From NCBI RefSeq assembly GCF_000252955.1, contig NC_014228.1, positions 3,876,701-3,940,700 on the forward strand: DNA of 64,000 nucleotides, written 5' to 3'. The translations under genes were made by a program, and so were the position numbers. Under the pieces are notes generated by a model. It searched no databases. It worked only from the letters and a program-made list of their open reading frames with translations, and had not been told where the DNA came from. Numbering within the stretch: the first letter of the stretch is position 1; each line of letters opens with the position of its first letter. Shown here one piece after another: positions 1 to 64,000 of this stretch. The stretch is from Xenorhabdus nematophila ATCC 19061 (GTDB lineage: Bacteria; Pseudomonadota; Gammaproteobacteria; Enterobacterales; Enterobacteriaceae).

Positions 1-7902: not shown

Positions 7903-9699
7903 TTACGAAGCACGTTCGACCGCTTTTGACTGTTGTTGTGTTGAAAATTGTTGTGTTGAAGACTGCTGTGCTGAAGACTGAGACAGCGCCGCCATGACTT
8001 GCTGAGAAGGGCCAAACATCTTCATTTTTCCCTGTACCAACAGCAGTATTTTGTTTGTTTGCGAAAGCAATGAAGGCCGATGAGTAATGACAACGACTGT
8101 TTTACCTTGTTCCCGCAATTGCACAATTGCATGACTCAACGCTTTTTCACCCATATCATCCAGATTCGAGTTAGGTTCGTCCAAAACCACAAGCGATGGG
8201 TTGCCGTATAAAGCACGTGCCAGCCCGATCCTCTGCTTTTGCCCACCTGAAAGCCCCATACCACCAGCACCAATGATCGTGTCATATCCCTGTTCAAGAT
8301 TGAGTACCAGTTCATGAACGCCTGCTTTTTTCGCTGCTTCAATGACTTTTTCAGGTTCAATATCATTAAAGCGCGCAATGTTTTCTGCAATCGAGCCGCC
8401 AAACAGTTCAATGTCTTGTGGTAAATAGCCTATGAATGCACCCAATTCATCCTTGTTCCATTGGTAAATATCAGCATCATCAAGCCGTACCACACCTTCC
8501 TGCGTGGGCCAAATACCCACCAACAAACGAGCCAATGTGGATTTTCCCGACGCACTGGGGCCAATCACTCCCAATACATCACCAGAATTCAACGCAAAAC
8601 TGATATCCTGCAAGACATATTGGTTATTTGGCACTGCCCGGTTTTCCGGTGCTTGCATAACCTGTGTTTTACCGGGCGGCATTGCTGATATTTTATCCAG
8701 TGACAATGTCCCCTTGGGAGCAGGTAACGACATACCACTTTTACGCTCCGGCTGAGCTTGCAGTAGTTTGTCCAATCGCTGCCATGACAGACGGGCCGCA
8801 CTCCAGCTTTTCCATGCCTGAATCAACTGCTCAATCGGCGACAATGACCTTCCCATCAAAATAGAACCGGCAATCATCATTCCCGGGGTAATATGCCCCC
8901 CAAGTGCCAGCCAGCCCCCCAATCCCAGAATCAGCGATTGCAAAGCCATACGTACTGTTTTGGTCAATGCTGTGATGGATGCGGATCGTTCACTGGCAAT
9001 ATGCTGAAAATTGAGAAAACGCTCATGCAGCCCGAACCATCGATGACGTAATGCCGGCAGCATTCCAAGCGCTTCGATCACTTCGGCATTGCGCAGATTG
9101 GTACTGGCCAGATTGGCAGAGCGTAAAGAGAGATTGCTCGCTTCCGCTAAAGGTGCCTGAGATAGCCACTGGTTCAATATTGCCAATGAGATGAGAATGA
9201 TCGCCCCAACCAACGCCAACAATCCCAAATACGGGCTAAACAGAAAAATGACACAGAGATAGACAGGGAACCAAGGTGCATCAAAAAAGGCAAACAACGC
9301 ATTCCCTGTCAAAAACTGACGGATAGTTGCCAAGTCATTGAGCATCTGCCCGGCATCTGTTGAGCCACTTTTCAGGTTGGATTCATACGATGCAGTATAA
9401 ACCCGCTGGTTCAAGCACATATCAAACTGGCTACCAATGCGGATCACCACCATACTTCGGATATATTCCAACCCGCCCATAATGGCAAACATGCCAAGCG
9501 TAATCAGCGTCAACATCAGCAACGTCATTTCATTACTGGATGGCAATACCCGATCATATACTTGCAGCATATAAATAGAGGGAACCAGCATCAGCAGATT
9601 GATAAATGCTGTAAATAGGCCAACCGTCCAAAATACTTTGCTGCGTGCACGGATAACATCCGTGATTTCATCCTTCGGAAAGCGTAATTTCACAGCCAT
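7903..9699 (-). CDS. prtB: Type I secretion ABC transporter for PrtA
   Basis: This 598-residue inner-membrane exporter has an N-terminal six-helix transmembrane domain (about 20-300) and a nucleotide-binding domain with Walker A GPSASGKS (380-387), signature LSGGQ (483-487), Walker B VVLDEP (504-509) and the switch histidine in THRPS (H540). There is no C39 peptidase domain, as usual for exporters of RTX proteins that keep their C-terminal signal. It is the energy source and the specificity-determining part of the exporter. The last 25 residues are a low-complexity Gln/Ser/Thr tail coded by imperfect 15-base repeats, which is not typical of the family. Confidence 0.93.
   Translation of the reverse strand: MAVKLRFPKDEITDVIRARSKVFWTVGLFTAFINLLMLVPSIYMLQVYDRVLPSSNEMTLLMLTLITLGMFAIMGGLEYIRSMVVIRIGSQFDMCLNQRVYTASYESNLKSGSTDAGQMLNDLATIRQFLTGNALFAFFDAPWFPVYLCVIFLFSPYLGLLALVGAIILISLAILNQWLSQAPLAEASNLSLRSANLASTNLRNAEVIEALGMLPALRHRWFGLHERFLNFQHIASERSASITALTKTVRMALQSLILGLGGWLALGGHITPGMMIAGSILMGRSLSPIEQLIQAWKSWSAARLSWQRLDKLLQAQPERKSGMSLPAPKGTLSLDKISAMPPGKTQVMQAPENRAVPNNQYVLQDISFALNSGDVLGVIGPSASGKSTLARLLVGIWPTQEGVVRLDDADIYQWNKDELGAFIGYLPQDIELFGGSIAENIARFNDIEPEKVIEAAKKAGVHELVLNLEQGYDTIIGAGGMGLSGGQKQRIGLARALYGNPSLVVLDEPNSNLDDMGEKALSHAIVQLREQGKTVVVITHRPSLLSQTNKILLLVQGKMKMFGPSQQVMAALSQSSAQQSSTQQFSTQQQSKAVERAS
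7929..7983 (-). repeat. Imperfect 15-bp tandem repeat in the prtB 3' end
   Basis: Three imperfect copies of a unit close to TTGTTGTGTTGAAGA (plus-strand reading) encode the Gln/Ser/Thr-rich tail of PrtB. Units differ at two or three positions. The tract is in frame and adds about 20 residues after the ATPase domain. Confidence 0.7.
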
Positions 9700-9713
9700 C
9701 CCTTCATCATGTT

Positions 9714-10157
9714 TTATTTTGTTACTGCACCGGTAACACGACTAAAAGTCATAACCAGTTCCTGACCATCCACAACGTAGGCAACCCACCGTTCAGACTC
9801 ATGAGCAAAAAAAGCCAGACTATTGCCATCATCATCAGTTAATGCGATGCCATCAGGAGACGGATACCACCCTTCAACAGGCTGCCCAATCAACTCAGTC
9901 ACACAAGAATCACCTTTCACAGACCAGATTGAACCTTCAGGTAAACGGCTATCAGTCAATTCAATACTGCACAACTTATTCCCATCGGAGAGTTGCCATA
10001 ATCCTTTCAACTCATCGGCTGCTGGAAGTCTCAAGCTGCTAGCCATACATCCTCCTACAAAAAAGAGAGACAAAATTATCGATAAACTCAATTTCGGAAA
10101 AAGCGATAAAAGGGAATTAAAGAAAACAGGTAATAACCTTCGATATTTATAAAACAC
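9714..10157 (-). CDS. inh: Serralysin inhibitor (Inh family), possible lipoprotein
   Basis: The gene encodes a small periplasmic inhibitor of the co-transcribed metalloprotease, with the Inh core LKGLWQL near its start, paired cysteines and a C-terminal beta-barrel segment. Such inhibitors insert their N-terminal residues into the protease active site and guard the periplasm. The open frame reaches an ATG at 10187, but a perfect AGGAGG (10163-10168) sits six bases upstream of the GTG at 10155-10157, which I take as the true start (147 residues, MFYKYRRLLP). The signal segment ends in FFVGGC followed by MASS, which fits a lipobox and would anchor the inhibitor to a membrane. Soluble Inh proteins normally lack this. 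Confidence 0.85.
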   Translation of the reverse strand: MFYKYRRLLPVFFNSLLSLFPKLSLSIILSLFFVGGCMASSLRLPAADELKGLWQLSDGNKLCSIELTDSRLPEGSIWSVKGDSCVTELIGQPVEGWYPSPDGIALTDDDGNSLAFFAHESERWVAYVVDGQELVMTFSRVTGAVTK

Positions 10158-10230
10158 GGTTACCTCCTTTCTATAATACTGCCGCATACTTGGAGGTATA
10201 CGGCAGTATTTCGTTATTGTGATAATCTCA

Positions 10231-12041
<1,811 letters not shown>

Positions 12042-13139
12042 TCAATAATCTCGGTTAGGTGCATACACAGACCAAATGCGGCGAACATGTACCGTGATTT
12101 CCTCGCGATCGTGATACAAGTGTTTAGCCTGAATTTGAGCATTAACACCATTTTCTTTTAGTTGCTGTTCCATTTTCTGCAATATATGTGCAACTTCCTC
12201 ATAGCGCTTTTTCATCGGCAGCTTAAGGTTGAAAATTGTCTCACGACACCAGCTTTTTACTAACCAGTCCGTCATCAATTGTGCAACTTTGGCTGGTTTC
12301 TCAACCATGTCACAAACCAACCAATAAATGTTCTTCGCTGACGGTTCAAATTTGAAACCATCCGCACGATGATGCTTCACTTGACCTGTTTCCATCAAAC
12401 TCTCAGCCATCGTGCCATTATCCACCGCATGAACCAACATACTGCGTTTCACAAGCTGGTAAGTCCAACCGCCCGGACAAGCCCCCAGGTCTACCGCATG
12501 AAGGCCGCTGTCCAGACGCTCTTCCCACTCGTCATAAGGAATAAAGACATGAAAAGCCTCTTCAAGTTTCAATGTTGAGCGGCTTGGGGCATCTGACGGG
12601 AATTTCAGGCGAGGGATACCCATATAAAAACGGGAATTGTTATTACTGTAGGAATACCCTACGTAACAGCAACCCGGTGCAATGAAGAAGACATGGATCA
12701 CGGGACGGTTGGGATTTTCCTTTGTCAGCAAGAGTTTTTCCTGACGCATCGCGTTACGCAGCGGCACCGTAAACTTACGGCAGAATTTCATCAGCTCTTT
12801 GCTTTCATTGGTATCCGGTACTTCTACACGCAGCTCACCCGCCCGTTCAATCACACCCATCAGCATACCCATAATCGGCGTAATGCGATCTTCTTGCGGT
12901 AAATCTTTCAGCAGTTCCCCCACGACCAGCATTTGGCGGGCGAAAATCAACTCACTGAACGGAATTTCACGGATCAGACGATCTGCATCATCCACCTGAT
13001 AACACTCAAACAGCACATATCCGCTGTTTTCTTTCACACGGGCGAAACCGTAAATTTCTTTCTTACCCGCCTTATCGGTAATTTCTGCCGCACACTCTTT
13101 TTCAAAACCCGGACGGCAATATAAAGCTACTTTATTCAT
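12042..13139 (-). CDS. rlmM: 23S rRNA (cytidine-2498-2'-O)-methyltransferase RlmM
   Basis: The 365-residue protein matches RlmM (YgdE), which methylates C2498 in the peptidyl-transferase loop of 23S rRNA using S-adenosylmethionine. It has an N-terminal THUMP-like RNA-binding domain and a C-terminal Rossmann methyltransferase domain with the SAM-binding motif [13 protein letters not shown] and a catalytic Lys-Asp-Lys-Glu set (including [12 protein letters not shown] near the end). The start overlaps the ygdD stop by eight bases, so the two genes are coupled, as in E. coli. Confidence 0.96.
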
Positions 13140-13527
13140 GGCTAAGCGCCGATTTCCTTAGACGCAGAGCGCCAATTAATACACATAACCAACCAATGAG
13201 AAAACTGACCCCACCAATTGGTGTTAAATACACTAAAAATTTTAGCGGTAGAAAAGCCAGACAATAAAGACTGCCACTGAACAGCATTATTCCCACTAAG
13301 AAAAAAATGCCACTCCAGCCAAATTGAGCCACAGGCTGGCGCGTCGACAAAACGGCCAAAGCCATCATTGCAAGGGTATGCAGTCCCTGATATTGCAGAC
13401 CGGTATGAATCCATTCCATCTGACGTGATGTCAGAACTGGCGCCAGCATATGTGCCCCCATTGCGCCCAATGCCACATAGAAAAAACCACTGATACCAAC
13501 AAAAATAAGCATCGCTCTGCTACTCAT
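13132..13527 (-). CDS. ygdD: DUF423 inner-membrane protein YgdD
   Basis: A 131-residue DUF423 protein with four predicted membrane helices and the family words ALGAMGAH and [10 protein letters not shown]. No function is established for the family. The open frame begins with GTG at 13530, but the ATG at 13525-13527 (MSSRAMLIF) aligns with the E. coli start and has better spacing from GGAG. It lies between gcvA and rlmM exactly as in E. coli. Confidence 0.9.
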
Positions 13528-13548
13528 CACACAGCTCCTGATTCTCTG

Positions 13549-14481
13549 CTATTGGATATATTGAGTGATAAATCCTAATCTTTCCTGCTCAATCGCAGCT
13601 TGCGTCAGTATCCATTTCCGAAAAGCCGCAATTTTACCCAATTCTGCCTGATTATCGTGGCAAACCAAATAAAATGCGTTCTTGCTGACCAAAACATCAT
13701 TGAATGGGCAAACCAGACGGCCCGCATCAATTTCATTTTGCGCCATCACATTATTGGCAAGGGCAACTCCCTGACCATGCACAGCCGCCTGAATCACCAT
13801 GGAACTATGACTGAATATGGGTCCCTGATGAACATTGATTTGCTGCTGCATATCAAGCTGGCGGACATAGGCTTGCCAATCGCGCCGGGAAGAATCATGC
13901 AACAAAGTATGTCTGGCAAGATCCGAAGGCATTTTTAATGGGCGGTCTCCCGTCAACAATGAAGGAGAACAAACAGGCAACAGATATTCTGGGTAGAGAC
14001 GATCTGTCCTCATTCCCGGCCAGCTGCCCCGGCCATAAAAAATCGCCACATCAACATCATCAGCCAGTTTATCTTCCTCCCGATCCACGGCCTGAATTCT
14101 GACATCAATACCCGGAAAACTCTGATTGAAGCCAGAAAGCCGGGGAACCAGCCACTGAATGGCAAAACTGGGAGACAAACTCACGGTTAACGCTCCCTTA
14201 GCACTACGTGCCTGAAGTTTTCGGGTAGCGTCATTGATGGCAGTAAAGATTTCTTTGATATCGAGATAGTAACTCTGCCCATCTTCCGTCAGCAACAACG
14301 AACGATTACGGCGACGAAAAAGCTTCAATCCCAGAAAATCTTCCAGACTTTTCATCTGATGACTGACAGCGGCCTGAGTCACAAATAATTCTTCTGCCGC
14401 TTTAGTAAAACTTAAATGACGGGCAGCGGCATCAAAAACGCGTAACGCATTGAGTGGAGGCAAACGTTTGGACATGTTCAT
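13549..14481 (-). CDS. gcvA: LysR-type regulator GcvA of the glycine cleavage system
   Basis: A 310-residue LysR-family regulator nearly identical to GcvA across the N-terminal winged helix (LSFTKAAEELFVTQAAVSHQMKSLEDFLG, about 24-52) and the inducer domain. GcvA activates gcvTHP when glycine is plentiful and represses it with GcvR when glycine is scarce. It also activates the divergent sRNA gene gcvB, which lies just upstream here (14600-14797). A second ATG two codons downstream corresponds to the E. coli start, so the protein may be 308 residues. Confidence 0.96.
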   Translation of the reverse strand: MNMSKRLPPLNALRVFDAAARHLSFTKAAEELFVTQAAVSHQMKSLEDFLGLKLFRRRNRSLLLTEDGQSYYLDIKEIFTAINDATRKLQARSAKGALTVSLSPSFAIQWLVPRLSGFNQSFPGIDVRIQAVDREEDKLADDVDVAIFYGRGSWPGMRTDRLYPEYLLPVCSPSLLTGDRPLKMPSDLARHTLLHDSSRRDWQAYVRQLDMQQQINVHQGPIFSHSSMVIQAAVHGQGVALANNVMAQNEIDAGRLVCPFNDVLVSKNAFYLVCHDNQAELGKIAAFRKWILTQAAIEQERLGFITQYIQ

Positions 14482-14599
14482 TTCTTATATGGTGGTGACG
14501 ATACCGGTAACTCTTTTCGTTTAGGTATTAGTTTTTATAATCCGAATCATTATAATTTGTCCATTGATGATATACCAGCAAATCCCTATAGTGTGCGCA

Positions 14600-14797
14600 C
14601 TTCCTAAGCCGGAACGAAAAGTCTCTTTGTAGCGATACGCTGAAACTTTTGGCTTTGTGGTTGTGATGTTGTGTTTGCAAGTTGTCTGGGCCAACCAGAC
14701 TTTGTAGCTTAAGCTACTGTTTTTTTCACTTCCTGTACATTTACCCTGTCTGTCCATAGTGATTTTTTTAATGCACCGCAATTGCGGTGCTTTTTTT
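14600..14797 (+). ncRNA. gcvB: Small regulatory RNA GcvB
   Basis: The sequence matches the E. coli GcvB sRNA closely. The 5' block is ACTTCCTAAGCCGGAACG. The GU-rich R1 seed is TTGTGGTTGTGATGTTGTG. The R2/R3 segment reads CACTTCCTGTACATTTACCC and continues TGTCTGTCCATAGTG. A GC-rich terminator with a T-run ends it. GcvB is an Hfq-dependent repressor of many amino-acid and peptide transporter mRNAs. It is divergent from gcvA, as expected. Compared with my recollection of the E. coli RNA, the R1 region is about one TTGTTGTG unit shorter. Ends are set by homology and are accurate to a few bases. Confidence 0.95.
14773..14797 (+). terminator. GcvB Rho-independent terminator
   Basis: GCACCGCAATTGCGGTGC forms a near-perfect stem and is followed by seven T residues. 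This is the 3' end of GcvB and the Hfq-binding tail. Confidence 0.93.
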
Positions 14798-14879
14798 CTC
14801 AACTTTCCTGTAGAATCCTTCCCAACCTGGTTAAAGAAAAACTTATTATTTATCACACACGATTAACTTAACATCATCT

Positions 14880-16088
14880 ATGAAAGCCTTTGACTCAGAA
14901 AAATTCCGCCAGCAATTTCCTGCTTTGCAACAATCGACCACATTTCTGGATAGCGCCGCCACGGCATTAAAACCCGCCTGTATGATTGAGGCAACCGGGC
15001 ACTATTACCAAAATCATAGTGCTACAGTTCATCGAAGCCAGCATACTACTGCGCAAGCGATGACCGCCCGCTATGAACAAACTCGCTCACTGGTCGCGGA
15101 ATTAATCAATGCACCATTGCCTGAAGATATCGTCTGGACGAAGGGCACCACTGAGGCGATTAACCTGATCGCACAAAGCTACTTTCGCCCCCGCCTGAAT
15201 GCAGGTGATGAAATCATCGTCAGCGAACAGGAGCACCACGCCAACTTATTACCGTGGCTAATTCTGGCAGAACAGACCAAAGCCAAAATCGTCAAATGGC
15301 CGATTGGCAAACAACATCAACCAGAAATCACGACTCTCGCAGAATTACTGAACGAAAAAAGCCGGCTGGTTGCCATCAGCCAAATGTCGAACGTGACAGG
15401 TGCTACCGTGGATCTGGCTCAGGTCTCTGCACTCGCACATCAATATGATTGCCGGGTCGTCGTTGATGGTGCTCAAGGGATCGTTCATTCTCCCGTTGAC
15501 ATGCAGCAACTGGATATCGACTTTTACGCTTTCTCCGCCCATAAACTGTATGGGCCGAATGGAGTCGGTGTGCTGTACGCCAAAAGTGAATTGTTGAATG
15601 CAATGTCACCGTGGCACGGAGGTGGAAAAATGCTGACTCAGGTTTCATTCGAGGGCTTCACACCGGAATCCGTGCCTTATCGCTTTGAAGCGGGTACGCC
15701 CAATGTTGCAGGTGTCATTGGCTTTGCTGCAACGCTTGAATGGCTGAAAACCGTCGATATCCAGCTTGCTGAATCCCACGCCATTGACCTGACAGATTAC
15801 ACCGAGCAACAACTGAGTACCTTGCCGGGCTTTATCAGTTACCGCGCAACAGGCTCCACTCTTCTGGCTTTCAATATTGCAGGAATACACCACCATGATT
15901 TAGCAACCCTGCTTGCTGAACAGAACATTTCACTGCGTTCAGGGCAACACTGCGCCCAACCTTTGTTGGATGCTCTGGGGATCAACGGCTGCTTACGCGT
16001 TTCGTTCATGCCTTATAATAATTACCAAGATGCCGACAAACTGGTCAGTGCAGTGAAATTTGCGCTGTCTTTATTGAATGATGAATAA
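14880..16088 (+). CDS. csdA: Cysteine desulfurase CsdA
   Basis: A PLP-dependent class V aminotransferase-fold enzyme of 402 residues. It takes sulfur from cysteine, forming alanine and an enzyme persulfide, and passes it to CsdE. The PLP-binding lysine is in FSAHKLYGPNG, the nucleotide-like phosphate contacts include the EQEHHANLLPW segment, and the persulfide cysteine is C358 in SGQHCAQPLL, the same number as in E. coli CsdA. csdE follows 18 bases downstream in the same operon. The region just upstream is occupied by gcvB; the intervening ygdI of E. coli is absent. Confidence 0.96.
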   Translation: MKAFDSEKFRQQFPALQQSTTFLDSAATALKPACMIEATGHYYQNHSATVHRSQHTTAQAMTARYEQTRSLVAELINAPLPEDIVWTKGTTEAINLIAQSYFRPRLNAGDEIIVSEQEHHANLLPWLILAEQTKAKIVKWPIGKQHQPEITTLAELLNEKSRLVAISQMSNVTGATVDLAQVSALAHQYDCRVVVDGAQGIVHSPVDMQQLDIDFYAFSAHKLYGPNGVGVLYAKSELLNAMSPWHGGGKMLTQVSFEGFTPESVPYRFEAGTPNVAGVIGFAATLEWLKTVDIQLAESHAIDLTDYTEQQLSTLPGFISYRATGSTLLAFNIAGIHHHDLATLLAEQNISLRSGQHCAQPLLDALGINGCLRVSFMPYNNYQDADKLVSAVKFALSLLNDE

Positions 16089-16106
16089 CAACAAGATACA
16101 TAACCA

Positions 16107-16565
16107 ATGACACCACTTCCCGATACCATCCTTGCTCCGCATCCGTTCGGAACAGACATTACGGAGCAACAACTGATTGAAAACTTCCAGCATTGTAACT
16201 TGTGGGAAGATCGCTACCGGCAGCTAATCATGCTCGCCAGAAAATTGCCGTCTTTACCAGATAAATTAAAACAGCAACAGATTGAAATATCCGGCTGTGA
16301 AAATCGTGTCTGGCTGGGGCATCAATTACGCCCTGACGGTCATCTGCATTTTTACGGTGATAGCGAAGGCCGTATCGTCAAAGGATTATTGGCCGTTATT
16401 CTGACAGCCGTGGAAGGCAAAGCGCCAGAGCAGATTTTACAAACACCTTTAACGGAATTATTCCAGCAACTCGGCCTTGCACAGCAATTGAGTGGCTCAC
16501 GGCTCAACGGTGTACAATCCCTGATCAATACCATTCAGGACATTGCCCGTACTTCTGTGCAATAG
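16107..16565 (+). CDS. csdE: Sulfur acceptor protein CsdE
   Basis: A 152-residue SufE-family protein that accepts sulfur from CsdA and hands it to downstream partners, in E. coli including TcdA. The acceptor cysteine is C64 in EISGCENRVWLG, matching C61 in E. coli. The family hallmark segments EDRYRQLI and GDSEGRIVKGLLA are present. It is the second gene of csdA-csdE and ends five bases from the convergent tcdA stop, so no terminator fits between them. Confidence 0.95.
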   Translation: MTPLPDTILAPHPFGTDITEQQLIENFQHCNLWEDRYRQLIMLARKLPSLPDKLKQQQIEISGCENRVWLGHQLRPDGHLHFYGDSEGRIVKGLLAVILTAVEGKAPEQILQTPLTELFQQLGLAQQLSGSRLNGVQSLINTIQDIARTSVQ

Positions 16566-16570
16566 CAACT

Positions 16571-17383
16571 TTACCGCGTATTTTCCCGCTCAGCTTTTGC
16601 CACCATCTTTTTCAGGGCGTGGGAAACCGCCACAAAACCAAAGGTTGCTGTAACCATCGTTGCGGCACCAAAACCAGAAGCACAATCCATCCGTTTCGAA
16701 CCTTCCGCTGTGCTTTTCGCCGCACAGACTGTACCATCAGCCTGGGGGTAAACCAGTTGCTCTGTTGAAAAAACACAATCAATACCTAATTTTCCCTTAC
16801 CATTTTTCGCTACACGGTAGTCAGATTTTAAACGCTCTTTCAATTTAGCGGCCAGCGGATCTTGTACCGTTTTCGCCAAATCCACCACCTGAATTTGGGT
16901 CGGATCAAGCTGCCCGCCTGCTCCACCCGTTGTCACAACAGGGATCTTGTAACGGCGGCAATAAGCCAACAGCGCCGCTTTTGGCCGGATGCTGTCAATG
17001 GCATCAATGACATAACTAAATTCCGCAGACATCAATTCAGCGACATTATCAGGCGTCACAAAATCATCAATGCAGGTTACCTGACACTCGGGATTAATCG
17101 CCCGTATCCGCTCAGCAATCACCTCAGTTTTTGGCAATCCAACATTTTGTACCAATGTATGAAGCTGGCGATTGGTATTGGTAATACACACATCATCCAT
17201 ATCAATCAGCGTGATGGCACCGATGCCTGTTCGAGCCAGCGCTTCTGCTGCCCATGAACCGACACCACCAATTCCGACCACACAAACATGTGAACGGGCA
17301 AATAATGAAAGCGCTTTCTGGCCATATAGCCGGGCCGTACCCGCGAAACGTTGAAGATAAGCATCAGAGAGAGAAACTTGCAT
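16571..17383 (-). CDS. tcdA: tRNA threonylcarbamoyladenosine dehydratase TcdA
   Basis: An E1-like (ThiF/MoeB fold) enzyme that uses ATP to cyclise N6-threonylcarbamoyladenosine at position 37 of ANN-decoding tRNAs into ct6A. The nucleotide-binding motif is VVGIGGVGSWAAEALARTG, with DMDDVCITNTNRQ after it. A conserved catalytic cysteine region (IDCVFSTE) and MDCASGFGAATMVTATFG near the end are typical of CsdL/TcdA. The frame opens with GTG at 17407, but the ATG at 17381-17383 (MQVSLSDAYLQRFAGTARLYG) matches the family start. Its partners csdA and csdE lie next to it on the other strand. Confidence 0.95.
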   Translation of the reverse strand: MQVSLSDAYLQRFAGTARLYGQKALSLFARSHVCVVGIGGVGSWAAEALARTGIGAITLIDMDDVCITNTNRQLHTLVQNVGLPKTEVIAERIRAINPECQVTCIDDFVTPDNVAELMSAEFSYVIDAIDSIRPKAALLAYCRRYKIPVVTTGGAGGQLDPTQIQVVDLAKTVQDPLAAKLKERLKSDYRVAKNGKGKLGIDCVFSTEQLVYPQADGTVCAAKSTAEGSKRMDCASGFGAATMVTATFGFVAVSHALKKMVAKAERENTR

Positions 17384-17454
17384 CACTGGATAAATCCTGA
17401 ATAACACCTGTCTTTATCAAGATAGGTTATCGATTAATTGAATTAGGGAGGATC

Positions 17455-18549
17455 TTACTGGTTTGCCGCTAAAAAACCAGATGATGCTTTCTTCAATACC
17501 CAAACCCGACCATAGTGATTATAAAAACCGGCCATTTCGCCCGCTTTATCACCAACACCGTGGTAAATATCAAAATGATTCCCTTTGATCGCTCCCCCGA
17601 CGTCCAGTGCAACCATCAGGCGCATCCGGTACTGTCCGGTAAATTTACCCGCATTGTCCAGTACAGGTACTTCTGCCAACAACGCAGTTCCGGGTGGAAT
17701 CAACGATCTATCTGATGCCACTGAGGCTTCCGCCACAAGAGGCACCACACTGGCTCCTCTCACAAAGGTATAAGGTTCCGGTTTGAAGAAGACAAACGAA
17801 GGGTTTTGTTCCAGTAATTCTCTGACGTCAGCCTCGCTATGCCGTTCTGCCCACTGGCGAATGGCTTTCATTGACATGTCTTTACTGGATACTTCCCCGC
17901 GGTCGATCAATACTTTGCCAATGCTACGGTACGCATGTCCATTTTTTCCCCCGTAACCAAAAAAAGTTAATGGCCGCCCGTCACCAAAATCGACATAACC
18001 ACTTCCTTGTACTTCCATCATAAAATTATCCATCTGGGAATTGCTGTATCCGATGATATATTTTTTGTTCAGAACCCCATTGTATATTGCTGCGCGGTTT
18101 GGAAACCCGAAACGGGATTTAGGCGGCATATTGTAGAGTGGATATTTGAATTCCCCCTGTTTTATATACCGCGCCTGCAAAACGGGCGTGTAATATCCCG
18201 TGAATTTCACGTTACCGTAATTATCCTGCCCTTCCATTTGATAGGCCGATAAATCAAATTCATTTAAATCACGGGTATCGCCACCAGACAGCATCCAATT
18301 CTTTATCGCATCAAATGTTTCGCGGTGACGGCTATAAAGGCGGGGAGAAGATTCGCTGATAAATTTAACCTGAGTTGCAAAATCTCTGGCATTCACTGGC
18401 CTCCCCTGCGCATTGGGCATATTAACCAAATGGAACTCTTGGGTTATTCGGCCATCTTTATATTGTTGTGCTTGATCGGTCGGTCGATGACACCCCGATA
18501 ATAACGAAATGACAAATCCACATATAAGATATTTGCCCCAGAATTTCAT
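17455..18549 (-). CDS. mltA: Membrane-bound lytic murein transglycosylase A
   Basis: The 364-residue lipoprotein begins with a signal peptide ending in a lipobox (SLLSGC, Cys about 20). It is therefore anchored to the outer membrane. MltA cleaves the glycan strands of peptidoglycan between MurNAc and GlcNAc, forming 1,6-anhydroMurNAc, and has a double-psi beta-barrel core. The conserved catalytic-region words GYGGKNGHAYRSIGKVLID and ALDVGGAIKGNHFDIYHGVG are present; the second contains the catalytic aspartate. It precedes the initiator tRNA cluster, as in E. coli. Confidence 0.94.
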   Translation of the reverse strand: MKFWGKYLICGFVISLLSGCHRPTDQAQQYKDGRITQEFHLVNMPNAQGRPVNARDFATQVKFISESSPRLYSRHRETFDAIKNWMLSGGDTRDLNEFDLSAYQMEGQDNYGNVKFTGYYTPVLQARYIKQGEFKYPLYNMPPKSRFGFPNRAAIYNGVLNKKYIIGYSNSQMDNFMMEVQGSGYVDFGDGRPLTFFGYGGKNGHAYRSIGKVLIDRGEVSSKDMSMKAIRQWAERHSEADVRELLEQNPSFVFFKPEPYTFVRGASVVPLVAEASVASDRSLIPPGTALLAEVPVLDNAGKFTGQYRMRLMVALDVGGAIKGNHFDIYHGVGDKAGEMAGFYNHYGRVWVLKKASSGFLAANQ

Positions 18550-18731
18550 ATTGATGCCTTATCTCCAACCATCACGATCCGACGACGAACAATATCAAAC
18601 GTTGATAAATAATAAAATGTAGTTAGAAAAAAATAGACTATCATCCTTCAGACGGATTGAACAAAAACAAAGCAACGAGACTAATGTTTAGCCAAAAGAC
18701 AAACAAATTCAGTAAATACCAATAAAAAAAC

Positions 18732-18759
18732 TTGCAATGGCGCGGTTCGGGAGTATAGT
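18732..18759 (+). promoter_or_regulatory. Probable promoter of the initiator tRNA cluster
   Basis: A TTGCAA -35 (18732-18737) and TATAGT -10 (18754-18759) are separated by 16 bases. A short discriminator and the first tRNA at 18774 follow, which is the layout of stable-RNA promoters. No tRNA promoter was recognised in front of the second and third copies. Confidence 0.65.
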
Positions 18760-18773
18760 GTGCCGACATCAGA

Positions 18774-18850
<77 letters not shown>

Positions 18851-18978
18851 ATTCTATACAGTGTTATCATGAATAAAGTGCAACACGTAGGTATAGAAAG
18901 TAAAAAATCTGACAAAAAAAGAATGTTATTATTCAGTGTTTGCTGACTATTGAAAATCAAAGTTTGCAAATAGACGGA

Positions 18979-19055
<77 letters not shown>

Positions 19056-19166
19056 ATTCTGAACAATGTTATCATTCGATATTTGCGCTGATTGTTAATA
19101 GCCATTTGTTAATAACCATTTGTTAATAACAAACACAATTAATAGTCAAACTTGCAGATAAACGGA

Positions 19167-19243
<77 letters not shown>

Positions 19244-19430
19244 ACTTTCCCCTTATTCCCATCCTCTTTTATCTGAATGCCTTCAAAATTAGAACCTGTT
19301 TTTACCTCTTATTTATCACCTGGATAAGTATCCCAATAAACGCAGCCAAGATTCATTTAAAAATACGATCTTACTTGTGGAACAGCTTTGTGGAATAGTT
19401 TTGTCATTATATTGATTTAAGGCGGATATT

Positions 19431-20678
19431 TCACCGCCTGGCTAATTCTGCACCATTTTTAAAATAAGCCTTAATACCCGCGAAAATAGATTCTGCTATT
19501 TGTTGCTGGAATTTTGCTGTTTTCAGTTTGCGTTCTTCTTCCAGATTGCTGATAAATGCGGTTTCTACCAGAATAGAGGGAATATCCGGCGCTTTTAATA
19601 CTGCAAACCCAGCTTGATCGACGCTATTTTTATGCAGTTTATTAATTTTTCTCATCCGCCTGAGTACTTCATAACCAAATTTCAAACTATCATTAATCGT
19701 TGCAGTCTGAAGCAAATCCAACATGGTGTGATCTAAATATTTATCACCACTTTTACTGACTCCTCCCATCAAATCGGCCTCATTCTGAGTCTGAGCCAAA
19801 AAGCGGGCTGCATTACTGGTGGCACCTTTAGTTGAAAGCGCAAATACAGATGACCCCCTCGCCGATCGATTTGTAAAAGCATCCGCATGAATGGAAACAA
19901 AGAGATCCGCACGCATCTTGCGCGCTTTCGCGACTCTCACCTTCAGAGGAATAAACACATCTTCATTACGGGTCATATAAACTTTCATGCCAGGTTCACG
20001 TTTAATGAGCGCCTGCAAACGACGGGCAATCTGCAACACAACATCTTTTTCGCGGGTTTTGTATTTCCCAATGGCGCCAGAATCTTCACCACCGTGACCG
20101 GGATCGAGCATAATCACAATCGGTCTGTCTTTTCCGGCCTTACCGGGTTTGCGTGTCTCAGCAGGTAAATGTTTTTCCAGATCTCCGCTGTTGTACTCTT
20201 CGAGCAAAGCCAGCAATGGGTCATCATCCGCGTTTGCCGCCTTTTTAGGATAAAGATCTAAGACTAAACGATGTTTGAATTTCGCAATCGGTGGCAATGT
20301 AAAAATATGTGGCGAAACAGGCTGTTTTATTTCAAATACCAACCGCACTGTTTTGGGATCAAATTGCCCTGCCCGCACTAATTTAAGATAAGGATCACGC
20401 CGCTGAACCTGTACCCCCATACTGCTTAGTACACTATTAAGCTGGATACCCTGTAAATCAATGACAATACGGTTAGGATTTGACAGTGAGAACCGGCGGT
20501 ATTTAAGTGGAATATTAGATTCCAACGTCACTCTGGTATAAGTTGATGCTGGCCAAATACGGACAGCAATGACTTTTGAATTTGCTGCATAACCTATTGG
20601 ACTGATGCTTAATAACCATACAGCGGCTGCCCCTTTCAGCAGACGACGACGTGAAAAATTATAGTCTGAATGACTCAT
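19431..20678 (-). CDS. amiC: N-acetylmuramoyl-L-alanine amidase AmiC
   Basis: A 415-residue zinc amidase that splits septal peptidoglycan between MurNAc and the stem peptide during daughter-cell separation. The N-terminus has a twin-arginine signal ([11 protein letters not shown]), so export is by Tat. An AMIN domain (about 30-150) directs it to the septum. The amidase_3 domain has the zinc ligands in [13 protein letters not shown] and SIHADAF, and the closing ETAFISN with its glutamate. It requires the activator NlpD in known systems. Position after the tRNA cluster and before argA is the E. coli order. Confidence 0.96.
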
Positions 20679-20863
20679 CGTTTATTCCATTTAAAAACAG
20701 CCAAACGCAGTAATCTTTGCTAAAAATAATTGTCAGGCGGTGACTCTAATTAATTAAAGAATCGCTGTCATCAAAAAAAGCATTTTATGCCTGCCCAATC
20801 CACTCATGCCCATATAATAATAACGTTATTTTATCTATTTTTCTGCTTGCCATTTCCGATCAA

Positions 20864-20902
20864 AAAGAATAAAAATACAAAAAATCAGAATATAAATTCA
20901 CC
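20864..20902 (+). promoter_or_regulatory. Tandem ARG boxes (ArgR operator) before argA
   Basis: Two sites resemble the ArgR consensus TGAAT-WWWW-ATTCA: AGAATAAAAATACA at 20866-20879 and AGAATATAAATTCA at 20887-20900. They match at about 12 and 13 of 14 positions. They are 21 bases centre to centre, the standard spacing for a hexameric ArgR operator. The second box ends 15 bases before the chosen argA ATG. Confidence 0.75.
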
Positions 20903-20915
20903 TGAAGAGGATTTC

Positions 20916-22250
20916 ATGAAAGAGCGCAATACTGAATTGGTTGAAATCGTCCGGCAATCTGTTCCGTATATTAATGCACACCGGGGAAAGACCTTTGTCA
21001 TTATGTTGGGGGGAGAAGCCATTGCCCATGAAAACTTCTCCAACATCGTTAACGATATTGGTTTGCTGCATAATCTCGGTATTCGTTTAATCGTTGTGTA
21101 TGGTGCTCGCCCACAAATAGAACAAAATATTGCCGCACATAACTGCCTGTCGGTTTATCACAAACATACCAGAGTGACAGACGCCCAAACACTGGATCTC
21201 GTTAAGCAAGCAGCAGGGCTGCTACAACTGGAGATTACGGCACGTCTTTCTATGAGCCTGAGCAACACACCACTGCAAGGAGCCCATATTAATGTTGTCA
21301 GTGGTAATTTTATTATCGCCCAGCCCTTGGGAATCGATGACGGCATTGATTATTATCACAGCGGCAGGATCCGCCGCATTGATGAAGACGCCATTAACCA
21401 GCAATTAAACAATAATGCAATTGTGCTGATTGGGCCAGTTGCCGTCTCCGTTACAGGAGAAAGCTTTAACCTGACATCCGAAGAGATTGCGACACAGCTG
21501 GCAATCAAATTAAGGGCAGAAAAATTAATCGGTTTTTGCTCATCACAGGGGGTACTTGATGCACAAGGCAATACCTTATCAGAATTATTTCCCAATGAAG
21601 GAGAAGCTTGTCTGCATGATCTGGAAAATGCCGGAGAACACTATTCAGGCACAGTGCGTTTCTTCAGAGGTGCGATCAAAGCCTGCCGCCGTGGTGTTCG
21701 CCGCAGCCATTTGATCAGTTATCAAGAAAATGGCTCACTCGTTCAGGAGTTATTCTCCCACGAAGGCATCGGAACGCAAATTGTCATGGAGCGTTCCGAA
21801 CAAATCCGCCGTGCCAACATCAATGATATCGGTGGTATTCTTGAACTGATCCGCCCCTTGGAGCAACAGGGTATTTTGGTACGCCGTTCACGGGAACAAC
21901 TGGAAATGGAAATAGATAAATTCACGCTGATAGAACACGATAACGTCACCATCGCTTGTGCCGCATTGTATTCTTACCCAGATGAAAAAATCGGGGAAAT
22001 GGCCTGTGTTGCTGTGCATCCGGATTACCGGAACTCTTCCCGCGGCGAAATCCTGCTAAATTCGATTTCCACCCAAGCCAAACAGACAGGACTGGAAAAA
22101 CTATTCGTACTCACAACCCGCAGTATTCATTGGTTTCAGGAGAAAGGTTTTGAACCGGCAGAAATCGATATGCTGCCCGTAGCAAAACAAGCGCTGTATA
22201 ACTACCAGCGCCGTTCTAAAATCTTAATGTTGGATTTAAAGCATCATTGA
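20916..22250 (+). CDS. argA: N-acetylglutamate synthase ArgA
   Basis: First enzyme of arginine biosynthesis, which acetylates glutamate from acetyl-CoA. The protein has an amino-acid-kinase-like domain (about 1-290) that binds the feedback inhibitor arginine and a C-terminal GNAT acetyltransferase domain ([25 protein letters not shown]). The frame stays open to 20787, but I choose the ATG at 20916 (444 residues). GAAGAGG precedes it, the product starts [19 protein letters not shown] as in E. coli, and the extra upstream 43 residues overlap the ARG boxes. It converges on recD with six bases between stop codons. Confidence 0.95.
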
Positions 22251-22256
22251 TCTTAT

Positions 22257-24143
22257 TCACTGCGGGTTGAACCACTCCTCCAGCCCGCTTCGTCGCTGGG
22301 TTGCTGTGGCAACAGCCTTATCCAGCACAGGTCGGTGAGCGTAAATAGTCAGTTTTTCCCGCGCCCGGGTCAATGCGGTATAGACTAACTCCCGGCTGAC
22401 TATCGGTGAATATTGGGTCGGTAAAACCAAGGCGGTATGTTCAAATTCTGAACCTTGCGATTTATGCACGGTCATCACATATGCTGTTTCATGGTGGGGC
22501 AAGCGACTGGGCTGAAACCCTTTAATCTGTCCATCGGATAGCTGGAAATAGGCTCTCAGTTCATTATCCTGATTTCTGAGCATAATGCCGATATCGCCGT
22601 TAAACAATCCAAGCGTACTGTCATTACGCAATATCATAATCGGACGCCCTGCATAGCCCCGATTTTCCACACTCTTAGGCAGAGTAATCACGCCTTTTCT
22701 GTGCAGTAACTGCTCCACTCGTTGGTTCAGACCCGCGACACCAAACGGGCCTTCCCTGAGCGCACATAACAGCCGAAAACGATTAAATTCTGCCAAAATA
22801 GTTTTTTCTGGTGCGCGTTCATTGACCATTGCCAGATATTGATAGTAGCCAGAAGCCGTTTCAGCCAGCAAACGTTGATAATCTTCATCCTCTGACAGCG
22901 GATTAAAATAAACATCAGGGAAAGCCTGATTCAACACCGCAGAAACACCGGAACGATCTCCCTGATTCACTGCCGATGCCAATTGCCCGATACCGGAAGC
23001 GGAATGGAAGCGATAACTTTTGCGAAGCAGACATAAACAGTCCCGTACTGCGGAAACGGTGTTGCCTGAATCCGACGTAGCATAAGGCATTAACTGACAT
23101 CCGGTTAATTGCCCTAACTGCTCGGCCCGTTTGGTGCTATATCCCTGTTCGGCAAAACGGCAGATATCCCCCAAAACCGCGCCAGCTTCAACTGACGCCA
23201 ACTGATCTTTGTCTCCCAAAAAGATCACTTTCGCTCGCGGCGGTAAAGCATCAATTAAATGTGCCATCATCGGCAAATCCACCATTGAGGCTTCATCAAT
23301 GATCAAAATATCCAGGGAGAGTGGATTATCACGACCATAACGCAGTTTTTGGCTATCTGGCTGTGCACCCAGCAAACGGTGGATAGTCTGCGCCTGTTCC
23401 GGAATGCTGCGCCATTGTTCTGGCGTTAATGCGAGTTTCTTTACCGCGTCCCTGAGAGATTCTGTTAATTTGGCTGCCGCCTTGCCCGTAGGTGCGGCTA
23501 ATTGAATGCTTAGTTGTTGTTTTTCATATAATTTAATCAGGGTAACCAACAACTTAGCTACCGTTGTTGTTTTTCCGGTTCCCGGCCCGCCGGAGATAAC
23601 AGAAATACGGCTTGTTACGGCAACCGCAGCGGCTACTTTCTGCCAATCCACCTCTCCTTCCGCAGCCACACCAAAAAGCTCATCCAAAATGCGGCGTATC
23701 TGCATTTCATCAAACGCATCAGTCAATTCAACCGAGGCAAAAAAATCCGCCACCCGCCGTTCACTTTGCCACATACGTTGTAAATACAAGCTGTAACCTG
23801 AATTCCTCTGATAAGAAAGTACCATCGGAGTGGAAAGATTTCCCTGACTTACCGCCGGACACGTCTGTAAAGCAGCCACAATTTGCGCATGATCCGGTTT
23901 GCCCGACAACGACCAGAGTGCAACCGCTAATTCAGGTTGTCTGCCCTCAAATAAATATTTTGGCGAAATGCGATCCAAAGGCAGGCAAACATGCCCTGCT
24001 CCCGATTCGGCACTTAACAAAGCGGCGATCAGCAACAACAGGGGATTTTCATCTTCAACCATTGCATAAGCAAACTGCACATCCAGTGGACGAAATAATT
24101 TCTGACTCACGGTTTGTTGCAAGAGTGACAACATGGAATTCAT
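22257..24143 (-). CDS. recD: Exodeoxyribonuclease V alpha subunit RecD
   Basis: The 628-residue SF1B helicase is the fast 5'-to-3' motor of RecBCD. Walker A is GGPGTGKT at 185-192, followed by IDEASMVD (motif II) and the late helicase motif VMTVHKSQGSEFEHTALVLP, with YTALTRAREKLTIYA near the end. It overlaps recB by ATGA, so the two are translationally coupled, with recB, ptrA and recC upstream as in E. coli. It is about 20 residues longer than E. coli RecD, mostly in the linker after KRAEQLGQLTGCQL. Confidence 0.95.
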   Translation of the reverse strand: MNSMLSLLQQTVSQKLFRPLDVQFAYAMVEDENPLLLLIAALLSAESGAGHVCLPLDRISPKYLFEGRQPELAVALWSLSGKPDHAQIVAALQTCPAVSQGNLSTPMVLSYQRNSGYSLYLQRMWQSERRVADFFASVELTDAFDEMQIRRILDELFGVAAEGEVDWQKVAAAVAVTSRISVISGGPGTGKTTTVAKLLVTLIKLYEKQQLSIQLAAPTGKAAAKLTESLRDAVKKLALTPEQWRSIPEQAQTIHRLLGAQPDSQKLRYGRDNPLSLDILIIDEASMVDLPMMAHLIDALPPRAKVIFLGDKDQLASVEAGAVLGDICRFAEQGYSTKRAEQLGQLTGCQLMPYATSDSGNTVSAVRDCLCLLRKSYRFHSASGIGQLASAVNQGDRSGVSAVLNQAFPDVYFNPLSEDEDYQRLLAETASGYYQYLAMVNERAPEKTILAEFNRFRLLCALREGPFGVAGLNQRVEQLLHRKGVITLPKSVENRGYAGRPIMILRNDSTLGLFNGDIGIMLRNQDNELRAYFQLSDGQIKGFQPSRLPHHETAYVMTVHKSQGSEFEHTALVLPTQYSPIVSRELVYTALTRAREKLTIYAHRPVLDKAVATATQRRSGLEEWFNPQ

Positions 24144-27100
24144 ACGCTTTGTTCCTTATCAGCCGCGCTGAAAAGCGTATCCAGTTCATCAATAAATTCA
24201 AAAGGCGGTAAATAGTGATAAATACCCTGTCCGGGATTATCTTTATCAATACCACGCAGAAATAAGTAGATGACGCCACCAAAATGGTTACGGTAATCAT
24301 AATCAGCTAAACGATGGCGCAAATAACGATGCAAAGCCAGGCTATAAAGCTGATACTGCAAATCGTAACGATGTTCTATCATGGCATTTGCCATCGCTTC
24401 TTGTGTATATGACTGGCTGCTCTCCCCCAACCAGTTTGATTTATAGTCCACCACATAAAACTTATCCTGCCAGCAAAAAACCAGATCAATAAACCCTTTT
24501 AACATGCCTTTCACCTGATGAAAGGCCAGCGGCGCACACTGTGCTGACAAAGGGTCATAACGACGAGTCAACGCATCCATCTCCGTTGAATGCAGTAACT
24601 TATCCACGGGTAAATAAAACTGCATCTCACTTTGCTGCTGGTGACGCGGAATATCGGCCAGTTGCATTCCTTGATCATTCAACTCTGCTCGCAGAATATC
24701 GTCTACCCATTGCTCCAATATTGGCGCCCAATTTTCATCAAACCCTGATGTAATCAGCTTTTCCGATAACCACGCCTGATTGGGAGGATGGCCAAAATCG
24801 ATATCCTCCAGGATACTATGCAGAAACGTTCCCGCTGATGCGCCACGAGGAAAAGTATGGGGTGTCATCAGCAAAGATTGCGCTGCTTGTTTTTCGCCGC
24901 GGGCATCAATATCCAGCTTCGGAGCAATAGATTGCACAATGACATCCACGGATTCGCTCAATGCGCCGGCACGATGATCCAAAGCAGCCTGAGAAATGGC
25001 ACGGGAAGCGGAATATTGCAAACCAGAATAGCTCGTTACCCGCCAATCATCCCGAATAGAACGCTGAAATCTTCTGGCCTCCAGCGACAAATGATTTTCA
25101 TTCTGCGAACACCATTGTGCATCAGCAATCTCTCCCACCCACTCAATTTCTATATTTTCATCAGAAAGTTCATTTAAGCTGCTGACCAACAGCGCCGCAT
25201 CGCCTTTCTGCCCCTTCTGCAACACATAGCCAAGCGCAGATAAATGTAAATCAGTCTCCCCTTCCTTACTCTTCCTGCCCTTGATTAGCGGTGCCACACC
25301 AATACTACAGTGATAAACCGACCGCGTTAATGCCACATAGAGCAAGCGTAAATCTTCTGCCAAACGTTCTTCATCAGCCAGCTCCAGAGCTGCCTTTAAC
25401 TCTTCATCATCATGGGAAATACTGAGATGTGTCTCAAAATTATGACGATCATGGTAGACCGCTTGCTTTTGCTTTCTGTAACCACAAATAAAAGGCAAGC
25501 AAACCAAGGGGTATTCCAGCCCTTTTGATTTATGAATGGTGCATATCTGCACCAGATGCCGATCACTCTCCAGCCGCATTAACTGGGCTTCTGACTGGGC
25601 ATTGGGACGAGAAATCTGTTGTGCCAGCCAACGGGCCACGGCGTGTTCACTATCCAATTGCTGCGATGCTTCCTGCAACAATTCACCAATATGCAGGATA
25701 TCGGTCAGCCGGCGTTCTCCCTCCTCCCCGGCCAGCAAATTTTCCGCTATCTGATATTTCACCATGACAGCACGCATCATCGGCAATACCCCACGGGAAC
25801 GCCAGATTCGGGCATAGCCATCAAATTCATCAACCAGATGATCCCACGCCGTTTCATCACGATTGAGTTGATCGATTTGCTGCGCACTCAGACCAAATAG
25901 ACTACTGGCCAGCGCACTTCTCAGCTCTCGTGCTTTTTCCGGTGCCAATACAGCCTGCAATAACCAAAGCAGATCTTTGGCTTCTGGCGTATCAAACACG
26001 CTTTCCCGATTGGAGAGAAATACCGACGGTATCTTAAGTGTATTCAATTCATTACGGATTAACGACGCTTCCCGGCGATCACGAACCAGCACGGTAATAT
26101 CCGCTGCCACTACCGGGCGGCTTTTTTCGGCCTGATGCAGTAATGCCTTACCATCCTGCCCTGCCTGCAACCAATCCCGGATTTGGGCCGCGCACAGCCG
26201 GGCCATGCTTTGTTCATATTCCCCTTTTGAAACCCCTTCACCGGGCTGTAACCAAAATCGCAATGCAACCTGCTCTTCATCATGTAAAGAGAATTTCAGC
26301 CCCTGATTTTTTTCTGCGGCTTTTACATGAATGAATGGAATTTGTTCAAATAAGAATGGGCGTTCTGTACAGGAAAACAGTTTATTGACCGCATACACCA
26401 TCGGCGCAGAAGAGCGCCAGTTAGTCTCCAGAGTATAATGGGCGCTGACGTTAGAACGCGCGCGAATATAAGTAAAAATATCCGCGCCCCGAAACGCATA
26501 AATCGCTTGTTTAGGATCGCCAATGAACAACAAGCCATTTTTTAATGATTGATTTTCTGCTGGCCGGTTTTCCGGTAATTGGCTTTCTGGCAAAGCATCT
26601 TCTGGCTGGCAGCGATATATAGCCTGAAAAATACGATACTGCTGAGGGTCAGTATCCTGAAATTCATCGATCATCGCGACGGGATAACGCAGCCGGATCG
26701 CCTCCGCAAGCTGCTCTCCCCCTTCATGCTGCAAGGCACTGTCCAAACGGGTCAATAAATCATCAAACCCCATGTGACCACGCATCAGTTTTTCTTGGTG
26801 AACAGACTGGCGGACTTCAATAATGGCCCTGGCAACAATGATGTCTTTCAGAGTCAGCGGAAGCTGATATAAGTCATCGATAGCCTCAAACAGCGAATGT
26901 TGCGGCGCGTTGCCTTTTTTAGTTTTTTCCACTAAACGTGACTGGCAAAATTTATCTAACTCTTTAGGAAGTTGATAGCTTTCCGTTGGTGATTTAGCCC
27001 ATTCAGAAACTTTACTTAACCAATTGGGCAGGTTCTTTTTCGTATAACTACGTTTATCGACATCAGAATTGGCAATCAAATCATGCAAATCTGATACACT

Positions 27101-27856
27101 TTCATTCCACTGGCATTTTACCGCATCAATTTTCTCAATGATTTTCTGATGACGGCTAAACAGTGTTTCATCGCTATCAGGCGCATTGACAATATGCGGC
27201 ATATCTCCATGCAAATAATCAGAAATATCTTTCAGCAATGCTTCCGGCCCGCTCCAAACCCTGCTTATTTCTCCGGCTATCGGCAACGGCAGAGGATAGC
27301 AATGTCGTCGCCAGAAATCAGCACAACCTTGTTTGCGTAACTGACTTTCATCCTGAATCAATGTTTGATCGAACAGTACGCCGGATTCGAACGCATTATT
27401 GATCAGCATCCGCTGGCAAAAACCGTGAATAGTATAAATCGCAGCTTCATCCATCTGTCGTTCAGCAATCAATAACCAATGAGCCGCACTTTCTCTGTCC
27501 GGAATTTCAGCCAGAAGTTGCTGATAGACAGGATCACTGGCCGCGGTTTCTGCCCGTATACAGGCCAAACGAAGCTGATGAATATTTTCACGAATACGCC
27601 CACGCAATTCATCAGTTGCCGCGGTTGTAAAAGTCACCACCAGAATCTCTTCAACATTCAGCGGCCGGGAAAAGGCGGCAGAGCCGCCCAATCCCAGTAA
27701 CAGGCGGAGATAAAGCAAACCTATCGTGTAAGTCTTTCCTGTACCGGCTGAAGCCTCAATCAGCCGCTGACCATACAGCGGCAGTGTTAAAGGGTTAAGT
27801 TTATGAGACTGAGCCTGATGGCTCAGTCTTGCATTACCCGGTCTTTCTTTGCTCAC
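24140..27856 (-). CDS. recB: Exodeoxyribonuclease V beta subunit RecB
   Basis: A 1238-residue SF1A helicase-nuclease, the slower 3'-to-5' motor and the only nuclease of RecBCD; it also loads RecA after Chi. Walker A is EASAGTGKTYT near residue 34, motif II is MIDEFQDTDPQQYRIF, and the C-terminal nuclease motif is VVDYKSNWLG with D1137 and K1139. Start is a GTG (27854-27856) overlapping the ptrA stop as GTGA. The order recC-ptrA-recB-recD is that of E. coli. All catalytic motifs seen are intact. Confidence 0.96.
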   Translation of the reverse strand: MSKERPGNARLSHQAQSHKLNPLTLPLYGQRLIEASAGTGKTYTIGLLYLRLLLGLGGSAAFSRPLNVEEILVVTFTTAATDELRGRIRENIHQLRLACIRAETAASDPVYQQLLAEIPDRESAAHWLLIAERQMDEAAIYTIHGFCQRMLINNAFESGVLFDQTLIQDESQLRKQGCADFWRRHCYPLPLPIAGEISRVWSGPEALLKDISDYLHGDMPHIVNAPDSDETLFSRHQKIIEKIDAVKCQWNESVSDLHDLIANSDVDKRSYTKKNLPNWLSKVSEWAKSPTESYQLPKELDKFCQSRLVEKTKKGNAPQHSLFEAIDDLYQLPLTLKDIIVARAIIEVRQSVHQEKLMRGHMGFDDLLTRLDSALQHEGGEQLAEAIRLRYPVAMIDEFQDTDPQQYRIFQAIYRCQPEDALPESQLPENRPAENQSLKNGLLFIGDPKQAIYAFRGADIFTYIRARSNVSAHYTLETNWRSSAPMVYAVNKLFSCTERPFLFEQIPFIHVKAAEKNQGLKFSLHDEEQVALRFWLQPGEGVSKGEYEQSMARLCAAQIRDWLQAGQDGKALLHQAEKSRPVVAADITVLVRDRREASLIRNELNTLKIPSVFLSNRESVFDTPEAKDLLWLLQAVLAPEKARELRSALASSLFGLSAQQIDQLNRDETAWDHLVDEFDGYARIWRSRGVLPMMRAVMVKYQIAENLLAGEEGERRLTDILHIGELLQEASQQLDSEHAVARWLAQQISRPNAQSEAQLMRLESDRHLVQICTIHKSKGLEYPLVCLPFICGYRKQKQAVYHDRHNFETHLSISHDDEELKAALELADEERLAEDLRLLYVALTRSVYHCSIGVAPLIKGRKSKEGETDLHLSALGYVLQKGQKGDAALLVSSLNELSDENIEIEWVGEIADAQWCSQNENHLSLEARRFQRSIRDDWRVTSYSGLQYSASRAISQAALDHRAGALSESVDVIVQSIAPKLDIDARGEKQAAQSLLMTPHTFPRGASAGTFLHSILEDIDFGHPPNQAWLSEKLITSGFDENWAPILEQWVDDILRAELNDQGMQLADIPRHQQQSEMQFYLPVDKLLHSTEMDALTRRYDPLSAQCAPLAFHQVKGMLKGFIDLVFCWQDKFYVVDYKSNWLGESSQSYTQEAMANAMIEHRYDLQYQLYSLALHRYLRHRLADYDYRNHFGGVIYLFLRGIDKDNPGQGIYHYLPPFEFIDELDTLFSAADKEQSV

Positions 27857-30756
27857 TGAGCATTCACCTTAGCCGGTACATTTACCTTAACCGGTAATCG
27901 TTTCTGGAAATCTGACACATACTTGTAAGTTTTCCAGCCTTTCAATTCAGCATATTGATGAGCCGTGCCTTTTTCTCCGGTAATTTGAGAAATCAGTGCC
28001 AACCCCTGACGTTTGATAACCGCTTTTTCATAGAACTCAATCATCTGTGCTTTGGTTGCTTTCTCCATCGCTGCGATAGCTTTCGTGCGTGTATCAAATT
28101 TGAAATTATTCAGTCCAAAATCAAGATAATAGTTGTCCAATTCTGAATAGAAAGTCTGTGGCGGCTCATGCATTCCTGCCAGCAACGATTTCTTATACTG
28201 TTCAAATTCAGCTTCAGACATCGCTTTCAATTTTTTATCCGCCTGCTGATAGAATTTCTGGTAGCGTTGATGCAGGTAATCAGGTTGCTTACTGTTACTT
28301 TGCAACAGGAAACCCAACCCCCACTGATGACCCACACTTTGGTTGAAAGCAAAAACCGCATAACCAAGTTGTTCAGTCGTCCTCAATTGATCATAGAACC
28401 ACGGCGACAAAATGCTACTGAGTAAATTGGAATAAACGCCACCGCGGATACGGTCATATCCGGTCGGAATATAGATTTCTGCCAATGCATTATCTGTGCT
28501 GTTCGCCGTTCCTTTAAAATCCACAGCGTAGCTACGATCAATCACAATATCATCGCCACTCCACCATACCGTCCCCTGATTAGCGAGTTGCTTCTGTGCT
28601 GACTGAACGATATCGATACTCTGTTGCTCGGTAAAATTACCAAAGATCAGCGCCTGCAAAGCGGAATGCTGGATCATGTTCTGACGGTATTTCACAATAT
28701 CGTCGACAGTAATATTATCCAGTTCTTTCAGTTTTTCAGCCTGCTCAAAGTAAGGAATACTGGACAAGCGCGAAACTGGCAGCATCGCCATTTGGAAGGC
28801 TTTTCTATTGTTAGTCACTTCAATTTGTTCCCGATACCACGATTTCGCCTGATTCAGCTCCTCCTGAGTCGGCATAAACGAGGTATATTGACTAATAGCC
28901 GAAGTTAACAGTTCCGGTAAATGCTGAGTATAACCACTGACGCCGATTTTCAAGCCATCAGCATAACCTGCAAATATGCCCATTCCACCAACTGAAGCCT
29001 GATAGCCCAATTGATCAAGTGAAAGATCAGATAAATAAACCAATAACGCTTCTGTCAGTTGATCCTTGATATTTTTTAGTCCGTCAGGATTGCGCATCTC
29101 CAGCGTGATGCTGCCCTTAGGCTCATCCGCAAAATACTGGCTTGGCATATAAAGCAGACGAACATTTGGTTGTTCCAGGATCATTTTAGGGTGTTTCTGG
29201 CTACCCGATGTTTTAATCAGGGGTAAATCATCAGGAATGTAAGGGTTCAGTTCAGGTAAAGAAAATGACATTCCCTGACCAACTTTGTTCCACTCCATGA
29301 CCTGTTTTTGGGTAATCTTATTGACCTGATACGGCGCCTGAACGAAATAAGCCTCTTTATTATGCGGCTCAGTTGGACTGATAAACCAGATATGTGCGTT
29401 TTCAGGCGTCAATTCATCCAAACGACTGGCTATCGCTTGCGGATTAAAAGCATCCGCAACATACTCCGCATCCAATACATGAGCAATTGGCAATTGCAGC
29501 ATGGCATCGGATAATCCTTCAATGTAGTTCATATTCCGTACAATTGACGCATACTGGAATGACAAATCGAGGACTTTGGTCATTTCATCAAAGTAACTCT
29601 TCTGAATCCCCTTTTGCTTTAATAGATTAATATAAGAAAAAATAGCGGCGAGCACTTGATCACGCTGTGCCAGTCCCTTATCCGTCAACGAAACATAAAT
29701 GCCGAATGTGCCTGCATTACCATCAATTCTGGGGCTTGCAGACGCACTGATGCCCTCAATTAATCCCTGCTTTTGCAGCCAATCAGATAACGTGTTTTGG
29801 CTATGGTTACCAATCAAATACCCGATATACCCATCGGTCTTGCTGCGAAAATCTGCACTGTTGTCAGCGATGCTAAATTCCAGCCGCAACGCTTTATAGG
29901 GCTGTGCAGGGACATAATGAATAACGACCCCTTTTTCTTTTTCTGTCACCACAGGAACGGTCACGGCAGGCACTGAAGCCTGCCGGTTCGGGATACGGCC
30001 AAAGGTTTCTGCCGCCATCTGAGCTAATTTATCAATGGATTGATTACCATATATCACGCCTTTCATTAAATTAGCCGAATAATAACGCTGGTAAAAATCG
30101 ATTAATGCTGTCTGCAACTTACTTTCAGGCTTATCGCTTAATGTTTCCAGATTTCCACCCGCAAAACGGGCATTAGGATGAGCCGGATTGATAGTTTCAG
30201 AGCGAATTTGCCAGATACGATGCCCTTCACCTGCACGGGCAATCGTCATTTCATTATCAACAGCATGACGTTCACGATCCGCATTAACAGGGTCCAACAG
30301 CGGTTCAGCAAGTGCATTTGCAAGGCGATCTGTCGCTTCAGGCAAAGCACTATTTTCAACTTCTAAATAGAATGCTGTCCGGATGGCTGTGGTAGTGGCG
30401 TTGTGGCTTCCTCCATTTTTTTGCAAAAACTCAGCAAATCCGCCGGGTTGGGGATAACGTTTAGACCCCATTAAGACCATGTGTTCCAGATAATGAGCCA
30501 AACCAAGCTGGTTGTCTGGATTTTCCATATGCCCAACGGGAATTGAAACAGCCGCTAATGATTTAATCGCTTTTTCATCAGAAACTAATAAAACTATCAT
30601 GCCATTTTGCAATTGAATCGCCTTATATTGGCGGGGATCACGATCGCTTTTGTTGATCGTCTCCGGCAGCAGTTGCCACTGCGGTTGGGCATATGCCGTT
30701 ACCCCACAAAGGAGCAAAAAGAGCATCGTCATGATGCGGATAATATATTTAGGCAT
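27853..30756 (-). CDS. ptrA: Protease III (pitrilysin)
   Basis: A 967-residue periplasmic M16 zinc metallopeptidase that degrades small peptides such as insulin B chain. A signal peptide (VTAYA before QPQW, about residue 23) leads to the inverted zinc motif HYLEH (H88, E91, H92), with the distal zinc glutamate in VDNEMTIA. Four M16 half-domains follow, with the inactive C-terminal half. It sits between recC and recB and overlaps recB by four bases, an enterobacterial arrangement whose purpose is unknown. Confidence 0.95.
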   Translation of the reverse strand: MPKYIIRIMTMLFLLLCGVTAYAQPQWQLLPETINKSDRDPRQYKAIQLQNGMIVLLVSDEKAIKSLAAVSIPVGHMENPDNQLGLAHYLEHMVLMGSKRYPQPGGFAEFLQKNGGSHNATTTAIRTAFYLEVENSALPEATDRLANALAEPLLDPVNADRERHAVDNEMTIARAGEGHRIWQIRSETINPAHPNARFAGGNLETLSDKPESKLQTALIDFYQRYYSANLMKGVIYGNQSIDKLAQMAAETFGRIPNRQASVPAVTVPVVTEKEKGVVIHYVPAQPYKALRLEFSIADNSADFRSKTDGYIGYLIGNHSQNTLSDWLQKQGLIEGISASASPRIDGNAGTFGIYVSLTDKGLAQRDQVLAAIFSYINLLKQKGIQKSYFDEMTKVLDLSFQYASIVRNMNYIEGLSDAMLQLPIAHVLDAEYVADAFNPQAIASRLDELTPENAHIWFISPTEPHNKEAYFVQAPYQVNKITQKQVMEWNKVGQGMSFSLPELNPYIPDDLPLIKTSGSQKHPKMILEQPNVRLLYMPSQYFADEPKGSITLEMRNPDGLKNIKDQLTEALLVYLSDLSLDQLGYQASVGGMGIFAGYADGLKIGVSGYTQHLPELLTSAISQYTSFMPTQEELNQAKSWYREQIEVTNNRKAFQMAMLPVSRLSSIPYFEQAEKLKELDNITVDDIVKYRQNMIQHSALQALIFGNFTEQQSIDIVQSAQKQLANQGTVWWSGDDIVIDRSYAVDFKGTANSTDNALAEIYIPTGYDRIRGGVYSNLLSSILSPWFYDQLRTTEQLGYAVFAFNQSVGHQWGLGFLLQSNSKQPDYLHQRYQKFYQQADKKLKAMSEAEFEQYKKSLLAGMHEPPQTFYSELDNYYLDFGLNNFKFDTRTKAIAAMEKATKAQMIEFYEKAVIKRQGLALISQITGEKGTAHQYAELKGWKTYKYVSDFQKRLPVKVNVPAKVNAQ

Positions 30757-30799
30757 GACCTAATATTCTCCCTATTTACCTATTTTTTTGAATAACAAA

Positions 30800-33700
30800 C
30801 TATTTGAATAACGAGCCATTTGAATAACAAGCCATCGGCAGCAAATAGCTCTGAGTTTCGCGCTTTATACGCGCCAAAAGTGATTGATCAACATGCCGGA
30901 AAGCTCTCTGGATATAATGATCACAGCTTTCTCCTTTTCTGTCATTTGTTCCCAGCCATTGCTCCAGCAATTTATTTTCAGCATTTTGTTGAGTTTCCTC
31001 ACTGAAATCGATTTCCCGATTTTCCTGGTTGAAGCAACTCTCCAGCCATGTCCAGCCACTTCGGCAAAACAAGGGAAGCGGTTCAGACATACCTTGAAAA
31101 TAGCCCTCAATCATCTGATTAAGATGTGTTTTCGCTTCATCATGCCTTAACGGTAAAAAACGACACTCTGTACTTTTTTTACCCTCTTTTCCCCCTGTGC
31201 CATACATGCGGCTTTCACTGGTGCCGCCTGAGAGACAATAGGCAAGATGTTCAATCCATAATTGGATACCATCACTGGCCGTTAAGTTCGCCGGGCGCCA
31301 ACGTAAAATTCCATCAGGCTGAACCTGATGAATTTTGCCGGTTAATATCACACTCTCTAATTCCTCAGATAAGTCGATGGAAGAAGAGACTGTCAGCTCC
31401 TCACGAACCTTATCTGCCAATGGCTGCATGGTTTCTAATTGTGCTTTCCAGTAGATTTCACCAAACGCACCATGCGGCAAGCCACCCGATGCACGAAGAT
31501 GGTGGAACAAGGCTTCAGGGCACCCTTTTTCTATCAAAATGCTCAACAGTAGTTGGTTAAATTGATAACGTTGCAGATTATCCAGTACAAAAGGTTCTTC
31601 TTCAGGTAACTCCACCTCTTCAATAACAAAATGTACTTTTAACCGTTGCTGGAAAAATGCCCTGACCGGATGTCGATAAAAACGGATCAATTCATCCAGC
31701 GGAACTTCTTTTATTTCACTGTGATCAAACTCAATCGGCTGGCAAAAATCAGTCGCAGAACCCCCCTGCTGCGTTGCCACAGGTAACCATTCTGCTGCAT
31801 AACTTTGTAAATCATGGTCAGGCAGGAAATTTTCTGTCGCAAAAGGAACGCGGGTATGCTGTGAAAGCAAATGTTGTCTGGCATTTCTGGCACTATCATC
31901 AACATTCAGCATTTCATCACCTGCAAGGCAAAAACTCTGGCAAACATAATCCAGGAGCTCATTGACTAACACAGACGGGTTGCACTCAGTATCATCCCGA
32001 ATGGATTTACCGATATAGCTGATATAAAGGAATTGTTCAGCGGAAGCCAATGCCTCCAAAAAAAGATAACGGTCATCATCACGTCGTTTTCGATCCCCCC
32101 GCTGCGTTTTTTCTGCCATGAGATCAAACCCAAGCAGTGGAATGGTGCGTGGATAAACCCCGTCATTCATTCCCAGCAGGCAAACAACTTTAAACGGGAT
32201 AGAACGCATCGGCATCAGAGTGCAAAAATTCAGAGAGCCAGCCAGAAAACGCTGGCTTATCTTCTCATCATCAAAACGAAAAGCCAGCTCATCACGCAGC
32301 AGCACTAAAGGAACCCTGCCCTCATAATGTGCGTTCAAACCATGTTCAATCACTTTTTGCCATTGTTGAGTGATGAGCGCTAATACAAGTTCAGTTTCAT
32401 CATCCGACTCAAAAAAAGTTTCCAGCAGTTGCGGACACACTGCCAGCCAATCAGTCAATGTCTGTTCTTCACTCAAAATCTTACGCCAACGGTTCAGCTC
32501 CATTAAAAATTCGGCCAGCTGGCCGGCCAATTCGGCGGCAAGACCACTCGATTCATCGTAAGGCAGTACGTCATTCCACGGGCCTGCATTACTGTCCATC
32601 GCGTAACCCAGTAACATGCGTGTCAGGCCAAAATGCCAGGTATTTTGCCCTGTAACCGGTAAAGACAGTGCTTCGATGTTGTCATCATCCAGCCCCCAAC
32701 AGATGCCGGATTCTTTCACCCAGCGACGCAGCAGGCGCAATCCTTCTTCGTGAATCGCAAATTTGCCGGCTAAAGCAGGGATTTCCAACAGTGCCAGCAC
32801 TTGTTCCGCGGTAAACCGACTCTGTGGCAGATCCAGCAAAGTAATGAAGGCTTGTAAGACAGGATGCGCCTGACGCGCCTTACGATCAGAAATAGCAAAG
32901 GGGATATAGCGATCCTCAGGCGCATTACCAAAAACAGCCTGAATATAAGGTGCATAGTTATCAATATCCGCCATCATCACAATAATGTCCCTTGGTGTCA
33001 GAGAAGGGTCATCATCCAGCAAACGCAGAAGCTGATCCTGCAATACCTCTATTTCTCTCTGCGGACTATGGCATGAATGAAAGGTCAGCGAGCGATCTGA
33101 ACGATCAACTGCGCGCTTTTTCAGGCTATTTTTAAACGTATTTTCTGTTGAGCCTATCTGAGCATGATCTTCGAGATTAAGAATATCCCGCTGGATTTGA
33201 TGCAAAATACACCCGGGCTCCAATTCAACAAAAGCGTGAATATCAGAATCCGGCTCCAGTTGTGACAACAGATAGAGGTTATCCCTGCCCAATTTTCCCC
33301 AGGATGCCAAGAGTGGATTGTTCAGGTTCTGCTCGCCCTCTTCATTAAAAAGCGATGACGCATTCTCCGGATCTTTAAATCTCTCCAGCAGTTGGCTGTT
33401 CTTATAGTGTTTAGGTTTACGGCTATTTAACTTGGTGAGGAATGAATAACTTTGGATATCGCCCCAATAATATTGGCACGGGTTAGTAAACATCAGATGA
33501 ATATCAATATGTTGCCCTAACGTCTTAAATACTTGCAGATAAGCAGGCGGCAAAGTGGAAATTCCGCAGATAAAAATACGTGCCGGCAGATTTTCCAGTG
33601 GAAAATTGCCTTCCTCCAAAGCTGAGATAAATCGTTGATATAAGTTAGCACGATGCCACAAGGGTTGTTGCAACTGGCGAGTATATTCTACCAATTCAGA

Positions 33701-34207
33701 CCACAATCTTTTCTGCCACAATTGATTGCTGCTTAACCCATCAACCAATTGATTATTCTCCCATTTTTCTAACCATTTCGGGCGATAAACCAAGTATTGG
33801 TCAAAGAGATCGGCAATTCGACCAGCCAATTGATGAATCTTGCGTTTATCAATATCCTGATCAAGATAATGGCTAAGTGCCAGAAACTCCGGTTCTGCCA
33901 ATAAATCAGGCAACAGCGTCATTAATTTCCATTTCATGGCGTCCTTGCTGAAAGCACCGTCTTTGGGGACATCAAGCAATACTTGAGTGAACATTTGCCA
34001 GATAAAGGTCGCCGGAAGGGGAAATTCTATATTTGCGGCAATGCCCAACTTCTCAGCCAGCTGAATTTGTAACCACTGGGACATGCCCGGGCTTTGAACC
34101 AAAATCACTTCTTTGCCAAATGGGTTAGAAAGGGGATTTCCCTCAATCAATCTCGCCATCAACTCTTTAAGGATATCAAGTTGATTTGAATGATAAACTC
34201 TAAACAT
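30800..34207 (-). CDS. recC: Exodeoxyribonuclease V gamma subunit RecC
   Basis: RecC holds RecB and RecD together, splits the duplex and scans the 3' strand for Chi. It is built like an inactive SF1 helicase. The protein (about 1135 residues from the preferred start) matches E. coli RecC from MFRVYHSNQLDILKELM. The frame is open six codons further, but the ATG at 34205-34207 aligns with the E. coli start. It overlaps the end of ppdC by eight bases. The opening VQSPGMSQWLQIQLAEKLGIAANIEFPLP is highly conserved. Chi specificity cannot be read by eye. Confidence 0.95.
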   Translation of the reverse strand: MFRVYHSNQLDILKELMARLIEGNPLSNPFGKEVILVQSPGMSQWLQIQLAEKLGIAANIEFPLPATFIWQMFTQVLLDVPKDGAFSKDAMKWKLMTLLPDLLAEPEFLALSHYLDQDIDKRKIHQLAGRIADLFDQYLVYRPKWLEKWENNQLVDGLSSNQLWQKRLWSELVEYTRQLQQPLWHRANLYQRFISALEEGNFPLENLPARIFICGISTLPPAYLQVFKTLGQHIDIHLMFTNPCQYYWGDIQSYSFLTKLNSRKPKHYKNSQLLERFKDPENASSLFNEEGEQNLNNPLLASWGKLGRDNLYLLSQLEPDSDIHAFVELEPGCILHQIQRDILNLEDHAQIGSTENTFKNSLKKRAVDRSDRSLTFHSCHSPQREIEVLQDQLLRLLDDDPSLTPRDIIVMMADIDNYAPYIQAVFGNAPEDRYIPFAISDRKARQAHPVLQAFITLLDLPQSRFTAEQVLALLEIPALAGKFAIHEEGLRLLRRWVKESGICWGLDDDNIEALSLPVTGQNTWHFGLTRMLLGYAMDSNAGPWNDVLPYDESSGLAAELAGQLAEFLMELNRWRKILSEEQTLTDWLAVCPQLLETFFESDDETELVLALITQQWQKVIEHGLNAHYEGRVPLVLLRDELAFRFDDEKISQRFLAGSLNFCTLMPMRSIPFKVVCLLGMNDGVYPRTIPLLGFDLMAEKTQRGDRKRRDDDRYLFLEALASAEQFLYISYIGKSIRDDTECNPSVLVNELLDYVCQSFCLAGDEMLNVDDSARNARQHLLSQHTRVPFATENFLPDHDLQSYAAEWLPVATQQGGSATDFCQPIEFDHSEIKEVPLDELIRFYRHPVRAFFQQRLKVHFVIEEVELPEEEPFVLDNLQRYQFNQLLLSILIEKGCPEALFHHLRASGGLPHGAFGEIYWKAQLETMQPLADKVREELTVSSSIDLSEELESVILTGKIHQVQPDGILRWRPANLTASDGIQLWIEHLAYCLSGGTSESRMYGTGGKEGKKSTECRFLPLRHDEAKTHLNQMIEGYFQGMSEPLPLFCRSGWTWLESCFNQENREIDFSEETQQNAENKLLEQWLGTNDRKGESCDHYIQRAFRHVDQSLLARIKRETQSYLLPMACYSNGSLFK

Positions 34208-34583
34208 CAATGCTCCCACTTGCACAAAACCAGCGCTCTAATTTACTTGGTTTATTGTAAGGTACTGTCAACTTAACTGTTACCTGATAGCAGCCAAAAG
34301 AGTGAAACTCTCGCTGAAACTCCACTTGCCACTTCTGCCCTGAAGCCGTCCCTGCCAATATTTCCCCGAATGCCATCCGCCCTTCCAGACGCTCATATTG
34401 CTCCAACTGCTCATAGGCATAGCGCACGGCTTTGCGTTGCTCCCAATATTGCTGGAAATTTGCTGACAATGCCTGGTGGTAACGCATTAATCCCAATAAA
34501 GCGACTGCAAATACCACCGACGCTACCATCACTTCCGGCAAACTCATACCCTGTTGCCGCTCAGATTGATGAAACATTCTCAT
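34200..34583 (-). CDS. ppdC: Prepilin-peptidase-dependent protein C
   Basis: A type IV-pilin-like minor pseudopilin. The prepilin cleavage signature QQGMSLPEVMVASVVFAVALLGL shows a G-M/S cut site, glutamate at +5 and a hydrophobic helix. About 127 residues. The open frame starts with TTG at 34589, but the ATG at 34581-34583 overlaps the ygdB stop as ATGA, matching the coupled style of this operon. The family is of uncertain role, and the ppdA-ppdB-ygdB-ppdC set is thought to prime a pilus or pseudopilus. Confidence 0.88.
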   Translation of the reverse strand: MRMFHQSERQQGMSLPEVMVASVVFAVALLGLMRYHQALSANFQQYWEQRKAVRYAYEQLEQYERLEGRMAFGEILAGTASGQKWQVEFQREFHSFGCYQVTVKLTVPYNKPSKLERWFCASGSIDV

Positions 34584-35065
34584 AAACAAAACTCAACCTG
34601 AGGAACAGGACAAAAATCCAGCCAACCACTTTCAACAGGAATCAATTCCCTGGAAGTAAGTTTATCTTGATTTGAATATTTCATCTGTTTCATCCATTGA
34701 TAAAGTTCAAGATTTTCTTCTGCTGCAAACTGAGCCACACCTTTTAGCAGGAAAAGTGTATCCGAATAGCGTTTGAGGCAACTTTTCAGCTGAAATTCAG
34801 GTTGTTGTAAGCAAAACCAACCTTCTGTTTCTTGCTGATTAATCCGCCATGATTGTACCTTTCCCCATGTTAATGATGATTCTGCCCGTAAAAAGGCATT
34901 CAAATAATTTTGCTCATCCATCATCATTAACATCGCATTTTCCTGTTGATAATGGAGTGCTTTCAACATCATTAAACTCAATGCCATTAGCATCATTATT
35001 GAGACTAACAAGATATTTCCCTGCTGTTTATCCGGCACCTGTTTTTGATCACCTGCTCCCGCCAT
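34580..35065 (-). CDS. ygdB: YgdB-family pseudopilin-like protein
   Basis: A 161-residue DUF2509 protein with a prepilin-like N-terminus (KQQGNILLVSIMMLMALSLMML) in which the usual glutamate +5 is absent, as in PilX/GspK-like minor pilins. It lies between ppdB and ppdC, as in E. coli, and overlaps ppdC by ATGA. Two to four cysteines in the C-terminal part may form a disulfide. Function not established. Confidence 0.82.
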   Translation of the reverse strand: MAGAGDQKQVPDKQQGNILLVSIMMLMALSLMMLKALHYQQENAMLMMMDEQNYLNAFLRAESSLTWGKVQSWRINQQETEGWFCLQQPEFQLKSCLKRYSDTLFLLKGVAQFAAEENLELYQWMKQMKYSNQDKLTSRELIPVESGWLDFCPVPQVEFCL

Positions 35066-35071
35066 TTGCTT

Positions 35072-35683
35072 TTATTCCCTGATATTACGCAGCCGGATTG
35101 TCGTCTGATGTCGGTGCACAATAGACGGCGATTTCAACCAATGGGCGCTGATGGACAAGGTAATAAAAACCCTCCCTCCTTTTGTCTGCGATTTTTCAAG
35201 ATGAAAGGTATCAATCACAACTTCCTTAGGATCAAACAATCTTTCCCAGCTATTTTCCTGACAATCCCCCGCCCCTCTCTTCCATTCAAGAAGACGGTTA
35301 TTTAATCGGTAACCAAAAAATTCAGACTCAATATGTTCTGGTTTTTCCCATCGATCATTTAAATTAAGATCAAAAGCAACAATGATGCAGGAATTAACAG
35401 ATTCTGTCGGTTTATTTTTAATGACCAGCGGTGCTCCTTCACACTGTGTTCTCTCCCGACAATAACCCGCTCGCCTGATATCCTTTTCCACCAAATAAAC
35501 CGTCCTGTTTACCAGATAATGCAGCCTGTATTTCCGATAGAGATCGAGAATTTGCCCTGATAAAACCGGATACGTTTTTGTCATGGCGATAAAAATCACA
35601 CTACTGATTAGCATTGCCACCACAACTTCCAGCAAGGAAAATCCTGCCTGTTTTGGTCTAAAACAGAAAATGGTCAGCATCAT
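35072..35683 (-). CDS. ppdB: Prepilin-peptidase-dependent protein B
   Basis: A 203-residue pseudopilin with the cleavage signature QAGFSLLEVVVAMLISSVIFIAMTK (G-F cut, glutamate +5) and a C-terminal domain with two cysteines near ICRERTQCEG, typical of PilW-like minor pilins. The ATG overlaps the ppdA stop as ATGA. It is the second gene in a four-gene chain of overlapping pseudopilin genes that runs into recC. Confidence 0.88.
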   Translation of the reverse strand: MMLTIFCFRPKQAGFSLLEVVVAMLISSVIFIAMTKTYPVLSGQILDLYRKYRLHYLVNRTVYLVEKDIRRAGYCRERTQCEGAPLVIKNKPTESVNSCIIVAFDLNLNDRWEKPEHIESEFFGYRLNNRLLEWKRGAGDCQENSWERLFDPKEVVIDTFHLEKSQTKGGRVFITLSISAHWLKSPSIVHRHQTTIRLRNIRE

Positions 35684-36189
35684 GGTTTTTTTATTCCTTC
35701 ACAGTTAGGAAGCTGGCTAATCGTGTTGCTGCATGTCCTGATCCTCCCTCTCCTTGAAATGATGACGCTAATTTCTCCGGCAGAGTTTGCCAAGGTAAAA
35801 CTGGCTGGCATGGCCGTGTTCCTGACACCATAAAAATCAATGCGATCCGTTGTAGATGAGACTAAAAGCACATCATCATAAGGAGAATAAACTCGTATGC
35901 CATCACCTTCATTGCAGTCCGATATCTGAATGACAGAAGATACCAAACACCAAAACTGCCCGTTTATTAACCATAATGTACGATCCTGATTCAGATAGTT
36001 TGCCTGAATCTGTTCTCTTTCCATAAAAGACAAAACATTGTTCACTGCCGATTGTAAATGTAAGCGATGTTGATATTTGCCCCAATGATACAATCCCCAA
36101 GATAGGCTAATCGAAATAATGAGCATCGCTATCAATAGTTCCAATAATGTAAATCCATTTTTTTGGTGAATACATTCATATTCCATCAT
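35680..36189 (-). CDS. ppdA: Prepilin-peptidase-dependent protein A
   Basis: A 169-residue pseudopilin with KNGFTLLELLIAMLIISISLSWGLYHWG, a canonical prepilin peptidase site and GspH/FimT-like body (QIQANYLNQDRTLWL). First gene of the pseudopilin operon. In E. coli thyA is immediately upstream. Here a 3.8-kb AT-rich island separates the two. Confidence 0.9.
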   Translation of the reverse strand: MMEYECIHQKNGFTLLELLIAMLIISISLSWGLYHWGKYQHRLHLQSAVNNVLSFMEREQIQANYLNQDRTLWLINGQFWCLVSSVIQISDCNEGDGIRVYSPYDDVLLVSSTTDRIDFYGVRNTAMPASFTLANSAGEISVIISRRGRIRTCSNTISQLPNCEGIKKP

Positions 36190-36514
36190 TGCCTGATTTA
36201 TATATCTTTCTCAACTTTGACAAGATAAATATCGACTATTACAAACCGAATAAACAGTGCCATTATTTAATTATGCGACGAGGTTTGAATAAAAAGAAGA
36301 CATGTTATTTTAGTACATTTTAATTGCGTAATAGCTCACAAAATTAAATTCAAATTTTATAACATGAACAAAAAAGAGTAGAATAACAATCTACTCTTTA
36401 ATGGGCTTATTTAAATTAATTGATATCTTTCATTATTTAATCTAATGCTTAGTTACCACTAATTGAAGTATATTTCATTTTATTAAATGAAAAATAATTT
36501 AATTAAAGAATAAT
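36190..36514. other. AT-rich gap between the island and ppdA
   Basis: These 325 bases hold the ppdA promoter side and the 3' end of the accessory island. No gene is seen. The clear structures are the terminator at 36366-36400 and a small hairpin TTTCATTT-TATT-AAATGAAA near 36474-36493, just past the dioxygenase stop. Confidence 0.5.
36366..36400 (-). terminator. Intrinsic terminator of the accessory island
   Basis: On the minus strand AAAGAGTAGA pairs perfectly with TCTACTCTTT around a seven-base loop, and the 3' arm runs into a TTTTTTG tract. It lies about 115 bases downstream of the dioxygenase stop and closes the island before ppdA. Confidence 0.78.
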
Positions 36515-38194
36515 CTAAATAATAAAGCGTGTATTAATAACCCTAGATTCCTCAAGAATATCAGAACTTGCCTGTTTAATATCCGTTAACGCACAAGTTC
36601 GTAATAACCATCTGTCCTGACCATCATAACGCGGTATAAACTCTGAACGACCATGTACACATCGATTATTATCAATAATAAGTAAATCTCCTGCCTCAAG
36701 GGTAACCCAATATTTATGTTTATTAGCAATCTTTTTAAGTTTATCAAGGACGAATTCTGCCTCAGCATTAAGTCCTTTCATTAAATCTAAATCATAGATC
36801 ATATAAGGATCACTAGGATTGCCATAAAGAATTGAAATCAACGGACCATTACCTTTTACTCCATTAGGGCTACCATAGGAGTAATCTATTCCCGTCATAA
36901 AAAGTGGTTCAAACAATATTTGAATTTCTCTAAGAGATAAGTCTCGGAGCATCATTTTAGCGCTTGAGATAAAAGTTTTGGCGTTTTTTTCATGATCTTG
37001 ACGTAAGCAATACAGCAAAACGTAATCACACATTAATGGATGAAAAGCAATTTCCGTATGAAAATCAAGCTCTTTTTTTGAACTTTCCGATGATAATAGG
37101 AACTCTTTTTTTATATTGGGAACTAAATTTTGGAATATGTTACCATTCTTTTCTTGTGAATATCCGACAGCATAACCGAGAAATTCTGAAATCATTGCTA
37201 ACCACAATTCACCGTAAAAATTTCCTCTGTCAGGATAATGCAAAATATCTGAAGGTGTTGGCGGTAAAACACCATCAAAATTTAATCCTTTCAATAATAA
37301 TACGCCATACTCATTACCATAGTTTTTAAAGTTATATAAATTTTTTATTATCTCTTGGTTAAGATGAATTATACGTTTAAAACTTTCGGAAAGAAATCTA
37401 TTCAGATTATCATAAGGACTGGGTAGCTCATCATAATAGAATCCTTTTTTAAGTAACTTATCATTATCTATATAAATAATATGATCACCTTTAATTTGAG
37501 ACAAATCACGGGTGACATATGATTCTTCATATTTTATTACATGGTTAGAAAAAGTCACTTCTGATTGAAAGTGGAATTCTTTTTGAACGCCACCTATAGC
37601 ATCCCCAATAATTCTCTTTAAAAAATACTCATTATCACACGCAGAGAAATAGAATGAAGAATATGTATTCAATAAACCAAGATAATAGAATTTTTTATTA
37701 TTATTCTCTTTTTCCAACCCAATAACAAAATCTTCGTAGCTTATAAAAGGCTGCCATCCTGCATAATCAACAAACTGCCTCACATAATTACCATACAAAT
37801 GGAAATTTTCTCCTTTGTAAGTTACTTTCATTTCTCCATCAAGCTGATTTAGATAATCACAATTTTTATTTTTAAACTCTACATTATCAGTAACGATATC
37901 TTTGTTTATAGAGTTAATTTTATCTTGAGAGTAAATTTCCGACAAAGCAAATATAATAGATAACTTTGGTTGTTCATCTATGTCATTTTGTGAAACATCA
38001 TCAGTTGTAAGTAGAATATCAATATCACTCAGCCCATTCCCTTTTGATATATAATCATCTATATTATATACATCAAATTTATAATATCTAAAAAAATCAA
38101 TCACATTACCAAATGAATTTTTCGCAATATTATTACCACCTAATCCATTATAAAAAGAATCATCATATACTACAAGTAAATTTCTACTTTTCAT
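36515..38194 (-). CDS. Two-part protein with C-terminal Fe(II)/2-oxoglutarate dioxygenase domain
   Basis: The 559-residue protein ends in a clavaminate-synthase/arginine-oxygenase-like domain (about 260-559). Iron ligands are visible as HTE (H379, E381) and H514 in NNRCVHGRSEF, and R528 or R532 in DGQDRWLLR is placed to bind 2-oxoglutarate (14 residues after the distal histidine). Relatives such as VioC and AsnO hydroxylate or desaturate a free or carrier-bound amino acid. Residues 1 to about 250 (beginning MKSRNLLVVYDDSFYNG) are not recognised and roughly double the family length. Codon use is very AT-rich. It is the last gene of a three-gene set with an exporter and an AlaX-like editing protein. 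Substrate unknown. Confidence 0.75.
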   Translation of the reverse strand: MKSRNLLVVYDDSFYNGLGGNNIAKNSFGNVIDFFRYYKFDVYNIDDYISKGNGLSDIDILLTTDDVSQNDIDEQPKLSIIFALSEIYSQDKINSINKDIVTDNVEFKNKNCDYLNQLDGEMKVTYKGENFHLYGNYVRQFVDYAGWQPFISYEDFVIGLEKENNNKKFYYLGLLNTYSSFYFSACDNEYFLKRIIGDAIGGVQKEFHFQSEVTFSNHVIKYEESYVTRDLSQIKGDHIIYIDNDKLLKKGFYYDELPSPYDNLNRFLSESFKRIIHLNQEIIKNLYNFKNYGNEYGVLLLKGLNFDGVLPPTPSDILHYPDRGNFYGELWLAMISEFLGYAVGYSQEKNGNIFQNLVPNIKKEFLLSSESSKKELDFHTEIAFHPLMCDYVLLYCLRQDHEKNAKTFISSAKMMLRDLSLREIQILFEPLFMTGIDYSYGSPNGVKGNGPLISILYGNPSDPYMIYDLDLMKGLNAEAEFVLDKLKKIANKHKYWVTLEAGDLLIIDNNRCVHGRSEFIPRYDGQDRWLLRTCALTDIKQASSDILEESRVINTRFII

Positions 38195-38306
38195 TACCTA
38201 ACCTCATCTATTTAAAATAATAATAGAATCAATAAATTTCATATTGATACACCATAACGCTATAGATAGACTCGGACAGAAAACACATATGACGCTAATA
38301 AATAAT

Positions 38307-38948
38307 TTACATCAAAATGGCACCTACTAACATAATAAATCCAAATAAAAGCAAAAAAACATTAGTTATAGACTCAATAATAACTTGGAATTTCCCTTTT
38401 AAAAATACACGCTGAATATAAGATAGAGCATAAACAAATATAATCCACCAAAATACGCCAATGATAATATCAATCATCCCGAGTATGATAACTTGTCTAA
38501 GAGGAGGCAGTGATGGATTAATAAATTGAGGTAGTATACTGATAAAAAATATGGCTACTTTGGGGTTAAATATATTAGCCAAAAGCCCGATTAAAAAAGG
38601 ATTTCTTTTCTGCTGAGATATATCTTGTGAAACAGTCATTAACTGTTGTTGATTTTTATTGAGATAAATCTCTCTTAACCCCGAGCTTCCCAGATAAACA
38701 AGATAAAAGGCTCCAATTATCTGCAATATACTGAACGCTGTTTTCGAAGTTGCCAGAATAACCGTGGCACCTAATGATCCTAGAACAAGATGAAAAAATA
38801 ATCCTGATTGCACACCAAATGCAGTGATCATCCCTTCTCTCTTGTCCCTGAATACCCCTTTACTGATAACAGCCCAATCAGGGCCTGGAGTCAGGTAAGA
38901 GAGCAACGCCAATAGTATAAATACAGACATTAATTCAAAACTGATCAT
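38307..38948 (-). CDS. LysE/RhtB-family amino-acid exporter
   Basis: A 213-residue six-helix inner-membrane protein with the LysE-superfamily signature SYLTPGPDWAVISKG near residue 18 and the AFYLVYLGSSGLRE segment near 78. Members export basic amino acids (LysE), homoserine or threonine (RhtA/B/C), or analogues. It starts six bases after the upstream AlaX-like gene, so the two are co-translated. The dioxygenase gene follows after 112 bases. Given its partners it most likely exports the product of the dioxygenase or a toxic analogue; this is inference. Confidence 0.85.
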   Translation of the reverse strand: MISFELMSVFILLALLSYLTPGPDWAVISKGVFRDKREGMITAFGVQSGLFFHLVLGSLGATVILATSKTAFSILQIIGAFYLVYLGSSGLREIYLNKNQQQLMTVSQDISQQKRNPFLIGLLANIFNPKVAIFFISILPQFINPSLPPLRQVIILGMIDIIIGVFWWIIFVYALSYIQRVFLKGKFQVIIESITNVFLLLFGFIMLVGAILM

Positions 38949-38954
38949 ATTTTA

Positions 38955-39827
38955 TTATCTCAATGTACAATGTGTTATGATTACAATGTATTCATCACTT
39001 TCTCCCTGGCTTATTTCTACCTTAACATCCTTTATTTCTTCTATATTTTTTATATGAGTTCCACCACATGGAATCACAACAGGCTTATTCTCTACAGTAC
39101 TTTTCCACAACCGCAAATCTTCAATATTTTTTGAAGTATATTCAACCTGTATTTCACTCCCTATTGAAAGCCAGTTTTTAAGAATGAGGTTTATTTCTTC
39201 ACTGGTGCTGTCAATGTTCTCCATAAATGAAGATTTATCAAACCCTTTTTTCTTGATGGACTTACCAAACCTATATATATCTATTGATTTTAACTCAGAA
39301 ATTGATGATTTAAATATTGCTGCCTTATCCAGGTTAAAATTTCCTAAGCTATCCGTTTCATAACCTTTATTCCAATATTTATTAGCCGCCTTGTTTAAGG
39401 CTAAAGACATAAAATGTGCCATGCTATGCGCGGCACTGATTTTATGTCTGGTTTCAGCATCAACAGATAATTTAATATTTTCACCTAAGATAAATTTATC
39501 TTCCAGCCCATTTAACGACTCTAAATAGTGTGCTGGAATAAGTTTATCTTCTGCATTCAATTTATCAGGTATATTCTGGTCAATATAAATCTGCCCGTCA
39601 ATGACTGCCGCAGTATAGGTTTTGACAATATTTAATATGTGGTTATTAAATTCTATTACTCCAACATCACTTTTTTGATCTCCCCATTTATAATTTTCGG
39701 GATAAAAAGGGCTATTATCCGTAATAACAATATAACCATCATTATATTTGAATATGTCGATGACTACAGCATCCAGGCTCAATTGGCCGGTCATAAATGA
39801 TGCTTTACTTTCTGAGATATTTAACAT
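38955..39827 (-). CDS. AlaX-like trans-editing aminoacyl-tRNA hydrolase
   Basis: A 290-residue protein of the AlaX / AlaRS-editing-domain superfamily. The four zinc ligands are intact: HSMAH (H134, H138) and CGGTH (C254, H258). The N-terminal part has NSPFYPEN and a following VGVIEF, comparable to the AlaX segment TPFYPEGGGQ-DxG, but the glycine-rich part is replaced by NYKWGDQ. Free-standing AlaX proteins deacylate mischarged tRNA (for example Ser-tRNA-Ala). It is the first gene of the island, behind a promoter-like region, and six bases before the exporter. It lacks the catalytic aminoacylation core, so it is not AlaRS. tRNA and amino-acid specificity are unknown. Confidence 0.82.
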   Translation of the reverse strand: MLNISESKASFMTGQLSLDAVVIDIFKYNDGYIVITDNSPFYPENYKWGDQKSDVGVIEFNNHILNIVKTYTAAVIDGQIYIDQNIPDKLNAEDKLIPAHYLESLNGLEDKFILGENIKLSVDAETRHKISAAHSMAHFMSLALNKAANKYWNKGYETDSLGNFNLDKAAIFKSSISELKSIDIYRFGKSIKKKGFDKSSFMENIDSTSEEINLILKNWLSIGSEIQVEYTSKNIEDLRLWKSTVENKPVVIPCGGTHIKNIEEIKDVKVEISQGESDEYIVIITHCTLR

Positions 39828-39860
39828 GTCAATTTCGCCTGCTGTTGATGTTATAAACAG

Positions 39861-39890
39861 TCAATCTACTGATTGATTAAAAAATGTCAA
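39861..39890 (-). promoter_or_regulatory. Promoter-like sequence with overlapping palindrome before the AlaX-like gene
   Basis: On the minus strand TTGACA (39885-39890) and TAGATT (39863-39868) are 16 bases apart. The perfect inverted repeat TCAATC-N4-GATTGA (39861-39876) covers the -10 box, a plausible repressor site. It lies about 35 bases before the ATG. Confidence 0.45.
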
Positions 39891-39960
39891 GTTCTCGCGG
39901 GATGAATTTTCAGTTTGAAATACGATTAATGAAATGAATAATTGATGCGGATAAATAAAT

Positions 39961-39991
39961 TTTCCATCCCCAAATTCGAGGATGGAAAAAA
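39961..39991 (-). terminator. Stem-loop downstream of thyA
   Basis: Nine-base arms TTTCCATCC and GGATGGAAA enclose a ten-base loop. On the thyA strand the 3' arm is followed by ATTTATTT. It separates thyA from the accessory island about 40-70 bases past the thyA stop. Confidence 0.6.
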
Positions 39992-40029
39992 ATGTGAAAT
40001 GAATTTTTATTTACTGAATCAGTGCAAAA

Positions 40030-40824
40030 TTAAATTGCAACTGGAGCTTTAATACCCGGATATGGATCGTAATCCACAATCTCAAAGTCTTCAAAACGGT
40101 AGTCAAACAGAGAATCCGGCTTGCGTTTAATCACCAATTTGGGTAATGCGCGCGGCTCACGGCTCAACTGAAGATGGGTCTGTTCCAAGTGATTGTTGTA
40201 AAGATGGGTGTCGCCCCCTGTCCAGACAAAATCGCCTACATCAAGATTGCACTGTTGAGCCATCATATGTACCAATAAGGCATAACTTGCAATATTGAAT
40301 GGTAAGCCTAAAAACACATCACAGGAACGTTGGTAAAGTTGGCAGGAAAGTTTGCCGTCTGCGACATAGAACTGGAAAAAAGCATGGCATGGTGCCAGCG
40401 CCATTTTATCCAATTCCCCCACATTCCATGCAGAAACAATAATCCGGCGTGAATCAGGGTCACCTTTCAACTGCTCAAGAACCTGGGTCAACTGATCGAT
40501 GTGACGACCATCCGCTGAACCCCAGGCGCGCCATTGCTTACCATAAACCGGTCCCAAATCCCCGTTTTCATCAGCCCACTCATCCCAGATGCTCACGCCA
40601 TTATCATGCAAGTACTTGATATTGGTATCACCATTCAGGAACCAAAGCAGTTCATGGATGATGGAGCGAAGATGACAACGCTTGGTTGTGACTAATGGAA
40701 AACCTTCCTGCAAATTGAAACGCATCTGATGACCAAAAATAGAGCGTGTTCCCGTTCCCGTACGGTCATCTTTTGCCGTGCCTTCTTCCAGCACTTTTTT
40801 CATTAAATCGAGATACTGTTTCAT
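40030..40824 (-). CDS. thyA: Thymidylate synthase
   Basis: The 264-residue enzyme methylates dUMP to dTMP with methylene-tetrahydrofolate, which is consumed to dihydrofolate. The catalytic cysteine is in [12 protein letters not shown], with the substrate-binding [17 protein letters not shown] and HLYNNH segments intact. Length equals that of E. coli ThyA. The ATG overlaps the lgt stop by four bases, so lgt-thyA is a coupled pair as in E. coli. It relies on the folA product encoded at the other end of this window for cofactor regeneration. Confidence 0.98.
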
Positions 40825-41711
40825 TTTGCCTCTTGTATCTTGTCGTTGCGCGCTTTATTGCGGGGACATTTATATGCCCATACCATCATGATAATTCCCG
40901 CTAAAATCATTGGAACCGAAAGGAGCTGCCCCATGCTAATCCCTTCAAACAGCCCAAGCTGGGCATCAGGCTGGCGGAAAAATTCGACTATGATGCGGAA
41001 TGCGCCGTAACCAATCAGGAACAATCCTGAAACACTCCCCATCGGGCGTGATTTACGGATAAATACGTTAAGAATGATAAACAGCACAATGCCTTCAAGC
41101 ACCATCTCATAGAGCTGTGACGGATGACGGGGCAAGACGCCATATTTCTCCAAAACCGGCCATAAAGAAGGATGACTCATAGCCTGTGTAATATCTTCGC
41201 TGCGGGAACTCGGGAACAACACCGCCCACGATGTATCAAGCGTAACACGTCCCCACAACTCACCATTGATAAAGTTACCTATGCGCCCCATGCCCAAACC
41301 GAAAGGCACCAACGGCGCAACAAAATCAGCAGTCTGTAAAAAATGACGTTTAGTGCGGCAAGAAAACCACCACATAGCGCAGACAACACCGACCAATCCA
41401 CCGTGAAAAGACATTCCTCCGTCCCAAACCTTGAACAGATAAAGAGGATTATCAAGGAACATCGGGAGATTATAGAACAGGACATAGCCGAGACGTCCAC
41501 CGACGAAAACCCCGACAAACCCTGCGTACAGTAAATTCTCAACTTCGGCCTTGTTCCAGCCACTGTCCGGCTTTGCCGCACGGCGGTTTGCCAGCCACAT
41601 AGCAAAAACAAAACCAACCAGATACATAAAACCGTACCAGTGGAGAGATACAGGGCCAATTGAAAACATGACAGGGTCAATATTAGGAAATGCCAGATAG
41701 CTAGTGCTCAT
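40821..41711 (-). CDS. lgt: Phosphatidylglycerol--prolipoprotein diacylglyceryl transferase
   Basis: A 296-residue inner-membrane enzyme that transfers diacylglyceryl from phosphatidylglycerol to the lipobox cysteine, the first step of lipoprotein maturation. Seven membrane segments and the Lgt signature [14 protein letters not shown] are present, together with the HGGLVG region containing an essential histidine. It would act on MltA, encoded at 17455-18549. The leader upstream has four imperfect GTGAATGAAT repeats. Confidence 0.97.
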
Positions 41712-41736
41712 CGTTCCCCACTAAAAATAATGTTGT

Positions 41737-41798
41737 GTGAATGAATGATATTGTGAATGAATCATCTGTTGTGAATGAATTATATTGCTTGAATGACT
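41737..41798. repeat. Short direct repeats in the lgt leader
   Basis: GTGAATGAAT occurs at 41737, 41753 and 41771, with a degenerate fourth copy (TTGAATGACT) at 41789, giving a period of 16-18 bases. The array lies between the ptsP stop and the lgt start. Confidence 0.75.
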
Positions 41799-41924
41799 TA
41801 AGATAAATAATCGCAAATGATAGCACAGGCAATGATTCCCTTCATCTTTCAAGCTGGCGCTTTGTCGGCTGCTTGGCATCTTAAAATCTGCTGAACATAA
41901 GCAGATTGAAATGCTGTGGATAAC

Positions 41925-44171
41925 CTAAATACCACCCCGAATCAGGCCACCCAGACTATGCGCCTCCATAAATTCGGCGGCCAACACTTTGACTTGCTGG
42001 CTGGTTTCAGCTTTAAGTATGGCGTCGATAAGGCACTCAAGCTCACTAACCTCCAAATGACGCAGCAAATATTTGATACGCGGAACACTCCGGCCACTCA
42101 TGCTCAGGCTACGATAACCTAAACCAAGCAATACTAATGCGCCAATCGGTAAACCTGCCATTTCGCCACATATGCTAATGGGAAGGCCAAGACGTTGGCA
42201 TTCATCAAAAGCCAGTTTCAACGCCCTAATCACCGCCGGATGCAAATTATCATAGAGTGAGGCAACATGTGTATTATTGCGATCCACCGCAAGTAAATAT
42301 TGGGTCAGGTCATTTGTGCCAACAGAAACAAAATCAATCCGTTTCATTAACTGTGGCAGCAAAAAAATAGTTGAAGGGACTTCAAGCATAACGCCAATCT
42401 GCGGCATGGCAATCGTTCGGCCAAGGGTTTGTTCAACCTCAGATTTCGCTCTCGCAAGGAGTTTACGGGTCTCGTCAATTTCTTCAATGCTGGTCACCAT
42501 CGGCAGGAGTATTTTTAGATTGCCGGTAGAAACATTGGCTTTCAACATCGCCCTGAGCTGAATCAGGAATATTTCCGGTTGATCCAGCGTAATACGGATA
42601 CCCCGCCAGCCAAGGCAAGGGTTGTCTTCATTAATGGGCATATAAGAAAGTTGCTTATCTGCACCAATATCCAGCGTTCGCAACACCACAGGCTTATCAG
42701 GGAAAAGCGCCAATATTTCCTGATAGCGGTGCTTCTGCTCATCTTCTGAGGGAAAACCACAATGCAGCATAAAAGGCAGTTCTGTACGATACAGCCCAAC
42801 ACCATCAACGCTGTCCCCTATCTGCTGCTCGTATTTCAAACTCAGTCCTGCATTGAGCTGCACAAACACGTGTTCTCCACTTCTGAGCTGGGCTTGTTGT
42901 TGCTGTTCACCTTCCGCCAATTTGCTGAGAACTTGTTCCTCCTCAATAATCTGCCGATATTCCTGCATAATCAGCGGCTCTGGTTCAATAAAGATTTCTC
43001 CGCGATAACCATCAAGGATTAGCATCCGGTTGTGCAGCAGCTCAGGCTGGATATCTGCCCCCATAATAGCGGGAATTCCCATTGCCCGGACCAGAATGGC
43101 AGAATGGGAATGCGTTGCACCATCACGCACAATCACGCCGACCAATTGTTCCTGTGGCATTTCTGCCAGCAAATTGGCACTGAGTTCATCGGCAACCAGA
43201 ATAAAATGCTCCGGCCATTGCGTGGTATCAGTGAAAGAATCATCCAAATGAAACAATACCCGTTGCCCAAGGGCACGCAGATCAGCCGCTCTTTCCCGCA
43301 TATAAGGATCTTGCAGGCTGGCAAATTGTTCGGCGTATTTTTCAATGACGGTCTTGAGTGCCCATTCAGCGACAAAACCATTATCAACGGAATAAAACAA
43401 GTCTTGCTTGAGTTGAGGGTCATTTAATAAATGAGAATAGAGATCGAAAATAGCCGCGCTTTCTTTCTGTGAACTCGTGGTAAAGCGTTTGCTGATCCGG
43501 CGACATTCCGCAGTGGCTTCTTCCAGGGCATAAGTCAATCTCAATCGTTCAGACTGATAATCCAGTGTTGAGGCCTCAGATATCTGCTCCAATAAAGGTT
43601 GTGAACGATCCTGCCACCCCTGGGCCATCACAATACCGCTGGAGATGGCCAGCGCTTTAATGCGACTCTGGCGATACTGACCAAATATTCCTTTTGTCTG
43701 CGCCTGAGCAAGAATAGCAGCAAGCTGCATTGCCAGGGTGACCATGAAAGATTCTTCACTTTCATCAAACAAGCGTCGTTCATGTTGCTGAACAACTAAT
43801 ATCCCCTGCAATTGGCGACGATACACAATCGGTACACCTAAAAAAGCCCGCAGACTGTCTTCTTTCACTTGGGGGATATATTTAAAACCAGGGTGGTCAC
43901 GGACATCATCAAGATTAATTAATTCCGACAAACGCCCGACTTCACCCACAACACCTTCACCAAAGGCCAGGCTGACCGAATTCCCTTCTGGTTTCCTCAA
44001 CCCTCTGGTTGCCATCAAGTAATAACACTGGCGTTGATGATCAGCCAAATAAATAGAACAAACATCGGTGTTCATCGCCGAACAGGTTTCATTAACTAAT
44101 AGCTCAAGTGCTTCAGATAAATTGGCCGCCATAGCAACCTTTTCGACAATTTCTCGTAAGCGCATGAGCAT
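41925..44171 (-). CDS. ptsP: Phosphoenolpyruvate-protein phosphotransferase PtsP (EI-Ntr)
   Basis: A 748-residue enzyme I of the nitrogen PTS. An N-terminal GAF domain (about 1-165) senses glutamine/2-oxoglutarate in known systems. The swivelling phosphohistidine domain (GATHSHSAILVRAMGIPAIMG) and the C-terminal PEP-binding barrel (GLYRTELPFM, SVGTNDLTQYLLAVDRNN) follow. It passes phosphate from PEP to NPr and then EIIA-Ntr to regulate potassium and nitrogen processes. It is nine bases downstream of rppH and in the same orientation, as in E. coli. Confidence 0.96.
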   Translation of the reverse strand: MLMRLREIVEKVAMAANLSEALELLVNETCSAMNTDVCSIYLADHQRQCYYLMATRGLRKPEGNSVSLAFGEGVVGEVGRLSELINLDDVRDHPGFKYIPQVKEDSLRAFLGVPIVYRRQLQGILVVQQHERRLFDESEESFMVTLAMQLAAILAQAQTKGIFGQYRQSRIKALAISSGIVMAQGWQDRSQPLLEQISEASTLDYQSERLRLTYALEEATAECRRISKRFTTSSQKESAAIFDLYSHLLNDPQLKQDLFYSVDNGFVAEWALKTVIEKYAEQFASLQDPYMRERAADLRALGQRVLFHLDDSFTDTTQWPEHFILVADELSANLLAEMPQEQLVGVIVRDGATHSHSAILVRAMGIPAIMGADIQPELLHNRMLILDGYRGEIFIEPEPLIMQEYRQIIEEEQVLSKLAEGEQQQQAQLRSGEHVFVQLNAGLSLKYEQQIGDSVDGVGLYRTELPFMLHCGFPSEDEQKHRYQEILALFPDKPVVLRTLDIGADKQLSYMPINEDNPCLGWRGIRITLDQPEIFLIQLRAMLKANVSTGNLKILLPMVTSIEEIDETRKLLARAKSEVEQTLGRTIAMPQIGVMLEVPSTIFLLPQLMKRIDFVSVGTNDLTQYLLAVDRNNTHVASLYDNLHPAVIRALKLAFDECQRLGLPISICGEMAGLPIGALVLLGLGYRSLSMSGRSVPRIKYLLRHLEVSELECLIDAILKAETSQQVKVLAAEFMEAHSLGGLIRGGI

Positions 44172-44180
44172 AACAGTGAC

Positions 44181-44711
44181 CTAATTTCTTCTGCGGCGAT
44201 AAAAATATGGCGAATGAAACTGTGAAGCAGGTTCCTGAATTGGCATCACAATGGAAGAAAATTCTTTCATCACGCGGCGATACACATCCCGTTTAAAAGA
44301 AACCACTTGCCGAACAGGATACCAATAACTGACCCAACGCCAGCCATCAAACTCCGGCGTATTACTGCGCTGCACATTAATATCAGCTTCATTACACAAC
44401 AACTGCAATAAAAACCAACGTTGCTTTTGCCCAATACAAACAGGCTTTGTATCCCAACGCACCAAACGCTTGGGTAATTTGTAACGCAACCAGCTCCGGG
44501 TCGAAGCGAGAACCCGAACATCTTTGCGATTTAAACCAACTTCTTCAAACAACTCGCGATACATCGCTTGTTCCGGTGATTCCCCCGGATTAATACCCCC
44601 CTGGGGAAACTGCCAGGAATGCTGCCCATAACGGCGGGCCCACAGAACCTGTCCCTGACGATTACAAATTACAATTCCTACATTCGGGCGGTAGCCATCA
44701 TCATCAATCAC
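44181..44711 (-). CDS. rppH: RNA pyrophosphohydrolase RppH
   Basis: A 176-residue Nudix hydrolase that removes pyrophosphate from the 5' triphosphate end of mRNA and so opens it to RNase E decay. The Nudix box is visible as [23 protein letters not shown]. The start is GTG (44709-44711), giving [15 protein letters not shown] as in E. coli. In E. coli mutH lies upstream; here the divergent thiBPQ operon takes that place. Confidence 0.97.
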
Positions 44712-44833
44712 CAGACTACCTCTCGATAAAGCAAATTTGAAAAGATAGCTAATTGTTTCACACTCATCTCAAGCGGTAAACCTCTATGATTGGACTTTGC
44801 AGCCGTAGCCAAAGTCTCTACAATACCGCCATC

Positions 44834-44920
44834 TCAACGGGGTGCAGTTGTTGCAAAATATCGCTGCTGAGAATAAACCCGTTAAACCTGAACCGGTTAG
44901 TACCGGCGGAGGGATTTGGG
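44834..44920 (+). promoter_or_regulatory. TPP riboswitch (THI element)
   Basis: The conserved core is present in order: ACGGGGTGC, GCTGAGAATA, ACCCGTTAAACCTGAACCGG, then TTAGTACCGGCGGAGGGATTTGGG. These form the P1-P5 arms of the thiamine pyrophosphate aptamer. It lies about 100 bases before thiB, the usual position for repressing thiamine uptake when TPP is abundant. Confidence 0.95.
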
Positions 44921-45021
44921 TTGCTATTCATTGATATAAAATAAATAATTTTCATTTAGCCTCTTCTCAAACCCTTTGCCAATCTTCTCATAACCCTTGT
45001 TAATCACGACAGGAGAGCAAA

Positions 45022-46035
45022 GTGTTTAAGAAATTATTTTCCCGCGTAATTGCCATCAGTACACTCTCTATTTCTGCCTGTGTCTTTGCTCAGACGGCTC
45101 AAACGAAGCCGACACTGACAGTTTATACTTATGATTCATTTGCTTCTGAATGGGGACCGGGACCTGCCATTAAAAAAGCCTTTGAAGCTGAGTGTCGTTG
45201 TGAACTGAAACTCGTCGCTCTGGAAGATGGGGTATCCTTGCTGAACCGCCTGAGGATGGAAGGAAAAAAAACCTCTGCGGATATCGTTCTGGGATTGGAT
45301 AACAATCTGATTCAGGCCGCTCAACAAACTGGATTGTTCACCCCAAGCCATCTTGATACTTCAAAACTGAAATTACCTGTCGCATGGAATAACACCACGT
45401 TTATTCCTTACGATTACGGTTATTTCGCCTTTATTTACAACAAGAATACCTTACCTCATCCACCCAGAAATATGGATGAATTAATCAATGGCAACCAGAA
45501 CTGGAAGATTATTTACCAAGATCCCCGTACCAGCACTCCGGGGTTAGGGCTTCTGCTCTGGATGCAAAAACTGTATGGGGACAAGGCAGCCCAAGAATGG
45601 CAAAAAGCTGCCAAAAAGACACTCACCGTCACAAAAGGCTGGAGTGAAGCTTATGGCCTGTTTCTGAAAGGTGAAGGCGATATGGTGCTGAGCTATACCA
45701 CATCACCGGGTTACCACATCATGTCAGAGAAAAAAGATAACTACGCAGCCGCTGTCTTCCAAGAAGGGCATTATTTACAAATTGAAGTAGCCGCTCAGCT
45801 AGCTTCAAGCAAGCAACCTGAGTTAGCGCAGAAGTTCATGAATTTCATGATCTCACCGGCATTTCAGCAAGTCATTCCCACAACGCAATGGATGTACCCC
45901 GTCATTGATATGCCGTTGCCGGATGTTTTCAGACAACTCCCTATTCCTGAGAAATCGCTGCAATTCAACGCAGATGATGTGGCAAAACACCGTACAAAAT
46001 GGATCCGTACATGGCAAAACGCTGTAAGCCGTTAA
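45022..46035 (+). CDS. thiB: Thiamine ABC transporter substrate-binding protein ThiB
   Basis: A 337-residue periplasmic binding protein for thiamine and its phosphates. The signal peptide (SISACVFA before QTAQ) is followed by LTVYTYDSFASEWGPGPAIKKAFEAEC and TKGWSEAYGLFLKGEGDMVLSYTTSPGYH, diagnostic for ThiB. The start is GTG at 45022 with AGGAGAG six bases upstream. First gene of the riboswitch-controlled thiBPQ operon, overlapping thiP by 25 bases. Confidence 0.96.
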   Translation: MFKKLFSRVIAISTLSISACVFAQTAQTKPTLTVYTYDSFASEWGPGPAIKKAFEAECRCELKLVALEDGVSLLNRLRMEGKKTSADIVLGLDNNLIQAAQQTGLFTPSHLDTSKLKLPVAWNNTTFIPYDYGYFAFIYNKNTLPHPPRNMDELINGNQNWKIIYQDPRTSTPGLGLLLWMQKLYGDKAAQEWQKAAKKTLTVTKGWSEAYGLFLKGEGDMVLSYTTSPGYHIMSEKKDNYAAAVFQEGHYLQIEVAAQLASSKQPELAQKFMNFMISPAFQQVIPTTQWMYPVIDMPLPDVFRQLPIPEKSLQFNADDVAKHRTKWIRTWQNAVSR

Positions 46036-47615
46036 TTGCAGGCTGGTTATTACCGGGGGTTATTGCCTCCGGTTTGTTAATTATCATTGCCCTGTCTGCC
46101 TTTGGGGCATTGTGGTTCAATGCGCCCGACAGCAACTGGTACGAATTCTTGCATGACAGTTATCTCTGGCATGTTATTCAATTCACTTTCTGGCAAGCCT
46201 TTTTATCTGCCCTCTTATCGGTAATACCCGCAATATTTCTGGCAAGAGCACTTCACCGCCGCCATTTTCCCGGCAAAGCACTCTTTCTGCGTTTATGCGC
46301 CATGACGTTGATCCTGCCTGTTTTAGTCGCTCTGTTCGGCATCCTGACTGTTTATGGGCAAACCGGCTGGCTGGCAAGTATGTGCCAGTGGTTGGGCATT
46401 GAATATCGTTTTACTCCTTATGGGTTAAAAGGCATTCTGCTGGCACATATTTTTTTCAATATGCCGATGGCGACACGTCTGCTGCTGCAATCACTGGAAA
46501 ATATCGCCATCGAACAACGGCAACTCGCAGCCCAACTGGGTATGAATGAATGGCAACATTTTCGTTTGGTGGAATGGCCTTATCTGCGACGCCAAATTTT
46601 ACCCACCGGCGCACTGATTTTCATGTTGTGCTTTGCCAGTTTTGCCACCGTGCTCGCGCTGGGCGGCGGCCCGGCGGCAACCACCATTGAACTGGCCATT
46701 TATCAGGCTCTCAGTTATGACTACGATCTCGCACATGCGGCACTACTCGGGCTTATCCAACTGTTTTGCTGCCTTGGTCTGGTACTGCTTAGCCAAAAAC
46801 TCAAAGGAGCACTGTCAGTCGGTTATGGTCATCAACAACAATGGCGTAATCCTCAGGATTCATGGCAGCGGAAATTATTTGATGGCCTGTTGATTAGTCT
46901 GGCTTTGCTCCTTTTGCTCCCACCTTTATTGGCCGTCATTTCAGATGGTTTAAACAGCGGCATTTTTGCTGTTTTACGCCAGCCTGCTTTATGGCAGGCC
47001 TTAACAACTTCGGTCATTATTGCATTGGGAGCGGGTTTACTGTGTGTTGTACTGACCATGATGTTGTTATGGAGCAGCCGGGAATTACGCTTACGTCATT
47101 CTCCCCGTTGGGGACAAGCGATAGAAACCAGTGGGTTGCTGATCCTTGCCATGCCGGGAATTGTCCTTGCAACAGGCTTTTTTCTTCTGCTGAACACAAC
47201 TTTTGGATTGCCTCAATCACCTTACGGATTGGTCATTCTGACCAATGCACTGATGGCAATCCCTTATGCCTTGAAAGTGTTGGAAAACCCGATGCGTGAT
47301 CTGGCGGAACGCTACAATCTTCTGTGTCGTTCACTCAATATTCAAGGGTTTAACCGGCTGCGTTGGATTGAACTGAAGGCACTGAAGATGCCATTGGCGC
47401 AAGCGTTGGCTTTCGCCTGTGTGCTCTCAATTGGCGATTTCGGCATTGTCGCATTATTTGCCAGCGAAGATTTCCGTACTTTACCTTATTACCTGTATCA
47501 GCAAATTGGAGCCTATCACAGTCAGGATGGTGCAGTGACCGCATTCCTGCTACTCCTGCTTTGCTTTATTTTGTTCACTGTTATTGAACGCTTACCGGGT
47601 CAACGCCATGATTAA
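46011..47615 (+). CDS. thiP: Thiamine ABC transporter permease ThiP
   Basis: A roughly 534-residue permease with two fused BPD-transport halves and about twelve membrane helices. The ABC-contact loops are in [23 protein letters not shown] and the second-half [25 protein letters not shown]. The frame is open from 45999, but ATG at 46011 ([17 protein letters not shown]) aligns with the E. coli start. It overlaps thiB upstream and thiQ downstream, which supports coupled translation. Confidence 0.95.
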
Positions 47616-48315
47616 ACTCGAAAATGTCATTTACACTTATGCACACCTCGCCATGCGTTTCGATGTGGAGATTAAAGCCGGAGAACGCATTGCCATCCTC
47701 GGCCCAAGCGGAGCAGGTAAAAGCACATTGTTAGGTTTAATTGCCGGTTTCCTATTTCCGAAACAAGGCAAGATCTGGCTGGATGGCGAAAATTACACCA
47801 ATATCCCCCCTTCCAAACGACCTGTCTCCATGCTGTTTCAGGAAAATAATCTGTTTTCCCATTTAACCATTGAGCAAAACATCGGTTTGGGGCTGCATCC
47901 CGGATTACGATTAAATGCAGAGCAAAAGAAAACACTCCAGCAAATTGCTTCCCAAGTCTCTCTGGAAGCATATTTATCTCGCCTGCCGGCTCAGCTCTCT
48001 GGCGGGCAGCGCCAACGGGCGGCACTGGCGCGCTGTTTAGTCCGTCATCAACCGATTTTATTACTGGATGAACCATTTTCAGCGCTCGATCCTGCTTTGC
48101 GCAATGAGATGCTGGAATTGCTGGATCAGGTGTGCAGTGAGCGGCAAATTACCTTATTGATGGTATCCCATAATCTTGATGATGCCGCAAAAATCGCCCC
48201 TCGCTCTTTGCTGATTGTGGATGGGAAAGTTCATTATGATGGGGAGACGGAGAAGTTGGTAAGTGGCGAGGCAGATGAGGCGACAATATTGGGTATCACC
48301 AATATTGTCGCCTAA
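47608..48315 (+). CDS. thiQ: Thiamine ABC transporter ATP-binding protein ThiQ
   Basis: A 235-residue ATPase with Walker [10 protein letters not shown], signature [15 protein letters not shown], Walker [13 protein letters not shown] and the switch histidine in VSHNLDDA. The frame opens at 47584, but ATG 47608 ([11 protein letters not shown]) matches the family and overlaps thiP by eight bases. The C-terminus ends DEATILGIT plus NIVA; the last codons run up to the higA remnant, so the junction of an old deletion lies at or just beyond the thiQ end. Confidence 0.94.
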
Positions 48316-48372
48316 CTCTTCCAAAGAGTCCGCAATAATTTCGCCTGGATGAGGGGGGTTAAACATCTTCAT
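48298..48372 (-). pseudogene. higA: higA antitoxin remnant (N-terminal about 25 residues)
   Basis: The minus strand reads [21 protein letters not shown], the conserved opening of HigA-type antitoxins. Similarity then stops at the thiQ 3' end, where the frame continues only as antisense of thiQ. The helix-turn-helix is gone. Its ATG overlaps the higB stop, as in intact higBA pairs. Confidence 0.75.
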
Positions 48373-48575
48373 TAATGATAATCCTCATAGTTAACAATAT
48401 ATGCGTCGCCATCAATAAACTCGAATGTCACGCGCCAATTTCCTGATACTGTAATTGTCAACTGATTCCGTCTATCTCCAGTTAATGGATGTAGATCATA
48501 TCCGGGAAGATTGATTTCCCATATCTCCTCTGCGTCATGATAAGGCAGGCAATTGAGAAAGTAACTTATTCTTAG
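48372..48575 (-). pseudogene. higB: higB toxin remnant (C-terminal two thirds)
   Basis: An open stretch of 67 codons after an in-frame TAG (48576-48578) reads INLPGYDLHPLTGDRRN, then TVSGNWRVTFEFIDGDAYI and VNYEDYH to a stop. This is the C-terminal part of RelE/HigB-type mRNA interferases. No start codon or N-terminal segment is found, so no full toxin is made. The IS element begins about 40 bases upstream, so the insertion or an associated deletion may have removed the N-terminus. Confidence 0.78.
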
Positions 48576-48626
48576 CTATCCATACGATGGTTATCAAATC
48601 TATGGTCTCCTATATGAACGCATCCC

Positions 48627-48886
48627 GTTTGCAAGACAAAAGTTATTGTGACATTGAAGGTAGATTGCAGCTCTATATTCGGCCTTGTTACAGCTAATAC
48701 TGTGGGCCTCGATGTAATCCGCTGACCTGCACCTTATTCCCCGAACGAGCTTGACGCTCTGGTGACCATTCAGGTTTAGCAAGTCACGGTCTCACCTTTC
48801 GTTGTCATCACGACTTTTGCCTCAGCAATCTTTCTGCATTCGTCTTTTTTAATTGAGTTGGCGTGAATTTTTATCGGTGAAATACC
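48627..48886 (-). ncRNA. Candidate bridge/seeker RNA region of the IS1111 element
   Basis: About 260 non-coding bases follow the transposase stop inside the element. In IS110-family elements the long non-coding end encodes a guide (bridge or seeker) RNA that chooses the target, and in the IS1111 group it lies downstream of the transposase, as here. No structure was folded, so this is by position only. Confidence 0.35.
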
Positions 48887-49906
48887 TCAATAAGGCCTGA
48901 CACTGACGTAATCTTTTTCATATTCCCGTTGATGAGCAATCAGTGCCCAGACCGTACGAGCCAGTTTATTCGCCATCCCGACAATCGCAACACTAACCGG
49001 ACGTCGTTTCTTCAGTTCGCTTACCCACAACGGTGGTGTTTTCGTGCATAACGTGGCGACTCTGGCGCCATGGATAAACAACGTTCTTAGATACGTATCC
49101 CCACGTTTACTGATGCCCAGTAATTTAACTCGGCCACCTGTTCCTGTTTGCCGGGGAACCAAGCCCAGATAGGCGGAAAACTCCCGGCCTGATCGGAAAG
49201 CAGTGGGATCCCCCATCGTAGCGATGGCTGCTGTAGCAATCAGAACCCCCACACCCGGAATTTTCATGATCCGCTGACAATCCGCATTCTGTTTTGCCCA
49301 CTCAGTCAATTGTTTTTCCAGACCGTCAATTTCGTTATCGAGCTCACTCAGGCGATAATATTGCTCTTCAATCAGGCTGATCAGGAAGGGGGAGAGTGTT
49401 ATCCTTAGCCGTTCAAGCACCTCGGGTATCGCTTTGTCTAACGATGCCCGCCCCTTATGCACTGTCTCACCAAATTCCAATAACAATCCATGCAATGCAT
49501 TAATTTGTGCGGTTCTGAATTTCACTCACTGATTACGCATCCGGTGCACAGAAAGTAGGGTTTGTTGTTCTTCATTTTTGATAGCGACGGGTTTACCCGG
49601 TTGCTGAACGGCCATCCAGATTGCCCGGGCATCCATGACATCGTTTTTGTTACCTAGACGAAAAGCTTTAACAAATTTGGCCTGAAGCAAATGAACTTCA
49701 TGCCCTAATTTTTTCAGCTCCCGAGCCCAATAGTGGGCACCACCACACGCTTCCATACCAATCAGACAAGGCTCCCGGTTGCTGAAAAAAGTCAAAAAAT
49801 CCCGTCGTCGTAGCTGTTTATCAATGATTTCACCGGTATATTCATCAACGAAATGAATTTGCATCAGATACTTTGCGATATCGACGCCAACAGGCGTATA
49901 TTTCAT
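48887..49906 (-). pseudogene. IS110-family transposase interrupted by one TGA
   Basis: The frame starts at 49906 (MKYTPVGVDIAKYLM). It carries the RuvC-like DEDD residues D9 (GVDIAK), E52 (MEACGG) and D89/D92 (NDVMDARAI). At 49526-49528 a TGA follows HRMRNQ; the same frame then continues VKFRTAQINALHGLL with the Transposase_20 region IPGVGVLIATAAIATMGDP, SGREFSAYLGLVP and TYLRTLFIHGA. Without the TGA the protein would have about 339 residues, the normal IS110 length. A TTA-to-TGA change is the simplest origin, since relatives often have leucine there. A GTG just after the TGA could start a fragment, but the catalytic halves would be split. Confidence 0.85.
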
Positions 49907-50041
49907 GAGTGGATCCTCCAGTTATCAGAGAGCAACAGGCTTCTCATTTAGGCACTATAAGGCCGGAAATCTGAGAGGATCCCCACCTTACCTCTCAATT
50001 TCAGCATAGTACCGAGGGTTACGTGGTTGGGATGCGTTCAT

Positions 50042-50185
50042 TACATTCCCCGTTTTTGCAACCCTCATTTTGATTTATGATGGGCTTGCTTAAATCTATC
50101 CGGCGTCTCTATGGGTATGGGTACCCGCGCCACGATGAGTTCTGCGCCTGATGAACCTTAAAACGCTATCGGCTTCAGTGAACCC
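50042..50185. other. Unassigned scar between the IS element and the polB fragment
   Basis: About 144 bases with stops in every frame and no recognised protein similarity. The final portion contains eight T residues in a row just before similarity to PolB begins. It may be heavily decayed polB sequence or a deletion join. Confidence 0.4.
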
Positions 50186-50800
50186 TTTTTTTTTAAAACT
50201 GAATTTAATCTTGAAAGCACGTTAGAGTTAGAATTTGAGACACATTACAGACGCTTTCTGATGCCGACAGTGCGTGGCGCAGAGCAAGGCAGCAAAAAAC
50301 GTTATGCCGGATTGAGCGGTGATAAAGTCATTTTCAAGGGATTAGAAACGGTGAGAACAGACTGGACACCCCTCGCCCAAACATTCCAGAAGGAACTTTA
50401 TACACTGATTTTTCATCAACAGCCCTACCAAGAATATATTCGTGAGTATATCGCCAAAACGATGGCCGGTGAATTTGATGACAGGCTGGTTTACCGCAAG
50501 CAGCTGCGGCGCAAGTTATCAGATTATCAGCGCAATGTTCCTCCGCATGTTCGGGCGGTGCGTTTGGCGGATGAATATAACCAACAGCATAATCGTCCGC
50601 TCCAGTACCAAAATGGCGGTTGGATCAACTACCTCATGACACTGTCCGGGCCTCAACCCTTGGAAAACCAGACCGCCGCACCAGACTATCAGCACTATAT
50701 CAATAAGCAGTTAATGCCTATTGCCGATGCTATTTTGCCGTTTATTCAAGATAACTTTATGACCCTGCAAACAGGCCAAATGAACATGACTTTCGAATAA
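50186..50800 (+). pseudogene. polB: C-terminal fragment of DNA polymerase II
   Basis: About 200 residues match the end of E. coli Pol II: ESTLELEFETHYRRFLMP, GSKKRYAG, FKGLETVRTDWTPLA, LVYRKQLRRKLSDYQRNVPPHVRA and the closing IADAILPFIQDNFMTLQTGQ. The N-terminal 570-580 residues, including the exonuclease domain and palm active-site motifs, are missing. An in-frame ATG at 50261 could start a 179-residue peptide, but it would be only thumb-type sequence. polB followed by rapA and rluA is the E. coli order, so this is the native locus cut down. The SOS polymerase is therefore absent from this site. Confidence 0.92.
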
Positions 50801-51018
50801 TGGCTATTTTTGCAGGTGACGGCTTGCTCCGCTTCAATTAACATATCGCCCCTCAATGGATAACAGCACATTTATAACCCTGTGAGCAAAAACAAGGGTT
50901 GTAAGATGTTATTGAAAACTAATCCCTATCGATAACCAATAAATAATCGATATCTGACTAAAGCAGCCACCCTGCAACCATAAATAATATTGTCTAACAG
51001 AAAACTGAGCCGAAATTT

Positions 51019-53928
51019 ATGCCATTTACTCTTGGTCAACGCTGGATCAGCGATACAGAAAGCGAACTTGGATTAGGAACAATCGTAGCGCTTGATGCGC
51101 GTATGGTGACGTTGCTTTTTCCTGCCAGCGGAGAAAACCGCCTTTACGCACGCAATGATTCCCCCATTACTCGCGTTATGTTTAATGTGGGTGATACCGT
51201 GACCAGTCACGAAGGCTGGAAACTCAAGATCGATGATGTTCAGCAAGATAATGGCCTGCTGATCTATGTCGGTACTCGTCTGGATACTGAAGAAGAAAAT
51301 ACCTGCCTGAGAGAAGTTTTTCTGGATAGCAAACTGACGTTCAATAAACCTCAGGATCGCCTGTTTGCCGGTCAAATTGACCGCATGGATCGCTTTGCTC
51401 TGCGTCTTCGCGCCCGTAAACACCAAAGCGAGCAGTTTCGCTTAGCAGAAAGCGGGTTGCGTGGCATTCGGGCGAGTTTGATCCCTCACCAGCTACATAT
51501 TGCCAATGAAGTCGGCAAGCGCCACGCGCCTCGTGTATTACTGGCGGATGAAGTGGGATTAGGTAAAACAATTGAAGCCGGCATGATCATTCACCAGCAA
51601 TTGATGGCAGGACGCGCAGAACGTGTGCTGGTTATCGTGCCAGACAGTCTGCAACATCAGTGGCTGGTAGAAATGCTGCGCCGATTCAACCTGCGTTTCT
51701 CCCTGTTTGATGATGGACGCTACACCGAAGCCCTTCATGACAGCGATAACCCGTTTGAAACTGAGCAATTGGTTATCTGCTCTCTGGATTTTGTTCGCCG
51801 TAATAAGCAACGTTTCGAACATTTGCTGGAAGCGAGTTGGGATTTGATGGTCGTGGATGAAGCTCACCATCTGGAGTGGAGTGAGAAAGCCCCGAGCCGC
51901 GAATATCACGTCATAGAACAACTGTCAGAACAAATTCCTGCTGTTCTGTTGCTGACAGCCACACCGGAGCAGTTGGGCCAGGAGAGCCACTTTGCCCGCC
52001 TGCGTCTGCTGGACCCGAATCGCTTCCATGATTATCAAGCATTTATTGACGAACAACAGAAATATCGTCCTGTTGCCGATGCCGTGACGTTACTGTTATC
52101 GGGTGAAATCCTGAGCAATGACCAGCAGAATGCCATTGTCGAGCTGATTAGTGAGCAAGATATTGAACCTCTGTTGAAAGCAGTCAACAGCCAGCAGGAT
52201 GAAGAAAGCAACAATGCGCGCCGTGAACTGGTTGCTATGCTGATGGATCGTCATGGAACCAGCCGCCTGTTATTCCGTAATACCCGTGGTGGCGTGAAGG
52301 GTTTCCCGCATCGGGAATTGCACGAAATCAAGTTACCCCTGCCGGCCCAATACCAGACGGCAATCAAGGTATCTGAAATCATGGGTGCCAAAAAGACCGT
52401 GGAAGCCCGCGCTAAAGATATGCTCTATCCTGAGCGAATCTATCAGGAATTCGAAGGTGAAAACGCCACATGGTGGAACTTCGATCCACGCGTAGAATGG
52501 TTGATGGGTTTCCTGATGGCAAACCGCGATGAAAAAGTGCTGGTCATCTGTGCCAAGGCAGAAACTGCCCTGCAACTGGAGCAGGTTCTGCGTGAGCGGG
52601 AAGGCATCCGCAGCGCAGTATTCCACGAAGGTTTGTCCCTGTTGGAACGCGACCGCGCCGCCGCTTACTTCGCTTCCGAAGAAGAAGGGGCACAAGTGCT
52701 GCTCTGTTCTGAAATTGGCTCTGAAGGACGTAACTTCCAGTTTGCCAATCAGCTTGTTATGTTTGATTTGCCGTTCAATCCTGATTTGCTGGAACAACGC
52801 ATCGGTCGTCTGGATCGCATCGGTCAGACCCGTGATATTAAAATCAGTGTGCCTTATCTGGAAAATACGGCGCAATCCATTCTGTTGCGTTGGTATCACG
52901 AAGGTTTGGATGCGTTTGAGCACACCTGCCCAACCGGTCGCCCTATCTATGACAAGTATTATGAAGTTCTGTTGAACTTCCTTGCCAAACCGAATGAGCA
53001 AACCGGCTTCAATGAGTTTATTGCGGAATGCCGCACGCACCATGAACAGCTCAGACAGCAATTGGAGCAAGGTCGTGACCGTCTGCTGGAAATGAACTCC
53101 AATGGCGGCGAACAAGGCCAGCAACTGGCAGAAAAAATTGCTGCGCAGGATAACGATACCGATCTGGTCAATTTTGCCCTGAATCTATTTGATATCGTCG
53201 GCATCAATCAGGAAGATCACAGTGACAGCATTATTGCCCTGCATCCCTCTGATCATATGCTGGTGCCGGATTTCCCGGGATTGCCGAAAGATGGCTGCTC
53301 AATTACGTTTGATCGTGAGAAAGCACTCTCCCGTGAAGATACTCAATTCCTGAGCTGGGAACACCCAATCATTCGCAATGGCCTGGATTTAATTCTGTCC
53401 GGCGATACAGGAAGCTGTGCTGTTTCTATTCTGAAAAATAAAGCACTGCCGGTAGGAACCCTGTTAGTTGAATTGGTCTACGTTGTTGAAGCCCAAGCAC
53501 CGAAACACCTGCAATTGACGCGTTTCTTACCACCCACGCCAGTGCGCCTGTTGTTGGATCTGAAAGGCACGGATCTGGCGCCTCAGGTGGAATTTGAAAG
53601 CTTCAACCGCCAGCTCAATGCCATCAATCGCCACAACGCCAGCAAACTGGTGAATGCGGTACAGAAAGAAGTTCATGCGATTTTACAACAATCAGAGCCT
53701 CTGATTGAAAAACAATCACGTGAATTGATTGAGAAGGCGAAGAAAGAGGCTGATGAAGCGCTGTCAGCAGAATTATCACGTCTGGAAGCCCTGAAAGCGG
53801 TTAACCCGAATATCCGTGATGATGAACTGGATGCGATTGAATCCGAGCATAAACACGTACTGCTCAATCTTGATCAGGCTACTTGGCGTTTGGATGCAAT
53901 TCGGTTGGTTGTTGTTTCTCACCAATAA
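51019..53928 (+). CDS. rapA: RNA polymerase-associated ATPase RapA (HepA)
   Basis: The 969-residue Swi2/Snf2-type ATPase binds RNA polymerase and recycles it after transcription. An N-terminal Tudor-like part (1-110) precedes the helicase core with [13 protein letters not shown] near 177-189, DEAHH near 280, [11 protein letters not shown], and the second-lobe motif [12 protein letters not shown] long acidic, coiled C-terminal region completes it. Length is within one residue of the E. coli protein. It stands in its usual place after polB, which here is only a fragment. Confidence 0.97.
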
Positions 53929-53940
53929 ATGAGCCTAAAT

Positions 53941-53977
53941 TCAGGGGTACTTTCCAAAAAAAGTCCCCTGAGTTTTA
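53941..53977 (+). terminator. rapA terminator
   Basis: TCAGGGG and CCCCTGA pair across a loop that includes a short inner ACT/AGT stem, followed by GTTTTATCTC. The hairpin begins 13 bases past the rapA stop codon. Confidence 0.7.
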
Positions 53978-54078
53978 TCTCACTTCACATTAATCTCACA
54001 CTTTAATTCATATCTGGTAGAATGCGCCCCGTCATTTTTCTGACCTGATCTATTTTTCCGACCCAATTGGAGCCACTC

Positions 54079-54732
54079 ATGCTGGAGTCTTATCATCCCC
54101 CGACAGATCCTTGGTTATATGTGCTGTATCAGGATGAGCACATTATGGTTGTCAATAAACCCAGTGGATTACTTTCCGTGCCGGGTAAAGCAGAAGAGCA
54201 CAAAGACAGTATCATGACGCGGATACAAGCTGAATTTCCCACCGCTGAATCTGTCCATCGATTGGATATGGCCACCAGCGGCATCATGGTTGTGGCACTC
54301 ACCAAAGCCGCCGAACGGGAGCTGAAACGTCAGTTCCGCGAACGTGAACCGAAAAAAGTCTATATCGCCCGGGTCTGGGGAAAACTGGTGCCGGAAAAAG
54401 GGAGGGTGGATTTACCGTTGATCTGCGACTGGCCGAACCGACCCAAACAAAAAGTCTGCTTTGAAACGGGGAAATCGGCACAGACTGAGTATCAGGTGCT
54501 GGAATATGAAGAACAAGCAACACGTGTCAGACTTGCTCCAATCACCGGGCGTTCGCATCAGCTCAGAGTACATATGCTGGCACTGGGCAACCCGATTATG
54601 GGGGATCGATTCTATGCCCATTCGCAGGCAAGGGAGTTGGCGCCTCGCCTGCAATTACATGCCCAGGAGCTATTCATTACACATCCGGCTTATGGCACGC
54701 CACTGCATTTTGAATGCAAAGCCGATTTTTAA
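54079..54732 (+). CDS. rluA: Dual-specificity pseudouridine synthase RluA
   Basis: RluA makes pseudouridine at position 746 of 23S rRNA and position 32 of several tRNAs. The catalytic aspartate is in HRLDMATSGIMVVALTK, with the family words KPSGLLSVPGK, KKVYIARVWG and GRSHQLRVHMLALGNPIMGDRFYA. The frame reads from a TTG at 54067, but the ATG at 54079 (MLESYHPPTDPW) aligns with E. coli and has TGGAG upstream. The result is 217 residues. Confidence 0.95.
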   Translation: MLESYHPPTDPWLYVLYQDEHIMVVNKPSGLLSVPGKAEEHKDSIMTRIQAEFPTAESVHRLDMATSGIMVVALTKAAERELKRQFREREPKKVYIARVWGKLVPEKGRVDLPLICDWPNRPKQKVCFETGKSAQTEYQVLEYEEQATRVRLAPITGRSHQLRVHMLALGNPIMGDRFYAHSQARELAPRLQLHAQELFITHPAYGTPLHFECKADF

Positions 54733-54766
54733 CGCATGTGTTGTTTAAAATATTTTTGGGTCAGTA

Positions 54767-55585
54767 CTATTTAAAGCCCTTTTCTTTTTTTATTAAATCA
54801 TAAGCCGCCTGGATGGACTGCGCTTTTTGTTTCGCCAGTTCCATCATTTCTGGTGGTAAACCTTTTGCCACCAGTTTATCCGGATGATGCTCACTCATCA
54901 GTTTTCGATAAGCCCGCTTAATGGTTGTCGCATCACCATGTTCATGGACACCCAATACCTTACAGGCATCTGCCAGTGTTGCCCGCGGTTGCCCATACGC
55001 CTGGGAATGTTGTCGGTACTGCCCATTATGCTGGTGCCCTTCGAAATGACGCCCACCTTCCATCATGGCAAGAAATTGTTCAAACTGGATGCGGGAAATT
55101 CCCAGCTCTTCGGCAATCACAAACAGAACAGCCCTTTCGTTGGGATGCAGTTCACCATCAGCAAATGCGGCCTGTAATTGTATTTCCAGAAACATTCGAA
55201 TCAGGTCGAAACGACCAAAACAAGCACGCCGTAGTTGCCGTAACGTTGTCCGCAGAGGAAATTGAGATTGTTTACCTTCCCGGAACGCCTGTTGTGCCGA
55301 AAATCTCGCCTCACCATGCAGTTGCATTCTGTCCATCAGTTGAGTGGCGAGCTGAATGTCTGTTTCTGTTACCCGGCCTTTTGCTTTCGTTAAGTGCCCC
55401 AGTACTTGAAAAGTACTGCGAAAAAACAGGGTTTGCCGGGTCTGGCCTTTAGTATCAACCCGCTGATTTCGTAACCTCACTTTGTCAAGAATGTGACCAA
55501 GCAGTAAGCCAATCACGATCCCCCAGAAACCAGCACCAGACGCTATACCAAATATTAATCCAAATAATTTTCCCCAATACTGCAT
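54767..55585 (-). CDS. djlA: Membrane-anchored J-domain co-chaperone DjlA
   Basis: A type III inner-membrane protein of 272 residues with one N-terminal membrane helix ([26 protein letters not shown]), a TerB-like acidic middle domain, and a C-terminal J-domain with the HPD motif ([21 protein letters not shown]) that stimulates DnaK. The longest frame begins with TTG at 55618, but the ATG at 55583-55585 ([11 protein letters not shown]) matches the family. In E. coli it influences the Rcs response. It is transcribed away from lptD. Confidence 0.93.
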
Positions 55586-55767
55586 ATAGTCTTCAATTCC
55601 CCAATGCCCTGAGCGCAATTTTGCATTATCATACTATTCATTACGCTCTGTGCCTAACAGCAAGATTAGCAAAGTTAAACTTTACTCTGGCGCCTATTTA
55701 TTAACTACGTTAGTCTCTGAACATTCGCCGGCACGACGCCACTGACGACGGAACCGCATAAATATCT

Positions 55768-58119
55768 ATGAATAAATGTTATCCCACTCTGCTGGCCACA
55801 ATGGTATGGGCAGCACTTTATAGTCAGCAAGCACATGCTGATCTCGCAGCACAATGTATGCTGGGAGTACCTGCCTACGATAAGCCGATTATCACAGGCG
55901 ATCCCAATCAAATTCCCATTCACATTAAATCCGATGATACCCGGGGTGAATATCCCAGCGCAGTGGAGTTCATCGGCAATGTTAATATTCAACAGGGGAA
56001 TAAAACGCTGACCGCCGATAAAGTACGGCTTGAACAGACACAGGATAAAGAGCCTGTCCGTACTGTCACGGCAACCGGTAATGTCAGTTATGATGATCCT
56101 CAGATCATGTTAAAAGGGCCACGTGGCTGGGCCAATCTGAACAATAAAGACGCTGATGTGGAACAGGGCAAATATCAGATGGTCGGCCGTCAGGGGCGCG
56201 GCAACGCAGATAAAATGATGCTGCGTGATGAAAACCGCTATACCATTTTGAATAACGGGATATTTACGTCCTGTTTGCCCGGCAATGATAGCTGGAGTGT
56301 TGTCGGTTCTGAAGTAATCCTCGATCGCGAGGAAGAAGTGGCTGAAATCTGGAACGCCCGTTTCCGGGTTGCCAATGTGCCTGTATTTTACAGCCCATAC
56401 TTGCAGTTGCCGATCGGTGATAAACGCCGCTCCGGTTTCTTGCTCCCGAATGCCAGCTTTTCCAATAAAGAGGGCATCCAATTCCTGCTGCCCTATGGGG
56501 GGAAGAACGCACCGCCCCACGAGGCCACCATTACTCCGCATCTCATCACCAAGCGTGGCTTTAAACTGGATCATGAATTCCGTTACTTAACTAAAGCAGG
56601 TACGGGTACTGTTGCGCTGGATTGGATTGGTCATGACCGTCTGTATGAAGAGGATAAAAAACTTAAAGCCAGACCTGAGCGGGACAGCAGCGAGCGCTGG
56701 TTATTCTACTGGAACCATAGTGGAGTCATGAATCAGGTGTGGCGTTTCAGTGCTGACTACACCAAAGTCAGTGATCCAAACTATTTTACTGACTACTCGT
56801 CACAGTACGGCTCCAGTACTGACGGCTACGCTACGCAGAAATTCAGCGTTGGCTATGCTCAACAAAACTGGAATGCCACACTGGCAACCAAGCAATTCCA
56901 AATCTTCACCGCAAGTGAGAGCAGGAAAGCCTACAGAGCGACACCTCAGCTGGATCTGAATTACTATAAAAATGATTTAGGCCCATTTGATTTCCATACC
57001 TATGCCCAAGCGGCTAAATTTACCAGCATAGGTAACCAATGGCCGGATGCAACACGCTGGCATCTTGAACCTGCCCTAAATCTGCCACTTTCCAATGGGT
57101 GGGCCAGCATCAATAACGAATTCAAATTGATGGCAACCCATTACGAGCAGGATCTTTCCCCGGAAATACAAAAAAACCAACCTTTATTGGAAAAATCAGT
57201 TAACCGTGTTCTGCCCGTGTTTAAATCAGATGCAAAAATGGTGTTTGAACGCGCCATGTACTTCAATCAGGGTTACACCCAAACACTGGAGCCTCGCGTT
57301 CAATATCTCTACGTACCTTACAAGAATCAGGATAACATTAATAACTTTGATTCATCCCTGTTGCAGGCAGACTATACCGGATTATTCCGTGACCGTTTCT
57401 ACAGCGGATTAGACCGCATTTCATCAGCCAATCAGTTTACGACGGGTGTAACCACCCGCATTTATGATGAAGATTTAGTTGAACGTTTTAGCCTGTCCGT
57501 AGGTCAAATCTACTACTTTGAGCGCCCGCGTACCGGAGATACAGATCCTAACCCAAGCAGCAAGGACATTATCGGCAACAAGAAAGGGACAGGGTCAACG
57601 ACATGGGCCGGGGATGTCCACTGGAGAATCAATGATTCCTGGGGCATCAAGGGCGGAATGCAATACGATAACCGTCTGGGCAGTGTGGCAATGGGGAATG
57701 CTGTCGTGGAATACCATCGCGATGCTGACCGTCTGGTGCAGTTAAACTATCGCTTTGTTGACAGCAATTATATTCAGGCCACGCTTGGGCAATTACCCGC
57801 TTATCAGCAAGGCATTTCGCAGGTGGGTCTGGCAGCAAGCTGGCCATTGGCAGATCGCTGGGCATTTGTGGGCGCCTATTACTACGATACCAAAGAGAAA
57901 CAACCTGCGAGCCAAGTCGTAGGGCTGCAATACAATACTTGCTGCTGGTCAGTCGGTGTGGGTTATGAACGCAAGATAGTCAACTGGAGATTCGGCAGCA
58001 GTCAGTATGACAACAAATGGTCATTCAATGTTGAACTACGCGGCTTAAGTAACAATCATAGTTTGGGTAGTCAGAAAATGTTGCAGCAAGGTATTCTTCC
58101 ATACCAACGTGCATTCTGA
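55768..58119 (+). CDS. lptD: LPS-assembly outer-membrane protein LptD
   Basis: The 783-residue protein is the beta-barrel that inserts lipopolysaccharide into the outer leaflet together with LptE. The signal peptide ends at AHA before DLAAQC. Four cysteines needed for the two interdomain disulfides are present: C30, one in FTSCLPG, and the pair C725-C726, matching E. coli C31, C173, C724 and C725. A periplasmic jellyroll (about 40-200) precedes the barrel. Correct oxidation depends on DsbA, and folding on SurA, whose gene follows. Confidence 0.96.
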
Positions 58120-58227
58120 TACCGATAAACACAATGTATACCTGTCATCTTTCAAATTGCAGTTTGAAAAATGGCGGATTAAACACAATAACCCCGCCAG
58201 GGCGGGATTAATAATGATAGGAAATGT

Positions 58228-59532
58228 ATGAAGAACTGGAGATCGCTCATTCTCGGATTGATGTTTTCAGTAAACTCTGTCGCAATGGCAGCACCGCAAG
58301 TACTCAATAAAGTGGCTGCCGTCGTTAACAATGGTGTCGTGCTGGAAAGTGACGTCGACAGCCTTTTACAATCCGTTGAACTCAATGCAAAACATGCCGG
58401 CCAGCAGATACCGGATGAAAAAGCATTACGTCACCAGATCCTTGAGCGTTTGATTATGGATGATATCGTTCTGCAAATGGCAAACCGGATGCAGATTACC
58501 ATCCCGGATCAAACCCTGGATTCTGCGATCGCAGGGATCGCGGCTCAAAACCATCTGAGCCTTGCCCAGTTGAAACAGAATTTGGTTGCAGATGGCATTA
58601 GCTTTGATACCTATCGCAATCAAATCCGCAAAGAAATGACAATCTCGGAAGTACGCAATAATGAAGTACGTCGCCGTATCACAATTTTGCCACAGGAAGT
58701 TGATTCACTGACTAATCAGCTTGAAGGGCAAAATAATCAGGATACGGAACTGAATATCAGCCATATCCTGATCCCTTTGCCAGAAAACCCCAATCAGGCT
58801 CAGGTTGAAAAAGCGGAGACGACTGTCAGAAATATTTTGTCTGAACTCAAGAATGGTGTGGATTTCGGTAAACTGGCCATTACCTATTCCGGAGATACCC
58901 AAGCCCTGAAAGGGGGCAATATGGGTTGGAATAAACTACAGGAATTGCCATCCCTGTTTACGGAACAACTTCAATCCGCATATAAAGGACAGATTATTGG
59001 CCCAATCCGTTCTGGTGTTGGTTTCCACATTCTCAAAGTCAATGATACCCGTGGCGGGAATAGGTCAGTTGCGGTCACCGAAGTGAATGCCCGTCATATT
59101 CTGCTGAAGACCTCACCTGTCATGAATGATGATCAAGCCCGCAGCGAGTTGATGAAACTCAGAGAAGAGATCTTAAGTGGCAAAACCACATTTGAAAAAG
59201 CCGCGAAAGAGTATTCTGAAGATCCGGGTTCAGCCATGCGCGGTGGCGAACTGGGCTGGAACCTGCCAAGTGCTTATGATCCGGCTTTCCGTGATGCGTT
59301 GACGAAACTGCAAAAGGGCGAGATCAGTCAGCCTGTTCACTCCGCTTTCGGTTGGCACGTAATCCAACTGCTTGACAGCCGCAAAGTCGACAAAACCGAT
59401 GCCGCGCAGAAAGATCGTGCTTATCGTCTGCTATTCAACCGTAAGTTCAATGAAGAGGCACAAAGCTGGATGCAGGAGTTACGCGCCTCCGCTTATGTGA
59501 AAATTTTAGATGGTAGCGATGCACAACAATAA
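58228..59532 (+). CDS. surA: Periplasmic chaperone and peptidyl-prolyl isomerase SurA
   Basis: A 434-residue periplasmic chaperone for outer-membrane proteins. A signal peptide (VNSVAMA before APQVL) is followed by the N-terminal chaperone region, two parvulin domains (about 170-275 and 280-385; [14 protein letters not shown] and [15 protein letters not shown] begin them) and a short C-terminal strand. Its client LptD lies 109 bases upstream. pdxA starts within its last codons, so surA-pdxA-rsmA form a tight operon. Confidence 0.97.
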
Positions 59533-60511
59533 ACCCATCATTATCACCCCCGGCGAGCCAGCCGGGGTTGGCCCTGATTTAGTCATTGCCCTCGCCCAAC
59601 AAGAGTGGCCTATCCAATTGGTTGTCTGTGCTGATCCGGAGATGCTGCTCTCCCGTGCCAGGCAACTAAATCTGCCTTTACAGCTACAAACTTATTCCCC
59701 TGAACTCACGTCTTCATCGCAATCTGCCGGAACGTTGACGATCCTGCCTGTTTATCTCCAATCCCCTACTATTGCTGGGGAGTTAAACCGGGGAAATGGT
59801 ACTTATGTCACAGAAACACTGGCCAAAGCCTGCGATGGTTGTCTGAATGGTGAGTTCTCAGCATTGGTGACAGGCCCTGTTCATAAAGGGGTTATCAATG
59901 ATGCAGGAATATCTTTTACCGGACATACGGAGTTTTTTGCTGATCACAGTAAATGCCCAAGGGTGGTCATGATGTTGGCAACAGAGGAACTCCGGGTAGC
60001 TTTGGCAACAACACATCTGCCTCTTGTGGACGTTCCCAAGGCGATTACATTTGATTCTCTGCGGGAAGTGGTCACCATCCTCAACCATGACCTGAAAACC
60101 AAATTTGGCATTCCTCGCCCTCATATCTATGTCTGCGGCCTGAACCCTCATGCTGGTGAAGGCGGGCATATGGGGCATGAAGAAATAGACGTGATCATTC
60201 CGGCATTAGACAGCCTGAGAGCAGAAGGGATATGGCTGGAAGGCCCACTGCCTGCTGATACCCTGTTCCAGCCAAAATATTTGGATAACGCTGATGCCGT
60301 GCTTTCGATGTATCACGATCAGGGACTCCCCGTGTTAAAATACCAGGGTTTTGGCAGGGCGGTGAATATTACACTCGGTCTGCCATTTATCCGAACATCT
60401 GTCGATCATGGCACAGCTCTCGAGCTGGCAGGGACAGGTCAAGCTGATGTGGGTAGTTTCATCACCGCATTAAATCTCGCAATTAGAATGATACAAAATA
60501 GTAATGAATAA
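59519..60511 (+). CDS. pdxA: 4-hydroxythreonine-4-phosphate dehydrogenase PdxA
   Basis: PdxA oxidises 4-phosphohydroxy-L-threonine to the ketone used for pyridoxal phosphate ring formation with PdxJ. Metal-binding histidines appear in [17 protein letters not shown] and [16 protein letters not shown]. It is NAD-dependent. Two ATGs overlap the surA end (59510 and 59519). The second gives [16 protein letters not shown], the same distance to TPGEPAG as in E. coli, and I choose it with modest confidence. The stop overlaps the rsmA start by eight bases. Confidence 0.93.
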
Positions 60512-61313
60512 TAAAGTCCATCAAGGGCACCATGCCCGTAAACGTTTCGGGCAAAACTTTTTAACCGATCAGTTTATTATCCATAGCATCGTTGATGCGA
60601 TGAATCCACAAATCGGTCAGGCTGTTGTGGAAATTGGCCCGGGCTTGGGCGCATTGACTGAACCCGTTGGTGAGCGCATGGATAAAATGACGGTTGTCGA
60701 ACTGGACCGTGACCTTGCCGCTCGTCTGCATGTTCACCCGAAATTAAAAGACAAGCTGACCATTATTCAACAAGATGCAATGACTGTTGATTTTGGTCAG
60801 ATTGCCAAAGAGCGCGGACAATCCCTGCGTATATTTGGCAATCTGCCTTATAACATTTCTACTCCATTGATGTTCCATCTTTTCAGCTATACTGATGCTA
60901 TTGCTGATATGAGTTTTATGTTGCAAAAAGAAGTGGTTAATCGTCTTGTCGCAGGACCCGGCAGCAAAGCCTACGGACGTTTAAGTGTCATGGCTCAATA
61001 CTACTGTCAGGTTATTCCCGTTCTTGAAGTACCACCTACAGCATTTACGCCGGCACCAAAAGTAGATTCCGCCGTTGTACGCTTAATTCCGCACAAGACG
61101 ATACCCCATCCGGTTCATGACATTCGTATATTAGCCCGGATCACAACGCAGGCATTTAACCAACGCCGGAAAACTATCCGCAACAGCCTTAGTCATATCT
61201 TTTCTGTTGAACAGTTATCTGAACTGGGCGTTGATCCCGGTACGCGGGCTGAAAATATTTCTGTCGAGCAATACTGTAAGATGGCAAATTGGTTATCGTC
61301 TCAGTCTGAATAA
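60504..61313 (+). CDS. rsmA: 16S rRNA dimethyladenosine transferase RsmA (KsgA)
   Basis: A 269-residue methyltransferase that dimethylates A1518 and A1519 in the 3' end hairpin of 16S rRNA, a late 30S quality check. The SAM pocket is [12 protein letters not shown], the catalytic NLPYNIST motif is intact, and [13 protein letters not shown] is near the end. It starts inside pdxA, and apaG follows after 45 bases. Loss of this enzyme confers kasugamycin resistance in E. coli. Confidence 0.97.
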
Positions 61314-61358
61314 ATTGTCGGAACCACTAAATAGCCGTCACAGTAACAGGAGGCACCT

Positions 61359-61736
61359 ATGCTCAACGAACCCAGAATTCATATTCAGGTACAAAGTACT
61401 TATGTAGAGAGCCAATCACAACCGGAACAACAACGCTTTGTGTTTGCTTATACAATATCGATTCACAATCTTGGGCATTCTCCCGTGCAGCTAATTAGCC
61501 GTTACTGGCGTATAACCAACAGTAATGGTCACCAAATAGAAATTCAGGGTGAAGGCGTTGTAGGAGAACAGCCTTTGATTCTACCGGGAACAGAATACCG
61601 CTACAGCAGTGGGGCAATCCTGGAAACACCGCTGGGTACCATGGAAGGCCACTATGAAATGATTGATCATGATGGTCGCCCATTTCAGGTCACTATTCCC
61701 GTGTTCCGTCTCGCTATTCCTACACTGATAAATTAA
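61359..61736 (+). CDS. apaG: ApaG family protein
   Basis: A 125-residue immunoglobulin-like fold protein of the ApaG family (DUF525) with the hallmark [11 protein letters not shown] and [14 protein letters not shown] and YRYSSGA segments. The biochemical role is unsettled; CoA or nucleotide binding and cobalt/magnesium effects have been suggested. It sits between rsmA and apaH, as in E. coli, with three bases to the apaH ATG. Confidence 0.96.
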
Positions 61737-61739
61737 TGT

Positions 61740-62567
61740 ATGGCTACCTATCTTATCGGCGATATTCACGGTTGTTACCATGAATTGATCGCCTTATTAG
61801 AACAAGTCGATTTCAATCCTGACAAAGATACTTTATGGCTAACGGGCGATCTGGTCGCCCGTGGCCCTGATTCCCTGGCTGTGCTTCGTTACATCAAGCA
61901 ACTCGGCTCTGCGGTTAAATTGGTATTGGGTAATCACGATCTGCATCTGCTGGCGGTTTATGCCAAAATCAGCCGCAATAAACCAAAAGACTTGTTAAAT
62001 GAATTACTTTCGGCACCAGATATTGATGAGTTGATAAATTGGCTGAGAAAGCAGCCGATGTTACAGACAGATGATGAATTAAAACTGGTCATGGCACACG
62101 CAGGACTCACGCCACAATGGGATCTGGAAACCGCCAAAATGTGTGCCCGTGAAGTGGAAGCCATTCTTTGCAGTGACAGTTATCCTCTGTTCCTCAATGA
62201 GATGTACGGAGATATGCCGAATAACTGGGCACCCGAATTATGTGGTCTTGCCCGGTTACGTTTCAGTACCAATGCATTGACACGGATGCGTTATTGTTTC
62301 CCCAATGGTCAGTTGGATATGATCTGTAAGTCAAAACCCGAAAATGCCCCTGCCCCCCTTAAGCCCTGGTTTGAATTACCGCTCAACCTCCCTGAAAACT
62401 ATTCGCTTGTATTTGGTCACTGGGCAGCACTGGAAGGTCAAGGAACGCCGGCTGGTATCTATGCTCTGGATACGGGCTGTTGTTGGGGAGAGAAATTGAC
62501 GATGCTGCGTTGGGAAGATAAACAGTATTTCAGCCAAGATTCATTGTTCAAAAAAACACAGGATTAA
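61740..62567 (+). CDS. apaH: Symmetrical bis(5'-nucleosyl)-tetraphosphatase ApaH
   Basis: A 275-residue metallophosphoesterase that splits Ap4A into two ADP and also removes Np4 caps from RNA. The phosphatase motifs [26 protein letters not shown] and VMAHAGLTP are present in order, with FGHWAALEG and TGCCWG near the end. It is the last gene of the lptD-to-apaH segment. Its capping role partners that of RppH, encoded elsewhere in this window. Confidence 0.97.
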
Positions 62568-62614
62568 ATCAATGACAGCGGAGCGTATTTTGGCGCCCCG
62601 CTCGTCGTATTTAA

Positions 62615-63100
62615 TTACTCTCGGCGTTCCAGAATTTCAAAGCAATACCCATGAGAGTTGTTTTCATCCGCATCATGATATTCGGTGAAAACTGAATTCC
62701 ATTCATCAGGCTCATAATCAGGGAAATGCGTATCACCAATGACTTCTGCATCAATGTGAGTCAGATACATACGAGAGGCCAGAGGAATAAACTGCTCATA
62801 GATTTTTCCGCCTCCCATGACCATGATTTCTTCAACATCACCGGCTGCGGCCAACGCTGCTTCGATAGAGTTTACCCAAGTGACCTGATCATCACTAGCA
62901 GGTTGACTGCTGATCACAATATTCAGGCGTCCCGGCAGAGGGCGGCCTATCGATTCATATGTAACCCGCCCCATCACAACCGGCTTTCCGAGTGTATTGC
63001 GTTTAAACCAGGCTAAATCACCCGGCAGAGTCCACGGCATGGCATTTTCCATACCAATAACTCGATCCATAGCCATCGCAGCAATCAAGCTGATATTCAT
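62615..63100 (-). CDS. folA: Dihydrofolate reductase
   Basis: A 161-residue enzyme that reduces dihydrofolate to tetrahydrofolate with NADPH and is the target of trimethoprim. Typical features are the Met20-loop region [16 protein letters not shown] with the proton-supplying acidic residue D28, [19 protein letters not shown], and [13 protein letters not shown]. It converges on apaH with 47 bases between stops. It regenerates the folate consumed by ThyA. Confidence 0.97.
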
Positions 63101-63328
63101 TAAATCACCTTACAGGCAAGTAGTATGAAAATTTTGGACACTATACGGAAAGGGCCAGCCACAGTCGATAAGATTAACAATTTATTCAGAACAAATAGTT
63201 TCTTTACACATGAATTGTTAAACAGTCCATTATTTAACCATCTGTTATGTAACAGATGATCTCCTGAATAGCAGTTTCATCTCATCTGATTAGGCGATCG
63301 CTGCCACGCCATCCCAAAAAGTTATCAA

Positions 63329-64000
63329 TTAAAAGCCGGCAGGATTAACAACTAACTGCCCCGCAACCCCGCGATCGACCATTTCCAATATCTGGCTGTA
63401 GTACATAAAAGGGAAATGCGCATAAGAGGGTTGCATCATATTCACCAGTAACTCAGCCCGCTCATCAATCCAAACGGTATCCTTCCAGCCATAATCCTGT
63501 GGTTCAGGGCGATTGCCATTAAAACTGATGACTTTAAATCTTACCCCTTCAATATGGAAAGGCTGGGGAACCGATGTTGTGATTATCCAACGCTCCCATG
63601 CACCTTGCTGACTCGTTATGTCTATACGGCTTTCATTCAGTATCGAGCTATTAATGCCTTGAGAATAATCGCCCAGCGTAAGCTGACGGCTGCGGATAGA
63701 GGAGCTGATTTGCGGATTATCTCCCACAAGTTGATTCGGTAATTGATCCGTCACCAGAGGAAGCAAACCGCTGGCCTTCAATGTCAATACTGTGGTTGAC
63801 ACAAGTTTAGTCGAAGGCTCAAACAGCCCTTTCAGACGATCCATGACGCTTGCGGATTCTCCCGCGGTAATGCTCACATTCTCAACTTTCGACATATCAA
63901 CCAAGACTTCTCGGCGTTCTCCCGGTGCCAGTGGCAATTGCTGCACAGCAACAGGAGCAGGCAACAAGCCCTGATCCGTACCGATCATATAGAACGGACG
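63329..64000 (-). CDS. ftsP: Cell division protein FtsP (SufI), 5' end beyond the window
   Basis: The last 223 residues of a multicopper-oxidase-fold protein run off the right edge. It matches FtsP/SufI, a Tat-exported periplasmic protein that stabilises the divisome under stress and has lost the copper-binding histidines. Here FHIEGVRFKVISFNG occurs without the HCH cluster, consistent with the non-enzymatic family. The N-terminal half and the twin-arginine signal are outside the window. Confidence 0.9.
   Translation of the reverse strand, partial: RPFYMIGTDQGLLPAPVAVQQLPLAPGERREVLVDMSKVENVSITAGESASVMDRLKGLFEPSTKLVSTTVLTLKASGLLPLVTDQLPNQLVGDNPQISSSIRSRQLTLGDYSQGINSSILNESRIDITSQQGAWERWIITTSVPQPFHIEGVRFKVISFNGNRPEPQDYGWKDTVWIDERAELLVNMMQPSYAHFPFMYYSQILEMVDRGVAGQLVVNPAGF

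Follow-up and report, generated by a model that had tools for sequence, protein, structure and literature searches.

A three-gene cassette of Xenorhabdus nematophila ATCC 19061, encoding an AlaX-like protein, a LysE/RhtB-type exporter and a two-domain Fe(II)/2-oxoglutarate (2OG) dioxygenase, behaves as a unit, the trio being present at two different loci, and its decay spares alaX. We put at roughly 0.6 the probability that these genes form a self-sufficient antimetabolite unit, in which an amino acid that is toxic or becomes misincorporated would be synthesized and exported, while AlaX would confer immunity at the level of tRNA and persist after the producer gene has been lost. An earlier note on this DNA had proposed synthesis combined with two layers of self-resistance; the recurrence of the trio, the alaX-sparing decay, an independent operon with dioxygenase, AlaX and transporter genes in a distant gammaproteobacterium and a substrate pocket like that of free-amino-acid hydroxylases lend partial support to this proposal, and we infer the rest of it, namely the substrate, the product and its toxicity, the direction of transport, the deacylase activity and the tRNA concerned.

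The island between thyA and ppdA

The window, that is, the whole stretch of DNA analysed, comprises 64,000 nucleotides, and all positions below refer to it. As the earlier note had described, three AT-rich genes lie on the minus strand between thyA and ppdA, which was borne out by the coordinates of the open reading frames (ORFs) and by the GC profile, in which the 500-base windows within the island have 26-36% GC and those profiled elsewhere 39-51%, leaving aside windows at the edges. The features are:

35680-36189: ppdA, flank of the three-gene island
36373..36399, minus strand: terminator-like hairpin after the dioxygenase gene (hairpin search)
36515..38194, minus strand: two-domain dioxygenase gene, 559 aa, with an N-terminal GATase-like and a clavaminate-synthase-like Fe(II)/2OG domain
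36566..37435 (approximate DNA span), minus strand: catalytic domain of the dioxygenase, about residues 254-543
37538..38191, minus strand: N-terminal domain of the dioxygenase, about residues 2-219, class I glutamine-amidotransferase-like / ThuA-like fold
38307..38948, minus strand: lysE/rhtB-type exporter gene, 213 aa, starting 6 bp past alaX
38955..39827, minus strand: alaX-like gene, 290 aa, putative trans-editing aminoacyl-tRNA deacylase and proposed immunity gene
39863..39890, minus strand: promoter-like site ahead of alaX (TTGACA-16-TAGATT)
39960..39989, minus strand: terminator-like hairpin after thyA (hairpin search)
40030-40824: thyA, flank of the three-gene island

The promoter-like site carries little weight, since 30 such sites were present in the region against 24.1 expected; terminator-like hairpins numbered 2 against 1.3 expected, and a search of Rfam returned a single match at chance level. 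The genes thyA and ppdA, which we take to be adjacent in E. coli, are neighbours separated by 229-422 bp in 15 of the 20 island-free genomes of the genus, with a larger gap devoid of island sequence in three and no ppdA near thyA in two.

Protein families and active sites

The family assignments made earlier held for the exporter (106.2 bits against PF01810, LysE, above the cut-off of 25.6) and for the clavaminate-synthase-like dioxygenase (56.3 bits against Pfam PF02668, TauD, cut-off 27), and the N-terminal domain of the latter, a separate part of about 220 residues without a conserved cysteine, had been missed. Against TIGR00949 (homoserine/threonine efflux) the exporter scored 128.6 bits, under the cut-off of 183.95. 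Sequence matches placed the dioxygenase among relatives including KDO1, clavaminate synthase, AsnO and VioC, the best-scoring solved relative being the L-lysine 3-hydroxylase KDO1 (PDB 6f2a, E = 1.3e-41). In the five matches listed, alignments to PDB chains begin at residues 260-288, and the catalytic domain is assigned its fold on the basis of such matches, the structure model being unusable outside the N-terminal part (mean pLDDT 40). KDO1, whose 358-residue chain matches from residue 77 onwards, therefore lacks an N-terminal domain of the cassette type, and we know of no AlaX partner for it.

The dioxygenase carries the Fe ligands H379, E381 and H514 (HxE...H), the 2OG arginine R528 and the substrate arginine R532. 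In the alignment, the lysine contacts of KDO1 (S168, E180, D234, S236, D268 and R332) correspond to S369, E381, D437, S439, D468 and R532, and the iron ligands and the compared 2OG contacts are likewise common to both enzymes. The full set of six lysine contacts was present in all nine members of the cassette dioxygenase group and in none of 20 other clavaminate-synthase-like enzymes compared; five of the six positions are found in clavaminate synthase 1, so the pocket does not point to lysine alone. Judged from these aligned residues, the substrate pocket resembles those of enzymes that hydroxylate free amino acids, and our best guess for the substrate would be a basic amino acid that receives its hydroxyl group at the beta carbon.

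The zinc ligands of the AlaX-like protein, HxxxH...CxxxH (H134, H138, C254 and H258), had been read as intact, which was confirmed by their invariance in 12 of 12 aligned AlaX-type proteins and in all seven rows of the Xenorhabdus/Photorhabdus alignment. The protein scored 23.2 bits against Pfam tRNA_SAD, just below the cut-off of 24, and 34.3 bits against NCBIfam AlaXM (cut-off 300), and the solved archaeal AlaX-M 2e1b matched it with an E-value of 1.3e-7. By sequence it is a divergent AlaX-class protein and a putative tRNA deacylase; no YbaK/INS-type domain (the FthB type, ProXp-ST1-related) was among its Pfam and NCBIfam matches at E <= 1. Its structure model (pLDDT 45) was too poor for inspection of the pocket. 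Gln at AlaX position 51 was considered as a mark of dioxygenase-linked AlaX and dropped, being common in relatives in which no such link was seen. As of 2017, the biochemical activity of bacterial AlaX was described as still to be probed (PMC5409826).

Distribution and decay of the cassette

The earlier note had suggested looking for co-occurrence of the three families in other genomes and had named its absence as a refutation; the outcome favoured the note. The same cassette is present at another locus in Photorhabdus, and a distant gammaproteobacterium (G650) has an operon in which genes for AlaX and a diverged dioxygenase are joined by those for an EamA-type transporter and an amino-acid permease. 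Between glpD and kdgA, P. heterorhabditis and P. bodei have the trio in an identical gene order, with 55-56% (AlaX), 63-64% (LysE) and 57% (dioxygenase) identity to the window proteins. Among 30 Xenorhabdus genomes, five had the complete cassette, two had alaX and lysE with a broken dioxygenase, three had alaX with lysE scraps (one of them with alaX split by contig ends) and 20 had none of it, and a genome-wide search of all 30 found no dioxygenase without alaX. The 12 Photorhabdus genomes, in which the dioxygenase was sought by a two-pattern scan and in 15-kb stretches around alaX, comprised one with the complete cassette, one with alaX, lysE and a dioxygenase stub, seven with alaX only, one with an alaX pseudogene and two without alaX; an intact alaX with no intact dioxygenase beside it was thus present in 8/12. 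The scan of named genomes used two short peptide patterns only, which diverged relatives could escape. In every incomplete cassette seen in the two genera the dioxygenase was the missing or broken part, and it never occurred alone. The end of the surviving sequence varies between genomes and lies just behind alaX in seven of the eight Photorhabdus cases; alaX comes first in the cassette, and its position by itself protects it when sequence is lost from the opposite end.

The reading frame of alaX is open in genomes without the dioxygenase, and mean dN/dS values for alaX without an intact dioxygenase (0.17 in Xenorhabdus, 6 pairs; 0.14 in Photorhabdus, 28 pairs) stand beside 0.14 for alaX in complete Xenorhabdus cassettes (10 pairs). 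Orphan alaX is under purifying selection. The AlaX tree disagrees in places with a tree of thyA+lgt, so parts of the locus may have been transferred.

Beyond the two genera, the counts pertain to the genome sets searched, with relatives outside these sets under-sampled: an AlaX relative at E <= 1e-5 was present in 2/295 genomes of the family (154 genera), one in each of the two genera, and in a class sample (n = 369) this AlaX type (E <= 1e-10) occurred in two genomes (its own and G650); for the close dioxygenase type (E <= 1e-60) there were three (its own, G650 and G453). A second genome with the G650 dioxygenase was not found among seven genomes of the G650 family and order, and in G453 (genome 73% complete) no AlaX was found at E <= 0.001. 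AlaX relatives without such a dioxygenase were present in G024, G036 and G055; a phylum sample (n = 398) gave nine AlaX matches outside the own genome, of which G055 was the one checked for the dioxygenase. Distant AlaX relatives also lie among housekeeping genes, adjoining aspS or der, with no dioxygenase. Plasmid searches returned 114 records with the window dioxygenase, none covering 80% of the query, and 121 with the G650 dioxygenase, and no AlaX gene was named nearby at the two dioxygenase-matching places inspected. With AlaX as query, eight plasmid records with a distant AlaX were obtained, of which seven were inspected: two listed no dioxygenase nearby, four had little or no annotation, and an Azospirillum plasmid carried the AlaX in a peptide-synthetase-type cluster together with an aspartyl/asparaginyl beta-hydroxylase gene, a hint that AlaX might be paired with beta-hydroxylation more widely. 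Because the association is known from two lineages only, G453 is a counter-example and AlaX relatives occur without the dioxygenase, we do not propose as a rule that AlaX and clavaminate-synthase-like enzymes occur together.

Proposed function and alternatives

In the proposed mechanism, the dioxygenase would hydroxylate a free L-amino acid at the beta carbon, the likeliest substrate being a basic one (of the lysine, ornithine or arginine type), and the LysE-type protein would export the hydroxylated product. An aminoacyl-tRNA synthetase would mischarge the product onto tRNA, from which AlaX would hydrolyse it, serving as self-immunity and perhaps also shielding producer-less relatives from cassette-bearing neighbours. 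Many AlaX proteins are active on serine and little on glycine, so AlaX seems to read the beta-hydroxyl, and a beta-hydroxylated product would bear the same mark as serine; a basic amino acid is no classical AlaX substrate, which counts against this reading. In a bolder version, which we rate as less likely than not, the AlaX site would distinguish the product on tRNA from the normal basic amino acid by its beta-hydroxyl, which would make AlaX a dedicated antimetabolite deacylase and the orphan alaX genes of Xenorhabdus and Photorhabdus immunity genes against sibling producers, in a small-molecule analogue of a toxin-immunity pair.

AlaX might instead be a general fidelity factor that shares an operon by chance with an unrelated amino-acid hydroxylase and exporter. 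Its classical activity is the removal of Ser or Gly from tRNA-Ala, according to PMC11295145 and PMC3158927, and both the distant relatives near aspS or der and the many genomes that keep alaX alone are in line with such a role. However, the cassette AlaX is absent from two thirds of the genus genomes (20/30) and nearly all of the family (present in only 2/295), is accompanied by lysE and the dioxygenase gene at two separate loci, and in the sole class-sample genome outside the genus that carries it shares an operon with the same dioxygenase type, and we consider this explanation unlikely.

Peptides are known to contain hydroxylated lysines and arginines as building blocks. The product could accordingly be a harmless building block or a signal (for a peptide, the nematode or insect host, or iron binding), with export as overflow and AlaX only blocking misincorporation, and X. 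nematophila does have peptide synthetase clusters, one with a putative clavaminate synthase gene (PMC5313471). Yet no peptide synthetase gene was found among the neighbours seen in either genus (ORFs at 33-44 kb of the window and the P. heterorhabditis cassette locus, both judged from translations), the only partners are an exporter and an editing protein, and a purely internal product would leave the retention of AlaX after dioxygenase loss unexplained, which renders this account improbable. That all three genes confer resistance, the dioxygenase detoxifying an environmental toxic amino acid, LysE pumping it out and AlaX cleaning tRNA, requires no other biosynthetic genes and recalls the standalone editing protein that guards bacteria associated with canavanine-producing plants against canavanine (PMC10018355), but is very unlikely, since the dioxygenase is missing or broken in every incomplete cassette seen and was never seen alone, a pattern contrary to the one that a useful detoxifier should leave, and its KDO1-type pocket suggests an ordinary amino acid substrate.

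The antimetabolite reading has partial precedents. The 4-fluorothreonine system of Streptomyces cattleya and MA37 likewise links an unusual amino acid with a jointly encoded exporter (FthC) and tRNA deacylase (FthB), and FthB counters misincorporation of 4-fluorothreonine (PMC7408626); unlike the cassette, its product arises by fluorination chemistry with no such dioxygenase, and its deacylase is not AlaX. As FthB is ProXp-ST1-related (PMC11295145), the parallel drawn in the earlier note stands functionally and fails as homology, FthB being an analogue, not a homologue, of the cassette AlaX. The AMB cluster ambABCDE of Pseudomonas aeruginosa similarly combines a LysE-type transporter and Fe(II)/2OG oxygenases with a toxic amino acid product, but its product is made through a carrier-bound tripeptide and requires two peptide synthetases, and no editing protein is among its five named genes (PMC4357302). 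In the IDO/Hil operons of Bacillus thuringiensis, Pantoea and others, a dioxygenase acts on a free amino acid, and the antimicrobial product of the IDO operon is presumably expelled by an RhtA exporter; these dioxygenases belong to PF10014 and PF13640 and use isoleucine, no AlaX is among the genes named, and X. nematophila ATCC 19061 is itself listed as a Hil carrier (PMC3684760). By analogy, the canavanyl-tRNA(Arg) deacylase CtdA, a standalone editing protein that protects from a toxic amino acid of foreign origin (PMC10018355), may be a model for orphan AlaX, differing in that it is a B3/4-type protein and that the toxic amino acid comes from plants and not from its own genes.

The cassette was not found described in the open-licence literature on AlaX editing in Xenorhabdus/Photorhabdus or on AlaX in biosynthetic gene clusters. 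It offers bacterial AlaX a concrete candidate substrate and producer, and suggests that one enzyme may suffice to make a hydroxylated amino acid in bacteria studied for antibiotics. If the proposed function is correct, tRNA-level editing in these insect-dwelling bacteria would confer immunity as a portable trait, retained even where the toxin gene is gone.

Gene content and order of the cassette

The earlier note's claim that three genes lie between thyA and ppdA was borne out by open reading frames (ORFs) that occupy, between these two flanking genes, a stretch richer in AT than its surroundings:

38955-39827, minus strand: ORF, AlaX-like gene
38307-38948, minus strand: ORF, LysE-type exporter gene, 6 bp beyond alaX
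36515-38194, minus strand: ORF, dioxygenase gene (559 residues), 112 bp beyond lysE

A terminator-like hairpin follows thyA, a second follows the dioxygenase gene, and a promoter-like site precedes alaX; because such sites were scarcely commoner than in shuffled sequence, they argue only weakly for a separate transcription unit. The trio, whose co-occurrence had been proposed for inspection beyond the window, was found again when we scanned named genomes with the dioxygenase alignment as query, which returned six loci (four Xenorhabdus, two Photorhabdus). Both Photorhabdus species had the identical three-gene order, located between glpD and kdgA rather than thyA and ppdA, with identities to the window proteins of 57% (dioxygenase), 63-64% (LysE) and 55-56% (AlaX). 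AlaX relatives (E<=1e-5) occurred in 2 of 295 genomes from 154 genera of the family, one each from Xenorhabdus and Photorhabdus.

Among 369 genomes sampled from the class, apparently an identical set for both searches, close-type dioxygenases (E<=1e-60) were present in three (our own, the distant gammaproteobacterium G650, and G453) and AlaX of the window type (E<=1e-10) in two (our own and G650). G650 carries a tightly packed run of a POT-type transporter, the dioxygenase (42% identity to the window enzyme, N-terminal domain absent), an amino-acid permease, AlaX and an EamA-type transporter. Under random placement, and ignoring closeness, the chance that the lone outside AlaX genome is either outside dioxygenase genome is 2/368. 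Against a general AlaX-dioxygenase pairing rule count G453 (73% complete), with a dioxygenase and no AlaX at E<=0.001, and G024, G036 and G055, which carry distant AlaX genes and gave no dioxygenase match at E<=1e-10. A phylum sample (n = 398) held AlaX in nine genomes beyond our own, with neighbours read for G055 alone. The AlaX-type gene of G024, a Xenorhabdus without the cassette, is a separate one (L086 8519-9418, 33% identical) adjoining cmoAB-like methyltransferase genes and an aspS-like gene, named from reading the translations.

Predicted chemistry of the dioxygenase

The clavaminate-synthase-like assignment stood and gained conserved residues, and we add to it an extra GATase-like N-terminal domain (about residues 2-219). 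By alignment, the window enzyme has the iron ligands H379, E381 and H514 and the 2-oxoglutarate residues R528 and T407. The residues reported to hold lysine in the L-lysine 3-hydroxylase KDO1 (S168, E180, D234, S236, D268 and R332; PMC6224419) have the aligned counterparts S369, E381, D437, S439, D468 and R532, and E348 supplies a Glu at the alpha-amino contact position as assigned in that account. The full six-contact set was present in 9/9 members of the window-type group versus 0/20 other clavaminate-synthase-like enzymes, the latter comprising 18 from genus loci (11 of them one closely alike group), one from Sulfobacillus and one from Streptomyces; clavaminate synthase 1 has five of the six, lacking the Glu. 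Since the contacts are conserved and the paired Asp pocket is linked to basic side chains in the KDO1 account (PMC6224419), our best guess is a free basic L-amino acid as substrate and C3 hydroxylation as reaction.

Three more clavaminate-synthase-like matches lie in the genome of the window (G000:C2 near 2384613, 2064676 and 1263482), one with two internal stops. A 35%-identical dioxygenase on Sulfobacillus thermotolerans plasmid pY0017 (L144) has as neighbours a DMT transporter and a gene with an argininosuccinate-synthase domain; a Streptomyces plasmid relative also has an argininosuccinate-synthase-domain neighbour.

Cassette decay and retention of alaX

All 30 Xenorhabdus genomes were scored, with the dioxygenase sought genome-wide and lysE at the locus. 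Five were complete with all three genes intact (G000, G013, G015, G020, G022), and full-length dioxygenase was restricted to these. In two others alaX and lysE persist next to a disrupted dioxygenase gene; that of G017 has stops and lacks segments, and that of G018 carries the following insertion, which we take to be an IS630-type element:

L081 4943-5946: insertion in the G018 dioxygenase gene, bearing DDE-type transposase pieces (DDE_3 piece, 65.7 bits, and a winged-helix piece)

Three had alaX with mere lysE scraps (G002, G016, and G012, whose possibly intact alaX is split across contig ends), and 20 had nothing recognisable of the cassette at the locus. Among 12 Photorhabdus genomes, one was complete, one had alaX, lysE and a dioxygenase stub consisting of its initial 61 residues, seven had alaX alone, one an alaX pseudogene with neither lysE nor dioxygenase beside it, and two no alaX; here the dioxygenase search covered 15-kb stretches around alaX, and a copy may lie elsewhere, including in the two alaX-less genomes. 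P. heterorhabditis, outside these 12, carries the complete cassette.

Across partial cassettes with some intact gene in both genera, alaX persisted in 13/13 (12 surely intact) and the dioxygenase in 0/13, a pattern confounded by gene order, since alaX comes first and far-end deletions would reach it last. Surviving sequence in the Photorhabdus unit ends at about 887, 922 (two genomes), 944, 946, 979 (two) and 1793, with alaX ending at position 888; the lysE scraps differ between Xenorhabdus genomes. In the thyA+lgt tree, incomplete genomes are scattered among complete ones, the alaX-only G016 being sister to the complete G020, which together with the differing ends points, on an informal reading, to several separate losses. 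The AlaX tree conflicts in places with the thyA+lgt tree (e.g., G015 joined with G017), and for some genome pairs alaX divergence exceeds that of thyA and lgt; interspecies exchange of the locus is therefore likely too. Mean AlaX dN/dS was 0.17 (6 Xenorhabdus pairs) and 0.14 (28 Photorhabdus pairs) where the dioxygenase is gone, and 0.14 (10 pairs) in complete Xenorhabdus cassettes; AlaX is under purifying selection in genomes without the dioxygenase.

In G013, a short extra alaX piece lies beyond the dioxygenase (L082; residues 24-42, 86% DNA identity over 66 bp), possibly a trace of rearrangement; ppdA was not found in this stretch.

Proposed function and known parallels

The earlier note read the trio as synthesis of a non-protein amino acid with export and trans-editing as self-protection. 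The comparative evidence strengthens this reading in outline and narrows the substrate guess; toxicity and editing are predicted. The hydroxylated product would leave the cell via LysE, some would be charged onto tRNA, and AlaX would strip it off. According to PMC3158927, many AlaX proteins act on serine and hardly or not at all on glycine, a preference suggestive of beta-hydroxyl recognition; a product hydroxylated at the beta carbon would, we infer, show AlaX the same group as serine.

FthB/FthC of fluorothreonine producers, the parallel proposed earlier, is the nearest in function (PMC7408626), but the likeness needs correcting, as FthB is described as ProXp-ST1-related (PMC11295145). The AMB cluster is reported to join a LysE-type transporter with 2-oxoglutarate oxygenases (PMC4357302), and in the IDO operon an RhtA exporter is reported to accompany a dioxygenase (PMC3684760). 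The accounts consulted do not describe the cassette combination for any of the three systems, and we found no published description of it in the open-licence literature.

On Azospirillum argentinense plasmid p5 (L146 5893-6795), a 28%-identical AlaX relative lies inside a biosynthetic cluster with an adenylation-domain protein, acyl carrier protein, aminotransferase, diiron oxygenase, peptide synthetase and MATE transporter, a candidate further case of editing as self-protection. The cluster also holds an aspartyl/asparaginyl beta-hydroxylase gene (PF05118, 108 bits), which fits the beta-hydroxyl idea but proves nothing.

For relatives that keep alaX alone, the gene would provide a shield from producers sharing an insect, by analogy with CtdA, which is reported to shield bacteria from plant canavanine (PMC10018355).
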